From: a virus
DNA length: 60,178 nt
IMG/VR virus record: IMGVR_UViG_3300005264_000069
Coordinates: 1 to 60,178 of that record
Reading direction: 5' to 3' (one strand)
The stretch's first letter is position 1, and each line of letters begins with the position of its first letter. The position numbers and the translations under genes were made by a program. Shown here piece after piece: positions 1 through 60,178 of this stretch. The notes beneath the pieces were generated by a model. The model was given only the letters and a program-made list of their open reading frames with translations, searched no databases and had not been told where the DNA came from.

Positions 1-70
1 GGTCCTTGTACAAATTACGATGCCGGCCCTTGTACAAACGGTGACCAAGGCTACTGCGGTAACTGCGATG
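1..70 (+). repeat. Terminal overlap of the contig (equals 60109-60178)
   Basis: Bases 1-70 are identical to 60109-60178, and 1-69 also to 59752-59820. It is either a true circular overlap of a circularly permuted genome or an assembly join inside the repeat array. Confidence 0.9.
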
Positions 71-245
71 AAGGTTATTGTTACGAGTGCGACGAAGGTG
101 CTTGCGACAACTACGATTATGGCCCTTGCACTAACTGTGATGAAGGTCCTTGTACAAATGGTGACCAAGGTCACTGCGACAACTGCGACCAAACTGCGAC
201 AACTGCGACCAAGGTTACTGCTACAACTGCGATGAAGGAGAATGA
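1..245 (+). CDS. C-terminal end of the Cys-rich repeat tail protein (wraps from the right end of the window)
   Basis: This is the last part of the gene that starts at 56524 and runs off the right edge. Bases 1-70 repeat bases 60109-60178, so the two pieces join if the contig is circular. Frame 1 reads octapeptide units such as GYCYECDE, GPCTNCDE and GHCDNCDQ up to about base 190. There the frame breaks: compared with the preceding unit, about 4 bases seem to be missing between CAA and AC (190-194). One frame over, the repeats resume (CDNCDQ, GYCYNCDE) and end at TGA 243-245, which overlaps ATG 242-244 as ATGA. Read without a shift, the frame ends at 265-267 with a Thr/Ala-rich tail. The overlap and the resumed repeats suggest that 243-245 is the intended stop. 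The break may be an assembly error in repeats or a real slippage mutation. Confidence 0.75.
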
Positions 246-247
246 TG

Positions 248-1414
248 ATGCGATACAATCAGTTTGAGACAGCTTTATCCAACAGGTGCAATCTGGCCTG
301 CCCATGGTGCTACTCGGCGTGCAACGCGCAAGCCAAGTTTGACCAAGCACAAACACGCAAGAACCTTTCGTGGTTCTTGGCACAAGCCCCCCAAAGGCGC
401 ACACTGAAAAACGGACGGGAAACACCTGCACCACGGGTATCGTTCTTCGGCGGTGAACCCCTGCACGAGTGGGATGCCCTTGTTGAAACTGTAGAGTGGC
501 TACGCGAGCAGGTTCCAGATATTCGCATCGGTATCGTTAGCAACATGTCACTTCTTTCCAGCGAGAAGTTGGAGTGGCTTGCGGCGCACAAAGTCGCCAT
601 CAGCGCAAGCGTAGACGGGTGCCCCGAAGTGGTCAGCGCCCGTGTTGATAAGCATACTGGCAAATCACGGGAAGCGGATATCTACCGGGGCGCAAAAGTA
701 CTCCTCGCAAAGTATCCCCACAAGACATGCCGTGCAACGGTCAGTCCCGCCACGGTTGACCGGCTCACAGAGTCCGTGATCTACCTGCACGAAGAGGTCG
801 GATTTCAGACGGTGAACTGCGTGCTTGCAGGCGGTTGTGCTAATGATTGGATGCCGGTCATACCCGTGCTCGCGGAGCAGATTACGAAGCTCACGGACTG
901 GTGGATTGAGAAGATGCGTGCAGGTGTTTTCGTTGACCTTTTTCACCTGCGGAATCATATCACAAGTCTTTGGAAGCCAGGGAATCTGGTAGGACGGAAC
1001 TTGTGCAAAGCAGGGTGCCAGACAATCGCCTGCACCGTGGAAGGTGACCTGTACCCGTGCCATCGGTTCTGCAACCCCGATACCGACCCCGAATGGATGT
1101 TGGGGAACACCACCGACGGCATCACTAACAGGACGAAAGTCACAGAGCTGAAGACACATGATCAGCACAAATGGAAACTCTCCCGGCACGAATGTCAACA
1201 GTGTCCCGCGCTACTAACATGTCGCGCACGCTGCTCACATGAGTTGCAGGCTGCGGGTATGGGGCTGGAAGGTGTGCTACCTCACTACTGTGCTTCCGTG
1301 CGTGTATACGCAAGGGAAGCCCGGCGTGCACACGCTACTCTGATTGCAGAACGAAACAAGCTATATCGGGACACATATCGCCCGGGCTCCCGTGAGGGGA
1401 GGCGTACTGTGTAG
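248..1414 (+). CDS. Radical SAM/SPASM enzyme, candidate maturase of the neighbouring Cys-rich tail protein
   Basis: A 388-residue radical SAM protein. The CxxxCxxC cluster motif is C14, C18 and C21, and the SAM-binding GGEP motif is at 68-71. The C-terminal SPASM region is complete: C262 with GX4C ending at C271, then CX2CX5CX3C at 316, 319, 325 and 329, and a last Cys at 348 (further Cys at 253, 257 and 275). This implies two auxiliary Fe-S clusters. The YPCHRF stretch before the CX2C block is shared with sulfatase-maturase and peptide-modifying SPASM enzymes. Three ATGs occur at 242, 245 and 248. The GAAGGAG site at 234-240 fits 248 best (7-base spacing). ATG 242 overlaps the tail stop, so translation is probably coupled. 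Family knowledge: SPASM enzymes modify peptides and proteins, for example thioether formation by PapB or formylglycine formation by anSME. The tail-repeat substrate is inferred. I see no RRE domain and no small precursor gene. Confidence 0.9.
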   Translation: MRYNQFETALSNRCNLACPWCYSACNAQAKFDQAQTRKNLSWFLAQAPQRRTLKNGRETPAPRVSFFGGEPLHEWDALVETVEWLREQVPDIRIGIVSNMSLLSSEKLEWLAAHKVAISASVDGCPEVVSARVDKHTGKSREADIYRGAKVLLAKYPHKTCRATVSPATVDRLTESVIYLHEEVGFQTVNCVLAGGCANDWMPVIPVLAEQITKLTDWWIEKMRAGVFVDLFHLRNHITSLWKPGNLVGRNLCKAGCQTIACTVEGDLYPCHRFCNPDTDPEWMLGNTTDGITNRTKVTELKTHDQHKWKLSRHECQQCPALLTCRARCSHELQAAGMGLEGVLPHYCASVRVYAREARRAHATLIAERNKLYRDTYRPGSREGRRTV

Positions 1415-1613
1415 CTACCTTTATGAGGGGGGCAAGTTCACTACAAAACTCTGCCATCTTGTTATTGATTTCGTTTGTGTATTCCATATGATTCCGCAAA
1501 AGTGCACTCCGCAAAACCAGTTTTCTTTTCAGCTCTTCATTCTCGTTTTGCAGTTCTTTGTTGTTGGCTTCAGTACGTAGATGCGCGTCGGTCTTTTTTC
1601 GCTTTGCAGTCAT
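1335..1613 (-). CDS. Small coiled-coil protein of unknown function
   Basis: A 92-residue protein starting with MTAKRKK. The middle is a charged heptad-like helix (NKELQNENEELKRKL), consistent with a coiled coil. The start at 1613 lies 10 bases after the stop of the upstream ATPase gene and follows AGGGA; a TTG 14 codons upstream is less likely. It is the last gene of the long leftward operon. Its 3' end overlaps the convergent radical SAM gene by 80 bases, so the last 27 codons lie on both strands. Given the operon it may assist the recombination ATPase, but nothing in the sequence proves this. Confidence 0.6.
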   Translation of the reverse strand: MTAKRKKTDAHLRTEANNKELQNENEELKRKLVLRSALLRNHMEYTNEINNKMAEFCSELAPLIKVATQYASPHGSPGDMCPDIACFVLQSE

Positions 1614-1623
1614 GGTTCTATCC

Positions 1624-2199
1624 CTATGAAAGTGTGATTGTGTACCCTGTTTCAAGTTCTCGAATGTGGGTGACCATTATGATTTGGATTTGCATTTCTG
1701 TGGCCATCGTTTCGAGTAGATGTCGTACGCGGCCGCGGAAGCATTCTGAAACGAACTTGAAGGGCTCATCCAGAATCAATACACGTCGCATTGGCGGTTT
1801 TGAGAGCATCAGGCAACTCAGCCGCAATGCAAATGCTGCGACGTCCACAGCACCACCACCGCTACCTGTTATGGGGTCCACTATCTGCCCGTCCTTTGTG
1901 AAAACAAGACGAGCTTCGGTTCGCCCACGTGCGCGTTCGAAGATTATATGAAACTCATAGGGATTGTCGAAGATTTCCAGACACTTTGTAACAACACCCG
2001 CGATGCGATTGTGCGCTTCTTCTTGCACGGTTTCAGCCACAGCTTGCACAATCTGTTGCGCTTCATCTGCATCATCGGCAGCTTGTTCACTATCGATAAC
2101 AGAGCGGCGTGCACGTTTCAGTGCCATGGTGGCAGCTGCGTGTTCTGCTGTAAGTCTGTCAGCTCGTTTTCGCCACACACTGATTTTAGAGCTGCTCAT
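1624..2199 (-). CDS. C-terminal half of a split Rad50/SbcC/gp46-like ATPase
   Basis: A 191-residue protein that begins with an Ala/Glu-rich coiled coil and ends as the C-terminal lobe of an ABC-type recombination ATPase. Visible motifs are a signature-like SGGGAVDVAAFALRL near residue 110, Walker B RVLILDEPF near 140 and the H-loop IMVTHI near 175. There is no Walker A and no zinc hook; both sit in the separate gene at 3508-4515. The two proteins should associate to form one ATP site and, with the SbcD-like nuclease (2615-3535), a complex that processes DNA ends. The start at 2199 has a clear GAGGAG site, so this is a genuine gene start and not a frameshift remnant. Confidence 0.85.
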   Translation of the reverse strand: MSSSKISVWRKRADRLTAEHAAATMALKRARRSVIDSEQAADDADEAQQIVQAVAETVQEEAHNRIAGVVTKCLEIFDNPYEFHIIFERARGRTEARLVFTKDGQIVDPITGSGGGAVDVAAFALRLSCLMLSKPPMRRVLILDEPFKFVSECFRGRVRHLLETMATEMQIQIIMVTHIRELETGYTITLS

Positions 2200-2431
2200 C
2201 CCAAGACTCCTCGAATGCTATGACTGCAGCGTTGTATTTTTTCTCTTCGGCGGCTGCTTTTGTTTTGAGTTTCTTCAACGCAGCTTTTGCCTCTTTCACT
2301 GTAGTGTATCCAAATTCGTTTTCAAGACGTGACATTGATGCGTCGAGTTGCCCTGCAGCTCGGTCACGAACTTGCCTTGCTTTGTCTGCTTTCGCTTTCA
2401 ACTTCTTGAACCGTGTCGTATCAATGCTCAT
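2186..2431 (-). CDS. Small coiled-coil protein between the Rad50-like halves
   Basis: An 81-residue, mostly helical protein rich in Lys, Ala and Glu (KKLKAKADKARQ near the start, KAALKKLKTKAAAEEKK in the middle). It overlaps the start of the C-terminal ATPase half by 14 bases and follows a GGAG site. It has no catalytic motif. Position and composition suggest that it is a third piece of the long Rad50-like coil or a partner of it; this is inference from context. Confidence 0.65.
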   Translation of the reverse strand: MSIDTTRFKKLKAKADKARQVRDRAAGQLDASMSRLENEFGYTTVKEAKAALKKLKTKAAAEEKKYNAAVIAFEESWDEQL

Positions 2432-2618
2432 GGCTGGTTTTCTCCTGATGTTTGTTTATGATGGCACTACGTTCTTTCATGCCAAGTGTGTTCCAGCAGT
2501 CTTCGCAAATATCATTTTCACTTGGTACTCCCTTGGGTCTCCAGGCCATATTCATCCAATCAAAACCCTTTTGTTTGCAATAGCAACATGAAAATTGCAC
2601 ATAATCATTTCCCGTCAT
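2421..2618 (-). CDS. Small zinc-ribbon protein
   Basis: A 65-residue protein with two Cys pairs, CCYC near residues 11-14 and CEDC near 38-41, spaced as in a zinc ribbon. The ATG at 2618 overlaps the TGA of the SbcD-like gene (ATGA) behind a GAGGAGG site. Its place inside the end-processing cluster suggests a nucleic-acid role, but the family is not recognised. Confidence 0.65.
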   Translation of the reverse strand: MTGNDYVQFSCCYCKQKGFDWMNMAWRPKGVPSENDICEDCWNTLGMKERSAIINKHQEKTSHEH

Positions 2619-3535
2619 CGTGGGCCTCCTCTTTCACATGCTTGGATGATAATGTTCTGCACACTATCGTTCACCTTGTTTATCCGAAAAAATCGTGTGA
2701 GCGCCAGAGGAAAATCGAGTGCTTCATCAGCGGTGAGGTTTCGCAGACCATTGACAATTTCTGTCATATCAAGCATCGTTCCAACTCGCTTCTCACCATC
2801 AGTGGCTTCCGAAAAACTGTCCTGGCTTTGGTCAAGAAAATGGGGAAGAACCTCACCATCATCAGTTAGCATTCCCACAAAAGGTTTAGCAGTACGTTCA
2901 TCGATTTTCCGCCGCATGATGCTACCGCAATTGCAGACGATCACACTACCCGCCTTACGAATGAATCCCTTATGATTGTCACCAAACACTGCGACATCAA
3001 AGCCTGCCAAAGCCTTTTTTCGATTTGTGATTGTCAGCTTCAGCGGTGCCCCTGGATAGCCTGTGCCTTTACACCAGATGAACTGATGTGCAAGCGCGAT
3101 ATGTGTCAATGAAGGGTCCAACTTTTTTGGCGCAATGACAGGTTCTCCCCATGGAAATCCATACACTTTTATGTTCTCGCCTACTTCTGTTCCAATGGCT
3201 GTCAGTGTCTTGAGTTTGCCTGTGTGAACAAGAGTCCAATAAGCTGACTTCTGTATATTATTGTAGGCATGATTCGGAAGATCATGCTGCCCCGGTACAG
3301 CGTAGCCTGGTGGCAAATGATTCAGTGCGAAGTTGATCACTTCAGGACGTGAGTCCCAACGGTCGAAGATGTCACCAGCGTAAAGCACGGGGCACGCAAA
3401 TCTGTTACTGAGCTGCGCAATCTCATCAAGCGGTCGCTGCATTGCAGCATACCAGTTTTTCTCTGAAGATCGTGCTGGCGGCGCGTGCGCTTGGAGATGC
3501 AGGTCGGCTACGAAAATCGCCCGCACGTTGGGCAT
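2615..3535 (-). CDS. SbcD/Mre11-like DNA repair nuclease
   Basis: A 306-residue metallophosphoesterase. The dimetal motifs appear in order: DLH (VADLHL) near residue 9, GD (YAGDIFD) near 53, GQHD (the GNHD equivalent) near 82, ALAHQF near 150 and GDNHKG near 187. These are the motifs of the Mre11/SbcD/T4 gp47 family, which degrades or opens DNA ends together with a Rad50-type ATPase. The start MPNVRAIFVADLH matches family starts. It overlaps the end of the N-terminal Rad50-like half, and a GTG 17 codons upstream is possible. It sits between the two halves of the split ATPase, which supports one complex made from all three genes. Confidence 0.9.
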   Translation of the reverse strand: MPNVRAIFVADLHLQAHAPPARSSEKNWYAAMQRPLDEIAQLSNRFACPVLYAGDIFDRWDSRPEVINFALNHLPPGYAVPGQHDLPNHAYNNIQKSAYWTLVHTGKLKTLTAIGTEVGENIKVYGFPWGEPVIAPKKLDPSLTHIALAHQFIWCKGTGYPGAPLKLTITNRKKALAGFDVAVFGDNHKGFIRKAGSVIVCNCGSIMRRKIDERTAKPFVGMLTDDGEVLPHFLDQSQDSFSEATDGEKRVGTMLDMTEIVNGLRNLTADEALDFPLALTRFFRINKVNDSVQNIIIQACERGGPR

Positions 3536-4515
3536 GTTTTCGGCACCGCTTGTTCCGCTTGTTTCTTTGTTTCTTCCGCACTGCACAGGATAGTCTCCTT
3601 TGTCTGAATGTCACTGATGAGCGCTTGTAGATTTGCAGCTGCTTTTGTATGAAGATGATATTCGTTCAAGGCTGTATCCATCTCCTCGAACGAAGGTACT
3701 TTTTGCCTTGCGGCCTCTCTGCAATCTGCTACACTTTGAAGCAGTGTTTTGAGAAGTTTTGAACGCTTCTCAAGCGCAATAGCTTGATCTCCATGCTCCA
3801 ACACTGCCAGTCCCGCCAGCCTTATGCTGGCTGCGTGTTTCTCTCGGGCCCGCTGGTACGACATGTCTTCAAGCAAAGTAACGAGCAAACGCGTCTGGGA
3901 GCTTGTTTTGGCGCTTCTTTTTTCAGCAGCTTCAACGTGCTCCAAAGCATCAGTGAAATCAGGGACCCAGTCAAGGCGATTACACTCAGTTTTCGTAGTA
4001 GTGAGATTCTCTTCGGCGACTTCAAGTCTGGTGCGTGTTTTGTGGACTGTACGTGCGACATCTGCAAGCGTATCATCTATGATTCCAAGATCGACAATCG
4101 CGTTGAGATCCCGACTGACTTGCCCCGCCGTTTTGCTAAACCAGTATGCTGCATCATGTTGCCCTTGCACACATAAAGGCCCGATGCGTAGAAAGTCCGC
4201 AATAGGTTCAGGCACACCGCGACCAAAAGCCTTATACACTTGGCCATCAAAACTGTATTCGTTCACGCTACCACCACGACTCCGCCGACGCCCAACCGTG
4301 TGCCCATCGAGCTTGATTTTTACCGTGGCCCCAGGTGCTTCCCAGTTGATAAAATCCTCTCCACCAGGTACGTTCATTGCTACCCATTGAAGTGCACGTA
4401 AAATTGCTGATTTCCCTTTGTCTGTATCTCCGAGGATTGTTGTGATACCAGGACCAAAATTGATGATTTGCTTTTTGTGCTTTTGGTAGTTTTGGATTAT
4501 CAGTTGTTCAATCAT
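3508..4515 (-). CDS. N-terminal half of a split Rad50/SbcC/gp46-like ATPase, ending in a zinc-hook half
   Basis: A 335-residue protein. The N-terminal lobe has Walker A GDTDKGKSA near residues 29-37 and a Q-loop region around VQGQHD near 115. A long coiled coil follows (about 145-320), and the protein stops right after CPTCG, the zinc-hook motif that in full-length Rad50 lies at the tip of the coil. The polypeptide therefore contains exactly the first half of a Rad50-like molecule. Signature, Walker B and H-loop are in the gene at 1624-2199. The start at 4515 follows GAGG with 7-base spacing. Ending precisely at the hook argues for a functional two-chain design. Confidence 0.88.
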   Translation of the reverse strand: MIEQLIIQNYQKHKKQIINFGPGITTILGDTDKGKSAILRALQWVAMNVPGGEDFINWEAPGATVKIKLDGHTVGRRRSRGGSVNEYSFDGQVYKAFGRGVPEPIADFLRIGPLCVQGQHDAAYWFSKTAGQVSRDLNAIVDLGIIDDTLADVARTVHKTRTRLEVAEENLTTTKTECNRLDWVPDFTDALEHVEAAEKRSAKTSSQTRLLVTLLEDMSYQRAREKHAASIRLAGLAVLEHGDQAIALEKRSKLLKTLLQSVADCREAARQKVPSFEEMDTALNEYHLHTKAAANLQALISDIQTKETILCSAEETKKQAEQAVPKTCPTCGRFS

Positions 4516-4984
4516 TATACAACCTCAGTTTCTTCGTTCTTCGTATGTCTACACGGTCACAAGTATAGCACCTGAACGTATTATCCTTTTCCACAAATGC
4601 AACGGTGCGTTTTTGATTATCGTGTATGCAGTAGCGGCACATAAACGTAGAAGCCTCAAGTGCTACACGCTCACGTGCACGCTCTTCATTTGTGTCTGGT
4701 TCCATACCCGGCAGGAATGTTTGTCTCATGGTGTTTCCCCTAGTCGCTCCAGAGCACATGCAGTTCGGGCAGTGCGCATCAGGAGTCACACCCTCATCCT
4801 CGTCCTCCATGCGGATGGCGATTGTCTGGCGGTTGCCACCTACGCCCTCCCACATATAGTCCCATGCAATGTGGGGGTTGGCTTCCATCCGATCCCACAA
4901 GCGTCGCGCCACGCTTGACCCCCACTTCGCCAGTGTCTCGTATTCATCACCGCCCGGCCATGTTTCAATGATTCTGATTTTCAT
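4508..4984 (-). CDS. Hypothetical protein with zinc-ribbon Cys pairs
   Basis: A 158-residue protein starting at MKIRIIETW behind GGAG. Three Cys clusters are visible: CPNCMC near residue 73, CRYC near 118 and CYTC near 140. They probably form zinc ribbons. The N-terminal 60 residues contain many Trp and look like a compact domain. It overlaps the following ATPase gene by 8 bases, so it belongs to the recombination operon. The family is not recognised. Confidence 0.65.
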   Translation of the reverse strand: MKIRIIETWPGGDEYETLAKWGSSVARRLWDRMEANPHIAWDYMWEGVGGNRQTIAIRMEDEDEGVTPDAHCPNCMCSGATRGNTMRQTFLPGMEPDTNEERARERVALEASTFMCRYCIHDNQKRTVAFVEKDNTFRCYTCDRVDIRRTKKLRLYND

Positions 4985-4985
4985 T

Positions 4986-5693
4986 TCATGTCTCCACAAG
5001 TTGGCAGATGTGAAACGGCTGCACGTTGCTCAAAAAATCATCAAGAGTACAGCCACATATTGTGATGCGCCCGTCGCTTCTACTACAGTATCGCACTGAA
5101 ACTTGCATCCGTAAAAATGGCGTTGGTCTTCCTGCTGCAAAAGCACCGACTTTACGCAGAGAAGCAAAAGCTGGATAGGGAAGCCAGACCATGTCGCGAC
5201 GTCGGTTTCTGCGAGTCACAAGCATCCATGAAAAACTGTTCGCCTGTTCGTAGCTTTCGATTGTTTGTGCAATGAATCCACCATAGGGCTGTACACCTGA
5301 TTTGATTTTGCAATCGAGGAGATCTTGTATCGTGTTTTCTGAATAACCACGCTTCAGCTCAATAGTGAATGCATCAATGAGTGGCTTGCCGATCGGATCT
5401 GTTGCAGCGATGTCACCGTGTTGCCCGGCTGTTGTTTTTGATGATCTACCACGAACCTTCGCACGCGCTCCACTACCTGCTGTGCGCCAAAATATATCCT
5501 CCCTCTCCCCGTTAGTCCACCAAGCACTCAATCGGTGGCAGAGTTCACGTTCGTAGCTGCTTCCCTTCTTGCTGCTCCCATTTTTTTTCAACAGAGATAT
5601 CAGCTCAGCAGGTGAACGATTCCATTCTTTCCGAAAAGCTGTAAGTGCTTTCCTAACTACAGAGGCCGAAGCCCTTTTTTGTTTCTTTTCCAC
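4986..5693 (-). CDS. PD-(D/E)XK nuclease, possible Holliday-junction resolvase
   Basis: About 235 residues. After a basic N-terminus there is a Ser-rich segment ending in YERELCHRLSAWW, then GDIAATDPIGK, then the catalytic FTIELKRGY with the E-x-K pair. This order fits PD-(D/E)XK enzymes such as phage resolvases and recombination nucleases, where Glu, Asp and E-x-K bind metal. The start is not certain: an ATG at 5723 lacks a Shine-Dalgarno site, whereas a GTG at 5693 follows AAAGGAAG, so I prefer 5693. It overlaps the 3' end of the 5'-3' exonuclease gene. Its role in branch resolution is inferred from neighbours. Confidence 0.7.
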   Translation of the reverse strand: MEKKQKRASASVVRKALTAFRKEWNRSPAELISLLKKNGSSKKGSSYERELCHRLSAWWTNGEREDIFWRTAGSGARAKVRGRSSKTTAGQHGDIAATDPIGKPLIDAFTIELKRGYSENTIQDLLDCKIKSGVQPYGGFIAQTIESYEQANSFSWMLVTRRNRRRDMVWLPYPAFASLRKVGAFAAGRPTPFLRMQVSVRYCSRSDGRITICGCTLDDFLSNVQPFHICQLVET

Positions 5694-6561
5694 GTTTTCT
5701 TCCTTTCGATTTTCGAATTGCATTACGGGGTATTATGTCTCGAAGTGCTTGCATGCCGAGCGAGTCTACCAGTGCTTGCCAGCGCTCTTCTGTTACCTCA
5801 TCAGGTACAACGTCAAATGCTGGCGTTCCGTGATATGGCAAGCATACCAGCGCCATATTTCGCACCAGAAGATCATCAGCAACTGTGAGTTTCTTCGCAG
5901 CTTGTGTATGCTCACCCAACTCACCACGCAAGTACTTCGCCGCTGTCTTTTCACCTACACCTGCGATACCAGGAACATCATCGCTTGAACAGCCTGCGTA
6001 TGCTTTTACCTTTGCCCAATCTGTGGGTTCAAGCCCCCAATCTTCTCGGAATGATTTGATTGTATAAGCTGACTGTGTAATGGGGTTCCAGCAGTAGACG
6101 TTCTGGCGTAGGCATTGCCAAAAATCATGATCACTTCCTACGATTATGGCTTCATCATTACGATGTGTATCTTCAGCGATCTTTGCTATGATATCGTCTG
6201 CTTCAAACCCTTTGGCATAGAACACGTTGCGGAAGCCTGCACGATGGAGGTAGTCTGTGCGCAGAAGATCAATCTGTTTGCGAAAACCTTTTCTGGCTTC
6301 ACGTTCGATTGGAGTTTCTTCAGCATAGCGTTTGCTTCGTGAACCTTTGTATGAAGGTAACAGTTTTCGTCGGTGACTCGGCCCGGAGTCGAAACAGAAT
6401 GCGATACGACTAGTGAAAAAAGCCTCCTGGAGTTGAACGATATCACGCAGTACACCAAAAATGCTACCGGTGCCATCGTTTCCAAATGTTAGCGCACCAA
6501 GAGAATGCCATGCTCGATGACACAGAAAGGAAACGTCAATGATCAGTAGTGGTTCACGCAT
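5653..6561 (-). CDS. 5'-3' exonuclease / flap endonuclease (PolA N-domain, T5 D15-like)
   Basis: A 302-residue protein of the PIN-like FEN family. It opens with LLIIDVSFLCHRAWH, has the acidic metal-binding block AKGFEADDIIAKIAED, then IVGSDHDFWQCL and the helix-hairpin region SSDDVPGIAGVGEKTAAKYL. These are the usual metal sites and DNA-binding arch of enzymes that remove RNA primers and flaps. Length is normal for a stand-alone enzyme. The polymerase and 3'-5' exonuclease parts are in other genes (13037-14437 and 15507-16628). Together they make up all activities of bacterial Pol I from three chains. The C-terminus is very basic. The start has AAGGA in front. Confidence 0.92.
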   Translation of the reverse strand: MREPLLIIDVSFLCHRAWHSLGALTFGNDGTGSIFGVLRDIVQLQEAFFTSRIAFCFDSGPSHRRKLLPSYKGSRSKRYAEETPIEREARKGFRKQIDLLRTDYLHRAGFRNVFYAKGFEADDIIAKIAEDTHRNDEAIIVGSDHDFWQCLRQNVYCWNPITQSAYTIKSFREDWGLEPTDWAKVKAYAGCSSDDVPGIAGVGEKTAAKYLRGELGEHTQAAKKLTVADDLLVRNMALVCLPYHGTPAFDVVPDEVTEERWQALVDSLGMQALRDIIPRNAIRKSKGRKRGKETKKGFGLCS

Positions 6562-6570
6562 GTCTGTCCT

Positions 6571-7020
6571 TCATCTAATGTGTTTTGTAAGACCGAATCC
6601 TTTGCGTTTCAAAGGATCAGCATGGCGATGGAAGAAGCGGCCTGCGATTTCAGCTTGGGTGCGTGAGAGTACAGCCGCAATGTAAACGATATCAACAGGT
6701 GGCTTTCGTGTTTGCCCTGCACCTAGCAGTGCACGATCAAGTGCTTGATCTTCTCGCGGATACCACTTTCGTCCTTCTCGATTCTCACGCGCTGATGTCG
6801 GGGTGTAACTACGCAATGGACCACCGTTGCCTTTTTCACGTTTGCTCACGCCGGTTATGATTCGCCCGATGAAATCATAAAGCGACTTGAACTTGTCCGG
6901 TTCACCTATGGCGTCGGCGATAATCTGCGCGGGGGCTGGTCGTGGATTATCTCTGAAGAAAAGATCAAGCATCGTGTCGATCTGTGCATCACTGTAGCCA
7001 TTATTCATTTTCGTTAGCAT
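6571..7020 (-). CDS. Hypothetical protein with a Myb/SANT-like C-terminal helix bundle
   Basis: About 149 residues from MLTKMNNGYSD (GGGAGAG five bases upstream); the start overlaps the recombinase stop by 20 bases. The C-terminal third has a pattern resembling Myb/SANT domains: WYPREDQALDRAL, then DIVYIAAVLSRTQAEIAGRF. Such helices bind DNA or scan sequence by the R-T-x-x-E-I-x-x-R helix. The first half is unrecognised. It lies between the recombinase and the flap exonuclease, so a DNA-binding accessory role is plausible. Confidence 0.65.
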   Translation of the reverse strand: MLTKMNNGYSDAQIDTMLDLFFRDNPRPAPAQIIADAIGEPDKFKSLYDFIGRIITGVSKREKGNGGPLRSYTPTSARENREGRKWYPREDQALDRALLGAGQTRKPPVDIVYIAAVLSRTQAEIAGRFFHRHADPLKRKGFGLTKHIR

Positions 7021-8137
7021 ACTTGCTCTCCCGTTTGACGGCGACTTTCGCTTCAATTTTATTCCAAGATTCTTCAACGATTTCTTCCAGATCAGCACGC
7101 AGATCTGCCTCTTCAAGCTGTCTAACAATCTCCTCTCGTTTACCCTTTATGCCATCAAAATGTTTACCCGCATCAATGACGCCATTTTTGCCTCCCTTTG
7201 GCCAAAACTTCCAAAAAACTAGCCAATCAACCATGCCGCCGATGTCATCAATACCTGTGGCATAATAGATGGGAAACTCGACAACTCTTTCCTTTCCAGT
7301 GATCCGATTCTTTTTCGTTTTTACTTTGCAACGAATGCCAATAACTACAGTTCGTCCGTTGAGCTTTTTCTTGAGCTTTGCGCCAACACTTGACCAGATT
7401 TCCACAGTTGTGTAGAACTTCATTGCACGCCCGCCAGCGTGCACTTGTTTCTCTTCGAAAAGCCCCGCGTTGATGTTATCACGTGTCTGCGATAAAATGA
7501 TGAGGATGCTTCCTGTTGCTTTCAGCCTAGGTCGTATCTTTCGTAGTGCTGTAGAGTTGATTTTGGCTTTGCCATCACCGTAGTCACCTTTCGCTGCTTT
7601 GCCTCCGCGTGCTGCCTTTTTTGCTTCTTGGAACTTCTCTCCGGAGTACTTTGAATCGAGTGAATCCATTGAGTCGAGAATGTAGATGAAGGGCTTCCCT
7701 TTAGGCCTCTCAGCTTCAGTGAGCGCGTCATCCAGGCAATAGTAAAAGTCCTCAATCGTTTCCGAGAAAATGGGTTCGCCATCAGCATCAACAGCAGGTG
7801 CTTCCAAACGATTTGCCATGCGTGTCCCAAAGTATTTTTGGGGATCCATGAGTGCGCCATCTTCCGCATTATCATAGAAAAATCGGTAGTTGTCGAAGTG
7901 AGGGTTGATGCTCGCTTCCGCAAGACAGGTCAGCACAAGAAAAGTCTTTCCACTTGAGCTGTCACCGACTACCCAGAAGAAGAAGCCTTTGGCGAAACCG
8001 CCCTGTCTGCGCCCTGTGATTGCTAGATCGAGAATCGTTGATCCGGTTTTCAGGAGATCACAGTTGGGAATCACATCACGACGCTTCGGTTGCTTGCGCT
8101 TCAAAGCCGCGCCTATCATGTCTGCGCTTTTACTCAC
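7001..8137 (-). CDS. RecA/UvsX-like recombinase
   Basis: A 378-residue RecA-fold ATPase. Walker A is GDSSSGKTF near residues 58-66, Walker B is PFIYILDSMDSL near 150, and the later ILIILSQTRDN fits the L2-preceding strand with its Gln sensor. A KAARGGKAAKGDYGDGKAK stretch lies where DNA-contacting loop 1 would be. The family forms filaments on ssDNA and performs strand exchange, with a UvsY-like mediator (9594-10106) and an ssDNA-binding protein (8245-9522) encoded just upstream. The start is a GTG; a later ATG at codon 7 is possible. Confidence 0.88.
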   Translation of the reverse strand: MSKSADMIGAALKRKQPKRRDVIPNCDLLKTGSTILDLAITGRRQGGFAKGFFFWVVGDSSSGKTFLVLTCLAEASINPHFDNYRFFYDNAEDGALMDPQKYFGTRMANRLEAPAVDADGEPIFSETIEDFYYCLDDALTEAERPKGKPFIYILDSMDSLDSKYSGEKFQEAKKAARGGKAAKGDYGDGKAKINSTALRKIRPRLKATGSILIILSQTRDNINAGLFEEKQVHAGGRAMKFYTTVEIWSSVGAKLKKKLNGRTVVIGIRCKVKTKKNRITGKERVVEFPIYYATGIDDIGGMVDWLVFWKFWPKGGKNGVIDAGKHFDGIKGKREEIVRQLEEADLRADLEEIVEESWNKIEAKVAVKRESKYANENE

Positions 8138-8180
8138 GGTGTGTCAACCCTTCGTTTCATAGTGATATACCTCTTGTATG

Positions 8181-8227
8181 AAAAACACGCACTGGCGACT
8201 AGGTTAGAGTGCCTAGCCGTCAGTGCG
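8181..8227 (-). terminator. Intrinsic terminator between the ssDNA-binding protein and the recombinase
   Basis: The arms at 8188-8203 and 8212-8227 pair almost perfectly (14 of 16) around an 8-base loop. Read on the minus strand, the hairpin is followed by TGTTTTTC. It lies just after the ssDNA-binding protein stop, so it would lower transcription into the recombinase gene relative to the abundant ssDNA-binding protein. Confidence 0.8.
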
Positions 8228-8244
8228 TGCATGTGTGGCCACTG

Positions 8245-9522
8245 TTATGCCCAGTCAGCATCCCAATCGCCATCAGCATCGTCACCATTAGAGGTGTCGT
8301 TGTCTGTTTCCCCGGTAGAGTCACCGGAATTCTCAAAAGGGATATCATCTTCATCTACGTCCACACCATCTTCATCCATTATGCTAACATCAGTTGGCTT
8401 GATGCCTTTGTGGACTTCATCATCTGCATCCATGAGCGTGATGGACATACCGTCTTTCGCAACACGAATAACGGTGCAAGATCCAAAATCTTCATGGTCA
8501 ACATCAGCACCCTTTTCGATACCGAGTTTCTGTGCAGACTTACCCTTCTTTGCTTTTGCCGCCGCTTTTGCCTTCTTTGCTTTTGCAGCCGCTTTTGCCT
8601 TCTTTGCCTTCTTTGCTTTTGCAGCCGCTTTTGCCGCCGCAATTTCATCTCCATCGTCATCGTCATCGTCATCGTCGTCATCGTCATCGACTTCATCGAC
8701 TTCATCATCGACTTCATCATTGATGAAGAGTTCACTGTCATCGTCATCCTCATCCGCAACAGGAGGATCAATAACAGGTACACCATTGAGTGCTGCTGAT
8801 ATCGTAGCGTAGTCGGCCACGATTAGAAAATCGTCAAGGCAGATTTTCGATGCAGCAGCAAGAACTTGCTTTGTCATCTTCTTGCTACCGTTAGCCGTGA
8901 AGCCATCTTCACGCTCATCAAAATTGATTTTGGAAGCCTTGATCCACGGGTTTGTCATGCCGATGTTTTCAGCTGTGAATCTGACAACCAGTGTAGCCCC
9001 AGCATCAGGATCATCGAAGTTATCCACGTACGCACTCTCATCAGCTTCAAGCTCCTCATCAAGCAGCTTGCCAAATGAACCGTACGCACCTTCGAAAAGC
9101 TGCAAGCCCTTCTCGGCTTCTTCATGCACGAAAAAGAGAAGGAGCTGTCGCGCTTTCGACTTGTAGAGTTTCATGTCATCCCACTCAGCGCCGGCCCTAC
9201 GTAGTGCGAGGAAGTGTTCTTGCACAGGGTCGCGAACGCCAAGCAAATCGCCAATGGCAATAAACTTCTTTTCTTCGACGCCAAGATTACTGTAAACAGG
9301 GTAGCCCAGCTCGAAATACTCATCACCCTCATCAGCTGCTTTGTTCAACTTGCCAACGATGTAAGGAATGATATCGATGTGGTATGTCTGGCCACCTTTT
9401 GGCTTGAATGTTTCAAGTCCTTCAGGTATTCTAATTGCTGAAAAACTACCGGAACTGCTGTGCTGCGTTTGTCTGCGTTCGTGACGATTTGTTCGCCGCT
9501 TTCCGCGTTTACGTTTAGCCAT
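8245..9522 (-). CDS. Single-stranded-DNA-binding protein (gp32-like) with an unusual acidic and Ala/Lys-rich tail
   Basis: A 425-residue protein. A basic N-terminus (RKRGKRRTNRHERR) precedes a core of about 230 residues with FKPKGGQTYHIDIIPYIVG and LALRRAGAEWDD, a pattern found in phage ssDNA-binding proteins. The second half is low complexity: a run of about twelve Asp near residue 290, then an Ala/Lys repeat block (about 295-330), then a small domain and a second acidic tail ending in DWDADWA. Acidic tails are typical of gp32/SSB proteins and recruit replication partners. The Ala/Lys block is unusual. It is encoded next to UvsY-like, RecA-like and clamp-loader genes and followed by a terminator, as expected for a highly expressed protein. 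Confidence 0.7.
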   Translation of the reverse strand: MAKRKRGKRRTNRHERRQTQHSSSGSFSAIRIPEGLETFKPKGGQTYHIDIIPYIVGKLNKAADEGDEYFELGYPVYSNLGVEEKKFIAIGDLLGVRDPVQEHFLALRRAGAEWDDMKLYKSKARQLLLFFVHEEAEKGLQLFEGAYGSFGKLLDEELEADESAYVDNFDDPDAGATLVVRFTAENIGMTNPWIKASKINFDEREDGFTANGSKKMTKQVLAAASKICLDDFLIVADYATISAALNGVPVIDPPVADEDDDDSELFINDEVDDEVDEVDDDDDDDDDDDDGDEIAAAKAAAKAKKAKKAKAAAKAKKAKAAAKAKKGKSAQKLGIEKGADVDHEDFGSCTVIRVAKDGMSITLMDADDEVHKGIKPTDVSIMDEDGVDVDEDDIPFENSGDSTGETDNDTSNGDDADGDWDADWA

Positions 9523-9552
9523 GAAACTGGCCTCCTTATGTGGGATGTTATG

Positions 9553-9570
9553 GGCAAGAATGTTCTTGCC
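9553..9570. promoter_or_regulatory. Palindrome in the leader of the ssDNA-binding protein gene
   Basis: GGCAAGAA and TTCTTGCC are separated by 2 bases, 30 bases upstream of the start codon at 9522. On the minus strand a -10-like TACTATATT lies just ahead of it, and AAGGAGG follows it. The same CAATACTAT string also occurs near 18872 upstream of the gene at 18132. This may be an operator or mRNA hairpin controlling ssDNA-binding protein synthesis; no clear -35 is visible. Confidence 0.4.
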
Positions 9571-9593
9571 TCAATATAGTATTGCTTGTTCTG

Positions 9594-10106
9594 CTACTTT
9601 GGTTTGCTGGTTCGTCTGGTCCTCCTTCCTGCAATCTTTTTCTTCGTTATTGTTTTCGCTGCTTCTTGCAGCTCAATAGGTTGAACAGGGCTCTTCGGAT
9701 CTGCATGCCATTGTCGCAAAAACAGATCAGACATACCCTGCAATGAAGACTTCCGATGTGAGATCGCATTGACGGCTGCTTGCAGCATGTTCTTTTCGTG
9801 TTTTGCTTCCAGATACTCGTTCGTTGCCGTTACATGTGACTGCTGCTCGATGATCGTATTGGACACAGTTGTTTCCGTGACCTTCACAACATCGTAGTTG
9901 GTGGGATTCGCGCGAATCTTCGAATCAATTTCCGCAGTCACAGCAGCAAGGTAGGCTTTCGCTTCATCCTCTTGCTGCTGTGCATCTGCAAGTCGAATGC
10001 CCCAGTCTAGCATGAGCGATGCTTGCCCTTGCCATTCATTCATCAGATTCTGTTCATCAATACTCAGATCCAATTCTGCTCGTATGTCTTCACTGTCCAT
10101 TGGCAT
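9594..10106 (-). CDS. UvsY-like recombination mediator (putative)
   Basis: A 170-residue, highly helical protein. The segment KVTETTVSNTIIEQQ followed by a long amphipathic helix, then AAVNAISHRKSSLQGMSDLF, resembles UvsY-type mediators that load a RecA-like protein on SSB-coated ssDNA. The C-terminus is strongly basic (KKKIAGRRTRRTSKPK). It lies directly upstream of the ssDNA-binding protein and recombinase in the same operon, which supports the idea. The assignment rests on pattern and context. Start 10106 follows GGAG. Confidence 0.55.
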   Translation of the reverse strand: MPMDSEDIRAELDLSIDEQNLMNEWQGQASLMLDWGIRLADAQQQEDEAKAYLAAVTAEIDSKIRANPTNYDVVKVTETTVSNTIIEQQSHVTATNEYLEAKHEKNMLQAAVNAISHRKSSLQGMSDLFLRQWHADPKSPVQPIELQEAAKTITKKKIAGRRTRRTSKPK

Positions 10107-10117
10107 GATCGAGTCTC

Positions 10118-11038
10118 CTATCTGTTACAGGCACGGAAGCAAGCCATCACAAGACCTGCCTTTCCAGAATCGTAAAAGTTCTCCTCAAACTCTTCCATGA
10201 TTTCGATGGCCATCTGTGTTTGTTTTCCACCACCTAGAGCAACGGTGGTAAAGTACGCAAGAATCAAACGTCGTGTACCTTCAGGCTCATCTGTGTTTGC
10301 TTTCAGAAGTTTGGAGATGGTACTCCAACCCTTGCGTCGCATCAAGGCTTGCGCAACTTCAAATGCAATGGCGGCAACGTCTGCTTTTTGCAGAATGTTT
10401 ATCTGCCGCTCCACTTCATCAATTCCGATGATCTGTGATAGGAGCACTAGTGCTTTTCGTGCACTCCCATCAGCGACCTCACCGAGCTTTGTTGCTACAG
10501 TATCATCAAGCTGTAAGTCGTTACGCTTTTTCGCCACACGTTGCACTAATCCAATTGTTTCCTTTCCTGTGAGGGAGCGAACTTTGATCTCGGTGCAACG
10601 AGTTCTGATCGTCTTTTTCAACTTCTCGGGATTTGTCGTTGCCAGCATGAAGTATACGTGTCCCGGCGGTTCCTCTAACAGCTTCAAAAATGCGCCCTGC
10701 GCTTCAGCTGTTAGCTGATGACATTCATCAATGAGCCAGACACGAGCGTTACCCGCAATTGGGCGCATACCCACATGCTGCTGTATGTGTCGCACCATGC
10801 CTACACCGCGATCATTTGCTGCATTCACTTCAACAAAATCAGCATCACCACAGCGCAATTTTTTCCGAATGATACGACCGAGTGTCGTCTTACCACAGCC
10901 ACTTGGTCCAGTGAATAAAAACGTGTGTGGCAAGCCTTCTTCTGACTGTGCAAGGGCCTTCAATTGCATCACTGCATCTGTTTGCCCAACAAGTTGATTC
11001 AGTTTCGTCGGACGTTCTTCGAGATGTAATTCTCGCAT
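10118..11038 (-). CDS. DNA polymerase clamp loader large subunit (RFC/DnaX/gp44-like AAA+)
   Basis: A 306-residue AAA+ ATPase. Walker A is GPSGCGKT near residue 45, Walker B is VWLIDECHQL near 104, sensor 1 is ATTNPEKL near 133, and the arginine-finger motif IRTRC (the SRC equivalent) is near 145. The N-terminal RPTKLNQLVGQ is typical of RFC and DnaX small ATPases. It would load the sliding clamp encoded at 16968-17990. Only this one loader subunit is obvious, so it probably acts as a homo-oligomer or with an unrecognised partner. Start 11038 has AAGGAG. Confidence 0.9.
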   Translation of the reverse strand: MRELHLEERPTKLNQLVGQTDAVMQLKALAQSEEGLPHTFLFTGPSGCGKTTLGRIIRKKLRCGDADFVEVNAANDRGVGMVRHIQQHVGMRPIAGNARVWLIDECHQLTAEAQGAFLKLLEEPPGHVYFMLATTNPEKLKKTIRTRCTEIKVRSLTGKETIGLVQRVAKKRNDLQLDDTVATKLGEVADGSARKALVLLSQIIGIDEVERQINILQKADVAAIAFEVAQALMRRKGWSTISKLLKANTDEPEGTRRLILAYFTTVALGGGKQTQMAIEIMEEFEENFYDSGKAGLVMACFRACNR

Positions 11039-11047
11039 CAGATCTCC

Positions 11048-11716
11048 TTATCGTACCCAGACGCCGCCTGTGTCCCACCGACAGTTCACAAGGGCTGGTT
11101 CTGTTATTGGTGTGAAGCCGGCATCTCGTATGCCCGCCATGATTTTTTGCGCTTCGTTTTTCCAGTCACAACTTTTGACCGGATGAAACTCCAGAACGAT
11201 ACCTCGTAGTCCCTTGAGATTGCCCAGAATGTCGAAGCCCCACTCAGCACCTTCCACATCAATCTTCACGACGGTGGCGCCTTTGATGGCATCTTCGTAA
11301 CGAATTGCTGGGACTTCAATTGGTGACAACTTATGCCCTGTCTTGGCGATGCTATTGGCTACGCCGATTCCATAAGACACGTGAAGCTGTGCTGTCTGTC
11401 TATCATCACCAACAACTGCAGCATGCACCGCACGCATACAGCCTCGACAGTTACTCTGCAGGACTTCAAACGTACTTGGTGTTGCTTCGTATGCGACTAC
11501 TGAAGTAACGCCTTGACGAACACTCCAAATGGAATACTCTCCGATGTATGCCCCAATATCGACCACATGATCCTCAGGCTCAAGATCAAGTTTTCGACAT
11601 GTAGTGAGTGCGCCTGTGAACGCACTATTTGCATTCAAGTTTCGGATGGCATTGTAGTATCCGCAATGCTTCGTTCGCACTTCCTCAATTCTTGTTTTTA
11701 TCGGTTCTTTTAGCAT
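11048..11716 (-). CDS. FkbM-family SAM-dependent methyltransferase
   Basis: A 222-residue Rossmann methyltransferase. Motif I is VVDIGAYIGEYS near residue 51 and the later acidic motif VVKIDVEGAEWG near 150 is typical of FkbM enzymes, which methylate hydroxyl groups, often on sugars. It has no DNA-target domain like base methylases. It lies inside the replication operon, between the clamp loader and small zinc-ribbon genes. Because this phage also encodes two glycosyltransferases of the DNA-hypermodification type, sugar methylation on modified DNA is a possible role; that is inference. Confidence 0.8.
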   Translation of the reverse strand: MLKEPIKTRIEEVRTKHCGYYNAIRNLNANSAFTGALTTCRKLDLEPEDHVVDIGAYIGEYSIWSVRQGVTSVVAYEATPSTFEVLQSNCRGCMRAVHAAVVGDDRQTAQLHVSYGIGVANSIAKTGHKLSPIEVPAIRYEDAIKGATVVKIDVEGAEWGFDILGNLKGLRGIVLEFHPVKSCDWKNEAQKIMAGIRDAGFTPITEPALVNCRWDTGGVWVR

Positions 11717-12188
11717 TAGACTTTCGCTCCTTTTTTAGTTGCCATTGACCTTTGTTCCATCGTGCCACAGGTTCAACAAATGGCTCATCCATACCTGTGC
11801 CACGGATGAGCCTAACGATGTATGCTTTGCGACCAAGATTGAAGCCTTCAGGGCGCACTTCTAGTATTGTACTGAGTTCAGGATTTGGCCCGGCGAACAT
11901 GCTCATATTCCCATCAGCATCTCGCCAGCCAGCAGCGTACATAATCGGTGGCATAAAGCCAGCATCAATTGCATGCCGCACGTCTTCAATCGCAGGTGGG
12001 CGGTTTATTGCATGTGCATCAGCGAACACGAGTCTGACAGCCGCAAGGACACGCTCACGTAACGGATGCCGATCATTTTGGCTGCATGAGTAGCAAAGGG
12101 TGCCCTTGCTGTTTACCCCCGTGTCGCCGCAGGCTACACACGTTATCAAATTATTCTTATGGGTAGTCGATTTCTGGCTCAAGATCAT
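11685..12188 (-). CDS. Hypothetical protein with an N-terminal zinc ribbon
   Basis: About 167 residues from MILSQKS, after a GGAGGAGG run. CVACGDTG and CYSC near residues 17-36 form a DnaJ-like or DksA-like zinc ribbon. The remaining part (LRERVLAAVRLVFADAHAIN onward) is not recognised, and the C-terminus is basic. It overlaps both neighbouring genes by about 32 bases, so it is translated in the same operon. Confidence 0.6.
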   Translation of the reverse strand: MILSQKSTTHKNNLITCVACGDTGVNSKGTLCYSCSQNDRHPLRERVLAAVRLVFADAHAINRPPAIEDVRHAIDAGFMPPIMYAAGWRDADGNMSMFAGPNPELSTILEVRPEGFNLGRKAYIVRLIRGTGMDEPFVEPVARWNKGQWQLKKERKSNAKRTDKNKN

Positions 12189-12366
12189 CCTCCTCCTCGT
12201 AGGGACCTTCTTCACATTGTGTAGTCACCCAACGTTTGAGTTTTGCCATGACGTGGTTCGGTACATCACCTTCAACAATGCTTACTGTTGCTGAAACGGT
12301 ACAACTCTCAAAGTTACCGAGATTGTGTGTGTATTTGAAACTGATTTCCTGTATCTTCGATTTCAT
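12157..12366 (-). CDS. Small hypothetical protein
   Basis: 69 residues from MKSKIQEISF. The ATG overlaps the stop of the previous gene (ATGA). It reads as a beta-rich domain (FKYTHNLGNFESCTVSATVSI) with a very acidic end (EEEDDLEPEIDYP). The family is unknown. Confidence 0.55.
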   Translation of the reverse strand: MKSKIQEISFKYTHNLGNFESCTVSATVSIVEGDVPNHVMAKLKRWVTTQCEEGPYEEEDDLEPEIDYP

Positions 12367-12839
12367 ATTTCGCTCACGTTTTCCTTGTTTATTGGAAGCC
12401 ATCCATCTGTGGGATGTGCGCTGTACCACCTGTAGCCATTATGCCACCAGTGACCGCTTTCCCCATCCGGTGTGTTCACACGTTGAACTACTGTAATGCT
12501 ACCTATTGTGCGGAGGAGCACGGTTTGCCCTATCTGCGGAAGGTTCTCAAAGTCTTCGCCCACCACCCGCCAGTCCGTGCGCTCGGACAGTGACAGCTTC
12601 ACCTCCGCTTCAAGTTCTGCGATGCGAGCAGCGAAGTCTTCCTTGCGGGGGAGTGCGTTGTGTCGCTCCAATGCACGGTCAGGGTTACGCATCGTGCGTA
12701 TCGAATTCGGACACGATTCCTCATTGCATGTCACGACGTAGATACTCCCGAAAATACATCCGTGTTCATCATAATCTTCCCAACTGATTGTCCTGCACTC
12801 CGCGCCACATAATGGGCACGATTTCAGTTTTTCACTCAT
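12363..12839 (-). CDS. Zinc-ribbon (Lar-like) protein with a DUF551-like C-terminal part
   Basis: About 158 residues. The first 60 contain CPLCGAEC, VTCNEESC and a Lar-like ending RALERHNALP, recalling the Lar/restriction-alleviation zinc-ribbon family. The last 60 (LPQIGQTVLL, then GYRWYSAHPTDGWLPI) resemble DUF551, a small module common in phages. A short Glu-rich helix joins them. Both resemblances are by eye. The start overlaps the upstream stop. An anti-restriction role would be speculative; many Lar-like ribbons have no known function. Confidence 0.6.
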   Translation of the reverse strand: MSEKLKSCPLCGAECRTISWEDYDEHGCIFGSIYVVTCNEESCPNSIRTMRNPDRALERHNALPRKEDFAARIAELEAEVKLSLSERTDWRVVGEDFENLPQIGQTVLLRTIGSITVVQRVNTPDGESGHWWHNGYRWYSAHPTDGWLPINKENVSEI

Positions 12840-13050
12840 CGTCATTTTCCTGTTGTTCAAGTAGATTCAGCGCCTTGACGATACGCCGCTTCATTTCGCG
12901 TGATACGCCGGTTGTATTGATGCGTTCATCATCACACATAATCATATAGAACGGACCACTGGTTGCTTCATGCTTTTTGCACTCCACCCGTTTCCCGGTC
13001 CATCCTTCCCGCGTGTAGTAGTTCTTGAGCCAGTACTTATTCCGTGCCAT
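12832..13050 (-). CDS. Small basic hypothetical protein
   Basis: 72 residues from MARNKYWLKN, seven bases after GGAG, overlapping the polymerase stop by 14 bases. It is basic and compact, with one CKKHEATSGPFYMIMC pair that might bind metal. Its start lies within the last codons of the polymerase gene, so the two are co-translated. No family recognised. Confidence 0.55.
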   Translation of the reverse strand: MARNKYWLKNYYTREGWTGKRVECKKHEATSGPFYMIMCDDERINTTGVSREMKRRIVKALNLLEQQENDDE

Positions 13051-14437
13051 TGTCATTCTCCAAGGGAGCCATCTCACTCCAATTTGTTGTTGACCAATCA
13101 GTTTCAACTTCAAGTGGTACTGAAAGCCAAGGCCATGCTGCTTGCAATTTTGTTGTCATTATTTCTTTAGCGAGTGCAACATATTTTGGCACGAGTTCAA
13201 TCGGCACATCGGCAAGTAACGCATCATGGATTTGTGCGATCAATAGCGCAGGCCATCCTCTGCGATTCAGTTCCTTTTGTAGTGTCACAAGTGACCAAAG
13301 TAAACAGTGAAATGCAGGCCCCTGCACGTGGTAGTTCAGTACCTGATTTTTTGACATGGGTCCCATACAACGAAAACCCGTTACAGTGTCGATGTAACCC
13401 TGCTGTGTGTAGAGTTCGACTTGTTTTTTGCGGAATGCTTTGTAGACTCTAAACCTTTCATTCCAAAAACGATCTTCCACACGCTTGATATGTGCCTCGA
13501 ATGTGCCCGACTTTGTATCTTCATTTGGGTCACATGCGCCGCGCACGAATATGTTCTGATTCGCCAAATGATCATAGATGCTTTGCCCGTCTTTCGTCTT
13601 GAGTTTCAGACGATCAATCGAGTCCCATAAAGCAATGGCGACTTGCTTGTACCAGTCACCATAAAATTCAGCGAAAACAAAACTATTCTTCGCGGCAAAC
13701 CGTATTTCTTTCGTTACTTCACTTTTGTCAAGTATGAAGATTTCTGAAGCCATATCACGGTGCATGTCACCGACTGTTGCATCATGCGTAAGTTTCGGAT
13801 CCCCAGACAGTGCGCAAGCGACCATCACTTCCATCGACGAATAGTCGATTTCCACAAGAGCGTGCCCTGGTCGTGGTATAAACGCACGCCGTATGATTTT
13901 CGCAATCATCGGGTCACGTTTGGGGATGTTCTGCAGATTCGGATCATCACTCTGCCCACGATAAGACCGCACGTGCGCAAGCCCAAAATGCGCATGTAGG
14001 TATTCCCCTTCGACTTCCCGCATCACCCCAGTCAAATAAGTACCATGGAGTTTGTTCAACTTTTCAAGACGTTGAAAGCCTCTTGTGTACTTCGTGCCGA
14101 CTCGTTCAAGTGCAGCTTCGTCAAGTTGTGGCTTGCCTGATTTTGTGTACGCAGTTGCTTCATTTTCCATGTCTTCAAAAAGCACAGCCGCAAGTTGCGC
14201 ACGACTACTTATGTTTACCTTTTGCCCGTAACGTTTGCGTTGCAGTTTGTATTCCTTGCAGTTACGCAAATTGGCTTCAAGAAGTTTGATGCGTGTCGCA
14301 ACTTTTGTGATCGTGGTAGTGAGATAATCAACATCAATACGAACACCGTTGGCTTCCATCTGCGACAAAGCCTGCACACCATGATGAAACAGTTTGTATC
14401 CGTCAAGTCGGTTCATCTTTTTGTGTTTACCTTCCAT
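13037..14437 (-). CDS. polA-like: Family A DNA polymerase, polymerase domain only
   Basis: About 466 residues covering palm, fingers and thumb. Motif A is LVEIDYSSMEV near residue 185, motif B has KNSFVFAEFYG near 240 and motif C is QIHDALLADVP near 410. ALSQMEANGVRID at the start is where the polymerase part begins in full-length Pol I. No proofreading motifs are present; they are in the separate gene at 15507-16628. The start is uncertain (14437 ATG, in-frame TTG at 14452, later ATG at 14416), since none has a strong ribosome site. A 13-codon frame ending TGATG overlaps the 14437 ATG and may couple translation. The arrangement is a split form of the SPO1-type UDG/exonuclease/polymerase protein. 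Confidence 0.9.
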   Translation of the reverse strand: MEGKHKKMNRLDGYKLFHHGVQALSQMEANGVRIDVDYLTTTITKVATRIKLLEANLRNCKEYKLQRKRYGQKVNISSRAQLAAVLFEDMENEATAYTKSGKPQLDEAALERVGTKYTRGFQRLEKLNKLHGTYLTGVMREVEGEYLHAHFGLAHVRSYRGQSDDPNLQNIPKRDPMIAKIIRRAFIPRPGHALVEIDYSSMEVMVACALSGDPKLTHDATVGDMHRDMASEIFILDKSEVTKEIRFAAKNSFVFAEFYGDWYKQVAIALWDSIDRLKLKTKDGQSIYDHLANQNIFVRGACDPNEDTKSGTFEAHIKRVEDRFWNERFRVYKAFRKKQVELYTQQGYIDTVTGFRCMGPMSKNQVLNYHVQGPAFHCLLWSLVTLQKELNRRGWPALLIAQIHDALLADVPIELVPKYVALAKEIMTTKLQAAWPWLSVPLEVETDWSTTNWSEMAPLENDNGTE

Positions 14438-14509
14438 CAAGCAAAGTTCCAATCCAGTTTCAATGTGAATGGGTGCATTTTACTTTCGTTTTGTCAACTG
14501 CAAAATGAT

Positions 14510-14707
14510 TCAACCCCCTAGTGTTGTTTCACACACCTCACAAACTTTATCAATCACATAGCGGGCGTCAAACTTTTGTTTGCAGACGATGCAAATGGCT
14601 TGTTTTTGCGTGATCTTCTCTGCTTTTTCTTTGTGCGAATTGGCTTCAAAATTGGGATCGTATTCTTGTACCTTCACGTCAGTCTCCAAACGTTTGTTTG
14701 CAATCAT
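14510..14707 (-). CDS. Small zinc-binding protein
   Basis: 65 residues from MIANKRLETDVK. CIVC and CEVC are spaced by 17 residues, as in a single zinc ribbon (CIVCKQKFDARYVIDKVCEVC). The gene overlaps its upstream neighbour, which ends with a similar ribbon (CHVC...CNDCKQTFGD versus CEVCETTLGG), so the two may be related by duplication. It lies between the two halves of the split polymerase. Confidence 0.6.
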   Translation of the reverse strand: MIANKRLETDVKVQEYDPNFEANSHKEKAEKITQKQAICIVCKQKFDARYVIDKVCEVCETTLGG

Positions 14708-14888
14708 TGCATGTAGAATCAATCAGTTCGCTTGGATCAAAGATACCATTGCAAACATGACAAGTCGAAGCGTCCTGTTCATCCGATTCTTTTTCCATTT
14801 TACCCATACACGTGAGACACTGCATTGCTTCATCAGCAATATCAGATTCTTCCTTGTGCCCACATTCTGTGCAATACCACCTACTCAT
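14679..14888 (-). CDS. Small protein with two zinc ribbons
   Basis: 69 residues from MSRWYCTECGHKEE. Four CxxC pairs (CTEC, CLTC, CHVC, CNDC) make two consecutive ribbons of rubredoxin-like spacing. The start overlaps the upstream stop by 8 bases. Function unknown. Like its neighbour it lies between polymerase and exonuclease genes. Confidence 0.65.
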   Translation of the reverse strand: MSRWYCTECGHKEESDIADEAMQCLTCMGKMEKESDEQDASTCHVCNGIFDPSELIDSTCNDCKQTFGD

Positions 14889-15486
14889 CGTTCGTCTCCT
14901 TTTGATTATTTGTGAGGGAGTTCCATGTCTGATTGAGAATCGTAAGCAGATTCGTGTTTGTGTGTTTTTCCGCAAATGCTTCCAAATGCCAGATGATGCC
15001 AGCTAGCGCATTGATTTCTGCATCTGCGAAAGTTGCATCTTCGTGGAAGCCCATAATGCGTGTGTGCTTTTTGAAGTGAGCACAGCACAAGTGACCGACG
15101 TACACGGCAAGTCCTTCCTCTGGCGTGAACTGATCGCCAACGTCTAGTACGACACGAGTAGGGATTGCAATCTTCACTCGACAACAATAGTCACACAGGA
15201 AACACAGACTGCTTCCAATCGCTTGTTCGTATTCAACAGGTGTTCTTGCAGCTGTAAGCCCAGCAAGTTCTGCCACAAGACCAAGCAGTGAGCCAACTTC
15301 ATTCAAATCAACGCAGACGTTGAAGATTTGTGCAACTGCAGCCAGTGGTGTATCTGTAAGCTTGGCCGCTTCATTTGCTATTATCGTTTCTGTTTTGCAT
15401 ACCCTAAAATAAGGTGACTCGAAATGCTGGAACTGCTGAAGTGACCAAGCACCGATTTGAGATTGTAAATGTTCAAATGTCTGCAT
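14881..15486 (-). CDS. Helical hypothetical protein
   Basis: About 201 residues from MQTFEHLQSQIGAW. The composition is almost all-helical, with two similar-looking halves. The segment EVGSLLGLVAELAGL and the ending LLTILNQTWNSLTNNQKE recall all-alpha nucleotide pyrophosphohydrolases (MazG-like), but the metal-binding Glu/Asp set is not clearly present, so I do not assign that activity. CFLCDYCCR adds a Cys cluster. It follows the exonuclease gene. Confidence 0.55.
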   Translation of the reverse strand: MQTFEHLQSQIGAWSLQQFQHFESPYFRVCKTETIIANEAAKLTDTPLAAVAQIFNVCVDLNEVGSLLGLVAELAGLTAARTPVEYEQAIGSSLCFLCDYCCRVKIAIPTRVVLDVGDQFTPEEGLAVYVGHLCCAHFKKHTRIMGFHEDATFADAEINALAGIIWHLEAFAEKHTNTNLLTILNQTWNSLTNNQKETNDE

Positions 15487-15506
15487 GATTTTCCTTTCGG
15501 TGTGTG

Positions 15507-16628
15507 TTATGTATTCCAAGGACGAACAGCACCAAGTTCTTCGATCTGTGCACAGGCGACGCGAAACTCCTCAACAGAATCGAGTCCGTTGTAGAGTAGC
15601 AAGTCCATGAGATCAATTTCTTCGAAAATACGATTCAGTTTTCGACCCGGGGCTGATTTCAAAAATGGGGAAACTTTGTCATTCCATACAGCTGTCCCAA
15701 GTCTTACAAATGCTTGGAACTTTACTGACGTAATGCCTGGGCGATTGTCACAAACATGAGCAGCGATCATCGTATCCCACGCCCAATTCTTTACACCGTG
15801 TCCTAGCTTTGCGTGTGTCCAACGATCTTCGAACTTTAGGTTCGAGGCGATCTTCGGCAAGTCACTGCGAAGAAGCGCAGACATGGCAGGAATCACTTCA
15901 CCATGCCATGGAAATGCAATACAACGCTCAACGTTCGTACGCCCCCACGCCACACTACACGAAACGATCTTCGCTTCAGCAGCATCCGGCTTGAGACAGT
16001 TCGTTTCATAATCCCACGCAATCGCGCCAGACCGCTGCTGGCAGCATTTTCGTAGCCATCGTGCTGCTTTACCCACGTCAGGCTCACAATGTACAGCAGA
16101 ACGAGTTGTGGCGGGGCCCACATGCCCTGGGGCTTCTTCGTGGGCTATCGCAGCACGTAAATGAACTTTGAACTGACGATCCAGTACTGGGTTGCTCTCG
16201 CGCATGAGAGCAATAGGCGCCCACGTCGGGCAAACCCAGGCCCCAAGTTCGGTGCACGGTATCTGCCAGCCTGCCCACTTTTCGATCTCCCCTGTGTCTC
16301 GTTTCCACAGGGGCCCAATAACAGCACGTACAGCAGAAGATCCGAGTGGTATGATAACGTCAGGATTGAGAGTTCGGATTGCCTTCAGGAGATTAGGAGC
16401 GCAGGCTTTGATTTCTGGCACTTTGGGGCGTCGTGCTGCCGGTGTTTTACAGATAACAGCCCATGTTCCCCATGCGTCGGAGTCGAGATCAAATCCAAGA
16501 TTGCCCAGTGTTCTTCGTAAAAACTTCCCTGACTTGCTGGACCAGCCTCCGTTGCCTTCATCCTCACACGTGCTAGGTGTTTCAGAAACGAAAAGCACAC
16601 GACGTTTGCCAGTACCGATCACGGGCAT
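15507..16628 (-). CDS. UDG-like domain fused to the 3'-5' proofreading exonuclease (split from the polymerase)
   Basis: About 373 residues. Residues 10-190 resemble family 4 uracil-DNA glycosylases: VLFVSETPS replaces GEAPG, then GKFLRRTLGNLGF, AVICKTPAARRPKVPEI, PDVIIPLGSSA, and VCPTWAPIALMRE where HPS is expected, so the catalytic His is missing. The second part has DEDD exonuclease motifs: Exo I AIAWDYET, Exo II NLKFED, WDTMIAAH, and Exo III LLYNGLDS. SPO1-type phage polymerases carry UDG-like, exonuclease and polymerase parts in one chain; here the chain ends after Exo III and the polymerase lies 1.1 kb downstream. I place the start at ATG 16628. An ATG at 16772 would overlap the upstream gene by 118 bases but adds a possible CxxxH segment. 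Confidence 0.82.
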   Translation of the reverse strand: MPVIGTGKRRVLFVSETPSTCEDEGNGGWSSKSGKFLRRTLGNLGFDLDSDAWGTWAVICKTPAARRPKVPEIKACAPNLLKAIRTLNPDVIIPLGSSAVRAVIGPLWKRDTGEIEKWAGWQIPCTELGAWVCPTWAPIALMRESNPVLDRQFKVHLRAAIAHEEAPGHVGPATTRSAVHCEPDVGKAARWLRKCCQQRSGAIAWDYETNCLKPDAAEAKIVSCSVAWGRTNVERCIAFPWHGEVIPAMSALLRSDLPKIASNLKFEDRWTHAKLGHGVKNWAWDTMIAAHVCDNRPGITSVKFQAFVRLGTAVWNDKVSPFLKSAPGRKLNRIFEEIDLMDLLLYNGLDSVEEFRVACAQIEELGAVRPWNT

Positions 16629-16654
16629 CCTTTTGAGGTTATCGAGCCAGCTCC

Positions 16655-16975
16655 TTACCGAGCGATTATGTTCATCGCACTGCTTATGATTTCCTGTGAT
16701 ACACCTTGCGACATCAATGCTTCTGTGTATCGTTGCATGATCGTAGCTGATGTTTCTCGAATACTCATCCATTCTGCCTCAAGGTGACGATTCCATTTGT
16801 TCACCCAGTTGGTTGCCTGTCGACGATGCTGTGTGTCAGGTTTATGTGGGAACTCTTTTTCGATTCGCTTTCCAAAAAGGTTTACACATACGAGAGTACC
16901 GAGGCAGTTTGACGTTATAATCTCAGCATACATCGGATTGGCATCTGCTGAATCTTTTTGATTTTCTTCAGTCAT
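16655..16975 (-). CDS. Hypothetical protein
   Basis: 106 residues. The N-terminus is polar; the middle NPMYAEIITSNCLGTLVCVNLFG is moderately hydrophobic; the C-terminal 60 residues are helical (WVNKWNRHLEAEW, then SQEIISSAMNIIAR). It overlaps the clamp stop by 8 bases and precedes the UDG/exonuclease gene. Not recognised. Confidence 0.6.
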   Translation of the reverse strand: MTEENQKDSADANPMYAEIITSNCLGTLVCVNLFGKRIEKEFPHKPDTQHRRQATNWVNKWNRHLEAEWMSIRETSATIMQRYTEALMSQGVSQEIISSAMNIIAR

Positions 16976-17990
16976 TAGGCTCCGCCTCCCCCAGACAAGT
17001 TACAAATTCAAACTTGCCTCCATCGATCTTCAAACGATTTTCGTCGAGTAGACAATCGTTCGTTCGTGCGATGATGTCAATAAGCAGATCAGGGGCCATT
17101 GAGAATATGACTGGAGGCCCTGAATACTTTACGGATTTTTGTTCCTCGTACCAGCCTGACGCGCCCTTGCCACGCAGACTCAATTTGCCCGCTTTGATCT
17201 TCACGAGAACGACATTGTCATCGGCATTATCTTCAGAAAAAATTGCCGCCTTCTCACACGCTTCTGCGAGTCCGCCTGGAAGTGTCGTCGGGGTACCGTT
17301 GTCCATTATGAACAGTTCGGAAAGATCCTCATATTCATCAAACTCTCGCCGTGCACTGAGAACAAGACCAGTCGTCGGGTTTAGCCAATGCAACCAGTTC
17401 TTCGTGGCGCAGACTTTCGACATACCGAGCCCCGTTACATGTCGTAGCGAATCACGCTTCACCAGGCATGATTCAGACACGCCTGTGTGGACTGGGTACC
17501 TTGCGAGTTGATAGTTGTCACAAGCCTCCACATAATCTGGAGTGATATGGATGCAAGTGAGCGAGAACGTGTTCGGGTCCTTGCTGGCACAGTGCTGCAC
17601 TACACCTACTGCATCAGCGAATTCTGCGCCGGGTGCTTCCCATTCGTCAGGAATCTCCACTGCGTCAACAGGCAATGACACTTCTGATTCCATCGTGATC
17701 GTTGCGCGTTTACGTTTTCCTTTTACCACCAGTCCAGTGCCCTTGTCGTTGACAGAGATGTTCACGTCCTTCTCAGTCATTTTGGAAAGGAGTGCAAGTA
17801 ACGGTGCAGCGACCACCGCTCCTTCGAATCCAAGGTCACATGGGATCGAACACGCAACTTCATCATTGAATGTAAGCAGACGTTCATTTTTGAAGACGAG
17901 ACAACTGCTCTGTTCGATGGCTTCACGTACTGCGAGGCCGGGTGTTACTGCTTCCAGTTTTCTCAACAAATCTTCTCGATTCAACTTCAT
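16968..17990 (-). CDS. Sliding clamp (DnaN-like processivity factor)
   Basis: 340 residues from MKLNREDLLRKLEAVTPGL. The clamp-like pattern includes FNDEVACSIPCDLGFEGAVVAAPLLALLSK near residue 40, a middle domain with SLTCIHITPDYVEACDNYQLARYPV, and an end DENRLKIDGGKFEFVTCL. The overall fold reads as beta-clamp, although identity to DnaN is low. It would tether the split polymerase and be loaded by the AAA+ protein at 10118-11038. The frame extends upstream to 18128, but that stretch contains a terminator hairpin, so ATG 17990 is the real start. Confidence 0.8.
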   Translation of the reverse strand: MKLNREDLLRKLEAVTPGLAVREAIEQSSCLVFKNERLLTFNDEVACSIPCDLGFEGAVVAAPLLALLSKMTEKDVNISVNDKGTGLVVKGKRKRATITMESEVSLPVDAVEIPDEWEAPGAEFADAVGVVQHCASKDPNTFSLTCIHITPDYVEACDNYQLARYPVHTGVSESCLVKRDSLRHVTGLGMSKVCATKNWLHWLNPTTGLVLSARREFDEYEDLSELFIMDNGTPTTLPGGLAEACEKAAIFSEDNADDNVVLVKIKAGKLSLRGKGASGWYEEQKSVKYSGPPVIFSMAPDLLIDIIARTNDCLLDENRLKIDGGKFEFVTCLGEAEPND

Positions 17991-18046
17991 TATGCTACTC
18001 CTGTGTTTGAGGTCTGTTGTAGTATCGTCCCAAGTTACACATTGGC

Positions 18047-18097
18047 GAAAAAAAAATAACCGGTAGGACAGCGTGGGAGCACTGTACCTACCGGTTG
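18047..18097 (-). terminator. Strong intrinsic terminator upstream of the sliding clamp gene
   Basis: AACCGGTAGG and CCTACCGGTT form a long stem (with ACAG/CTGT inside), and on the minus strand the hairpin is followed by ATTTTTTTTC. A second hairpin (TGCTGGCT/AGCCAGCA, about 18096-18123) lies just before it. Together they end the transcript of the gene at 18132-18800. Confidence 0.88.
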
Positions 18098-18131
18098 CTG
18101 GCTCACGGGGGGAAAAGCCAGCATGCACGTG

Positions 18132-18800
18132 TTAGTCAACGTCGCTCTCTCCGAACACATAGCCACGAACACATAGCCATGCAAACTTTAGGGAGTTGAA
18201 CGACTCGATTGGATTGCTGCGACCGTAACGCTCATCCAACTCAGCGACCATTTCTTGTGTGATTCCAATTTCGAGATCATCTTGTTCAGCGATCATCACA
18301 CCTGCGAGGAATGGTCGACTTTTGATGAGTCTAACAACGGGAACGCCTTCGTTTTTGATACTCTTCGACTTCGGCTTCTTTTCCTTCTTCGGCTTCGTTT
18401 CCTTCTCTACCTTCGGCTTCGGCTTCGGCTTCGTTTCCTTCTCTACCTTCGGCTTCGGCTTCGGCTTCGTTTCCTTCTCTACCTTCGGCTTCGGCTTCGG
18501 CTTCGTTTCCTTCTTTGCCTTCTTCGGCTTCGGCTTCAGCTTCGATTTGCTCTTCGTTTCCTTCTTCGGCTTCGCCTTGCTTTTCTTGATTTCAATGGCA
18601 ACACCGTCTTCAATTGCGGAGAGTACCTCGACTAGACGTGCTTCAATTTCTTCATCTTCAATGATGAGATCATCATCGACCATCTCATCGATTTTCGCCA
18701 ACTTTTTCCCTAGACGATCCAAAGTCCACTTGTCCGCGGTCTTCATTCCAACGGACACGAACAACTCAACCGCTTGCGCCTGCGTAATCTTTACTACCAT
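18132..18800 (-). CDS. Two-domain protein with a Lys/Pro repeat linker
   Basis: 222 residues. The N-terminal domain (about 1-70) has AVELFVSVGMKTADKWTLDRL, a module I recognise from other phages without a known function. Residues 75-150 are Lys/Pro/Glu repeats (unit KPKPKPKVEKET three times). The C-terminal 60 residues (FLAGVMIAEQ, GITQEMVAELDERYG, AWLCVRGYV) match the C-terminus of the otherwise unrelated protein at 33436-34173. Highly basic overall. Followed by a strong terminator and preceded by GGAGG. Confidence 0.7.
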   Translation of the reverse strand: MVVKITQAQAVELFVSVGMKTADKWTLDRLGKKLAKIDEMVDDDLIIEDEEIEARLVEVLSAIEDGVAIEIKKSKAKPKKETKSKSKLKPKPKKAKKETKPKPKPKVEKETKPKPKPKVEKETKPKPKPKVEKETKPKKEKKPKSKSIKNEGVPVVRLIKSRPFLAGVMIAEQDDLEIGITQEMVAELDERYGRSNPIESFNSLKFAWLCVRGYVFGESDVD

Positions 18801-18895
18801 GATTCCAGCCTCCTGCTTGTAGGATGAGCCTGTTGTTTGGCCCTCTTGGTCTCAGCTGCTTCACCAATAGTATTGTTCCGAAACTGGCAAACGTT

Positions 18896-20290
18896 TCAGA
18901 AAATGCTTTTGATATGTGGACGACCAAGTTGCAGACAACCTGCCACCGTTACACAACGTGATTCTGAAAAAGCTTCCTCGCGTCGTTTTGTCCAATTGAG
19001 TCTGAAGATACCTCGGTCTGATTCCTCTTCTGTGGCGTTGATACCAAGCATAGCAGTGACGTGGTCATTTTTGCGCCTGTCATCACTGAAGTTCCCACGA
19101 CGAATTGTGTGCGCGTCATAACTATTCGCGTCGGCCTGTGTTGCAGTCACCACAAGAATGTGGCGACTCTGTGATAGGTTGCGCAATTGCTTCCACGTCT
19201 CGTTGATAGCATCACGATCGCCTGGTGTGTAACCAGTAGGGATTGCGAGGATATCTGCGTAGTCAATAACAACAACATCAGGCACCCACCCTGCACGTTC
19301 CCAAATGTCGAGCACATTGCCAATTCCTTCGACGTTGATAGAACTGTTCGGGTGCGTGCTGAGTTTCATAAGGGACTTCTTGTGTCGGCGTGTTTTTACC
19401 ACACAGCTTTTCCATGCTTCATGCCAATTGAGAGGCCCTTCAAACTTCACTATTTTCGTTTCAACATCAGCTGTGCCATTCTCCTCTCCTCTCGAAATGT
19501 GCGTCGGTACTTCAATGTTGTAGGGACCTGTCAAAGGCGCACCTGACGAGCGACACATAAAGCGTCGCATAATCTGATGTTGGCTCATGTCACCGACTTC
19601 GAAAAATGCGACGCGATTATGTTGACGAATCGCTTGCCATGCAATGTCGATCAACCACCATGTTTTACCGACTGATGCTTTACCTGTGAGTGCCACAAAC
19701 TCATCGCGCCCAAGCTGATCGCCAAAAAACTTTCCCAAGTCACCGGGATACGTAATGAGTGGTTTTGCTTTTATCGCGAACGCCTCTTCTACGGCAGCTC
19801 GATCATGCAGCACATCTATACCTGCGCCAACACCCATCTCGAGGTGATTCCACTTGGCTGCAACTGCAAGTGCTTTCGTTACATCACCACGATCAACATG
19901 CCCTTTTACTATGTTCGCCATATTCTCCAACTGAACTGCGTTGAAGTGTTCACCTGCGAAGTCGATAACGTAATCTGAATTCGTATCTTCCTCCTCTGCT
20001 TCCCAGTCGTCACTCAGCTCTCCCAAAAACTGATCAACAAGTTCGACTGTTGTATCGTCTGTTGCTTTATCCGCCCAACTTTGAAACAGTCCTTCGATGT
20101 CTCCCTTCGGTGCTTTGTTGTATCGTCTAAAATAATTGACGCACCATTTCCCGACAAGGTTCGCCCAGCGGATTCTAAACAAGCCCTCCTGTTTCCATCG
20201 TGCGCTCACTTGCCCAAGTACCATGCTGTCGACAATCAAGGCAGTGAGGATTCTTTTCTCTTCGGTTGCGTCATGCGTATCAACTTTCAT
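18896..20290 (-). CDS. DnaB-like replicative helicase
   Basis: 464 residues. After an N-terminal helical part of about 190 residues, the RecA-like motor has Walker A GKASVGKTW near 205, VAFFEVGDMSQHQIMRRF as the following motif, Walker B VVVIDYADIL near 345, and VVTATQAD with the Gln sensor. These features match DnaB/gp41 helicases that unwind DNA as hexamers with primase. Primase (21934-22815) and two winged-helix proteins, possible loaders, lie just upstream in the same operon. The middle (about 260-320) is longer than usual. Confidence 0.87.
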   Translation of the reverse strand: MKVDTHDATEEKRILTALIVDSMVLGQVSARWKQEGLFRIRWANLVGKWCVNYFRRYNKAPKGDIEGLFQSWADKATDDTTVELVDQFLGELSDDWEAEEEDTNSDYVIDFAGEHFNAVQLENMANIVKGHVDRGDVTKALAVAAKWNHLEMGVGAGIDVLHDRAAVEEAFAIKAKPLITYPGDLGKFFGDQLGRDEFVALTGKASVGKTWWLIDIAWQAIRQHNRVAFFEVGDMSQHQIMRRFMCRSSGAPLTGPYNIEVPTHISRGEENGTADVETKIVKFEGPLNWHEAWKSCVVKTRRHKKSLMKLSTHPNSSINVEGIGNVLDIWERAGWVPDVVVIDYADILAIPTGYTPGDRDAINETWKQLRNLSQSRHILVVTATQADANSYDAHTIRRGNFSDDRRKNDHVTAMLGINATEEESDRGIFRLNWTKRREEAFSESRCVTVAGCLQLGRPHIKSIF

Positions 20291-20304
20291 ACGATATTTT
20301 CCCC

Positions 20305-21540
20305 TTATGTGGATGCTGGAATTTCTTTATGCATTGCAATGATGAATGCATTCCATCGTGCTGGTGCTTTCGTGTAGTATTCAGCCCAACCTCGACCCAT
20401 TGCTGTGAATCGTTTTGTGCTCTCTTGAAACAACAGAGGCTGTAAATCCCCAGACCAATCATCCCAATTCTGAATCTGCTTGTTTACATCCTGAAGCCAT
20501 CGTTTCGCGAAAGTCAACGCATCAGGCATGGTCGTCACTAGGTACTTGCCAAACGAAAGTAGACTTCTTCGATTTGCATAGGTCTTTCCATGAAAGTCAC
20601 TACGCAGTCGTTCAATGAATGCGTTGCGATCATCAAGCCATTTCTGATACGCATTCACACAAGTCTGAAGAGCTGCAGGCACGTGTTCTCTGCTACCTTT
20701 TGGCCAGCCAATAGTGCAGAGTCGCTTTGCTACCTTCTTCACGTCTGGTGCAATCTCAATCACACACCACGTGCCCCTGCTTGCTTGCTGCCATAGACTC
20801 GAAAACTTTTTACGAAAACTAGCACCAGAAAATATCTGCGGAACGAATTCTTCCCCAATGTGAAGTTCATACCAGCACAGTGCTGTGGTGATGTCTTCCT
20901 CTGATACTTTGTCCAGAGTTCGTAGGTGCCGTATGTGAAGTGCCCAGCTTGATGGGCGTGCCCTGCCAATGCCAGTTTTGCGTGCATGCCCATATGACTT
21001 TACGGTGTCGAAGAGAAGATGTGCAATGTTGACATCGAATTCGTTGGTGCCGATGGGCCTCCCTGCTTCAAGTCCGAAAGACGTTCGCTCGTGCAAGTCG
21101 TCATTGCCGAGTGTTGTTGTCTTTATAGGCTTACTACTACTACGGGTGCCCTGTGAGGACACCCCCCCATGTCCTGTGAGGGCACCCCCCTGTGTTTTCT
21201 GTTTCTTCTCATCAATGAAAACAGTCGGGATGGCACGCAGGTAGCGAACCGCTGTGCCCTTATGCTTCTCTTGCACCACGAAGCCCTTGTCCTTTAGTTT
21301 TTTCAGTGCCTTTTGTATGAGCCGAATCGTCGTATCACAGTATTCAGCGAAGAGTGCATTTCCCACAAAACAACCCTTCGGTGCTTTTGTGTATTTTGCG
21401 ATGACGCCGAAGACTCGCAACTCCAGCAAGGTGATCTCCTTGGCATACAGAGCGTCACAGACTTCCTTTGGCAGGGACAAAAAGTTGAGCTTGAACTGTT
21501 CCGATTCCTTCATGCTTGTGTCATGTTTGTCAGAAGCCAT
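20305..21540 (-). CDS. Winged-helix replication protein (possible helicase loader or initiator)
   Basis: 411 residues. The N-terminal 110 form a winged helix: LELRVFGVIAKYTKAPKGCFVGNALFAEYC, then IRLIQKALKKLKDKGFV, then a basic wing. A Ser/Lys/Thr-rich linker (about 115-150) leads to a helical C-terminal domain with many Trp. The layout resembles replication initiators or loaders such as lambda O, DnaD or phage gp59-type proteins, but no family was recognised. It lies between the helicase and a shorter winged-helix paralogue. The stretch 21150-21200 has C-runs, seen as repeated GTG/GGG codons on the coding strand. Confidence 0.65.
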   Translation of the reverse strand: MASDKHDTSMKESEQFKLNFLSLPKEVCDALYAKEITLLELRVFGVIAKYTKAPKGCFVGNALFAEYCDTTIRLIQKALKKLKDKGFVVQEKHKGTAVRYLRAIPTVFIDEKKQKTQGGALTGHGGVSSQGTRSSSKPIKTTTLGNDDLHERTSFGLEAGRPIGTNEFDVNIAHLLFDTVKSYGHARKTGIGRARPSSWALHIRHLRTLDKVSEEDITTALCWYELHIGEEFVPQIFSGASFRKKFSSLWQQASRGTWCVIEIAPDVKKVAKRLCTIGWPKGSREHVPAALQTCVNAYQKWLDDRNAFIERLRSDFHGKTYANRRSLLSFGKYLVTTMPDALTFAKRWLQDVNKQIQNWDDWSGDLQPLLFQESTKRFTAMGRGWAEYYTKAPARWNAFIIAMHKEIPAST

Positions 21541-21874
21541 GTAGTGCCTCCAGAATCCGTTTGCGCCCGTCGTATGAAATCTGCTTCACATAGCCCGAGT
21601 CCCTCAGTCGCCTCAAGGACCTAGAAATTTCACTGTTATTGGTACCACAAAAATCTGCAAACTGTGTATTCGTTAGCACACAGCCTTTCGGCTCTTTTGC
21701 ACCACGCACCATCATTCTCTCACAGTCGGCATCGTTTTCTTCACTTGTGATGACGGCAAAGACTTTTATGTCGATTAGACACAGCTGCTTCATCATTAGC
21801 TGATTCACCATGCGGGGCGCAAGGGGCAAGCAATGTGCGTGAAAATCGAAAACAGCTCTAGGTTCTCCAGACAT
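21530..21874 (-). CDS. Stand-alone winged-helix protein, paralogue of the neighbouring replication protein
   Basis: 114 residues. LIDIKVFAVITSEEN, KEPKGCVLTNTQFADFCGTNNSEISRSLRRLRDSGYV align by eye with the N-terminal winged helix of the 20305-21540 protein (AKYTKAPKGCFVGNALFAEYCDTT). It overlaps that gene by 11 bases. Probably a duplicated DNA-binding domain, either a regulator or a co-initiator. Confidence 0.65.
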   Translation of the reverse strand: MSGEPRAVFDFHAHCLPLAPRMVNQLMMKQLCLIDIKVFAVITSEENDADCERMMVRGAKEPKGCVLTNTQFADFCGTNNSEISRSLRRLRDSGYVKQISYDGRKRILEALHGF

Positions 21875-21933
21875 TCGATGTTCCTTTGATTAGAGAAAAG
21901 TAGCAACGACTACAATAGTGTCGTTTTGATTTT

Positions 21934-22815
21934 TCATTCCAAGAATCGTTCGCGTAGTTCTGCGATTTCTGCTGGATCAGCGTCACTTGCATCCTTGCCT
22001 GTCTCAAGCGTTACATTCAACGTGGTGCCGGGAAAGACTGAGAGCGCATCCGCAAGCACGCGTGCTCTCACTTGCGCGTTAGGTTCTGCGTCATAGCACA
22101 CTACTCGAACGGGGTAGCGACTCATCGCAAGAAGCTGCTTCTCCGTGTACGCAATTCCACATGTTGCAACAGCACCAGGTCCAGTCGCCCATACATCAAG
22201 TGGTCCTTCGTGAATGATGATCGAATGCTCTGCGTAATCCGCGCCATAGAGGATCTCCTTGTGGCGGATCTTCTCGTCACTTATCGCGGCGCTCATATAG
22301 CGTCGGGAATCGTTTGGTCTGATGCTACGTGTTGTCCATGAAACGATCTGGCCATGGTGGTGTATTGGGATGAAGATCCGCCAGCGCATATGCCGCTCTC
22401 GGGCATCATTACCGATTCCCTGTATACCCCACCATGCTTCGGTTTGCGCTACGTTATAGCCTCGGGCTACTAGATACGCACGATGCCCCGGTAAAAGCTC
22501 ACCACGACCGTCTGGGAGCTTCAGGCGGCCCACCACACGTTCAGGAGCGCGCACAAGCACGGCATCATCAAGGATCTGTCGGATCTGGAACGCGCTTTGA
22601 TCGCAGGCGAGTGAGAGCATCTTGGCGGTATTTTGTCGTCCACACTGCCAACACGCACATGCTCCCGTTGAGATGCTGATCCCCATGTGGAATCTTTCCG
22701 TGCCCTCTCCACATAGAGGGCAGTCCAGTTGCACCCAGCCTATTCGTCCGTGTCTGTGTTCTGCCCCGACACAGGGGATGTCCAGGTTCTGTAGGACCTC
22801 TCTAATATCTGCCAT
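21934..22815 (-). CDS. DnaG-type primase (zinc finger plus Toprim)
   Basis: 293 residues. The zinc-binding domain has CPLC near residue 32 and CWQC near 55. A linker leads to the catalytic core with WRIFIPIHHHGQIVSWTTRS, then the Toprim motif IIIHEGPLDVWATG near 205 and VVCYDAEPNA near 245 (the D-x-D equivalent is reduced to D-A-E). This is the order seen in phage and bacterial primases. There is no helicase domain; the helicase is separate at 18896-20290. It overlaps no neighbour but is 3 bases from the glycosyltransferase stop, so it is in the same operon. Confidence 0.88.
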   Translation of the reverse strand: MADIREVLQNLDIPCVGAEHRHGRIGWVQLDCPLCGEGTERFHMGISISTGACACWQCGRQNTAKMLSLACDQSAFQIRQILDDAVLVRAPERVVGRLKLPDGRGELLPGHRAYLVARGYNVAQTEAWWGIQGIGNDARERHMRWRIFIPIHHHGQIVSWTTRSIRPNDSRRYMSAAISDEKIRHKEILYGADYAEHSIIIHEGPLDVWATGPGAVATCGIAYTEKQLLAMSRYPVRVVCYDAEPNAQVRARVLADALSVFPGTTLNVTLETGKDASDADPAEIAELRERFLE

Positions 22816-22818
22816 CAG

Positions 22819-23967
22819 TTACCCTTCTTCAGCTGATGTTTTCTCGTTCTTATTGATGAGGAACATGCCATACTCATTCGGTTCATTCGTGGGCACGACA
22901 TCATCATGTAGAATCGGTGTATTGTGTTTGAATGGCGCGTAGTTCACTTGATGATGCCAACGATGATACTTCCACACAACTTTTACAACATCAGGGTGCT
23001 GCTTCGCAAGCGATTCGGCAAATGCAAGGCGATGATCCCCACCAGCGTAAACAGTGTCCGTGTTCCCACCTTTCATGCTGAGTCCATTTTGCCCGCCCGC
23101 GGTCTGCCCTTTACTCATAAGCAGAGTGCGAAAGAGGCACGTGCTGTATCCCTTCTTCAGTAGCCGCAGCGAAAGATCCGTGTCCTCATTGTAACGCCCG
23201 CGCCACCGATCAGGGAGGGACGTATCAAGCAGAATGCAACTGTAGATGCGGGAGTTCCATGTCAGTGGTGCTCTCCCTGGATTCTCACGGTCGTGAACGA
23301 ACTTCATATCGTGTGGGCCTGCCATCACAAGATTCTTGTAGCGATCAACGAAATCTTCCATTGCACGGAACAACATTCCTGTTCTGACTAACGTCCGAGC
23401 GTTGTTCATACTACGTGCAAATGACTTGATGTTGTCATCTACAGTCCAGTGTCGTTTGCACTCACGCTCCAAAGCCCATTCCCAAATGAAGTTCCGCGCC
23501 GGGATCGAGCCTTGCCCAAGATCATGGAAAGGCATCACGATCACTCTATCTTCGCCAAATGCTTCACAGTACGCATCACCCTCTGTCTCCTCTACGAAAT
23601 AATGGTAGTCTACACCCATCTGGTCGAGAACACGTCCCGTGGTCGCGTTTGTGGCGCGTCCTTTGCTCGGAATGCAAATCGGGTAATGGCTACTGACTTT
23701 TGGTCCATTGTATCGCCAGCCAATTCGGTAGGGCTGATGCGGATACCAGAATGTCTTCAGTTTGGTTTTTACTGGCAGTTCGATGCATTCCAAAAACTGT
23801 TTTTTGTCAGCTAGTGTCGCGAAGTTCACAACAGTAGTGAAGCGTGGGCGCATATCAGTTTCTTCCAGCACAGGCATGCCCCACCAGTATTTGTGCCAGT
23901 CGGGCTTCACGTTGAAAAAGCCTTGGCGCTTCTTCTTACGAGTAGGTCTTGCAGGGAGCTTGGTCAC
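22819..23967 (-). CDS. TET-associated-type glycosyltransferase (TAGT-like), copy 1
   Basis: 382 residues. The N-terminal 100 hold a WWGMP module with a TKLKTFWYP end, found beside phage DNA-modification proteins. The main part has YPICIPSKGRATNATTGRVL, YFVEETEGDAY, the metal-site-like HWTVDDNI and RWRGRYNEDTDLSLRLLKKG, which is the pattern of TET-associated glycosyltransferases that add sugars to hydroxymethylated bases. Family assignment is by memory of these motifs. It is about 60-65 % identical by eye to the next gene and shares exact DNA blocks with it. No TET dioxygenase or hydroxymethylase is visible in the window. Confidence 0.72.
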   Translation of the reverse strand: MTKLPARPTRKKKRQGFFNVKPDWHKYWWGMPVLEETDMRPRFTTVVNFATLADKKQFLECIELPVKTKLKTFWYPHQPYRIGWRYNGPKVSSHYPICIPSKGRATNATTGRVLDQMGVDYHYFVEETEGDAYCEAFGEDRVIVMPFHDLGQGSIPARNFIWEWALERECKRHWTVDDNIKSFARSMNNARTLVRTGMLFRAMEDFVDRYKNLVMAGPHDMKFVHDRENPGRAPLTWNSRIYSCILLDTSLPDRWRGRYNEDTDLSLRLLKKGYSTCLFRTLLMSKGQTAGGQNGLSMKGGNTDTVYAGGDHRLAFAESLAKQHPDVVKVVWKYHRWHHQVNYAPFKHNTPILHDDVVPTNEPNEYGMFLINKNEKTSAEEG

Positions 23968-23979
23968 AATATGTTTCTC

Positions 23980-25128
23980 CTACTCTTTTTCCTGATGTGT
24001 GAGGAACATGCCATAGTCGTTCGGTTCACCTGTCGGTGTGATATCATCACGCAGAATCGGTGTGTTTCGCTCGAAAGGTTTATAGTTTACCTGATGATGC
24101 CATCGGGAGTACTTCCACACGACTTTTACAACATCAGGGTGCTGTCTTGCAAGCGACTCAGCGAATGCTTTGCGATGATCGTCGCCTGCGTAAACAGTGT
24201 CCGTGTTTCCACCTTTCATACTCTGTCCATTTTGCCCGCCCGCAGTAACCGCTTTGCTCATAAGCAGGGCACGGAAGAGTGCTATGCAGTGGCCCTTCTT
24301 CAGTAGCCGCAGCGAAAGATCTGTGTCCTCATTGTAACGCCCGCGCCAGCGGGTTGCCAGCTGCGTGTCCAGAAGAATACAGGAATACACACGAGTATTC
24401 CAGATCACGGGCCGCAGTGAGCCCGTTTGATCGAAAATAAACTTGCGATCGTGGGGGCCTGCCATTGCCACATTTTCGTATCTGTCAGTGAAGTCTTCCA
24501 TTGCAGTGAAGAGTGATGATGTTTTTACCTGCACGCGTGCGTTGTTCGTGAGACGTGCGAAGTGCATGATGTTGTCATCTACAGTCCAGTGTCGTTTGCA
24601 CTCACGCTCCAAAGCCCATTCCCAAATGAAGTTCCGCGCCGGGATCGAGCCCCGTCCTTTGTCGTGGAAAGGCATTACAACGACATGTTTCTCGCCAAAT
24701 GCTTCGCAATAGTCGTCACCCTCTGTCTCCTCTACAAAGAAACGGTAATTGTGTATTCCCATCTGTTCAAGAACACGTCCCGTGGTCGCGTTTGTGGCGC
24801 GTCCTTTGCTCGGAATGCAAATCGGGTACCGTGTGCTTTCCTTTGGACCATCCCACACGTAGCCTGTCGACTTCGGACGATTCGGGTACCATACGGCTTT
24901 AGTCTTCGTGGTGACAGAGAGTCCCGTCGCTTTCGCAAAAGCATCGACGTCTTCGTGTGTCATCAAATTGATTGTTATTGAATGACGCGGCGTCGCGTTG
25001 CCTTGCTCGAATGAGGGCATGCCCCACCAGTACTTCCGAAAGTCGGGTTTGGCAACAAAAAAGCCTGCGCGCTTTTTACGCACTGGGCGGTCCGGTCCTT
25101 CAGTTACTCTCACTGTTTTCTTACCCAT
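23980..25128 (-). CDS. TET-associated-type glycosyltransferase (TAGT-like), copy 2
   Basis: 382 residues, the same length and layout as copy 1: WWGMP module, TKTKAVWYP, YPICIPSKGRATNATTGRVL, HWTVDDNI and RYNEDTDLSLRLLKKG. Differences cluster in the N-terminal domain and around residues 200-240, so substrate or sugar choice may differ. It is the first of the pair, behind linker copy 25129-25189 with its GGAGG site. Two divergent full-length copies suggest two sugar additions, or sequential addition. The modification itself is inferred. Confidence 0.72.
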   Translation of the reverse strand: MGKKTVRVTEGPDRPVRKKRAGFFVAKPDFRKYWWGMPSFEQGNATPRHSITINLMTHEDVDAFAKATGLSVTTKTKAVWYPNRPKSTGYVWDGPKESTRYPICIPSKGRATNATTGRVLEQMGIHNYRFFVEETEGDDYCEAFGEKHVVVMPFHDKGRGSIPARNFIWEWALERECKRHWTVDDNIMHFARLTNNARVQVKTSSLFTAMEDFTDRYENVAMAGPHDRKFIFDQTGSLRPVIWNTRVYSCILLDTQLATRWRGRYNEDTDLSLRLLKKGHCIALFRALLMSKAVTAGGQNGQSMKGGNTDTVYAGDDHRKAFAESLARQHPDVVKVVWKYSRWHHQVNYKPFERNTPILRDDITPTGEPNDYGMFLTHQEKE

Positions 25129-25189
25129 CGTTCCCTACCTCCATCTGAGATGTGTAGGGGCGGTTGCCCGCCCCCGGTTTGCGAGTCTA
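25129..25189 (-). repeat. Intergenic linker repeat (hairpin plus ribosome site), copy upstream of the glycosyltransferase
   Basis: On the minus strand it reads TAGACTCGC, a GC-rich hairpin (GGGGCGG/CCGCCCC with a 4-base loop), then CATCTCAGATGGAGGTAGG and the start codon. Near-identical copies precede many small genes here. Confidence 0.9.
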
Positions 25190-25243
25190 CACGTTACGAT
25201 TGTTATATCATGTAATTAGTATTGTTTGCAAGCGAAGTTAGGT

Positions 25244-25729
25244 TCATGCATCCTCTTCCATGCCAAGCGTGTTCAGCCAGTCTACAAGCGCAGCTTCAGC
25301 TGCTTTAGTTTCCTTTTGAATGCGGTTCACTTTGTTACGAAGTATGTTGGCGCGTTGCCGCATTCGCCACCCTTCGGCGGTATCGGTACCAGACCAGTGC
25401 TTCGGTTCGTTTTTGTAGGCAAGCTCCGCTTTTGTTGTATATTCGTCCGCAATGATCCTGTCACATTCGAGTGTTTCTGCGCGTGCTCGGAGCACCGCGA
25501 ATTCGCGGATCTTCTTCACTGCTTTGCATAGCGTCGAGGTGATGATCAATGCTATGTTCCCTTGCGCTGCTGTCCACTTCTCTTGAACGAGAAGTGCTTT
25601 GCTTATTTGCAGAGTGAAGCCTGTGAGCAGCGCATCAATGATCCACTCCTCTTCATGCTCAATGATGTCGATATTTTCACTCATCACATCGCGCAAGTCG
25701 TGTTCTGTTTTTTCTGTGAGAGTCTTCAT
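25244..25729 (-). CDS. Helical hypothetical protein
   Basis: 161 residues from MKTLTEKTEHDLRD, behind the linker repeat. Almost entirely helical, with long charged stretches (CKAVKKIREFAVLRARAETLECD, NILRNKVNRIQKETKAAEAA), consistent with a coiled-coil or helical bundle. No motif recognised. Confidence 0.6.
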   Translation of the reverse strand: MKTLTEKTEHDLRDVMSENIDIIEHEEEWIIDALLTGFTLQISKALLVQEKWTAAQGNIALIITSTLCKAVKKIREFAVLRARAETLECDRIIADEYTTKAELAYKNEPKHWSGTDTAEGWRMRQRANILRNKVNRIQKETKAAEAALVDWLNTLGMEEDA

Positions 25730-25789
25730 CGTATCTGCCTCCATCTGAGGGTGTAGGGGCGGTTGCCCGCCCCCGGTTATGTCAGTCTA
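25730..25789 (-). repeat. Intergenic linker repeat copy
   Basis: Same hairpin and GGAGG element as at 25129-25189, between the stop at 25782 and the start at 25729. The proximal part differs slightly (TATGTCAG in place of TTGCGAG). Confidence 0.9.
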
Positions 25790-26327
25790 GGTTACGCCAA
25801 ACATCAGAGATTTCAGGCACAGCTTCCAGTGCATTTTTGATCTTGATGAAGCCCGCGCTTTTCGTGCAAACGTAGCCGAGGCATCTACGCAGATGATGCG
25901 TGCCGATGATGAGCTGTCCCCAGATAAACATGTACCCGAATATATCTTCCGGGCCCGCGTTTTCAGTGATGATTTTCTCTGCTTCAATGAGCACCTGTGT
26001 CAGCTTCTCTTCATCCACTGGCTCCTCGGTCGCAACTTCCAGAGGGTAGACGGTATTGACGCCGATGCCCAGAAGCCTGCACTGCTCGTTGCCGGCTTCC
26101 GTACGGTAGCAAGCCATGTCATCATTTCGATTCTTTCCTTCGGTATCCTCTACGATGAGCAGCCCTTTTTTGATCAGACTGCTGATCACGCCTCGTGCCT
26201 GTGCTCTTGGGATTTCACTGTTGTCGATCACTGCGAATGTCCAAGTACCTGCGGTGTAGTCACCAGCGGCATATTCATTGTTGAATGTCGCCCAGAGAAT
26301 CTGTTGCTCCTTCAGTGTGGTCTTCAT
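25782..26327 (-). CDS. Hypothetical protein, possible winged helix
   Basis: 181 residues. The first 90 have a winged-helix look (EIPRAQARGVISSLIKKGLLIVEDTEG). The last 60 contain TKSAGFIKIKNALEAVPEISDVW, whose ALExxPEIxDV pattern also ends the next upstream protein (26385-26699). Preceded by a linker repeat with GGAGG. Confidence 0.6.
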   Translation of the reverse strand: MKTTLKEQQILWATFNNEYAAGDYTAGTWTFAVIDNSEIPRAQARGVISSLIKKGLLIVEDTEGKNRNDDMACYRTEAGNEQCRLLGIGVNTVYPLEVATEEPVDEEKLTQVLIEAEKIITENAGPEDIFGYMFIWGQLIIGTHHLRRCLGYVCTKSAGFIKIKNALEAVPEISDVWRNLD

Positions 26328-26387
26328 CGTTCCCTGCCTCCATCTGAGGGTGTAGGGGCGGTTGCCCGCCCCCGGTTTGCGAGTCTA
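26328..26387 (-). repeat. Intergenic linker repeat copy
   Basis: Hairpin and GGAGG linker between genes 26385-26699 and 25782-26327. The TAG stop of the upstream gene (26385-26387) lies inside the repeat. Confidence 0.9.
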
Positions 26388-26699
26388 GTTGCTTTTCGGC
26401 TTCGGTGTGTAGTGATAGGTGAACACGCCACGGCCCGTTGTCGCACGTGCGTCGACTATCGCCACGTCGGTTATCTCCGGGATGCTTTCCAATGCCTCGC
26501 GCACGCTGTCAAGGTCCTCATAGTTGATGTAACAGTGCGCTACGAACAGCTTGTGCGTCTTCTTGTAGCTACTGATGTCAACAGTGGCCCACACCTGTGT
26601 CCACTGCGAGTCCTTCGTTGTGTCGTCTTTGCTCTCATACTGTGCCACTGCGCTCATCGCCTTGCTTGCTACTGGTCTGATTTTCGCTAGTCTACTCAT
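26385..26699 (-). CDS. Small hypothetical protein, first gene behind promoter P1
   Basis: 104 residues from MSRLAKIRP, eight bases after GGAGG. The C-terminal half (LFVAHCYINYEDLDSVREALESIPEITDVAIVDA) looks like a small alpha/beta domain, and the ALESIPEITDV string resembles the end of the next protein. It heads the long operon that leads into glycosyltransferases, primase, helicase and polymerase. Unknown function. Confidence 0.65.
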   Translation of the reverse strand: MSRLAKIRPVASKAMSAVAQYESKDDTTKDSQWTQVWATVDISSYKKTHKLFVAHCYINYEDLDSVREALESIPEITDVAIVDARATTGRGVFTYHYTPKPKSN

Positions 26700-26743
26700 G
26701 TTTCCTGCCTCCGTCAAGGGTTTTGTTTGGCTGCCATCGCCAA

Positions 26744-26786
26744 CTCGTTACATCTACATTCTACAGTAACGAGGACCCTATGTCAA
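26744..26786 (-). promoter_or_regulatory. Promoter/operator module P1 (leftward)
   Basis: On the minus strand TTGACA (26786-26781), a 17-base spacer and TAGAAT (26763-26758) form a near-consensus sigma-70 promoter. An inverted repeat, GTAACGAG at 26766-26773 and CTCGTTAC at 26744-26751, straddles the -10 box and is a likely operator. P1 drives 26385-26699 and the replication genes beyond it. Three more copies occur at 32758, 34491 and 36116. Confidence 0.88.
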
Positions 26787-26875
26787 GAGAAAAAACCAGC
26801 TTTTGAACTGCGCCTTCAGATTCTCGGGCACACATCGTGTATGAACTGTCGTTTGTCGTTGTCTGTGTCGGTGTA

Positions 26876-28261
26876 TCATTTTTTACTGATCTCCTTCAGA
26901 AGTTGATCGAACACGGTAAGGTCACCCTCGTGCTGCACACCATCGAGTGTCTCGCGGATGACCCGCTGCTTATGTTGAATGACTTCGCACAGTCGCTCCT
27001 CGATCGTGTCACCCGCCACCAGGTAGTTTATGAACACCGGTTTGTTTTGGCCGATTCTAAACAGACGATCCTCTGCCTGTGTATGATCGCCCGGGCGCCA
27101 CGCGATCTCAGTCATCGCCATATTATTGCAGACTTTCTGCAACCCGTCTATACCGACGCCTGCTGCTTGTAAGTTGCCGATAAAGACTCTACACGCTGGG
27201 TCGTTCTTGAACGTTGCAATCGCAAGCTTGCGACGTTTGGTTGACACGCTACCGTCGATCGTCACATGCTTGCTGTGTACCCGGCGCTGAAGCACTTCAA
27301 TCATTCTGTGATGTACTGCGAACAGAACTAGTTTTTCGTCAGGGTATGCTTCGAGAAAATCGTTGGCCCATTTCACCACGTTACGGCACTTCAGTTTCGC
27401 ACTGAGACGTAACAGATATCCGATCTGTGTCATTGCTACAGCGCGTAGTGCTGCGGTGACTTTTGAGTGCTGGAAGTTTTTGCGCATCCAGCTTGAGAAG
27501 TGATCACGGGCATGCTGATATTCATCACGGTCACTAATGTCGAGAGGCACGACTCGACGCATCTTCTCGGGAAGATTTTCAAGTACGTCTTCCTTGAGTC
27601 TGCGAATCATGCAAGTACGCTTGAGAAGTCGATGCAGTTCGGGGATATTTGTTGCTCCCTTGTGTATCCATTTTCCGTGGTGTCGTTTCAGATCGCAGAA
27701 GCGTTGCGCGTAGGGGAAGAATGCGGGAAACTCTTCAGGGCGCAATATGTGCAGCGCGGGGTAAAGTTCAGATGGTCGATTTGATATCGGTGTGCCCGAT
27801 AGTGCTATGCGGTAGGGCACCTCATAACTGAGTTCAATGGCTGCCCGAGTCCTTGTCGCGTTTAGGTTTGTGAAGAACTGGCACTCATCCAGAATGATTG
27901 TGCGCAGACCGATTTTCAGAAGGTACGGCAGCCACGCTTTGAGTATGTCTGGATTGATAATCTGTAAGCGCGGAAGCAAGCCCATCGTTCCACGTTTTGG
28001 TGGTGTTCTTCCTTCGAGTACTTGCGCACGTATGCCGACATGCATCAACGCCTCATGCTCCCACAAATATTTGACACTTGCGGGACACACGACCAGAGCA
28101 GGGAACATATCGCCAACCTTGCTACGCTTCAGAAGCCAAAGTGCCTGCAGAGTTTTCCCCAGACCCATGTCATCGGCGAGCAGCACACCGCCATAAGATC
28201 CGAGAAAATCCTCCATGTCGAGGATGCCTTCTTTTTGGTATTCGTAGGGTGTTGCGCGCAT
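26876..28261 (-). CDS. SNF2-family helicase/ATPase
   Basis: 461 residues, a compact Snf2 motor. Motif I is LLADDMGLGKT near residue 27, motif II is TIILDECQFF (DECQ in place of DEAH) near 117, motif III is ALSGTPISN near 147, and the C-terminal lobe has motif V-VI NLQAAGVGIDG and ITEIAWRPGDHTQAEDRLFRIGQ. Such proteins move along duplex DNA and strip or remodel bound protein; phage versions act in replication and recombination. No nuclease domain is attached. The start MRATPYEYQ has only a weak ribosome site and lies inside an overlapping upstream frame. Confidence 0.92.
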   Translation of the reverse strand: MRATPYEYQKEGILDMEDFLGSYGGVLLADDMGLGKTLQALWLLKRSKVGDMFPALVVCPASVKYLWEHEALMHVGIRAQVLEGRTPPKRGTMGLLPRLQIINPDILKAWLPYLLKIGLRTIILDECQFFTNLNATRTRAAIELSYEVPYRIALSGTPISNRPSELYPALHILRPEEFPAFFPYAQRFCDLKRHHGKWIHKGATNIPELHRLLKRTCMIRRLKEDVLENLPEKMRRVVPLDISDRDEYQHARDHFSSWMRKNFQHSKVTAALRAVAMTQIGYLLRLSAKLKCRNVVKWANDFLEAYPDEKLVLFAVHHRMIEVLQRRVHSKHVTIDGSVSTKRRKLAIATFKNDPACRVFIGNLQAAGVGIDGLQKVCNNMAMTEIAWRPGDHTQAEDRLFRIGQNKPVFINYLVAGDTIEERLCEVIQHKQRVIRETLDGVQHEGDLTVFDQLLKEISKK

Positions 28262-28437
28262 TGTTCGTCTTTCGTTCGTACTAGAGTAACGATTGGTGGT
28301 GGAAGCGGTCCATGTGACTTGGGCAAAATCATCTGTGCCCGTATTGCGTTTTCGAGTCGTTCCGCAAGTTGCGCGCCTGACAGTTGTCCCATGCGTTCAA
28401 AACCTGCGTGCATTTCTTCTTCACTGCGCATCTTCAT
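28129..28437 (-). CDS. Possible small gene overlapping the SNF2 helicase start
   Basis: A 102-codon frame whose ATG (28437) overlaps the TGA of the sigma-like gene (ATGA). The first 58 residues (MKMRSEEEMHAGFERMGQL onward) look protein-like and fill the only gap here. The last 44 codons overlap the helicase in another frame and look like non-coding sequence. It may be a true small gene, or an N-terminal extension of the helicase separated by a frameshift. Confidence 0.4.
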   Translation of the reverse strand: MKMRSEEEMHAGFERMGQLSGAQLAERLENAIRAQMILPKSHGPLPPPIVTLVRTKDEQCAQHPTNTKKKASSTWRIFSDLMAVCCSPMTWVWGKLCRHFGF

Positions 28438-29060
28438 CCCATAACCTCTTTCAATTCCGCGAATGCTTCATTGATCCGCAATGTGTTCCAGTAGTATTTT
28501 TTGCGAAGAACCTGTCGGACAGTCGAGCGGTAGTTCCGAGGCTGTCCTCCTTTTCCTTCTGCAATCTGACTCACTGTATCATCAGGTTCGTCCAGTATCA
28601 GTTCAATGATGAGACGCCCATCACGGCTCAGTGGTTTATCAAAGTCCTCAATATACTCGTCAAGGTCGAAGTCATTCACCGATGTGTCCACGAAGTCACG
28701 ATCTTCCCACGGGACCATTGGTGCTTTTTGCTGGCGCTTGAGCCGCTGCCTCATTTTGCCGAACATGCCGAACCACACCCAATAGCGAATTTCTGTCGAG
28801 TATGGCGTGATGTATTCGCCTCCGCGTTTGCGTTTGCCTGACACAAACTGGAGATGCCCTTTCATAAACGAAAGATTCGCTTCGCAGATCAGTTCTTCAA
28901 CATCACCGCCATAGCGTTTACGGAACTTGTGCACCTGATGAAAAATCAGATTCTTTACCAGCTCGTAGCCAGCCTCAGGTGCAAGTTGCGTACCGGGAAG
29001 AATCATAGTGGCCGGGAACTTTTCTGCGCGTGCTTTTGTATCATCGTGTGCTGTCTGCAT
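28434..29060 (-). CDS. Sigma-70-region-2-like transcription factor (putative)
   Basis: 208 residues from MQTAHDDTKARAEK, behind AGGAGG. Residues about 40-110 resemble sigma region 2: NLIFHQVHKFRKRYGGDVEELICEANLSFMKG, then a basic loop and TEIRYWVWFGMFGKMRQRL. Residues 170-205 could be the helix-turn-helix of region 4 (DTVSQIAEGKGGQPRNYRSTVRQVLR). A phage-encoded sigma factor would redirect host RNA polymerase to middle or late promoters. No target promoter class could be proven. Assigned by pattern only. Confidence 0.6.
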   Translation of the reverse strand: MQTAHDDTKARAEKFPATMILPGTQLAPEAGYELVKNLIFHQVHKFRKRYGGDVEELICEANLSFMKGHLQFVSGKRKRGGEYITPYSTEIRYWVWFGMFGKMRQRLKRQQKAPMVPWEDRDFVDTSVNDFDLDEYIEDFDKPLSRDGRLIIELILDEPDDTVSQIAEGKGGQPRNYRSTVRQVLRKKYYWNTLRINEAFAELKEVMG

Positions 29061-29154
29061 CGGTTCTGCCTCCTGTTGTTGCTTGTAGACTCGAACATCA
29101 TAACTGCGTTGTACAGAATGTAACACATTTGAGTAAAAAAATCAAGTGCGTGCG

Positions 29155-29355
29155 CTATTGCTTTTGCCGAGCACGCCATCGAGCGGCAGCTGATGCGATT
29201 GGCTTCTTTTTTGGTTTTCGCTTGATACCAAATTCATGCTTCAAATCGAATGAGTTGCCATCATCACAGTGTTGCTCCCAGTGTTGCCAGCAAACGTGTT
29301 TGTGGTAGTAACCGATGCAACTGTCATGCCTACAGCGTTTCACATCGCAATTCAT
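29155..29355 (-). CDS. Small Cys/His-rich protein
   Basis: 66 residues from MNCDVKRCRHDSC, seven bases after GAGGAGG. The first 30 residues hold five Cys and six His (C..C....C..YYHKHVCWQHWEQHC), a likely zinc site; the C-terminal 25 are strongly basic. Possibly a small nucleic-acid-binding protein. Confidence 0.6.
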   Translation of the reverse strand: MNCDVKRCRHDSCIGYYHKHVCWQHWEQHCDDGNSFDLKHEFGIKRKPKKKPIASAAARWRARQKQ

Positions 29356-29461
29356 GCTCAATCCTCCTCGAGGTGCTCTCCAGACGTCGCCAGTGCGTTG
29401 TTTTTGCGTATGAGAGTGGCTCAGCTAGTCTACACGTTTATTATCGTCAGGAGAGAAGTGT

Positions 29462-29481
29462 GGGGCTGATTGCTCAGCCCC
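29462..29481 (-). repeat. Hairpin of the linker class, divergent
   Basis: GGGGCTGA and TCAGCCCC around a 4-base loop, just after the stop of gene 29490-30218. It holds the same position as the hairpins in the linker repeats but has a different sequence. Confidence 0.6.
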
Positions 29482-29489
29482 TGTGATTA

Positions 29490-30218
29490 TCAGTTGAGAT
29501 TATCCTGTGGTAGTAGCGTCAGGAAATCATTATAGGTCTGCATTTGCCGCGTAGGCGCGATGTTTTTTCGTGCCGCGTAGGTGAATGCATTGAGCAGTGC
29601 CCAAGACGTATCTTTGCCATGCTGTTTGAACGTCGGCTTTCGATACTCTCGATCAACTCGACCGATAGCTGTCCAACCCACCAGCCTTGCTCTGCCTGCG
29701 CTCATCAAGACCTCACTTGCTTCCGCTCTCGTAAGACGTCTTTCACGCAGCTTGCTCACGGTGGAGGGCAGGTGCTGTGCGGCTATTGTGTAACGATCCA
29801 GGGCACGCTGTATTTCTATAGGAAGATCAACCGTATGATCGTGCACTCGATTCAGAAGAATGTCCCCTGTGCACATACCGTTGGTGCAGCATGTGATTTC
29901 AAGCCCGACTGTGATTCGTAGTGCCTTACGTCGAGCGTTCGAATTGAGAAAACCTAAACTGAGCGTCGCACCACGCACTGCGGGAACATCCTTCACATGC
30001 GTGAGCTGCAACGCACCTGCCATGTCTGCACCATCACGCGCAATGGAGAACTTCTGATCCTTCACACGCCATCCTCTTCGTTCGACTTCTTGTTTGATCT
30101 CGGTGACTAGCTCAGCGTGCTGAATCGCTTGCCAGCGGCTGCCTGCATTTTTCGGTGTAACGGCAGTGATTTTTTGTAGGTCTTCAAACGTCGCGGATCC
30201 TTTATGCACAGTGATCAT
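29490..30218 (-). CDS. DUF932-like phage protein
   Basis: 242 residues from MITVHKGSATFEDL, behind AGAGGAAG. The central part LSLGFLNSNARRKALRITVGLEITCCTNGMCTGDI and the ending SWALLNAFTYAARKNIAP match the layout of the DUF932 / phage-plasmid family (TIGR03299-like), whose function is not established. DUF932 proteins are often strongly expressed accessory genes of mobile elements. Length is somewhat shorter than typical. Confidence 0.6.
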   Translation of the reverse strand: MITVHKGSATFEDLQKITAVTPKNAGSRWQAIQHAELVTEIKQEVERRGWRVKDQKFSIARDGADMAGALQLTHVKDVPAVRGATLSLGFLNSNARRKALRITVGLEITCCTNGMCTGDILLNRVHDHTVDLPIEIQRALDRYTIAAQHLPSTVSKLRERRLTRAEASEVLMSAGRARLVGWTAIGRVDREYRKPTFKQHGKDTSWALLNAFTYAARKNIAPTRQMQTYNDFLTLLPQDNLN

Positions 30219-30429
30219 TTTCATCTTCCTCTGTTTCAGTTTCTGGACCCCAGGAGAGTCCTTGTTGTATGACTATCGTGAGTGCGTCCTTCGTCGTGAA
30301 CCCGGCTTGCTGTAATGCCATGAATTTTTGAAATGAAAGAGTCGCGAACACAACTGTAGTTTCTTGAAACGTCGGATCGTGTGCCAGCGCCACAAGCTGC
30401 TCAATGTCATGCTTATTCACTCCGATCAT
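30202..30429 (-). CDS. Small hypothetical protein
   Basis: 75 residues from MIGVNKHDIEQ, behind AAAGAGG, overlapping both neighbours by about 17 bases. It has one helical pair (SFQKFMALQQAGFTTKDALTIVIQQ) that recalls UBA-like or toxin-antitoxin helices. The C-terminus is acidic (ETETEEDENDH). Unknown. Confidence 0.55.
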   Translation of the reverse strand: MIGVNKHDIEQLVALAHDPTFQETTVVFATLSFQKFMALQQAGFTTKDALTIVIQQGLSWGPETETEEDENDHCA

Positions 30430-30643
30430 TCTCATCCTCTTTCTGCTCTATGTTATCGTGAAATTCCATGAGGCAAAGTCTGCATCGCCACAGACCGTTC
30501 TTGATGTGTGTCAAGTAACGCCCGCCGCAGTGTCTGCAATGTAAGACGCCAGCATCAGCGAGTGTTTTTTCTGTGTTCGTTTTGCTAGGGAGCAGCAACA
30601 GGATTCCGAGTGTGATGAGGGACAGTATTGCAAACACCTGCAT
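30413..30643 (-). CDS. Small membrane protein with a cytoplasmic zinc ribbon
   Basis: 76 residues. Residues 2-19 (QVFAILSLITLGILLLLP) form one transmembrane segment. CRHC near 36 and CRLC near 54 form a zinc ribbon, followed by an acidic tail. The acidic end (KEDENDRSE) resembles the end of the next gene product (EEDENDHCA). Confidence 0.65.
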   Translation of the reverse strand: MQVFAILSLITLGILLLLPSKTNTEKTLADAGVLHCRHCGGRYLTHIKNGLWRCRLCLMEFHDNIEQKEDENDRSE

Positions 30644-30707
30644 GTTGTTCTCCTTATGAAAGTTTGACTGCTCCGCTTTAGTTTCGTTATGAGTCTCAGT
30701 TCCATTT

Positions 30708-31229
30708 TCAGCGGTAAAGAACCCGCTGAACGATACTGTTCGCCCACATCATAAGTGGACGACCTTCATGCGTGTTCACGTAGACTGATTTTGCGCCAGC
30801 AGTGAGCATGTGCTTGTAGAGTGAAGTTCGTTCCCCATTGGTCAGCTGATCAGTCTCAAGCGTGAGCTGTGCCCGCTGATACTTGTCAGCACCGTAGATC
30901 GAAAAGATAACAGCCCCCGGCATGTGGACTGCGCTAATCAGACAGTGGCGTCGCTCGTCGAGACGCTCACGCAGATTTGCAGCCAGCTCTCCGACCATCC
31001 CTCTGTTCACCTCGCCGCACTCATGTGCTATTTTGAGTTCGTGCCAGAGCGAAGCGTCAGCTTCAGCTTCAACGACTACGATAGTGCCCGTGCTCACTAC
31101 GCTCTCGGCTTGCAGCCAGTAGAACCCCTTGTCATTATTCCAGACGAGATGGGACCCAAGCGGATCCTCGAGTTCGTGTCGCTCGATTTTATCCATGATT
31201 GCAACTGAGATTTCGTGTGCTGTTTTCAT
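30708..31229 (-). CDS. Hypothetical accessory protein
   Basis: 173 residues from MKTAHEISVAIMDKIE, behind AGGAGG. It reads as alpha/beta with no recognised motif. The longer upstream frame is not used, since it runs through a neighbouring gene. Part of the accessory block behind promoter P3. Confidence 0.6.
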   Translation of the reverse strand: MKTAHEISVAIMDKIERHELEDPLGSHLVWNNDKGFYWLQAESVVSTGTIVVVEAEADASLWHELKIAHECGEVNRGMVGELAANLRERLDERRHCLISAVHMPGAVIFSIYGADKYQRAQLTLETDQLTNGERTSLYKHMLTAGAKSVYVNTHEGRPLMMWANSIVQRVLYR

Positions 31230-31257
31230 CGTTACTGCCTCCTGCTGAGGTGTTGTG

Positions 31258-31443
31258 TTAGAAGGGCAAAAGTTCGAAGAAGTAGTCAGGCTCGAGCCCG
31301 AACCACTCTTCGCAAATATCGTGGGGCATCTCGCCTGCGTCCAGACGTTTGGCCAAGTCGGCGCGTGCATCGTCAATCAAGTTGTCAGCGTCTGCGGCGG
31401 TCATGCCATCGCGTTCCATGAGGATGTCTTTGATGCTTTCCAT
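31258..31443 (-). CDS. Small acidic hypothetical protein
   Basis: 61 residues, helical and acidic (MTAADADNLIDDARADLAKRL), ending in a hydrophobic FFELLPF. It follows the linker repeat with GGAG. No family recognised. Confidence 0.55.
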   Translation of the reverse strand: MESIKDILMERDGMTAADADNLIDDARADLAKRLDAGEMPHDICEEWFGLEPDYFFELLPF

Positions 31444-31502
31444 GACGTGCTCTCCATCTGAGGTGCGCAGGGGCGGTTGCCCGCCCCCTGTTTGCGAGTC
31501 TA
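31444..31502 (-). repeat. Intergenic linker repeat copy
   Basis: Hairpin GGGGCGG/CCGCCCC with loop TTGC, followed on the minus strand by GGAGAGC and the start at 31443. The TAG stop of the upstream small gene lies inside it. Confidence 0.88.
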
Positions 31503-31676
31503 GTTGATTTCCACAGTTACCGTTGCTTCGTGGATGATGTAGTTACGTGTAAGGAAAAGCGTTTCTGCTTCCATTGCTTTTTCGCGTGTAGAGTAGAGCA
31601 CTGGGAAGCCATAGCGTATAAAAGGCCGGCCCGTGTCCATGTTCATGAGTACCCATTCCTGTCGCTTGTGTTGCAT
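31500..31676 (-). CDS. Small hypothetical protein (58 residues)
   Basis: Start MQHKRQEWVLMN at 31676 and TAG stop at 31500-31502, flanked on both sides by linker repeats with their ribosome site. The product contains GRPFIRYGFPVLYSTREKA and a Thr/Val-rich end. It is a real gene by spacing and signals even though it is short. Confidence 0.65.
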   Translation of the reverse strand: MQHKRQEWVLMNMDTGRPFIRYGFPVLYSTREKAMEAETLFLTRNYIIHEATVTVEIN

Positions 31677-31737
31677 CGTTCCCTACCTCCATCTGAGATG
31701 TGCAGGGGCGGTTGCCCGCCCCCTATTTGCGAGTCTA
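31677..31737 (-). repeat. Intergenic linker repeat copy
   Basis: Full copy with hairpin and GGAGGTAGGG site, between the stop at 31735-31737 and the start at 31676. Confidence 0.9.
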
Positions 31738-32193
31738 TTGCCTGCGCTCCAGAGCGAGGTGATGGTAGCGAAGTATGTCCCGGCCTTGTGCCGTGTTTGC
31801 CTGCACCACGTCCCCGTTGGCGTGCTTGCAAATCACCGCAAGTTCCACCTCCGCGTCCTCCAACATGTCACCGTAACGAGTAACGGAAAATTCGTATGTG
31901 TCACCGTCCGTATACCGGATGATATAATCGCCGGGGCGCTGCGCATCTTCCCACAACTCCACGGTGCCCGGCACGTCCAGCCCGATCACTGTTTTGGTGT
32001 GCTTACGCGCCTGCACTCGCAGTTCTTCCAAGCGGCCACGGATAGTGATGTTTGTGGTTTGATCCCTTGCTGCTGCAAGTTGCGCCTCCATTATGTTCAG
32101 CGCGGCGAGGATGCCGTCCGTAGTGCAGTCGGTCTGCCGAGCCACGCCTACCATCTGTCTCATTGCTCTTGCTACTGCTTTTGCTGTATCCAT
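31735..32193 (-). CDS. Hypothetical accessory protein
   Basis: 152 residues from MDTAKAVARAMRQM behind a linker repeat. An N-terminal helical half (LNIMEAQLAAARDQ) is followed by a beta-rich part with RYTDGDTYEFSVTRYGD and AVICKHANGDVVQ. Not recognised. Confidence 0.6.
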   Translation of the reverse strand: MDTAKAVARAMRQMVGVARQTDCTTDGILAALNIMEAQLAAARDQTTNITIRGRLEELRVQARKHTKTVIGLDVPGTVELWEDAQRPGDYIIRYTDGDTYEFSVTRYGDMLEDAEVELAVICKHANGDVVQANTAQGRDILRYHHLALERRQ

Positions 32194-32256
32194 CGTTCCC
32201 TGCCTCCATCTGAGATGTGTAGGGGCGTTTACCCGCCCCCGGTTTGCGAGTCTAGT
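32194..32256 (-). repeat. Intergenic linker repeat copy (one arm mutated)
   Basis: Same linker, but the hairpin is GGGGCGG/CGCCCC with a changed loop (TTTA in place of TTGC region). GGAGGCAGGG site before the start at 32193. Confidence 0.85.
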
Positions 32257-32713
32257 CGTGCCCGTTTGATGTGTGAAGTGTTGCCGCGTCCGCCCTTGCG
32301 GCTTGCTCATCGAAAAGACGCTTTGATTCTTGTTTCCTGCTGACACATGCTGTGCACATTTGGAAGCCATCCAGATCGGTGGGCGAACTCATTTTACCAC
32401 ATGCCACGCAGTTGTCGTATTCATCTCTGTGACTACCTTCCTCATCGTAGCCGTCCTCGTCAAAGCCATCTTTATGTGTGTCACATGATGCGCTGAGTTC
32501 TTCCCGCAGACGCTCCACTTCGCTTTCCAGTGTAGTATCGTAAGGGTTGCAGCTCGATATGTTGGTGAACACATTGTATGTGTCAAGGCGGTACATCTCC
32601 TCCGGGTACGCTTCTGTCATAAGCTTGCGTGCTTCCCTACCCATTTCCTGCATCTCTGCCAGCATGTCTTCGAGTCTGCCCAGCACATCTGCCTTGCTCA
32701 TGTTGCTACTCAT
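32252..32713 (-). CDS. Hypothetical protein with a zinc ribbon, first gene behind promoter P3
   Basis: 153 residues. An N-terminal helix pair (LGRLEDMLAEMQEMGREARKL) is followed by an acidic Asp/Glu/Tyr-rich stretch and a zinc ribbon CVACGK...CTAC near residues 103-123. Start MSSNMSKAD lies eight bases after GGAGG. The MSSN opening is shared with the first genes behind P2 and P4, a trace of module duplication. Confidence 0.62.
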   Translation of the reverse strand: MSSNMSKADVLGRLEDMLAEMQEMGREARKLMTEAYPEEMYRLDTYNVFTNISSCNPYDTTLESEVERLREELSASCDTHKDGFDEDGYDEEGSHRDEYDNCVACGKMSSPTDLDGFQMCTACVSRKQESKRLFDEQAARADAATLHTSNGHD

Positions 32714-32757
32714 GTTTCCTGCCTCCGTCTGAGGTGTTGAGCTGCTTTCAATGCCAA

Positions 32758-32800
32758 CTCGTTACATCTACATTCTACAGTAACGAGGTCCCTATGTCAA
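32758..32800 (-). promoter_or_regulatory. Promoter/operator module P3 (leftward)
   Basis: TTGACA at 32800-32795, 17-base spacer, TAGAAT at 32777-32772, with the inverted repeat 32780-32787/32758-32765. It drives the accessory operon down to about 28-31 kb. The 3' end of gene 32775-33377 overlaps the promoter, so its last codons are the -35 and spacer. Confidence 0.88.
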
Positions 32801-33377
32801 GAGAAACATGAAACTCTCCGCCGCACCCAGGACAGACGCCAATACGTTCCGCCTCTTCACGCGCTTCCTGTCGTTCGATGTAGGCATTCAGAAAGTACTC
32901 GGAATCCTGCTGCTGCACCCGCACCTGGGCATCGTCCGCTTGCTCTGCGAGTCCCATCAGTTTATGAGACTTGCAGACACTTGCGACCATACCGAGCGCA
33001 GACACTGCGCTTTTAGGACCAAGCCAGCCTCCGCCACTTTGGTGCTCATGTGCTCCCGCTTGTAGACTACGGATCACGCGACGCATTGCTTCACGTGTCC
33101 GACGTGCACATCCACGTGCCGCCTGGGCTTCCTGGATGAGCGTGGCTTCTCGTTCTTTCGCAGAAGGGGTGCACGGGTAGGGCACAGCACTTTCGCTCTT
33201 CAATGCGTGCCTGTGCAGGATCTCGGCAATACGGTGAACATCACAGCCTGCCTTGCCCTCGTCTCCGACGTGTGCTGCAATCAAACCATATTGAACTGCA
33301 ACACCTAGAGTTGCCCCGAGGTACGTTTGCTTGATTGCGTTTCCAATCGCTTCGTTGATTCGTTCATCAATGGTCAT
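32775..33377 (-). CDS. Hypothetical accessory protein with a C-terminal CxxC
   Basis: 200 residues. Mostly helical, with a Gly/Ala-rich N-terminus and an Arg/Glu-rich C-terminal helix, then CPGCGG. It ends in VSLDIGTSLL, residues encoded by promoter P3. The gene at 34508-34798 has the same ending, FSLDIGSSLL, from promoter P2. The shared ending is therefore promoter DNA read as protein. Confidence 0.6.
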   Translation of the reverse strand: MTIDERINEAIGNAIKQTYLGATLGVAVQYGLIAAHVGDEGKAGCDVHRIAEILHRHALKSESAVPYPCTPSAKEREATLIQEAQAARGCARRTREAMRRVIRSLQAGAHEHQSGGGWLGPKSAVSALGMVASVCKSHKLMGLAEQADDAQVRVQQQDSEYFLNAYIERQEAREEAERIGVCPGCGGEFHVSLDIGTSLL

Positions 33378-33438
33378 CGTTCCCTACCTCCATCTGAGAT
33401 GTGTAGGGGCGGTTGCCCGCCCCCGGTTTGCGAGTCTA
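33378..33438 (-). repeat. Intergenic linker repeat copy
   Basis: Full copy, identical over the core to 25129-25189, between the stop at 33436-33438 and the start at 33377. Confidence 0.9.
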
Positions 33439-34173
33439 CATGTTGAGATTGTCACTGTTGGTGAAGGCACGCAGAGCATGCCATGCATTGACGAGTGCGC
33501 AGCGGCTTTCGCGAGCATTCGCCTTGCCGTAAAGAAAGTCCAGTTGCTGCACCATCATATCCGTAACGCCAGCAGCAAGACCATGCTCACGAACAAGCCC
33601 GCCAGCGAGGTACGCACGTGTGTGTTTGAGACTCTTGATGCCCTCAGGGGCGACGTAGATCGGCTTCGGCCTCGGCTTCGGTGCAACGGGCTTCGGTGTG
33701 ATACATTTTCGCCTGATGGGCTTCGGTGCGACTGGCTTCATTTCCATTTCGTTTATCGGGACGATCTCCCAGATGCTTCTGATGTGATGTCGACGTCCCT
33801 GCGACCAGTCTTGCACCTCGCCATCGACGAACGCGGCTACGTGTCTGCGTATAGCGATCAGCAGATTCTTTTTTCCGTATCCGGCACGGCGAAGGGCACG
33901 CGGTGCGCTCGTCATCGTTTTGCAGCCAACGGGCTTCTTTACCGGGACTGCTTTGAAGCCAAAATGCTTGAGGGTACGCCAGGAAATACCCCAGGGGGTG
34001 CCTTTGCGATTGCGGCGGCCATTCGCTTTCATCACCGTGTGAACTTCTCTGTAGGACTTGTTCAAGACTGCGGCAACTGCTATCACTGCACAGTCATTCG
34101 ACTCGTAAAGATCAGTGCCTTCGTTCTGCAGGTCCCTGAATCTATCTTTCGCTGTTTCTTTCGCAGTCCGCAT
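33436..34173 (-). CDS. Papain/C39-like cysteine-peptidase-fold protein with a Lys/Pro linker and shared C-terminal module
   Basis: 245 residues. Residues 20-130 have the phage cysteine-peptidase-like pattern: ESNDCAVIAVAAVLNKSY (candidate catalytic Cys), GRRNRKGTPWGI, then RRHVAAFVDGEVQDWSQGRR with His and Asp in place. The family is common in phages, but its substrate is unknown. Residues 140-175 are a KPVAPKP-type linker, similar in DNA and protein to the linker of the MuF protein (40645-43281). The last 60 residues (YLAGGLVREHG, GVTDMMVQQLDFLYG, NAWHALRAF) match the C-terminus of 18132-18800. Confidence 0.7.
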   Translation of the reverse strand: MRTAKETAKDRFRDLQNEGTDLYESNDCAVIAVAAVLNKSYREVHTVMKANGRRNRKGTPWGISWRTLKHFGFKAVPVKKPVGCKTMTSAPRALRRAGYGKKNLLIAIRRHVAAFVDGEVQDWSQGRRHHIRSIWEIVPINEMEMKPVAPKPIRRKCITPKPVAPKPRPKPIYVAPEGIKSLKHTRAYLAGGLVREHGLAAGVTDMMVQQLDFLYGKANARESRCALVNAWHALRAFTNSDNLNM

Positions 34174-34233
34174 CGTTGCCTGCCTCCATCTGAGGGTGTA
34201 GGGGCGGTTGCCCGCCCCCGGTTTGCGAGTCTA
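34174..34233 (-). repeat. Intergenic linker repeat copy
   Basis: Full copy with GGAGGCAGGC before the start at 34173. Confidence 0.9.
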
Positions 34234-34239
34234 CTTCCC

Positions 34240-34446
34240 TTATTTTGTGAGTGCAAGCAGATACGCTTCTTCTGCAAGGTTCGCTCGTTCTTCGAGGTCG
34301 CCAGCTTTGTTCAGCAGACGCTCAATCTGAAGATCGTCATGCGCAGCTCGTACAGCATCATATGCTTCATTCATCTGAGCAACAAGACGATCCATGTTTG
34401 CTTTGCATGTTGCCACTGCTGCGATTTTTTCCTGGTTGCTACTCAT
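34240..34446 (-). CDS. Small helical protein, first gene behind promoter P2
   Basis: 68 residues from MSSNQEKIAAVAT, eight bases after GGAGG. Mostly helical with acidic character. The first 13 residues are identical to the start of the broken gene at 35712-36071 behind P4, so promoter, ribosome site and first codons were copied together. Confidence 0.65.
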   Translation of the reverse strand: MSSNQEKIAAVATCKANMDRLVAQMNEAYDAVRAAHDDLQIERLLNKAGDLEERANLAEEAYLLALTK

Positions 34447-34490
34447 GTTTCCTGCCTCCGTCAAGGGTTTTGTTTGGCTGCCATCGCCAA

Positions 34491-34533
34491 CTCGTTACAT
34501 CTACATTCTACAGTAACGAGGACCCTATGTCAA
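34491..34533 (-). promoter_or_regulatory. Promoter/operator module P2 (leftward)
   Basis: TTGACA at 34533-34528, 17-base spacer, TAGAAT at 34510-34505; inverted repeat 34513-34520/34491-34498. P2 and P1 share the same downstream leader, while P3 and P4 share another, so there are two subtypes. Confidence 0.88.
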
Positions 34534-34798
34534 GAGAAAAAATGTGTATGCAGTCACCCAAGGACACACCCTCAGCGCAGCTCCAGAAGAAACATACGCC
34601 GCAGACATGGCAGGGACCATCGTCATGCTCCAACGCAGCTTGTCGAATCTGTTCTGCGAGTCTATCAGCTTGCTCACTGGTGAGCAGTTTCTTGTTCTGC
34701 CTCCAGAACAGCCCACGATCATCCTCCAGAACAGCCCATGTCGACGTCACTGGGTACTGATGTTTTTGCGCAGCTACTTTCATATCCTCAATCTGCAT
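34508..34798 (-). CDS. Small hypothetical protein with a Cys cluster
   Basis: 96 residues. EDDRGLFWRQNKKLLTSEQADRLAEQI precedes CHVCGVCFFWSC near residues 63-74, a possible metal site. It ends FSLDIGSSLL, encoded by promoter P2. The start overlaps the upstream gene by 11 bases. Confidence 0.6.
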   Translation of the reverse strand: MQIEDMKVAAQKHQYPVTSTWAVLEDDRGLFWRQNKKLLTSEQADRLAEQIRQAALEHDDGPCHVCGVCFFWSCAEGVSLGDCIHIFSLDIGSSLL

Positions 34799-35129
34799 CG
34801 CTCATGCCCTCCTCACCGTCGCAGAAGTCACAGTATTCGCCGCCATTGCGCCGCGAGTTTTCGCAGGGGACCAACCCGTCACCAAAACAGATTCGCTCCC
34901 ACACATCCTTCCAGCAGAGCTGCGCTCCGCCGTTGTACACGTAGAAGCCCAGCGTGTGGTCCCCCGCATCGAATCGGAAGCCTCGTGGTGCGTCTACGTG
35001 CAGGGTATATTCTCCGGGTCCATAGTTGCCGCCTGCGTAGCCGTCCACGTCCACGACAAGCCCGAGTTTTGCTTGTTCTGTTACCCACTGCTTCACTTTA
35101 CGTCTGTAGTTGATTTGCGCACTGCTCAT
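34788..35129 (-). CDS. Hypothetical accessory protein
   Basis: 113 residues from MSSAQINYRRKVKQW behind AGAGGTG. The centre is beta-rich with GNYGPGEYTLHVDAP and GDHTLGFYVYNGGAQLCW, recalling small carbohydrate-binding or jelly-roll-like modules, though this is only an impression. CDFC near the end may pair with another Cys. Confidence 0.6.
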   Translation of the reverse strand: MSSAQINYRRKVKQWVTEQAKLGLVVDVDGYAGGNYGPGEYTLHVDAPRGFRFDAGDHTLGFYVYNGGAQLCWKDVWERICFGDGLVPCENSRRNGGEYCDFCDGEEGMSDAD

Positions 35130-35200
35130 CACGTCACCTCTGAGTGAAAGTGAGGGCTCTGTACTTCCGCCCTTGTAATGCAATTAGACGCCGAGAAACG

Positions 35201-35238
35201 CGTGTAGGGGAGGTTGCCCTCCCCGGTTGCGAGTCTAC
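35201..35238 (-). repeat. Divergent linker repeat copy
   Basis: AGGGGAGGTTGCCCTCCCC hairpin and GCGAGTCTA end, a variant in which both arms changed (GGGGAGG/CCTCCCC) while pairing was kept. The ribosome-site half of the linker is missing. Confidence 0.8.
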
Positions 35239-35241
35239 TGA

Positions 35242-35646
35242 TTAGAAGTTGAACACGGGCGCGTTGTTATCCCGCGACATGCCCCAGATCTTGTCCGTTG
35301 CTGTTTCAGCGAAGCGCTCCCATTTGTCCGCGTCGCGCCAGAAATCTGCCAGAATGGATGAGTCATAGTCGGTGCGTGTGGTGTACTGTGCGGCGATGCG
35401 GTAAACACGGCTCAGCCTTCGCACCATCAGTGCGGCTCGCTGTGTGGTGCGCTTGATACGTTTTTCAGACTCCAGTGGGGCAACACCTTCCTGTTTTAGA
35501 TTCTCAAGGGCTTCGGCGAGGTTCACGGCGGAGTAGATCGCTTTGTAAGCAATACGAGCCATCATGTCCACAGCAAACTTCGCATTTGCCAGTGCTTTGG
35601 CTTCCGCTGCTATCGTCTGCATTTCTTCGTGTGTCTTGATCGTCAT
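35242..35646 (-). CDS. Helical accessory protein
   Basis: 134 residues, all-helical: NAKFAVDMMARIAYKAIYSAVNLAEALENLKQEG, then LMVRRLSRVYRIAAQYTTRTDYDSSILADFWRDADKWERF. It is an intact paralogue of the broken gene at 35712-36071 (about 50 % identical in the second half). Start behind linker repeat. Confidence 0.65.
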   Translation of the reverse strand: MTIKTHEEMQTIAAEAKALANAKFAVDMMARIAYKAIYSAVNLAEALENLKQEGVAPLESEKRIKRTTQRAALMVRRLSRVYRIAAQYTTRTDYDSSILADFWRDADKWERFAETATDKIWGMSRDNNAPVFNF

Positions 35647-35706
35647 CGTTCCCTACCTCCATCTGAGATGTGCAGGGGCGGTTGCCCGCCCCCGTTTGCG
35701 AGTCTA
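35647..35706 (-). repeat. Intergenic linker repeat copy
   Basis: Full copy between the broken gene and the start at 35646. Confidence 0.9.
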
Positions 35707-35711
35707 GTTGC

Positions 35712-36071
35712 TTATGCTTGTGACAAGGCCCAGACCTTGTCCGTTGCATCTTGGCTCATCCGCTCCCATTTGTCCGCGTCGCGCCGATGGTCTGCCAATA
35801 CAGATTCGCTGTAGTCGATGCGTGTGGCATACTGTGCGGCGATGCGGTAAACACGGCTCACCCTTCACACCATCAGCTCAGCGTGCTGCACCTTACGCTT
35901 GATGCTTGTTTCCGAGGCTGCTGTGCCTTCTTCCTTCAGGCACTCCAGTGCTTCGGCAAGGTCCATGGCCGCGTCGTTCGCTCTTTCAGCAATCCCTGCC
36001 ATCATTTCTATTGCGTATTTTGCGCTGGCGCTTGTTGCCACTGCTGCGATTTTTTCCTGGTTGCTACTCAT
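35712..36071 (-). pseudogene. Paralogue of 35242-35646 interrupted by a TGA
   Basis: Starts MSSNQEKIAAVAT behind GGAGG and reads 68 residues to TGA at 35865-35867. The same frame then continues with RVSRVYRIAAQYATRIDY and DADKWERMSQDATDKVWALSQ to TAA at 35712. The intact paralogue has CGA (MVRRLSRVYR) exactly where this copy has TGA, so a single C-to-T change broke it. It is the first gene behind P4. The short 68-residue product may still be made; stop-codon readthrough or recoding is possible but unproven. Confidence 0.75.
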
Positions 36072-36115
36072 GTTTCCTGCCTCCGTCTGAGGTGTTGAGC
36101 TGCTTTCAATGCCAA

Positions 36116-36158
36116 CTCGTTACATCTACATTCTACAGTAACGAGGTCCCTATGTCAA
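36116..36158 (-). promoter_or_regulatory. Promoter/operator module P4, overlapping the terminase start
   Basis: TTGACA at 36158-36153, 17-base spacer, TAGAAT at 36135-36130; inverted repeat 36138-36145/36116-36123. The -35 box lies on the start codon of the plus-strand small terminase gene, and the operator arm GTAACGAGG supplies its ribosome site. The left and right arms of the genome therefore diverge from this spot. Confidence 0.88.
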
Positions 36159-36913
36159 GAGAACCCTTCAATAGAATAGGAGCATATCAAGTGGCGACCA
36201 AGTTCACAGCGACGATGTACGTGGCCATATTTCAATTGGCCAAGGACGGGTGCAGCAATCTGCAGATTGCAAAGACGCTTGGTGTAACAGGGAAGACTCT
36301 CAAGCATTGGGTTCGGATCAAGCCTGCAGTCGCCGATGCAATCAAGCGTGGCAGAGGCGGCAGAGAGAAGGGAAATGACGTTACGTTCCATGAGTACATT
36401 TACCAAAACCTTCCACTGAAACTGCGCAAGCTTTGGGACGAAATTGAAGCGTGTGAAAAACTACCGAACGGTGTCGAGCGCACTGAAGCACTGCTGAAGA
36501 ACCACGGCAAGCGCACACGGCAACATCTTTTCGTCCACGCGCTGACCAGCAGTCTGTTCAATGTATCTGCTTCACTACGAAAGATCGGCGTGCCCCGCAG
36601 CACATTCGAGACATGGAAGCTCCAGGACCCAGACTTCTCTTCGCTGCTCGATGAGATACATTGGCACAAGAAAAACTTTTTCGAGCAAGCTGTCATGGGG
36701 CGAGTGGCTGCGGGAGACACAGCTGCCATAATCCACGTCGCCAAAACACAGCTCAGAGATCGTGGTTACAATGACAAAGTCGAGATCGTCCACAGCGGCA
36801 CCGTCGATACAGGTAGCACCTTTGACATATCTGATCTCGACCTGCCAATCGAGACTCGCAAAATCGTTCTTGCAGCACTACGCGCAAAGCAAGCGAAAGA
36901 TGAGAAGCTATGA
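36152..36913 (+). CDS. terS: Terminase small subunit
   Basis: 253 residues. The N-terminal helix-turn-helix DGCSNLQIAKTLGVTGKTLKHWV is typical of small terminases, and a second one (SLRKIGVPRSTFETWK) follows near residue 140. The C-terminal end GDTAAIIHVAKTQLRDRGYNDK is a common terminase ending. It recognises phage DNA and feeds the large subunit. The start MSREPF has GAGG five bases upstream, inside operator P4. The open frame extends further upstream but only through leftward genes. It overlaps the large subunit by 4 bases. Confidence 0.87.
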   Translation: MSREPFNRIGAYQVATKFTATMYVAIFQLAKDGCSNLQIAKTLGVTGKTLKHWVRIKPAVADAIKRGRGGREKGNDVTFHEYIYQNLPLKLRKLWDEIEACEKLPNGVERTEALLKNHGKRTRQHLFVHALTSSLFNVSASLRKIGVPRSTFETWKLQDPDFSSLLDEIHWHKKNFFEQAVMGRVAAGDTAAIIHVAKTQLRDRGYNDKVEIVHSGTVDTGSTFDISDLDLPIETRKIVLAALRAKQAKDEKL

Positions 36914-38406
36914 GTGCCAGAATGAATGTAGAACCTGTGGCGATTACAGCATCGGAAGCACAACTGGTACGCAGTGTGTGCCAAGAATCATTCTACGCTT
37001 TCGTGCAAGAGTTCTGGTCAACTGTCATTGCTGAAAACCCTATTTGGAATTGGCACATTGAATATCTTTGCGAAGAGTTCCAAAAAGATATGGAACGTGT
37101 CTTTCGATTTGAGCCAAAACTCTACGATACTATCGTGAATGTCCCACCCGGCACCACAAAATCTACAATACTGAGCATCATGGGACCCGCTTGGCTACAC
37201 TGCCGCCAACCTTCAGTTCGTGTTATCGCGGCGAGTCACACGCAACAGCTAACATTCGAACTTGGCCGCAAGTGTCGTATGATAGAGGAATCAGAGAAGT
37301 ATCGAACTGCTTTTCCAGAAACAGTACCGTCAAAGGATCAATGGACAAAATCCCTATTTATGAATACCGCAGGTGGAGGTAGACTCGCTTGTACTGTTGG
37401 TGGTATGTCACCCACTGGCTTCCACGCGCATGTGATTTTGGTTGATGATCCATTAGATCCACAGCAGGCGTCAAGAGTCAGCGCACTGGAGTTGGATACA
37501 GCAAACAATTTCCTTTCTGAGGTTCTCCCTTCCAGAAAAGTCGATAAGGAAGTCACGCCGACCTGGCTCATCCAGCAACGACTACATGAAGATGATCCCA
37601 GCGGGCATCAGTTAGCGAGTGGAAAAAAGATCCGCCATATCTGTCTTCCCGCAGAGCGCAGTAACAAAGTAAAACCCGTGAAGCTGCGCAAGCTGTATGG
37701 CAAATTGGGTCTTTTGGATGAGACTCGTCTATCGAAGAAGATCCTCAAAGAAGCGCGCCTCGACTTGGGGGAGTATGGCTATTCAGGGCAGTACGAACAG
37801 AACCCTGTACCCCGTGGTGGCGGCATGTTCAAGGTCGAGCGTATTCAGATCGACACGCCCTCACCACTATCAGCAAAGGAGTGGGTAGGCTTCTGTAGGT
37901 TTTGGGATAAAGCGGGCACGAAGGATGGCGGTGCATACACCGTTGGTCTGCTCCTGGGAAGATACCGCGCCACAATCGCACCGAAGGATGGAAGTGAGGA
38001 CTTGTGGTGGATTCTCGACGTCGTCCGTGCGCAATTGGATTCTGCTGCACGTGAACGCCTCATCGTGCAAACGGCGAAGCGAGATGGTCGTAGAGTAGTC
38101 GTAGGCATTGAACAAGAACCGGGTAGCGGTGGACTTGAATCAGCAGAGGCAACGATCAAACGACTTGCAGGTTTTAGAGCACGCAAAGTGCCCGCGATAG
38201 GTTCAAAGGAGGAGCGTGCTGATGAATGGTCAGTGATGGTGAATGCGAACGCATTCAGAATGAGAGCTGCTGTGTGGAATGCTGATCTGCTCAACGAGCT
38301 TCAGTTCTTCCCACGAGGAAAATACAAGGACCAAGTAGACGCAGGGAGTGGTGCGTTTGCCATTTTAGCCCGACCCGTGAAAAGAGTCGGCGCACAACGA
38401 ACATAG
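36910..38406 (+). CDS. terL: Terminase large subunit
   Basis: 498 residues. The ATPase part has the Walker-A-like NVPPGTTKST near residue 78, and Walker B HVILVDDPLD near 175. The nuclease part has WDKAGTKDGGAYTVG near 335 and KDQVDAGSGAFA near 478, with acidic residues for two metals. Domain order and size are normal. ATGA overlap with the small subunit. It packages DNA into proheads through the portal encoded next. Confidence 0.93.
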   Translation: MSARMNVEPVAITASEAQLVRSVCQESFYAFVQEFWSTVIAENPIWNWHIEYLCEEFQKDMERVFRFEPKLYDTIVNVPPGTTKSTILSIMGPAWLHCRQPSVRVIAASHTQQLTFELGRKCRMIEESEKYRTAFPETVPSKDQWTKSLFMNTAGGGRLACTVGGMSPTGFHAHVILVDDPLDPQQASRVSALELDTANNFLSEVLPSRKVDKEVTPTWLIQQRLHEDDPSGHQLASGKKIRHICLPAERSNKVKPVKLRKLYGKLGLLDETRLSKKILKEARLDLGEYGYSGQYEQNPVPRGGGMFKVERIQIDTPSPLSAKEWVGFCRFWDKAGTKDGGAYTVGLLLGRYRATIAPKDGSEDLWWILDVVRAQLDSAARERLIVQTAKRDGRRVVVGIEQEPGSGGLESAEATIKRLAGFRARKVPAIGSKEERADEWSVMVNANAFRMRAAVWNADLLNELQFFPRGKYKDQVDAGSGAFAILARPVKRVGAQRT

Positions 38407-38416
38407 GAGCAGCATA

Positions 38417-39940
38417 ATGTCAGTAGATACAACAAGCACGGATCAGCACACAGGCCTCGAAGCAGGGCAGCAGCCTAAGCGCAATCCCATTACGAACAAA
38501 GGGCATGTTGATCCTGCGTTGATACTCAATGCAATGACTACACGGGCGGATCTTCTCACGCAGCTTTTCGATCCACGTCGCGATATCAACGATGAGTGCG
38601 GTTACTCGGCGACAATCTCAATCGCTGAGTACAGCGTGATGTATAATCGTGAAATTGGACGACGTGTAGTGAATGTGTATCCTGAGGAATCATGGAAACG
38701 TCTACCCGATATCTATGAAGATGCCGACGCAGAGAACGAGACTCCCTTCGAGGCGTCCTTCTCTGCGATTGACAAGAAGCATCACATCCTCCATTATCTC
38801 CAACGCGCAGACGAACTTTCGGGCATCGGTGAGTTCGGTGTGATTCTCTGGGGTGTGAATGACGGGCTTGCATTGAATGAGCCCATCGAGGGGTACGAGA
38901 GCTGGGAGGAGTGCACTGGTAAGCCTCAGGCTACGCAGAAGAGCACAAAGCGCGATGTGATATATGTGCGGGTGCTTGATCAGTCACAAGTCGTGGTGAG
39001 TGATACAGAGAAGGACGTAACGAACCCACGCTACGGCAAGCCCACGCTCTACTCCATATCACTCGCAGCACCGGGTGGTTCATCTGCTGTTTCTTCAACT
39101 GATCAGAAGGTCCACTGGTCACGCATTACCCATGTGACTGATAACCGCGGCACGTCTGAGGTGCTAGGTACACCGCGGCAAAAACCTGTGTGGAATCGAC
39201 TCTATGATCTGCGTAAGGTTCTTGGTGGTTCTGGGGAGATGTTTTGGCGTGGTGGTTTTCCAGGCATCAGTTTGGAAACACAGCCCGGGCTCGAAAATGC
39301 AGAGCTAAATGAAGAGTCTACCCGGGAAATGATGTTCAACTATATGAACAGCTTGCAGCGTTATATTGCGACAACAGGTATGACGGCGAAAAGCCTTGCG
39401 CCACAGATTGCGGATCCGTCGAAATCATTCGAAGTGCAGATCAAAGCCATCTGCATTACACTCGGTGTACCGTACCGTGTTTTTATGGGAGTGGAAGAAG
39501 GTGTGGTCGCGGGTAATGCTGCGACCAATGCTTGGATTTCACGACTGGTAAACAGACAAGAGCGTTACATAACACCGTGCATTATTGACGTAGCACTTCA
39601 GCGTCTAATTGATATCGGTGTGCTTGAAGCGACCGTTGTGCCGCAGGGCTGGATAGTGGAATGGCCTGACCTCACGGCACCCTCTGAAACGGAGCGTGCT
39701 GAGATCTCAGTTCGTAAGACAGAAGCCATGGCGAAGTTCGTCACGGGCGGTGTTGATACGCTCATGCCTCCATACGAGTTTTTGACACTCGTACTTGGCA
39801 TGCCAGAAGATGTTGCAGAAGCAGTGATGGCGGCAGCACTCACGCACATTGAGGGCATTCAGGATGATGAAGTCGAAGAAGTTGAAGTCGAAGTCGATGA
39901 AGACATTCAGGATGAAGAAGATGAAGGGCAAGATCAATGA
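38417..39940 (+). CDS. Portal protein
   Basis: 507 residues. The pattern RREIGRRVVNVYPEESWKRLP, LQRADELSGIGEFGVILWG and KSFEVQIKAICITLGVPYRVFMG belongs to phage portal proteins of the DUF1073/Mu gp29-like group. The Asp/Glu-rich C-terminus (DDEVEEVEVEVDED) is common in these. Position between terminase and the MuF-like protein is the classic order. It forms the dodecameric gate for DNA. Confidence 0.85.
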   Translation: MSVDTTSTDQHTGLEAGQQPKRNPITNKGHVDPALILNAMTTRADLLTQLFDPRRDINDECGYSATISIAEYSVMYNREIGRRVVNVYPEESWKRLPDIYEDADAENETPFEASFSAIDKKHHILHYLQRADELSGIGEFGVILWGVNDGLALNEPIEGYESWEECTGKPQATQKSTKRDVIYVRVLDQSQVVVSDTEKDVTNPRYGKPTLYSISLAAPGGSSAVSSTDQKVHWSRITHVTDNRGTSEVLGTPRQKPVWNRLYDLRKVLGGSGEMFWRGGFPGISLETQPGLENAELNEESTREMMFNYMNSLQRYIATTGMTAKSLAPQIADPSKSFEVQIKAICITLGVPYRVFMGVEEGVVAGNAATNAWISRLVNRQERYITPCIIDVALQRLIDIGVLEATVVPQGWIVEWPDLTAPSETERAEISVRKTEAMAKFVTGGVDTLMPPYEFLTLVLGMPEDVAEAVMAAALTHIEGIQDDEVEEVEVEVDEDIQDEEDEGQDQ

Positions 39941-40422
39941 TGAGCTCAGTTAGGTTTGATGCTTACTGGGGTAGAGATGTCGGCCCAGGTGTGCCGAGTA
40001 CTTGCGATCATCCTGATTGTAGTACACAAGTGGGTAGAGGTACTCGTAACCTGTGTGGCAATGTAATGAATGGCGTCACACATGGTTGCGGTTTGTTCTT
40101 TTGTTTTCGGCACACAATCGTTACACTTCATCATGGAAATCTTTGCGAACGATGCGCAGTTGATGCAGCTCCCTTCAAACCTAAACCTGACACAAAGGCC
40201 TGGCTTACGCATAAAATCACACACGTTTCGTGGCTTGAGTGGCGGCAGGAAAACCCTGAGCTTGTGCAAGCAATCATAAAACGACTGGAAGCAATCAAAA
40301 TGGCTGATCAGATTCAAGAGCAGAACTACAAGCACAAGCTGAAAGAACACGAACAAGAAGCCAGTGTGTGTCGTAGTGTTCTTTCAGAAATGAGTGCATT
40401 CCCTAGAGATGTACGAGGTTGA
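39937..40422 (+). CDS. Cys/His-rich hypothetical protein
   Basis: 161 residues, start overlapping the portal stop (ATGA). CDHPDCSTQ, CGNV...HGCGLFFCFRH and CERC form two or more zinc sites in the first 75 residues; the rest is helical with a basic tail. It resembles small zinc proteins that phages place near portal genes. Unknown role. Confidence 0.65.
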   Translation: MMSSVRFDAYWGRDVGPGVPSTCDHPDCSTQVGRGTRNLCGNVMNGVTHGCGLFFCFRHTIVTLHHGNLCERCAVDAAPFKPKPDTKAWLTHKITHVSWLEWRQENPELVQAIIKRLEAIKMADQIQEQNYKHKLKEHEQEASVCRSVLSEMSAFPRDVRG

Positions 40423-40423
40423 A

Positions 40424-40639
40424 ATGCCATCAGGTAAACGCTCTGTTGACAGACGCGCAGCAATCATCTGCCCATGTTGCTTTTCACCGATTGTCATTGA
40501 AGGTCCTTGCCGCATGTGTGCTGTGGTGCAGAACAAAAAAGCAAAGCACAGGCAAGCCAATAACCCTGCGGGAAATGGCGGTCGGAGTCGTGGCAAGAAC
40601 AAGAAGGAACAGCAAAAGATGCGATCATTGGAGAAATAA
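40424..40639 (+). CDS. Small zinc-ribbon, basic protein
   Basis: 71 residues from MPSGKRSVDRR, five bases after GAGG, starting just after the previous stop. CPCC and CRMC make a ribbon; the rest is Lys/Arg/Asn-rich. The other frame here (40419-40664) looks non-coding. Confidence 0.6.
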   Translation: MPSGKRSVDRRAAIICPCCFSPIVIEGPCRMCAVVQNKKAKHRQANNPAGNGGRSRGKNKKEQQKMRSLEK

Positions 40640-40644
40640 AACAC

Positions 40645-43281
40645 ATGTCTGCAACTCTTGTTAGCAAACGCACACGGAAGAGAAAACCACGAAAGAAGCA
40701 GATCAATCCTCTGCGATTTGATCCGACGCGCATGACACTGCAGCGTAGAGTTTTTATAGGTGACATGCGGAAGCGATTTCGTGCGCTCAGAGGTGCGATC
40801 ACGCAGCTAGTTGTGACTGAAGATGCATTTGGCATCAGGGCTAACAAACGACAAGCCCGCCAAGCAAGCCAAATCGCCGCTGGTGCTCTGCTTACACAGC
40901 ACCCTTTGCTATCAGTAGACGATTACACGGGTGCCGTTACACAGCGGTTGACAGAGAATCACGAAAAGGCTCCAGGTCTACCTATTCTGGTCAATAATGC
41001 TGGACGATGGCGTTTCGAGACTGACGCGGGCAAAGTCACCCAGTACCAGAAGTGGCTGAAAGAACAAGTCGACGCGGGCATACTCGAGGTGAGCAAGGAT
41101 CAAGCAGCAACACCATGGCTTTCCAAGCACATTGGGAGCGCGTATCGAAAAGGGGTTTTGCGTAGCTACACGGAAACACATGCGGCGAAGTTTGCGGCTG
41201 ATCGCTCACTCGATTTTGTGGAGGGTGGCAAGCAGGGTTTTCTACGACAAGCATTCGGTGGTCCTGTTGCTGCAGAGAAGATACAGCTGTTGCACAATAG
41301 AGCGTTCACGCAACTCAAAGGCGTGACGGCACAAATGGATGCGGAGATGTCGCGTGTCCTTGCGGATAGCATAGCACAAGGCAAAGGGCCTGCACACATA
41401 GCACGTCAATTGAACAAGTCGGTATCAGCACTCGAAAAGAAGCGCGCTATGACGATTGCGCGCACTGAGATGATCCATGCACACGCAGAGGGGCAGTTGG
41501 ATTCATTCGAGCTTCTGGGCGTCGAGCAGCTCAAAGTTATGGCTGAATGGTCAACTGCTGGTGATGATCTGGTGTGCGCTATTTGTGAGCCGCTCGAAGG
41601 CGTTGTAATGTCGGTCAAGGAAGCGCGTGGTATTATCCCAAGGCACCCGAATTGTCGTTGCATGTGGCTTCCTGCGAACGTCGGTGAACGTGGTGTCAAA
41701 GGTGGAACAACAACACAGTGGAACGACGGGAAACTCAAAGCACCAGGCACTCTACCTGCAGGGAAAATAAAAGAGCAAGTTCGCACGAAAAGAGAAATCG
41801 GCGCACGTCTACGAAAGAGCATTCGACAGGAGCATCCGAAACTCTCCGCAAAAGAGGCGCGGCGTGCTTCTCGATGGCTTGGTGCAGACAACAGCAAAGC
41901 ACGTAGCATGTCTGCGTCGAGAGCCTTGGCGAAACGAAGTTCAACCACGTTAGGTTCGAGACGCCCGGTGCCCACACACATAGATGGGAAGACTCGGGCG
42001 GAATGGCTTTTGGTGAGAAAGGAATTGAAGAAAAAGTATGCCGCTGCAAGTGAACTAACACGCGCAGGATTGAAGGCTGAGATTGACGCCGCAACGAAGA
42101 AAATCAACAAGCTTTATGTCAAAGGCGGTAAGCCCGTTGCACCCAAGCCCGTTGCACCCAAGCCCGTTGCACCCAAGCCCGTTGCACCCAAGCCTAAGCC
42201 GAAGCCTAAGCCTAAGCCTAAGCCCGTTGCACCCAAGCCTAAGCCCGTTGCACCCAAGCCGAAGCCCAAGCCGAAGCCCGATGCACCCAAACCCAAGACC
42301 AAGCCCAAGCGTATGGCTATAATTGATGGGGAGCTGAGAGAAGTTGAAATGGTCAATGGGACGCTGAGAGTGAAAGAGAAAACCATTGCTGCTGGTTCAC
42401 CATGGACAGAAGGCCCATTCAAAGGTGTCACAACTGCAAAAGAATACCGCAAACGCTTCCTTGCAGAAGCTGCGAAGATTCCGAATAACAGCAAGTCTGG
42501 TGTTGCTCGTTTGTCTGCTTTGCGACAAGAATTTGCTGATTTGGATCACAAGCAACTTGGCATAGATATGATAAAAGCCTCCAAGAGGCGTGCCACGGAG
42601 CCTGAGGTGTATGATGCCCTCAAAAAAGCATACAAAAAAGCACAAAAAAGGGCTGACACGATCCGTGATGAAATAAAAGCCTTGGCAAAGCTGAAGCCTG
42701 TAAAACAAAAGATCAATGATAAAGTGTACGCTTTGCTGCGTGAAGTGGATAGCATGGCAGATAAAGCGACAATTGCTAATGCGAAGGAGTGGAGCGAAAC
42801 TGCGAAGGAACTGTTTTCTTGGGTACCTAAGAAAAGACTGAGTCTTTCAGAACAGAAAAAGTTGTCTGCTTTCCGTGTTAGAACGGAAAGGGTGCTCGGG
42901 AGTAGAAACTTGGCGGAGTACGAAATCAACAGAAGCCTAATCTCCATGTCCGGGCGTGCAAACGCGGGCGACTTTGCACATGAATTGGGACATCATCTAG
43001 CCTATAAAATCGAAGGTTTTATGAAAAAACAAGATGCCTTTTTTGCCATGAGAACCAAGGGCGAAAAAGTTGTCAAGCTCCCCAATTATTCGTGTACTGG
43101 AAAGAAGGATAAATTTAGTCGTGTCACTGCTTACGCGGGGCGTATATATGATAGTGGAGAAGCGCCGGAACTTGCTTCTGTGGGCATTGAGTACTTGATA
43201 AAGGATCCCGTGAACTTCGCCAAAAAAGAACCAGACTGGTTTGACATGCTGATCACAGGTTTGAAAAAACTGAAGGAGTAA
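40645..43281 (+). CDS. MuF-like minor head protein fused to a zinc metallopeptidase-like domain
   Basis: 878 residues. Residues about 100-345 are a Mu gpF/SPP1 gp7-like module: IARTEMIHAHAEGQ near 272 and HPNCRCMWLP near 334. Residues about 495-553 are a KPVAPKP/KPKP repeat linker. After that a mostly helical region leads to DFAHELGHHLAYKIEGF, an HExxH zinc motif (779-783), with ELASVGIEYL about 60 residues later as the possible third ligand. MuF proteins sit inside the head and some carry C-terminal effector or toxin domains. Here the candidate effector is a peptidase, possibly for prohead maturation or for delivery into the host. Confidence 0.85.
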   Translation: MSATLVSKRTRKRKPRKKQINPLRFDPTRMTLQRRVFIGDMRKRFRALRGAITQLVVTEDAFGIRANKRQARQASQIAAGALLTQHPLLSVDDYTGAVTQRLTENHEKAPGLPILVNNAGRWRFETDAGKVTQYQKWLKEQVDAGILEVSKDQAATPWLSKHIGSAYRKGVLRSYTETHAAKFAADRSLDFVEGGKQGFLRQAFGGPVAAEKIQLLHNRAFTQLKGVTAQMDAEMSRVLADSIAQGKGPAHIARQLNKSVSALEKKRAMTIARTEMIHAHAEGQLDSFELLGVEQLKVMAEWSTAGDDLVCAICEPLEGVVMSVKEARGIIPRHPNCRCMWLPANVGERGVKGGTTTQWNDGKLKAPGTLPAGKIKEQVRTKREIGARLRKSIRQEHPKLSAKEARRASRWLGADNSKARSMSASRALAKRSSTTLGSRRPVPTHIDGKTRAEWLLVRKELKKKYAAASELTRAGLKAEIDAATKKINKLYVKGGKPVAPKPVAPKPVAPKPVAPKPKPKPKPKPKPVAPKPKPVAPKPKPKPKPDAPKPKTKPKRMAIIDGELREVEMVNGTLRVKEKTIAAGSPWTEGPFKGVTTAKEYRKRFLAEAAKIPNNSKSGVARLSALRQEFADLDHKQLGIDMIKASKRRATEPEVYDALKKAYKKAQKRADTIRDEIKALAKLKPVKQKINDKVYALLREVDSMADKATIANAKEWSETAKELFSWVPKKRLSLSEQKKLSAFRVRTERVLGSRNLAEYEINRSLISMSGRANAGDFAHELGHHLAYKIEGFMKKQDAFFAMRTKGEKVVKLPNYSCTGKKDKFSRVTAYAGRIYDSGEAPELASVGIEYLIKDPVNFAKKEPDWFDMLITGLKKLKE

Positions 43282-43286
43282 ACAAA

Positions 43287-43559
43287 ATGTTAGTGATTCG
43301 AATACTTGGGCATTTGGCAGTATGGGAGTACGATGATGACCAGAACTGGGAGAGTGACGATGCTATCGTTACTGATTTGCTCCAGTTACACTACGACGTA
43401 TTCATTCGGGACACACTGTCCGTGCGGGATGTATTCCGAGACTTTGGTGTGTCGGGGGAAGTACTCAAACATCTGCAGAATTTGTTCCCTGACATTATTG
43501 AGCTGGTGAAGCTGCAACCGGAAGAAGTCCCTATGGAAAAACCGGGTGTTGTTTTCTAG
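43287..43559 (+). CDS. Small acidic hypothetical protein
   Basis: 90 residues, five bases after the MuF stop, with GAAGGAG in front. Acidic N-terminus (WEYDDDQNWESDDAIV) and a Leu/Val-rich helix pair near the end. Its place directly after the MuF-peptidase gene fits an inhibitor or chaperone for it, but this is only context. Confidence 0.6.
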   Translation: MLVIRILGHLAVWEYDDDQNWESDDAIVTDLLQLHYDVFIRDTLSVRDVFRDFGVSGEVLKHLQNLFPDIIELVKLQPEEVPMEKPGVVF

Positions 43560-43583
43560 CCGAAAACATTTTGCATTTGTTTC

Positions 43584-43613
43584 TTGACAGCATCTTCCTG
43601 CCTTTTTTATAAT
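43584..43613 (+). promoter_or_regulatory. Sigma-70 promoter for the lysis and structural operon
   Basis: TTGACA at 43584-43589, an 18-base spacer and TATAAT at 43608-43613: both boxes are perfect consensus. It lies in the 106-base gap before the gene at 43666. No operator repeat like that of P1-P4 is present. Confidence 0.88.
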
Positions 43614-43665
43614 ATGATCCACATGAGCTGGATATCACATCAGCACCCTTTGAGGAGATGTCGGA

Positions 43666-44124
43666 ATGCGAAGTAGACAATTCAGTTTTGTGTTTTCGTT
43701 GCTCGTGCTTTTTAGTGCGGTGGGTTGTTCTTCTACACACAGTTCAATGAATCTTCAGCGCAGTGGTCTTCGTGGCATCAGCGATCTTTCGGTCACAGTG
43801 CTCTTGGATCGTGCTGAAGTCACCGAACTTGCTGGAATGAAAGAGCAGCTCGAAGTACTTTTGGATATAGTGGAACAGTTTGCAAATGATGGCAAACTTT
43901 CGGCCCTAACACAGGACGAAGTGCTCGCGTTACTGCTTGCACAAATACCATCTGAATATGCAATACACACACAGTGGCTGCATACAGCGATCACTGCTGC
44001 ACTTGCCACTACAGATACGACGTTGCCGATTGGCGAAAACAGTCAGCGGAGACTGCTTGCATTTGTGTATGGTTCTCGTACAGCACTACGCGCATACACA
44101 GTAACAGATCGACAGGGAGAGTAA
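43666..44124 (+). CDS. Lipoprotein of the probable lysis cassette
   Basis: 152 residues. Positive start (MRSRQ), hydrophobic FSFVFSLLVLFSAVG and lipobox Cys (VGC) at about 21: a bacterial lipoprotein signal. The mature part is helical (EQLEVLLDIVEQFANDG). First gene after a strong promoter, behind GAGGAG. It might be an outer-membrane spanin partner, but it is longer than typical Rz1-like proteins. Confidence 0.7.
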   Translation: MRSRQFSFVFSLLVLFSAVGCSSTHSSMNLQRSGLRGISDLSVTVLLDRAEVTELAGMKEQLEVLLDIVEQFANDGKLSALTQDEVLALLLAQIPSEYAIHTQWLHTAITAALATTDTTLPIGENSQRRLLAFVYGSRTALRAYTVTDRQGE

Positions 44125-44125
44125 C

Positions 44126-44410
44126 GTGGGAACTGGGGTTCGAGACAGCAGACATAATCGTAACAAGAAGCACGGTGTTGGTCATCAGCTGCCCACTGGT
44201 TTTCAAGTGCAGCCTGACCCGCGTCATCGTACAGTCCTGGCAAAGCGAGCAGAGGAAGCACGCAAGCAGACGGTGGACCAAGCTAAACCGCTGCCAGAGC
44301 ACACAAAGCCTGCCAAGCAGAGTAAACATACTCATTCTGATGTAACTACGCCGTCGCCCTCACCAGCGGCTTCCCCACGTAAGTCAAAAAAGAACGGGAG
44401 CGGTGCATGA
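44126..44410 (+). CDS. Small basic protein
   Basis: 94 residues starting with GTG directly after the previous stop, behind GGGAGAG. Very rich in Lys, His, Pro and Ser (HTKPAKQSKHTHS, TPSPSPAASPRKSKK), thus probably disordered. It overlaps the holin-like gene by ATGA. No family. Confidence 0.5.
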   Translation: MGTGVRDSRHNRNKKHGVGHQLPTGFQVQPDPRHRTVLAKRAEEARKQTVDQAKPLPEHTKPAKQSKHTHSDVTTPSPSPAASPRKSKKNGSGA

Positions 44411-44757
44411 ATTGGGAACAGATTCTCGAAAGCATTTTCGCAGTACTCAACTCACCTGCAGCCATTACGCTTTACGCGAGTGTAGTGCTTTACATTCTCA
44501 ATCGAGTCTACGCTGTTTTGCCCGCAAGTGCAAAGTATGAGGGCTCGATCATCACTGCAGTAAAAGCTGCTGAGATTGAGATCAGCAAAGAAAACGAAAA
44601 TGCGGGTGCTGACCGCCTTGAATTCGCGCTGGACTTCATTGTAAAAATCTATGAAGAAGTGGAGAAAAAACGAGCAAGCACAGCTGTGATTGCAAACTTG
44701 AAGGAAGGCATACAGATTGTCCACGATCGACTTGAAAAACAGGGCACGTTGAAATGA
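44407..44757 (+). CDS. Holin-like membrane protein
   Basis: 116 residues with one clear transmembrane segment (AAITLYASVVLYILNRVYAVL, about 18-38) followed by helical, charged cytoplasmic sequence (IEISKENENAGADRLEFALDFIVKIYEEVEKKR). Resembles phage holin-type proteins with a single helix. ATGA overlaps on both sides bind it in a tight operon with two lipoproteins. Confidence 0.6.
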   Translation: MNWEQILESIFAVLNSPAAITLYASVVLYILNRVYAVLPASAKYEGSIITAVKAAEIEISKENENAGADRLEFALDFIVKIYEEVEKKRASTAVIANLKEGIQIVHDRLEKQGTLK

Positions 44758-45128
44758 GCAATTTCTTCTCGACTCTGGTTGTTCAAGCGTTGCGGATATT
44801 CGTTCCCGCAATTACAAAAGCAGCCAAGCCCAAAGTCGAAAATGGAGACATGGCTGCCAGCACCCGTGATCGTCTCAAAACACACATACGAAAGACCTGG
44901 AAAATGGGGTCGATCACGGTGTTGGCCATGCTTGTCTTTTCTGCTTCAGGTTGTACCGCATTCACCAGAACGATTTACGTTCCCGCGGGTGCCCCTGTAC
45001 GCATTCGCAAGACGATCAAAAGTGCACAAGTTTGGGTGATGGGTAAAGACGGGAAGCCTGTGGCGACAATAATGGATTTGCCCGCGGGCTGGTACGCTCT
45101 TCCACTTCCTGATGATTCCAAAAACTGA
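44754..45128 (+). CDS. Lipobox protein of the lysis cassette
   Basis: 124 residues. An internal signal (MGSITVLAMLVFSASGC) carries a lipobox Cys near residue 67, so either the start is later (ATG 44850, MAASTRDRL) or the first part is a separate cytoplasmic segment. The mature part has YVPAGAPVRIRKTIK, VWVMGKDGKPV and DLPAGWYALP, a pattern I recognise from lysis-region phage proteins. It may form an outer-membrane spanin with a neighbouring membrane protein. Confidence 0.6.
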   Translation: MSNFFSTLVVQALRIFVPAITKAAKPKVENGDMAASTRDRLKTHIRKTWKMGSITVLAMLVFSASGCTAFTRTIYVPAGAPVRIRKTIKSAQVWVMGKDGKPVATIMDLPAGWYALPLPDDSKN

Positions 45129-45145
45129 TTGAAAAGAGTTTCTGT

Positions 45146-45676
45146 ATGGATGGCGCATTGATTGAAAAAATTGTTGATCAAGGTGGCTTGTTTGCCATAA
45201 TGGTGTTTGGCATGTGGCTCGCTGCGCGTCTTGCTTGGTGGGCCGCTAAACGGTTACTTGATCCGGAAAAAGCAGACAAGCCTGGCGGCCTACTTGTACA
45301 GTGGTTCAAAGCACACCAGGAGTTTCTTGATGGGCTGGCTTCACGTGACGAGCAACAGCAAAAAGTTTGCGTCCAACACGTTGCGCTCATGCACCGTATT
45401 CAGGGTGATGCGGAAGAGGGCGTCCTTGTAGCGAAAGAAGCAGCATCGGATGTTCGTGAACTTGTAACAATGGCGAAGGGGAAACACTCTCCTTTGTCAA
45501 CAGCACACTTCAACGATTCAGTAGCCGACTTTGCTAGAATTGAACGCTTGAAGCTCAGCATTCGATCTGGCATGGATGAGAAGGAAACAGAACGCGTGAG
45601 ATCAAATGTGGTCACTCTGCTACATACAATTGAAAGTCGTCACACTGCTGTGGCGTCGCGTAGTGTAGAGAAGTGA
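45146..45676 (+). CDS. Membrane protein with a helical tail (holin- or spanin-like)
   Basis: 176 residues. One transmembrane segment near residues 14-35 (GLFAIMVFGMWLAARLAWWAA) is followed by a helical, charged region suited to a coiled coil (SDVRELVTMAKGK and after). N-terminal anchor plus coil resembles inner-membrane spanins (Rz). No endolysin gene was recognised next to it. Confidence 0.55.
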   Translation: MDGALIEKIVDQGGLFAIMVFGMWLAARLAWWAAKRLLDPEKADKPGGLLVQWFKAHQEFLDGLASRDEQQQKVCVQHVALMHRIQGDAEEGVLVAKEAASDVRELVTMAKGKHSPLSTAHFNDSVADFARIERLKLSIRSGMDEKETERVRSNVVTLLHTIESRHTAVASRSVEK

Positions 45677-45701
45677 CAACGATACTTTGAGGAGTAGTTC
45701 A

Positions 45702-47156
45702 ATGCCAGGCAAACAACTAAACACATTGACGTTCAACATAAGCAACGTCGCCATAAGGCACGAGACGTTACAGGGGCGCAAGTATCTGGTGGCACCTATG
45801 GCGATGCTGACCGAGGGTGTTCATTCAGGCAGCGGCGGACCACTGCTTTACACAGAAGATGAATGCAAGAAGCCAGTCGCCGCTTGGAACATGAAGCCCG
45901 TTGTCGTTTATCACCCGGAGATCAATGGTTCTGGCGTTAGTGCTTGCGATCCTGACATACTGGAGCGGCAGCAGGTTGGCATGGTGATGAACACGCGCTG
46001 GGAGGGCAAGCTGCGCGCTGAGGCTTGGATTGAAGAAGCACGGGCGGAGCTGGTTGACAATCGTGTTTTGGCTGCGCTTGAAGCAAACAAAATGATGGAA
46101 GTCTCGACAGGTGTTTTTGTGACCAACGCAGGCGAACCGGGAGAGTGGAATGGCACTGCCTACAATGCAAAAGCCACAGAGCATATCCCTGATCATCTCG
46201 CACTCCTTCCAGATAAAGTCGGCGCTTGCAGTATCGCCGACGGCGCAGGTCTTTTGCAGTTGAACGAAGCAGCACAGGCTTCAGGGTTTGATGCTACACA
46301 CCTGATGGCGCGAGAAATGGATTTGATGCGCCGAATGGTAGGTAACGCAATGAGCCACAGTAACATCTTTTCAGCACTTACACGGGCTGTACGTGCCAAG
46401 CTAGGGCTAACAAAAGATGTATGGATTGTAGACGTTTACGCTGACTTCTGCATCTACGATTCAGAGAAGGACAAAAAACTCTTTCGCCTGGATTACACAC
46501 TCGAAGACGCAGAAGTCAAAATCACCGGTGAACCGGTGGAGGTTGTTCGGGTCACCGAATACCGAACTACACAAGGTGGATTCGTGGGAAACTACGAATC
46601 ACAAACACAGGAGACTGGAAGCATGAATAAGGACCAGATTGTGGATAGCCTTATCGCTAACACTGCAACGCAGTGGGGCGCTGGCGACCGTGAAACTCTC
46701 ATGCAGATGGACGAGAGTGCATTGGCAAAGATGTCACCCGTCATAAACGCCGACCCGGCACCGGAATCCCCGGAACCGAAGGCTGAGTCTGATGATTTGG
46801 AAAGTGCAGAGGAAGTCCCGGTGACTCTTGAAGCATACGTCGCCGCTGCACCGCCCGAAATCGCAGAAATCTTGTTGAATGGAGTCACCGCCCATAACAA
46901 GGCGAAAGATGCTTTGATTGCGCAGATTATCGCGAACAAAGCCAACCCATTCTCGAAGGAATTCTTGCAGACGAAGATGCTTGATGAACTGCAAGGACTC
47001 GCTACTCTTTCCGGCTCGTCTACATCTTCCAAAGAGCAGACGATCCCTATGTTCAATGGCGCAGCTACCCTGCCGGGTGCTCCTGTTGTCAACGCAAGCG
47101 CAGCGGATGAAGAGCCGCTCCTGCCACCTACGATGAACTTCGGCGAAACTGACTAG
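45702..47156 (+). CDS. DUF2213-like capsid maturation/scaffold protein
   Basis: 484 residues from MPGKQLNTLTF behind GAGGAG. The N-terminal 230 residues fit DUF2213/prohead-protease-like proteins: RKYLVAPMAMLTEGVHSGSGG, KPVVVYHPEINGSG, AEAWIEEARAEL, KMMEVSTGVF. The C-terminal third is acidic and helical and looks like a scaffold, and an internal start is possible (see 46623). Together the two parts recall the lambda C/Nu3 layout, although lambda C is unrelated in sequence. Next genes are the decoration-like and major capsid genes. Confidence 0.72.
   Translation: MPGKQLNTLTFNISNVAIRHETLQGRKYLVAPMAMLTEGVHSGSGGPLLYTEDECKKPVAAWNMKPVVVYHPEINGSGVSACDPDILERQQVGMVMNTRWEGKLRAEAWIEEARAELVDNRVLAALEANKMMEVSTGVFVTNAGEPGEWNGTAYNAKATEHIPDHLALLPDKVGACSIADGAGLLQLNEAAQASGFDATHLMAREMDLMRRMVGNAMSHSNIFSALTRAVRAKLGLTKDVWIVDVYADFCIYDSEKDKKLFRLDYTLEDAEVKITGEPVEVVRVTEYRTTQGGFVGNYESQTQETGSMNKDQIVDSLIANTATQWGAGDRETLMQMDESALAKMSPVINADPAPESPEPKAESDDLESAEEVPVTLEAYVAAAPPEIAEILLNGVTAHNKAKDALIAQIIANKANPFSKEFLQTKMLDELQGLATLSGSSTSSKEQTIPMFNGAATLPGAPVVNASAADEEPLLPPTMNFGETD
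46623..47156 (+). CDS. Possible nested scaffold product (internal start)
   Basis: An in-frame ATG (MNKDQIVDSLIANTA) lies nine bases after AGGAG (46609-46613) inside the DUF2213-like gene. It would give a 177-residue acidic, helical protein: the scaffold part alone, as lambda Nu3 is made from inside C. The residues just before it (QTQETGS) look like a domain junction. Only the ribosome site and domain border support it. Confidence 0.4.
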   Translation: MNKDQIVDSLIANTATQWGAGDRETLMQMDESALAKMSPVINADPAPESPEPKAESDDLESAEEVPVTLEAYVAAAPPEIAEILLNGVTAHNKAKDALIAQIIANKANPFSKEFLQTKMLDELQGLATLSGSSTSSKEQTIPMFNGAATLPGAPVVNASAADEEPLLPPTMNFGETD

Positions 47157-47205
47157 GTCAGTTCAACTTTTACTGACGTAGCTCCCCAGAAAGGAGTAGC
47201 GAAAC

Positions 47206-48180
47206 ATGGCTTCTAATGTCAATCGTATAGTGCTCAAAACCAAAGGTCATTTCGATGAGGGCGTTGCAGGGTCTGCAGTCAGCCCTGGTGAGGCAGTGCG
47301 CCTCGCAGCTGATGGTAAGTACGATCCCGAAACGCTTGCAGCTCAGATTGCTGCTGGCCGCGGTTTGAAAATCGCAATTGAAGACGCCCTCCAGGGTAAT
47401 ACCGTTGAAGACGCCTACGCGCTCGACGATATTGTTTTCTTCCTCTCTCCCCTGCCCGGTGACCACGTTCAGGTTCTCGTCAAGTCAGGTGAAGATATTA
47501 GTGTGGCGGACTACCTGTCGGTAGAAGGTGCCGGTAGTGGTCAGTTCATCGAAGTTTCTTCATCCGCGGACGCGGAATACAAACTACCTATCACCGAGGC
47601 CAAAACTTGGGACGCGCTGCAGACAACGCTTCCGGGCACAGCCGCAAACGATGATATGGCAATCATCACTGGCACCCCAGGCACAGACGCACCTACGTTG
47701 CAGGGTGTAGACTTTGGTGGCGCGTCTACTGATGAGATTGCCGCGTTCGAATTCGTACTCCCGCAAGAGTATCGTGCTGGTGCTGCCATCACGTTGCGTG
47801 TGAAGGCTGGAATGCTCACGACCATAGCAGACGAAAACACTACGGCAGTGACTGTTGATGCCAACGTGTATCTCGACGCAGGGACAGGCCTCGTGGGCTC
47901 TGATCTGTGTGCTACGGCGTTGCAGGGCATCAATAGCCTGACGATGGCAAACAAAGACTTTACCATCACACCGACCGGTGTCGCTCCCGGTGACCGTCTG
48001 CTCATTATTCTGTCATTCGCGGGTGATGATGCTGGCGATCTCGGTGTGATGATTCCGGAGATCCAAAACGTAGCTTTGGTCATTGGAAACTCAGTCGGCG
48101 GTCAGCTTGAAGCCCTCGAAGATTCTGGTGGCGCACTCGCCGCTGCAACGCTCATCAAATGCCGGGTTCTGAACCCGTAA
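47206..48180 (+). CDS. Capsid decoration / head-fibre-like protein
   Basis: 324 residues, rich in Ala, Gly and Asp. The first 110 (KTKGHFDEGVAGSAVSPGEAVRL, VFFLSPLPGDHVQVLVKSGEDISVADYLSVEGAGSG) look like phage capsid decoration or stabilisation proteins. The second half (FEFVLPQEYRAGAAITLRVKAG, DRLLIILSFAGDD) is a beta-rich domain that recalls head-fibre or Ig-like modules. Position before the major capsid gene is typical. Behind AAAGGAG. Confidence 0.65.
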   Translation: MASNVNRIVLKTKGHFDEGVAGSAVSPGEAVRLAADGKYDPETLAAQIAAGRGLKIAIEDALQGNTVEDAYALDDIVFFLSPLPGDHVQVLVKSGEDISVADYLSVEGAGSGQFIEVSSSADAEYKLPITEAKTWDALQTTLPGTAANDDMAIITGTPGTDAPTLQGVDFGGASTDEIAAFEFVLPQEYRAGAAITLRVKAGMLTTIADENTTAVTVDANVYLDAGTGLVGSDLCATALQGINSLTMANKDFTITPTGVAPGDRLLIILSFAGDDAGDLGVMIPEIQNVALVIGNSVGGQLEALEDSGGALAAATLIKCRVLNP

Positions 48181-48241
48181 CCACAACCTGCGTGATGCTT
48201 TTTACAGCACACGCAACGCTCTTGAGAAAGGAGCCAACAAG

Positions 48242-49306
48242 ATGAATTTTGTTCTCAACGGACAGGGCCATGGTGACGTTGCAAACGTACTGATGGCAAA
48301 TAATTTTGATCCCGGTGCCCTTCGCCCCGTGATGGGTTCTGACGGTAGATCCCGGATCACTCTCAACACAGGCAAGACCGACAAAGACGGCAAGCCACTT
48401 TTCAATACGCTGGTGACGAACGCGCCGGCTTCACTCAGAAAAAACGACTGGATCCAGCTTGACACAGCGATCATCAAAGCTGCGCAGCCTCGGCTTCGTG
48501 TCGTTGCGGATCTTCGTGCCGCGGGATTGCAGTACATGATTCCGAATGGCATGGGAAAGATGTCGCTTGAGCATGAATCGACATCGGACATCAGTGATGC
48601 TTCCATCTCGATGGATGGTATTCGACAGGCAGACGCAGATCGCCCGCAGTTTGATCTGACCAGCTTGCCGCTGCCGATCATCCACAAGGACTTCCAGTTC
48701 TCGGCACGCCAGATCATGGCAAGCCGGAACGGCGGATCTCCTCTTGACACAACGATGGGTGAACTTGCTGGCCGCAAGGTCGCAGAGCAGATTGAAAAGC
48801 TCGCCCTCGGCGAAGTCAATTCCTACAAGTACGGTGGTGGTTTTGTCTACGGAATGAAGACGTTCCCGGACACGCTCACAAAGTCCCTGACGGCACCGTC
48901 TACGTCGAATCAAAAGACTACCGTGAATGAAGTTCTCGGAATGATAAAGCAGTCGCAAGACGCTAACTATTTCGGTGACTTCATGCTGTATTATTCCCCA
49001 GAGTGGAGCATCCACATGGGTGGTGACTACAGTGACAACAAGGGTACGCATACGCTCAAATCGCGTCTTGCTGCCATTGATGGTATCCAGGATGTTCGCC
49101 AAGCTGATTATCTCACAGGCACGACGCTTATGCTTGTGCAGATGACGAGTGATGTTGCTCGTATGGTCATCGGCATGGACATCACCACGGTGCAGTGGCC
49201 CAGCATGGGCGGCATGCAGCTGAACTTCAAAGTTATGGCAATCATGGTTCCGCAACTGCGGTCTGATTACAATAACAACACTGGTATCGTCTACGGCTCA
49301 GTGTAG
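48242..49306 (+). CDS. Major capsid protein
   Basis: 354 residues, HK97-fold by position and pattern. It has an N-terminal arm, then LTSLPLPIIHKDFQFSARQIM, LYYSPEWSIHMGGDY as P-domain strand, and near the end TTLMLVQMTSDVARMVIGMDITTVQW with NFKVMAIMVPQLRSD. The closing part matches capsid proteins of the group found beside DUF1073-type portals. AAAGGAG just upstream, and a strong hairpin follows. Confidence 0.8.
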   Translation: MNFVLNGQGHGDVANVLMANNFDPGALRPVMGSDGRSRITLNTGKTDKDGKPLFNTLVTNAPASLRKNDWIQLDTAIIKAAQPRLRVVADLRAAGLQYMIPNGMGKMSLEHESTSDISDASISMDGIRQADADRPQFDLTSLPLPIIHKDFQFSARQIMASRNGGSPLDTTMGELAGRKVAEQIEKLALGEVNSYKYGGGFVYGMKTFPDTLTKSLTAPSTSNQKTTVNEVLGMIKQSQDANYFGDFMLYYSPEWSIHMGGDYSDNKGTHTLKSRLAAIDGIQDVRQADYLTGTTLMLVQMTSDVARMVIGMDITTVQWPSMGGMQLNFKVMAIMVPQLRSDYNNNTGIVYGSV

Positions 49307-49324
49307 ACGATAACACATCGTTGG

Positions 49325-49364
49325 GTGCGGCGTGGGTAGTGCCAGAATGCCGCCCACGCCGCAC
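49325..49364 (+). terminator. Hairpin after the major capsid gene
   Basis: GTGCGGCGTGGG and CCCACGCCGCAC pair perfectly (12 bp) with a 16-base loop. No T-run follows, so it may be a partial terminator or an mRNA-stabilising hairpin that keeps capsid mRNA high. Confidence 0.65.
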
Positions 49365-49400
49365 AATCACTTCGAATAGCATAAACACATGAGGCCAAGC

Positions 49401-49820
49401 ATGAAACGCACCTACGTAAACAGTGGCGGGTCACACATTTGTCAGGATGGGACAACAGTTTTGAGGGGACAGCAAGTTACAACAGACGAGGCTCTCGACG
49501 CCAAGTTTCCTTTCAAATTCAAACTGCTGGTGACTTCTGCGGTACCTGTTGTGGAAGTCACTGAAGAAGCGACAACGGAAACGGAAGTCACTGAAGAAGC
49601 GACAACGGAAACGGAAGTCATTGAAGAAGTCTTACCGTTCAAAATCCCTGAAGGACATACGAACGTTACAGAAGACTTCCCAACCGCAGTTACTGCTGGC
49701 TTCATTGTCACAAAGTACAAGCGCGGCTGGTTTGTTTTCGACGGTGATGAAGATCCTGCAAACGAGAAATCTTTGCACAAAAAAGATGTCACTGCTTTCA
49801 TCACTGACCTAAGTCTGTAG
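49401..49820 (+). CDS. Hypothetical head protein with a Thr/Glu repeat
   Basis: 139 residues from MKRTYVNSGGSH, six bases after GAGG. The middle has a 10-residue repeat (VTEEATTETE twice, then VIEE). The ends are compact: a first part with GGQQV-like turns and a last part PEGHTNVTEDFPTAVTAGFIV. Position between capsid and connector suggests a minor head protein. Confidence 0.6.
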   Translation: MKRTYVNSGGSHICQDGTTVLRGQQVTTDEALDAKFPFKFKLLVTSAVPVVEVTEEATTETEVTEEATTETEVIEEVLPFKIPEGHTNVTEDFPTAVTAGFIVTKYKRGWFVFDGDEDPANEKSLHKKDVTAFITDLSL

Positions 49821-49837
49821 GAAATACGAGGTACACT

Positions 49838-50278
49838 ATGGCTGTTCGCACTTCACTTGCGCTTGTAGGCACGATCATCGAGCTTGATGCTGAAATCGTG
49901 CCTGATGAGACGGCCATGCTTGCCTTCATCAGCCCTGCCAATGAATTAGTGACGGAAGTTTGCACTGGGGACAACACGCCATCAACTGCATACGACGACA
50001 CACGTCTGGAACTGATAGAGCGCTGGCTTGCAGCACACTTTTACACGATCCGCGATCCGCGTGGTGTGAATGAAAAAGCTGGCCCTGTTGGTGTCGCATT
50101 TCAGAGTGCAGTTGGGCTAGGTCTGGACACAAGCCACTACGGACAAGCGGCCATGCGTCTTGACACAAATGGGGGACTCGCACGAATCAATGAGAGTACC
50201 AAAAAAGGGAAGCCCCGCGTTGGTGGTTTCTGGGCCGGTACACCAGCAGACGATACATACTTGATGCCGAAAGGCTAA
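49838..50278 (+). CDS. Head-tail connector/adaptor
   Basis: 146 residues. The pattern LELIERWLAAHFYTIRDPRGVNEKAGPVGVAFQSAVGLGLDTSHYGQAAMRLD, with an N-terminal beta part, is the one I know from phage head-tail adaptors (gp6/neck type). Location right after the head genes fits. Confidence 0.72.
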   Translation: MAVRTSLALVGTIIELDAEIVPDETAMLAFISPANELVTEVCTGDNTPSTAYDDTRLELIERWLAAHFYTIRDPRGVNEKAGPVGVAFQSAVGLGLDTSHYGQAAMRLDTNGGLARINESTKKGKPRVGGFWAGTPADDTYLMPKG

Positions 50279-50294
50279 CGCTTAGGAGTGAAGC

Positions 50295-50678
50295 ATGGGA
50301 ATCCTCTCGCGAATGCGCAAGCAGAATGCCATATACTGGCCGCCTGCATTGCCAGATGACTTCGGACGAATATGTTTTGGCTCACTCGTTGAGTTGACAT
50401 TTTCGGGCGGTGTAAATGCGCGCGTCCGCTGGGAGGATACCATCGAGGAATTCCTTGATGACAAAGGCACCACACGCGCATCGAATGCAACAGTTTTTGT
50501 ACCAGGACTACCGGATGGATCAGAGATAAAAGTCGGTGGGTTTCTTTGGCTTGGAGATAGAGCAAATCTGACAAGTGAAACTGAGCCAGGAGAAAACGAA
50601 AGTGCGTTTGAGATCCGACGCATGGACAAAGTTCCGAACTTCAAAGCCACTGAGTTCCTAAGGACGGCAAAGCTGTGA
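50295..50678 (+). CDS. Head-tail joining protein
   Basis: 127 residues, beta-rich (SLVELTFSGGVNARVRWEDT, SEIKVGGFLWLGDRANL) with an acidic-turn end. Fits stopper-type joining proteins by position and size. The next gene overlaps its stop. Confidence 0.6.
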   Translation: MGILSRMRKQNAIYWPPALPDDFGRICFGSLVELTFSGGVNARVRWEDTIEEFLDDKGTTRASNATVFVPGLPDGSEIKVGGFLWLGDRANLTSETEPGENESAFEIRRMDKVPNFKATEFLRTAKL

Positions 50679-51043
50679 GCGTTCAGGGTGTAAAGGAAAT
50701 TCAAAGGGCTTTTCATTCCAGGAAAAAAGCTCATGCAAAAGGACTGATTGTAGGTCTTTACAAAGCGGGTTTGTTCTTACAGCGCATGAGCCAGAAAGTC
50801 GTACCTGTCGCAAGAATAAATGGTGGCAACTTGAAGGGATCCGCTTTCACTCGCATTGAAGGCACGGGCTTCAAAACCGCCGTGATTGTGGGCTACACCG
50901 CAGACTATGCGATCTACGTCCACGAAATCATCGAGAACCGTCATGCGGCGGGCAAGCAAGCGAAGTTTTTGAGTGGCCCGTTGCAACAGCATCGTGACTA
51001 CATGGGTGCCATGATTGTAAAGGAAGTGGAGAAAGCAAAATGA
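50675..51043 (+). CDS. Tail-completion protein (HK97 gp10-like)
   Basis: 122 residues, GTG start overlapping the upstream stop. GLYKAGLFLQRMSQKVVPVARINGGNLKGSAFTRIEG, GYTADYAIYVHEIIENRHAAGKQAKFL is the pattern of HK97 gp10-type proteins. It overlaps the tail-terminator gene (ATGA). Confidence 0.8.
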   Translation: MSVQGVKEIQRAFHSRKKAHAKGLIVGLYKAGLFLQRMSQKVVPVARINGGNLKGSAFTRIEGTGFKTAVIVGYTADYAIYVHEIIENRHAAGKQAKFLSGPLQQHRDYMGAMIVKEVEKAK

Positions 51044-51483
51044 GCACAGCACATACACCAGCGGAAGTACTTCGTGCTGCTTTGCTTGAGCAGGGTCTTG
51101 GTGTGTTGCCGAGCATAAGTTCGGCCGCTTGGCCAATATACGTGGATCATCTACCGCAGGATCCCAATAAGGCCATTTGCATTTACGACACATCGGGCAC
51201 GCTGGAAGGAAGAATACAGCGCACAGGCGAAACGATAAGCAAGTCTGGCTGGCAAGTTCTGGTACGCAGTTCAGAGCATTCAGCAGGTTGGTGTCGAATG
51301 GAGATGATCAGGGAGTACCTGGATAGCATTAGGTGCTTGTCTGTTAGCATAGATGGAACTGATTATGAAATCGGTTCCGTGTCGCAAAAAACCACCGTGC
51401 TTTCGCTTGGGCAAGAGCCTGACCGGCAAAGGCGAAATCTTTTCACTTTGAATGGTACCATATCGTTCGAAGTCACCCTGTAA
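51040..51483 (+). CDS. Tail terminator protein
   Basis: 147 residues. VLRAALLEQGLGV, WPIYVDHLPQDPNKAICIYDTSG, WQVLVRS and MIREYLDSI are the pattern of phage minor capsid/tail terminators that cap the tail tube. Right position between tail-completion and tube genes. Confidence 0.72.
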   Translation: MSTAHTPAEVLRAALLEQGLGVLPSISSAAWPIYVDHLPQDPNKAICIYDTSGTLEGRIQRTGETISKSGWQVLVRSSEHSAGWCRMEMIREYLDSIRCLSVSIDGTDYEIGSVSQKTTVLSLGQEPDRQRRNLFTLNGTISFEVTL

Positions 51484-51500
51484 AATGATTGGAGTTTGTG

Positions 51501-51929
51501 ATGAGTAGACTTGATGATGGGTACCAAAGTTTGATAAGTTTTGCCGCTGACGCGGACGTACTTTTCTACGAAAAGACGGTGACGCCTCCTGGTGTTGATG
51601 GCGGTGGTGAAGTTGATACGACGCTGATGTTGAATGCGACGTACAGAACGCGCAATCCTAAGGCGCTCATCACCATGAGCAATGCGTCTTTGGTTGTGGC
51701 ATACGATCCTGCCACCTACGCCGAGATTCTTGCGCTTGTCAACGTCAACAATCTCATCACCATTACGTTCCCCGACGGATCTACATTGGCGTTCTGGGGC
51801 TGGTTGAATACGTTCACACCTAGTGAGCTTACAGAAGGTGAACAGCCGACGGCTGACATTGAAATCATTCCGAGCAATCAGAATGCTACAGGCGTTGAAA
51901 CTGCTCCGGTTTACGCAGCAGCAGCATAG
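51501..51929 (+). CDS. Major tail tube protein
   Basis: 142 residues from MSRLDDGYQSLISFAAD (start behind GGAG). TPPGVDGGGEVDTTLMLNATYRTRNPKALITMSNASLVVAYDP has the beta-rich pattern of tail tube proteins. A strong hairpin right after its stop, before the chaperone gene, is typical for a protein needed in large amounts. Confidence 0.7.
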   Translation: MSRLDDGYQSLISFAADADVLFYEKTVTPPGVDGGGEVDTTLMLNATYRTRNPKALITMSNASLVVAYDPATYAEILALVNVNNLITITFPDGSTLAFWGWLNTFTPSELTEGEQPTADIEIIPSNQNATGVETAPVYAAAA

Positions 51930-51940
51930 TAGGTAGAACC

Positions 51941-51975
51941 GAGCCGAGGTGACCGACAGTTGGTCACCTCGGCTC
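51941..51975 (+). terminator. Perfect hairpin after the tail tube gene
   Basis: GAGCCGAGGTGACC and GGTCACCTCGGCTC form a 14-bp perfect stem with a 7-base loop. No T-run follows, so it is more likely a partial terminator or mRNA-stability element that lowers the chaperone, tape and tip genes relative to the tube. Confidence 0.72.
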
Positions 51976-52074
51976 AAAAGCATGGGTTTGAGTATGTTAT
52001 CATGCCTATGTGAAGAACACGCAGCCAGCGGCGGATCTCGGCGTCTGGTAACACTCATGAATGGAGGCAGATTG

Positions 52075-52452
52075 ATGACTACAGAAACGATAAATGAATG
52101 CTTGGTTTTTACACTCGATTTTCAGGAAAAGCCAGTTACAATTGCTGGTGAAGATTATGTGTTGGTCGAGCTTGATGGTAAGGCAAGGGATAGCTATCTG
52201 AACAACGTTGGCGGGCGTATGCGGGTCAACGCAGAAGGGAAGCCCAGCGGACTCAAAAACTTCGATGGTTTGCAAGCATCACTGGTGGCTGCGAGTCTAC
52301 GAAAGATTATCGACGGCAAACAGATCCAGGTAAAAGCCACAACAGTTCAGTCGTGGCCTGCGAAAGTCGTCTCCGCGCTTTTTGATGCGGCGAAGGAGCT
52401 GTCTGCTCTGGGGCAAGAAGATGGGGAAGATGACGCTGCGGAAAACGACTAA
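52075..52452 (+). CDS. Tail assembly chaperone, first protein
   Basis: 125 residues from MTTETINECLVFTLDF, eight bases after GGAGG. EYVLVELDGKARDSYLNNV-type pattern and an acidic end (EDGEDDAAEND), as for lambda gpG-like chaperones before the tape measure. A frameshift product with the next gene is possible in this family, but I see no clear slippery heptamer; the next gene has its own ATG. Confidence 0.68.
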   Translation: MTTETINECLVFTLDFQEKPVTIAGEDYVLVELDGKARDSYLNNVGGRMRVNAEGKPSGLKNFDGLQASLVAASLRKIIDGKQIQVKATTVQSWPAKVVSALFDAAKELSALGQEDGEDDAAEND

Positions 52453-52463
52453 ACGGCGAACGC

Positions 52464-52802
52464 ATGATCTGGTTTCAACTTGCGGATCGCCTCGGGATGA
52501 GTCTACAGCGTTGTCAGCGTGAAACAACTTCCACGGAGTTTCTTTCGTGGCAAGCATACATGCGAAAAGAGATGAACATCCCACGTCGGGAAGACTTCTA
52601 CTTTGCTCAGATTGCCGCCGAGATGCGACGCAGTGTAAGCAAGCATCCTGAAGCCCCAAGAACTGAGCACTTCCTACTTTCGTTTGCTACTGATAGTGGC
52701 AAGAAAAAGGAAGTGCTCAGCGACGTTGAAATTGAACAGCACGTAATGGCAAGCAAAGCGTACTGGTTTGCAGTGGTCGGTAAAAATTCAGAAGAGAAGT
52801 AG
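52464..52802 (+). CDS. Tail assembly chaperone, second protein (DUF4035-like)
   Basis: 112 residues. IWFQLADRLGMSLQRCQRETTSTEFLSWQAYM fits the lambda gpT/DUF4035-type pattern. It starts 11 bases after the first chaperone gene and ends right before the tape measure. Confidence 0.65.
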   Translation: MIWFQLADRLGMSLQRCQRETTSTEFLSWQAYMRKEMNIPRREDFYFAQIAAEMRRSVSKHPEAPRTEHFLLSFATDSGKKKEVLSDVEIEQHVMASKAYWFAVVGKNSEEK

Positions 52803-52808
52803 ACAACC

Positions 52809-55577
52809 ATGGGAACAAGTGCAACAGAGCTGGAGCGGCTTGTGGTGCGTCTTGTCGGTGAGGGCAGCGACTACGAAAAAGTCATAAATGAAGCCGTCGC
52901 TCAAACAGAGCAAGCAGCACGAAAAATCACAGCTCTGACGCAAACGGAAATGGCGTCCCAGAATGCGGCGATGGAAGAAGCGGCACGCATAACAGAAGCA
53001 GTGGCGACACCGACTGAGCGTTACGCGGCAGAGCTGTCTGATCTGGAACGCCTATACAAGTCAGGTGCTTTGAGTCAGCAGTCGTATTCTCGCGCTGTGA
53101 AGCAGATGACAACGCAGCTTCCCAGTGTGCAAAAAGCACAAGCCAAACACAATGAAAGTCTAGCGGCCGCCAAACGTATAACGCAAGCTGCCCGCACGCC
53201 GCTTGAACACTATCAGCGGAAACTCAAGGAGCTGACCGGTGTTTATAACAAAGGTTTGATCAGCACCAAGACGTACACACGAAGTTTGCAAATGCTGAAC
53301 AAAGAGTACAAGAAAGGCGGATTCGCTGTACAGGCATTCGGGCAAAAGATGAAGAGCACGGGCAGACAGATGCGCGGCACCGGCATGATGATGTCGATGG
53401 CAGTAACGATGCCCGTGGCTGGTATGATCGCGTCCTACTCTTCGTTTGATAAAGCGATGACGAACTCACTTTCCATCATGGGAAGAGTATCTGCTGGCAT
53501 ACGTGACGAGATGGAAAATACTGCACGTGTTTTGGCACGCTCAGGGGTAACATCAGCACGTGCATTGGCGAAATCATATTTCTTCCTCGCCAGCGCAGGC
53601 ATGAGCGCTGAGCAAGCCATCGCTGCACTTCCCATCGTAGAGAAGTTTGCAACAGCAGGCGCGTTTGATATGGCTACAGCTACGGATCTGTTGACTGATG
53701 CACAATCAGCACTCGGGCTTTCTTGCAAAGACGTTATCAAAAACATGGAAAACCTAGGTGCTGTTGGCGATATTTTGGTCAAAGCAAATACCATAGCAAA
53801 CGCCAGTGTGCAGCAGTTTTCTGAAGCGTTGACAAACGATGCTGGCGCAGCGATCAAGCAGTACAACATGGATCTCGAAGAGGGCGTTGCAATCCTCGCT
53901 GTGTATGCAGATCAAGGTAAGAAAGGCGCAGTCGCTGGCTCGATGCTTGGAAGAATGACACGCTTGTTAGTGAAGGGCATAAAGGATAATGGTGCTGCGT
54001 TCCGACGCATGGGAATTGAAACAGATCAATTCGCGAATACAGGGAAGAATGTTACTGGGGTTATTGAAGGTATATCCAGAGCTGTAGACGGACTAGGTCC
54101 GGTGCAAAAAGCAGCCGCGCTTGAAGCCCTTGGATTTCAAGCAAGGATACAGCAAACAATTCTTCCATTGTTAGGGATGACTGACCAGATTGCAGCATAC
54201 CAGAAGAGTCTCGAAAACGCAGCAGGCATCACTGAAGAAGTGGCCAACAAACAGCTCGCAGGTTTCGGTGCACAGCTCAAGATGATTTGGCACCAGTTCA
54301 CTGAAATCGGTGATGAGATTGGGAAACATCTGGCACCGGTTTTGCTACTTCTTGGCAACGTTCTTTCATCACTGATGACGTGGTGGCGCGGGCTGAGTAG
54401 TGGTATGCGGGAGTTCGTTGCAATCGTCGTCGGCATTGTTGCCGCCATTGGTCCACTGCTGATTATTTTTGGCACACTTACCGTCGCTGCTGGAACTGTT
54501 ACAGCTGCTTTTGGCTTTCTTCAAATCGCGGGCTGGGCTGCTCTTGCACCTGTGGCATTGCTTGCTGCAAAGCTTGCTCTCTTCGCTGGTTTTGCAATTG
54601 GTGTCTACGCCGTTGCCGATGCTCTTGCTGGCGTTGAGGGCGGCGTAAAAGGAATTGGAGATGAGCTGGGTTTGCTCACTGCTGATTTTGATTATGAACT
54701 GGAGATTTGGAAAGAAGGTTTTCTCAGTTTTTGGGACACTTTGGTACTGGGTTGGGATAGCCTTTGGATCTCTGTTATGCTTGGGGCACAAGAGTTTTGG
54801 ATTGGACTAAAAGGTGGATTCAAAATGGCGTGGACCGCCGTTTGGAATACCATAAAACTTGTGGGCAAAGGTATCGCCAGCGCCTTCGAATCAATACTCA
54901 ATGGTATTATCTTTGGGATAAACAAACTTGTCGGTGCTGCGCAGCTCCTCGGCTTCGAAGTGGAGAAACTCCAAAAAGTTGATTTTGGAATCGACATGGC
55001 GGACCCGTTTGCGGAAACGAAAGACGCAGTGACGGAGATGCAAGAGGAGTATGAAGCAGTGGCGGCCGCAGCTACAAAAGCGCGTGAGGCCTCCGTAAAA
55101 GGTGTGACCGATGCCGCTGATAAACGAGCACGCAATCGCCGCAAATTACGCGGGGACAAAAAGGGCAAAAACAACGTTGACAAAAAGAGCCTCGTTGATG
55201 AAAAGGCTCTGGCTGAGATTGCAAAAATGACCAAAGCGGCAAATGATCTGGCGTCTGAAATGGAGGGCGGCATCATTGTGGACATCGGACCAAATGATGT
55301 CATTGACGCGGACTCACTTTTACGCGATTTGGATTTGTCTATCCCTGAAGACATCGAGAAGAATACACCGCAAGGACAAAAGACACAATTTGTTGGTGCT
55401 GCGTTGCGTGGATCAAAGGAAGATTATTCGGCACGCTTGGCGCACAAAACCAAAGGGAGCAAGTTCATTGAAAATACGGAGAAAAACACCCGGGAAGCAG
55501 CTGATACTTTGGTGCTGATAAAGGATATCCTTGAAGATACTTCAGAAGGACCTACTTTTGGAACTGTAGGAGTGTAA
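52809..55577 (+). CDS. Tape measure protein
   Basis: 922 residues. Long coiled-coil N-terminal part (1-190, many ITQAARTPLEHYQRKL-like heptads), then a TP901-type core with MGRMTRLLVKGIKDNGAAFRRMGI and AALEALGFQARIQQTILPLLG. Hydrophobic segments lie near 540-600 (EFVAIVVGIVAAIGPLLIIFGTL and AALAPVALLAAKLALFAGFAIGVYAV), which may insert into the host membrane during DNA entry. The length predicts a tail of about 135-140 nm by the usual 1.5 A per residue. The basic DKRARNRRKLRGDKKGKN stretch lies near 770. Confidence 0.9.
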   Translation: MGTSATELERLVVRLVGEGSDYEKVINEAVAQTEQAARKITALTQTEMASQNAAMEEAARITEAVATPTERYAAELSDLERLYKSGALSQQSYSRAVKQMTTQLPSVQKAQAKHNESLAAAKRITQAARTPLEHYQRKLKELTGVYNKGLISTKTYTRSLQMLNKEYKKGGFAVQAFGQKMKSTGRQMRGTGMMMSMAVTMPVAGMIASYSSFDKAMTNSLSIMGRVSAGIRDEMENTARVLARSGVTSARALAKSYFFLASAGMSAEQAIAALPIVEKFATAGAFDMATATDLLTDAQSALGLSCKDVIKNMENLGAVGDILVKANTIANASVQQFSEALTNDAGAAIKQYNMDLEEGVAILAVYADQGKKGAVAGSMLGRMTRLLVKGIKDNGAAFRRMGIETDQFANTGKNVTGVIEGISRAVDGLGPVQKAAALEALGFQARIQQTILPLLGMTDQIAAYQKSLENAAGITEEVANKQLAGFGAQLKMIWHQFTEIGDEIGKHLAPVLLLLGNVLSSLMTWWRGLSSGMREFVAIVVGIVAAIGPLLIIFGTLTVAAGTVTAAFGFLQIAGWAALAPVALLAAKLALFAGFAIGVYAVADALAGVEGGVKGIGDELGLLTADFDYELEIWKEGFLSFWDTLVLGWDSLWISVMLGAQEFWIGLKGGFKMAWTAVWNTIKLVGKGIASAFESILNGIIFGINKLVGAAQLLGFEVEKLQKVDFGIDMADPFAETKDAVTEMQEEYEAVAAAATKAREASVKGVTDAADKRARNRRKLRGDKKGKNNVDKKSLVDEKALAEIAKMTKAANDLASEMEGGIIVDIGPNDVIDADSLLRDLDLSIPEDIEKNTPQGQKTQFVGAALRGSKEDYSARLAHKTKGSKFIENTEKNTREAADTLVLIKDILEDTSEGPTFGTVGV

Positions 55578-55578
55578 A

Positions 55579-56517
55579 ATGACAATCATATCCATAGGTG
55601 TAAAGTCTGAAACGTTCAAAACAAACACGTCTGGAAGCGCAGCTACAAAAACGTTTAGTGTAGTCGCTGATGCGCCTATTACCGCTTTTGCAGCAAAGAC
55701 TGCTTCAATGGCGTCAGGCGAAAAAATACCAGAAATAAGTGACGGGCATCCAGAAATGGGCTCCTGCCGTGTGCGAGAAATCGCGCCAAAACATGATACC
55801 GAGGATGATAAGGTAGGTCTGCGTTGGCAGGTTGTTGTGACATACGCCACAGGCAGCTATCGACAAAGAACACCAACAGAGGAAGAGGATAACCCTCTGG
55901 ATGACAAAATCCAGATCACATGGGGAGGCTCTTCGCAAGGTACTTGTATCCTTGAACATAACGTCACGGCAACTTCAGATTTCGACGCAGGCGCTCCCAT
56001 CGTCAACACGGCAACAGATCCGTTTGATCCGCCTGTTGAAGTTGAAGATTCCGCCATCGAATTTGTACTGGTGCGCCCTATTGGAAAACCCGGTTCGGGT
56101 GCATCACGAGTCCATGATGTTGACGATATGGATTTCAAGAATACGATCAATGATTCTGCTGTGACAATTGACGGGAAAAGTTTTGCCAAACATCGTTGTC
56201 GATGTGTGAATATCCAGCACGCATCATCGTATCGGAATGATGTCGATTACTTCGTTGAAACAATCACAATCCACATAAAAAGGAATGGCACATTGTGGGA
56301 ACAATCTCCACTAAATCGCGGTCTGCGGGAACGTAAAAAGATCGGCGCAGATCCTACACCTGTGAAGAACAAAGCCACAGGTGAGAATGAAACTGTTCCC
56401 GTGCTCCTAGATGCAGATGGCGTGCAGTTAGCATCCGATGCCGACGCGATTTACCTTACTGCGTGTGGCTACATTGAAAAAGACTTTGATGATCTCGAAC
56501 TAAACCCAACGATATAA
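55579..56517 (+). CDS. Tail tip/baseplate protein
   Basis: 312 residues. Beta-rich with WQVVVTYATGSY, DKIQITWGG, VIEFVLVRPIGKPGSGASRVHD and a C-terminal TACGYIEKDFDDLEL. Location between tape measure and the giant spike gene implies a distal-tail or hub protein. Family not recognised. Confidence 0.6.
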   Translation: MTIISIGVKSETFKTNTSGSAATKTFSVVADAPITAFAAKTASMASGEKIPEISDGHPEMGSCRVREIAPKHDTEDDKVGLRWQVVVTYATGSYRQRTPTEEEDNPLDDKIQITWGGSSQGTCILEHNVTATSDFDAGAPIVNTATDPFDPPVEVEDSAIEFVLVRPIGKPGSGASRVHDVDDMDFKNTINDSAVTIDGKSFAKHRCRCVNIQHASSYRNDVDYFVETITIHIKRNGTLWEQSPLNRGLRERKKIGADPTPVKNKATGENETVPVLLDADGVQLASDADAIYLTACGYIEKDFDDLELNPTI

Positions 56518-56523
56518 AACAAC

Positions 56524-59500
56524 ATGGATCTTTTTGGTTTTACTTCCAAATCGGATATCGCGCAAGTCGTGGCTGCTACAAAAGTTGTGCAGCGCATGGG
56601 CTTGTCGCTCGGCGGTCCTTCGTCCATGAAATATCGCCGACGATTACCGGGCGCGCCTGTGTCGATTATCAATGATGAAGCTACTGCTGTCCCAGGGGAA
56701 GGTGCGTTGCTTGAAGTCACAAGCTACACATCTGAAGAGTTGATTTGGCACGTGGAAAAACCAACAGCAACAGGCGTGCCGGTTCTGCTTGCGCTTGCTG
56801 AAATTGAAACAGAGGAAGAGGGTTGTGGTGTTGCTCCTTTTGGAGACTGTCATGTCGCTGTTGATACGTCTAGTTTGACTGCAGGGGATCGTGTTGGACC
56901 ACAAGCTGGTGAATGGTATGCAGCAGCGGACAGTTCCGGTGCGTTTGTCTACATGGGTGAGCACCCTGTGCAGCCGGATTGGGTAACAGATGATATCAAG
57001 CTCTGCAAGTGCCTTTTCACAGGATCAGGGACCGATGGAGGAGGTGGTGGTGGCTCGACTGGTGACGGTGAGTGCTGGGTACGGAAAGAGCGCATCGACG
57101 TCACCACTACAACCCAGACAATCCTTTTCGAAGGTCTGAACGGAGATAGTGACCAGCATTACAAGATTCTCTCTCGGATTATCAGCGCATCAGCTACGGC
57201 ATCGACCTACAATGTTGCCGTGAACCTTGTACGACCTGCATCACTGAGTCTAGGCGCAAACTTCGCGGGTGTGGGTCACTATACCTTGTCCGAGGCTACT
57301 CTTCAAGCTGAGACTGGTGCTCATCGTGTTCTCGACAGCTTCTACACAAAATCAGGCACGTCCGCTACACGTACCACATCCATCTGGGCAGACAGCTCAA
57401 CGAACATCACTGCACTAGAGGTCGTTGCTAACACTACTGACGGCATCGGTGAAGGTTCGTACATCGAGCTGTGGGTGCTTGGCGCAGTGAGCGGCGGCGG
57501 CGGTGGAACTGTTGCCCCAGACCCGGTTGATGAGTTTGGCGACGATGCAACTGCCGCTGATACAAGCAACGGGCACAGCGGACACATCCCCGGTGGCGGC
57601 GGCTACATGCCGGACGGAACGGTTGAAGCTAAAGACACATTTGACAAGCCCTGGGACTCAGGTCTTTCAAGCAACTGGATCACCGGCAGTGCTGATGCAA
57701 ATAGCAACTTCAAGCACACCGGGGCGGGGTTCATTCGCGCACGGCGTTCACCAAGTGCCGTGTGGAATACGTCGATGTCGAAGGCCGACCAGTGGATTGA
57801 GATTCGGGACTACGGAGCATACGACAACGGCAATGGGTGCCACAATACATTCTGGTTACGTATGGCCACCAGCTCGGCTGCTTGCGTTGACGGAAGTACC
57901 TACGGTTACTTCACTGTGTTCTCGCAGGCCGGCTACTATATCAAGGTCGCTAACAACTCCGCGAGCATCTGGAAATACGATGGGACATCACATGAGGCAA
58001 TCGGTACGTCGATATCCGTTGCAGGTGCCCGTCGCATGGATATATTCTTCGGGGTTATTGGCAATACACTGACATTGCAGTTGCGGTGCTGCGGCGCAAC
58101 ACCTGACGATGATGGGAGCCGCGCTGAAACTACTTACACCGACACGACTAGCCCGATCACCACAGGCGGTTTTGTGGGGATGACAAGCTACACATCCGGG
58201 GGCGTTATTGGGGAAGACCATTGGGGGAACTTCCTTGCTGGAACTGATAAAGGCCCTATGTGTTGGCGCTCGGATGGCTTCGCGGCTGATGCCGTTGACA
58301 ATGGCGGGGTGCAGGTGCTGGACCCGACTTACTGGACAACGGGCGGCTCTGCACCGCTTGAAGTTGACGCTAATGGGCGTGTGCATGTGTACCCGTGGCC
58401 CGGCGACAGAAACGGTATCGCTATTGACAAGACAGCGCACGGGCCGAACCACTGGATTGCATTGTACGGCCTCCGTCGGTCAAGTTTGGATGATACCATA
58501 CTGACGATGTGGGTACGCCTGCAATCCGATGAGATAGTGACGACAAGCGAGGGGACACTCGGCGCTGAACAGAGCACCTCCAACAAGTTTGTCGGCTACC
58601 GGTTGCGCATGGCCTGGAATCGGAAGGAAGACAGTGGCTCATACCCGGATCACTACGCGATGGTCGAGATAACGCGGCACTATTACGATCAGGTGGAGTT
58701 GATTCTCTCAGACAGAATGCTTGTGGGTTCGTCTAGTGGTGGCGATGACGACGAGTTGGCGGGATGGCACTCGCTATTCTTCGGCGCGTTCGGAAACCGC
58801 CTCTGCGTACGTGCGATGAATATCAGTCGGTGGAGCGGTATCACAGTTGAGACGCACGACGCACTAATACCAGTAGGCAACCACGTTGGATTCGAACTGC
58901 GCACGCTGAGTGACGGTGGCGCAACTATCAGTGCTGAAAATGTTGACATGGGCACAGAAGCGACAGTGCCAACATGCTTCCGGCGTGACACGAGAAATGT
59001 TTGGACACCACGGTGGTCGAACGTGGAAGAATCGGGCACGCTTGCTGTGACGTATGACGTGGGCGACGTGTCTGTGCCAGATGGCGATACCACACCGACC
59101 GTAGCCGAGGGCACAGACTTCGGCAGAACAACTGCCGGTAGTGCGGATATATCCCACTCATTCACGATGACAGCTACAACTAACCCAGTGGGCGTCCGTG
59201 ATGCAAAGCTGCTGAACGAAACTGCGTTTAGCATCAGTGCTCAGGCGACCAATCCAATCAATATGAGCGACCAGTTCGAGGTGACTCTGGATACTGCGGT
59301 AGCCGGAACATACACCGACACGGTCACAATCCCAAATAGCACAACGGATGGATCGTACACCTTTGATGTCATAGGTGTCATTGGCGATCCGCCTTGTATT
59401 AGCTGTGATGAAGGTCAATGCTCAATCTGTGATGAAGGTGCTTGTAGTGTCTGCGATGAAGGCGTTTGTAGCGACGCAGATGAAGGTCCTTGTAGTGTCT

Positions 59501-60178
59501 GTGATGAAGGTGAGTGTGACAACGGCGACCAGGGTGCTTGCACTAGTTGTGACCAAGGTGCTTGCAATTACTGCGATGAAGGTGCTTGTGATACTTGCGA
59601 CGAGGTTTCGCCTTGCAATTACTGCGATCAGGGTGCTTGCACAAACTGTGACGAAGGTGCTTGCACTAACTGTGATGAAGGTGCTTGTTCCGCCTGCGAT
59701 GAGGGTTGGTGTGGTACCTGCGATGAAGGCATCTGTGACTCCGACGACGTCGGTCCTTGTACAAATTACGATGCCGGCCCTTGTACAAACGGTGACCAAG
59801 GCTACTGCGGTAACTGCGATGGTTATTGTTACGAGTGCGACGAAGGTGCTTGTTATAGCTGCGATGACGGCATCTGTGCCTCTGATGACGTCGGCCCTTG
59901 TACAAATGGCGACCAAGGTAATTGTACAAATGGCGACCAAGGCTACTGCGATAACTGCGACGAAGGTGCTTGTTCCTCCTACGATGAAGGTGCTTGCACA
60001 AACTGTGACGAAGGTGCTTGCACTAACTGTGATGAAGGCTACTGCGGTAACTGCGACGAGGGTTGGTGCGGTAACTGCGATGAAGGCATCTGTGACTCCG
60101 ACGACGTCGGTCCTTGTACAAATTACGATGCCGGCCCTTGTACAAACGGTGACCAAGGCTACTGCGGTAACTGCGATG
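56524..60178 (+). CDS. Giant tail-tip/spike protein with C-terminal Cys-x3-Asp octapeptide repeats (continues at base 1)
   Basis: The open frame runs from ATG 56524 without a stop to the window end and continues at bases 1-245, about 1,275 residues in all. Residues 1-180 are an N-terminal tail part ending at a Gly linker. Beta-rich domains follow (about 180-320 and 350-830) with another Gly-rich linker near 325. Residues about 830-950 look like a choice-of-anchor/HYDIN Ig domain (DFG at the start, then TAFSISAQATNP, AGTYTDTVTIPNS). From residue 959 to the end are 8-residue repeats G-x-C-x-x-z-D-x; all 33 units I read before the window end keep Cys and Asp (C-x3-D), and 21 also have Cys at z. 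The overlapping radical SAM gene is the likely modifier. Confidence 0.88.
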   Translation, partial: MDLFGFTSKSDIAQVVAATKVVQRMGLSLGGPSSMKYRRRLPGAPVSIINDEATAVPGEGALLEVTSYTSEELIWHVEKPTATGVPVLLALAEIETEEEGCGVAPFGDCHVAVDTSSLTAGDRVGPQAGEWYAAADSSGAFVYMGEHPVQPDWVTDDIKLCKCLFTGSGTDGGGGGGSTGDGECWVRKERIDVTTTTQTILFEGLNGDSDQHYKILSRIISASATASTYNVAVNLVRPASLSLGANFAGVGHYTLSEATLQAETGAHRVLDSFYTKSGTSATRTTSIWADSSTNITALEVVANTTDGIGEGSYIELWVLGAVSGGGGGTVAPDPVDEFGDDATAADTSNGHSGHIPGGGGYMPDGTVEAKDTFDKPWDSGLSSNWITGSADANSNFKHTGAGFIRARRSPSAVWNTSMSKADQWIEIRDYGAYDNGNGCHNTFWLRMATSSAACVDGSTYGYFTVFSQAGYYIKVANNSASIWKYDGTSHEAIGTSISVAGARRMDIFFGVIGNTLTLQLRCCGATPDDDGSRAETTYTDTTSPITTGGFVGMTSYTSGGVIGEDHWGNFLAGTDKGPMCWRSDGFAADAVDNGGVQVLDPTYWTTGGSAPLEVDANGRVHVYPWPGDRNGIAIDKTAHGPNHWIALYGLRRSSLDDTILTMWVRLQSDEIVTTSEGTLGAEQSTSNKFVGYRLRMAWNRKEDSGSYPDHYAMVEITRHYYDQVELILSDRMLVGSSSGGDDDELAGWHSLFFGAFGNRLCVRAMNISRWSGITVETHDALIPVGNHVGFELRTLSDGGATISAENVDMGTEATVPTCFRRDTRNVWTPRWSNVEESGTLAVTYDVGDVSVPDGDTTPTVAEGTDFGRTTAGSADISHSFTMTATTNPVGVRDAKLLNETAFSISAQATNPINMSDQFEVTLDTAVAGTYTDTVTIPNSTTDGSYTFDVIGVIGDPPCISCDEGQCSICDEGACSVCDEGVCSDADEGPCSVCDEGECDNGDQGACTSCDQGACNYCDEGACDTCDEVSPCNYCDQGACTNCDEGACTNCDEGACSACDEGWCGTCDEGICDSDDVGPCTNYDAGPCTNGDQGYCGNCDGYCYECDEGACYSCDDGICASDDVGPCTNGDQGNCTNGDQGYCDNCDEGACSSYDEGACTNCDEGACTNCDEGYCGNCDEGWCGNCDEGICDSDDVGPCTNYDAGPCTNGDQGYCGNCD
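59395..60178 (+). repeat. 24-base tandem repeats coding for Cys-x3-Asp octapeptides
   Basis: About 33 units of 24 bases (8 codons) with two length irregularities (a 9-residue unit VSPCNYCDQ near 59605 and a 7-residue unit near 59821). A block of about 100 bases (59718-59820) recurs exactly 357 bases later at the window end, and its last 70 bases recur at bases 1-70. Contig closure in such repeats may have changed the unit number. Confidence 0.9.

Follow-up and report, generated by a model that had tools for sequence, protein, structure and literature searches.

A tandem pair of TET-associated-type glycosyltransferases in a phage genome without a recognised acceptor-making gene

The phage genome analysed here (IMG/VR record IMGVR_UViG_3300005264_000069; 60,178 nucleotides, hereafter the window) carries two adjacent genes of the TAGT glycosyltransferase family, and in this genome and in dozens of relatives the acceptor of these enzymes is not made by a TET dioxygenase, a dCMP/dUMP hydroxymethylase or the T4 alpha-glucosyltransferase. 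Orphan TAGTs, which occur without T4-type glycosyltransferases, are already known and were noted in 2026 (PMC13216743). The best reading of our results is sparse, post-replicative DNA glycosylation on an acceptor that arises by no known route. Spelled out, the explanation to which we assign a probability of roughly 55% is that the pair, as UDP-sugar-dependent GT-A enzymes, would take a UDP-sugar (UDP-xylose in some relatives, a host-made donor in the window phage) and transfer the sugar to DNA of the phage itself, either while it is being replicated or shortly afterwards, and probably at a restricted number of sites. The WWGMP module, in relatives also a ParB-like domain or polymerase partner, would act as the targeting or coupling part, and an FkbM methyltransferase would then O-methylate the sugar. 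A 70-bp terminal direct repeat (1-70 and 60109-60178) indicates a circular or complete assembly and supports an earlier note on this DNA, made from the sequence alone, which had called the genome complete.

Both TAGT genes lie on the minus strand. TAGT-A (23980..25128) is the first gene of the replication operon and has an ATG start with a GGAGG on its 5' side; TAGT-B (22819..23967), its tandem paralogue, starts with GTG and is separated from it by 12 bp. As the earlier note had described, both open reading frames, which are complete, encode 382 residues and contain WWGMP (as YWWGMP), VDDNI (as TVDDNI) and RGRYNEDTDLSLRLLKKG. With 137.7 (TAGT-A) and 125.5 bits (TAGT-B) against PF20691, more than four times the curated cut-off of 27.5 bits, they are confirmed as genuine members of this family; the profile places their catalytic cores at 24244..24828 and 23101..23685 (both minus strand). 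The pair also matches phrog_842 (beta-glucosyl-HMC-alpha-glucosyltransferase) at 1e-37 and 7e-39. An AlphaFold2 model of TAGT-A, built on a 44-row alignment, shows a GT-A fold (mean pLDDT 86.1, pTM 0.87) whose nearest neighbours, BcsA and GalNAc-T2 among them, are UDP-sugar-dependent GT-A enzymes (Z about 14; 210-230 residues superposed with an rmsd of about 4 A). The residues D184-D185 and E267-D268 of TAGT-A, invariant among 33 relatives and intact in both window copies, are expected to be the donor/metal and catalytic acids.

TAGT-A and TAGT-B are 69% identical and form sisters with a support of 99 in a tree with 170 relatives, and the pair represents a lineage-specific duplication. Relatives with genes of the thymidylate-synthase/hydroxymethylase (TS/HMase) family exist and the window has no acceptor gene, which would suit the idea that the two genes are inactive passengers from an ancestor with hydroxymethylated DNA. 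However, the divergence between the copies (dN 0.25, dS 1.09, dN/dS about 0.23) implies purifying selection on both, their catalytic residues are preserved, independent duplications recur elsewhere (three tandem copies in L050; pairs in L057, L061 and Kuja) and the genes occur hundreds of times, so that we consider inactive passengers very improbable.

The profiles PF00303 (thymidylate synthase and dCMP/dUMP hydroxymethylases) and PF12851 (TET/JBP) remained without a match in the window when the E-value limit was relaxed to 0.1, in agreement with the earlier statement that the genome holds neither a TET nor a thymidylate-synthase homologue. PF00145 (C5 methylase) is likewise absent from the window, as is PF11440 (T4 alpha-glucosyltransferase), which was also absent from the orphan relatives and was found in T6. 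Among the window's 25 best Pfam families (62 proteins, down to E 3e-5) there is no dioxygenase, thymidylate synthase, nucleotide kinase or beta-glucosyltransferase (PF09198); the absence of a nucleotide kinase, also proposed before, holds to that depth and is less firm below it. PF00303 and PF12851 were equally missing from 44 IMG/VR records with close TAGT relatives (19 to 334 kb, some of them near-identical or fragments) and from the cultured Vibrio phages 1.076.O and 1.124.O; one sub-threshold 35-residue piece of PF12851 among the relatives was treated as noise. As positive controls, PF00303 was detected in Aeh1, phiAS5, 65, POP12, Kuja, PTm1 and henriette, where a match cannot separate a hydroxymethylase from an ordinary thymidylate synthase, and PF12851 in P12024L.

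These seven PF00303 carriers are cultured relatives of the same clade and count against our preferred explanation, as a hydroxymethylated acceptor may be ancestral or alternative. Together with the T6 TAGT, whose chemistry starts from a hydroxymethylated base, the TET-TAGT-methyltransferase operon of P12024L and the many window proteins without an informative match in the scanned libraries, they favour a conventional hydroxylated or hydroxymethylated acceptor, with a maker that is unrecognised by profiles and either differs from phage to phage or comes from the host. A handle could also be made by the mutually related radical SAM enzymes that lie within 0.8 kb of the TAGT in three unrelated loci (L060:7828-9093, L070:7989-8954, L176:11093-12073) and are a possible base- or sugar-modifying partner. 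Against this stand the eight bacterial (lysogen) genomes that hold an orphan TAGT: none has a TET and each has at most one PF00303 gene, which rules out a host TET or hydroxymethylase as the general source and leaves the earlier suggestion of a host-supplied acceptor, by a known route, without support. With C5 methylases in just 6 of 35 orphan genomes and none in the window, 5-methylcytosine is excluded as a general precursor. One conserved but unrecognised phage gene, as also considered in the earlier note, fares no better, since the TAGT cassette is the sole family common to 13 of 14 compared, unrelated orphan genomes and the runners-up, all core phage genes, reach six or fewer; this comparison used phmmer clustering, which very divergent partners could escape, and two of the genomes are represented by one stretch each. 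The fourteenth genome (G038) dropped out of the count through a length filter, as its TAGT sits in a 1210-residue fusion. On this evidence we rate a conventional acceptor as unlikely and keep to DNA glycosylation on an acceptor that none of the known routes provides.

Two candidates within the window were also rejected. A search for a hidden dioxygenase by the HxD...H motif returned scattered, chance-like matches only. The radical SAM/SPASM protein at 242-1414 (plus strand) is assigned by NCBIfam to the SPASM peptide maturases and shows no detectable kinship to the TAGT-adjacent radical SAM genes; its nearest families are PapB (ranthipeptide) and the QHNDH maturases (4e-34 and 6e-34, below the equivalog cut-offs), which cross-link cysteine to aspartate or glutamate. 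It follows the gene of a tail-region protein (56524-60178, continuing to 267, plus strand), the last about 330 residues of which consist of Cys/Asp/Glu-rich repeats with 62 cysteines and 18 CDEG motifs. Judged by its composition and this neighbour, the Cys-rich structural protein might undergo thioether stapling as a RiPP-like substrate.

DNA is probably the substrate of the TAGT pair, as the earlier note had assumed, and the indications come mainly from relatives. The strongest of them is a 1210-residue protein (L119:4184-7816) that joins WWGMP, TAGT and DNA polymerase A (PF00476, 1.7e-22). The same architecture is found again in a distinct contig (L219:5001-8645; 59% identity over the full length), so that an assembly artefact is unlikely; TET and TS/HMase genes are missing from both phages. 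In the window, the DNA primase gene (21934..22815, minus strand; phrog_47, 1.8e-26) starts 3 bp after TAGT-B and is followed by genes for a replication initiator, a DnaB-like helicase, a sliding-clamp-like protein (16968..18128, minus strand; weak PF02768), a UDG-exonuclease, polymerase A, the FkbM methyltransferase, a clamp loader and RecA-like proteins. In the nearest relatives (L053, L051, L119, L049, L050, L067) a clamp-family gene adjoins the TAGT, which recalls the replisome coupling proposed for the T4 alpha-glucosyltransferase (PMC13216743). Searches of viral contigs with the window primase and FkbM proteins as queries found no relatives. As a separate observation, the window protein at 15507-16772 (minus strand) fuses a family-4-like UDG domain to a 3'-5' exonuclease, polymerase A is encoded apart from it at 13037-14452 (minus strand), and the two genes look like a split polymerase with a UDG domain.

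GT-A enzymes are versatile, and protein O-glycosyltransferases are among the Foldseek neighbours of the TAGT-A model. In Vibrio phage 1.076.O the orphan cassette lies among structural genes, between the portal and head genes, and a terminase gene is near the TAGT in 26 loci; such placements of some orphan cassettes count against our explanation. The gene order of 1.076.O, the versatility of the fold and the persistence of restriction-site avoidance (see below) would be compatible with a virion protein, tRNA or surface glycan as acceptor. We nevertheless regard a non-DNA acceptor as improbable in view of the polymerase A fusion in two phages, the ParB-like fusions, the position of the window pair in the replication operon and the T6 precedent (PMC13216743).

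The WWGMP module covers about residues 28-98 of TAGT-A (24835..25047, minus strand; from the alignments of relatives) and residues 18-88 of TAGT-B (23704..23916, minus strand; HMM match), and no Pfam family covers it. The earlier note had named it alongside the glycosyltransferase core; it is indeed present in both proteins, but it does not belong to the TAGT domain, as it stands alone or is fused to ParB in relatives. Among 172 occurrences, about 52 are fused to a TAGT, 76 are stand-alone reading frames of at most 150 codons and 44 form the C-terminal end of a longer, mostly ParB-like protein. Where the WWGMP gene is separate, it is a small upstream reading frame that usually ends no more than a few tens of bases from the TAGT start. 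In the phage collection searched, WWGMP is confined to TAGT phages, and it nearly always accompanies the TAGT clade to which the window pair belongs. The ParB part of the fusions matches Noc, ParB and Spo0J CTPase domains (E about 1e-13) as well as Pfam ParB_N, and in L055 a ParB-like part (assigned by eye), WWGMP and TAGT share one reading frame. In a model of a ParB-WWGMP protein (pLDDT 90) the ParB part is clear, whereas WWGMP appears as one helix with no sheet assigned. WWGMP is a domain of its own, about 70 residues long and hitherto undescribed, outside the TAGT domain.

Genome-wide protection of the T-even type is expected to leave little restriction-site avoidance. In the 60,108 bp of the window, TTAA does not occur once (61 expected from a Markov model, about 230 from base composition), and its other palindromes are reduced mildly only. 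A 4-bp palindrome falls below 0.3 of expectation in 11 of 20 orphan genomes, compared to none of seven strabovirus, Kuja and henriette genomes, a difference that is confounded by host and genome size. The avoided palindrome often contains cytosine: G043 (L125) has 0 GATC (208 expected) and 6 GGCC (179 expected), G022 (L053) has 0 AGCT (261 expected) and G029 (L072) has 0 CCGG (24 expected), and CTAG in L069/G026 and GTAC in L067/G025 are absent or nearly so. Avoidance was also seen in spite of presumed DNA modification genes, namely in the TET phage P12024L (L247-L248; 0 GGCC, 32 expected) and in PTm1 (L253-L256; 1 GATC, 193 expected); the PF00303 gene of PTm1 could encode a normal thymidylate synthase. 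This indirect evidence suggests that, unlike T4-like modification, orphan TAGTs leave some sites unprotected; their modification may be sparse or sequence-specific, of recent origin, or absent. As to the earlier view that such enzymes sugar-coat DNA, glycosylation remains likely, and the marked avoidance seen in many orphan genomes speaks against coating of the T4 kind across the entire genome. Palindrome avoidance would also fit DNA that carries no modification, which counts against our explanation.

The FkbM-family methyltransferase at 11048..11716 (minus strand), named as such in the earlier note, is borne out by PF05050 (33.6 bits; cut-off 22.7) and TIGR01444 (56.9 bits; cut-off 37.7; 3e-15). 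Its proposed role in capping the sugar is reasonable in the light of relatives: FkbM homologues occur in just 4 of 158 non-redundant TAGT loci, in three of these beside the TAGT (abutting it in L058 and L119, 0.55 kb off in L050), and always co-oriented. In the window the gene lies 11.1 kb from the TAGT pair on the same strand, a distance that counts against our explanation. From the adjacency in relatives, we consider it somewhat probable that FkbM O-methylates the TAGT-added sugar. In three loci a different methyltransferase abuts the TAGT. An NAD enzyme is encoded within 0.75 kb of the TAGT in seven of the nine loci that have one; that of L051 best matches human UXS1 (PDB 2b69, E 2.8e-122; the next different enzyme reaches 3e-38) and is thereby identified as a UDP-glucuronate decarboxylase, which would let such phages provide UDP-xylose. 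By eye, PAPS-reductase-like genes were seen within a few kb of the TAGT (L195:8298-9023, L202:7206-8129, L051:6745-7197).

The cassette is mobile, moves without companion genes and has turned up in many unrelated phages and hosts across phyla. For this reason the single likeliest acceptor would be a canonical base, which any DNA contains, and not a modified base made for the purpose; this choice is tentative, and we rate it slightly above any single modified base. That WWGMP-TAGT is a self-sufficient system, which glycosylates a canonical base directly (for example at an exocyclic amine), is aimed by a ParB-like or polymerase partner and may optionally have its sugar tailored by FkbM or a UDP-xylose synthase, is a more doubtful proposition. 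If true, it would amount to enzymatic glycosylation of unmodified DNA, of which we know no description; to our knowledge, every route characterised so far by which phage DNA acquires sugars begins with a hydroxyl group being installed on the base as a handle. TAGT relatives were found on at least about 600 IMG/VR contigs, and for so widespread a cassette, present in phages as well as in prophages of cultured bacteria, to recur without a recognised handle-making gene points to either a new acceptor chemistry or sugar transfer straight to DNA. Concrete ideas on the targeting of the modification come from the polymerase A fusion and the ParB-like partner, and several carriers of orphan TAGTs are in culture. 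The absence of acceptor genes, the WWGMP cassette and the polymerase fusion appear to be new. The accessible part of PMC13216743 touches neither on loss of hydroxymethylase or TET nor on a WWGMP/ParB module, fusions to polymerase or genes that tailor sugars next to the TAGT, and in the openly available literature we did not find systematic TET/hydroxymethylase absence, the WWGMP/ParB module, the polymerase fusion or the UXS/FkbM neighbours.

Compared to known systems, the Aeromonas phages Aeh1, phiAS5 and 65 (Straboviridae) share the two-part WWGMP-TAGT architecture of the window pair at 37-40% identity and likewise have no alpha-glucosyltransferase, but unlike the window they carry a TS/HMase-family gene. 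Association with TET gave the TAGT family its name, and in Nonlabens phage P12024L a PF20691 enzyme lies, in the operon described above, beside a methyltransferase, a likeness to the window; it differs in its adjacent TET/JBP dioxygenase, its identity of 24% and its lack of WWGMP, and the TET/JBP gene that marks TET-coupled TAGTs is absent from the window, together with C5 methylase.

In T6, a dCMP-hydroxymethylase-like gene that we take, by eye, to be gp42 stands next to the TAGT gene. T6 has both a gp42-like gene and an alpha-glucosyltransferase (PF11440), whereas the window lacks these two hallmarks of T-even glucosylation, and the T6 TAGT is far from the window pair in sequence (39 bits on PF20691; no WWGMP seen). 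It resembles the pair in its Pfam family, its GT-A fold and its link to phage DNA glycosylation (PMC13216743). As the only characterised member of the family, it is a DNA glucosyltransferase that adds a second glucose to alpha-glucosyl-hmC (PMC13216743, PMC13390438); the earlier idea that TAGT-type enzymes act on hydroxymethylated bases has to be amended in that the T6 substrate is an already glucosylated hmC and the enzyme does not transfer the first sugar to hmC. In Shewanella phage Thanatos and in the RB69 type of cytosine pentosylation, the UDP-pentose supply is encoded by the phage, comparable to the UDP-xylose synthase beside the TAGT in seven relatives; Thanatos differs in having a TS/HMase-type gene and other candidate transferases (PMC12838424). 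In PMC13216743, 288 of 753 phage genomes have a TAGT without an alpha- or beta-glucosyltransferase and new transferases are suggested; the window phage is a member of this orphan class.
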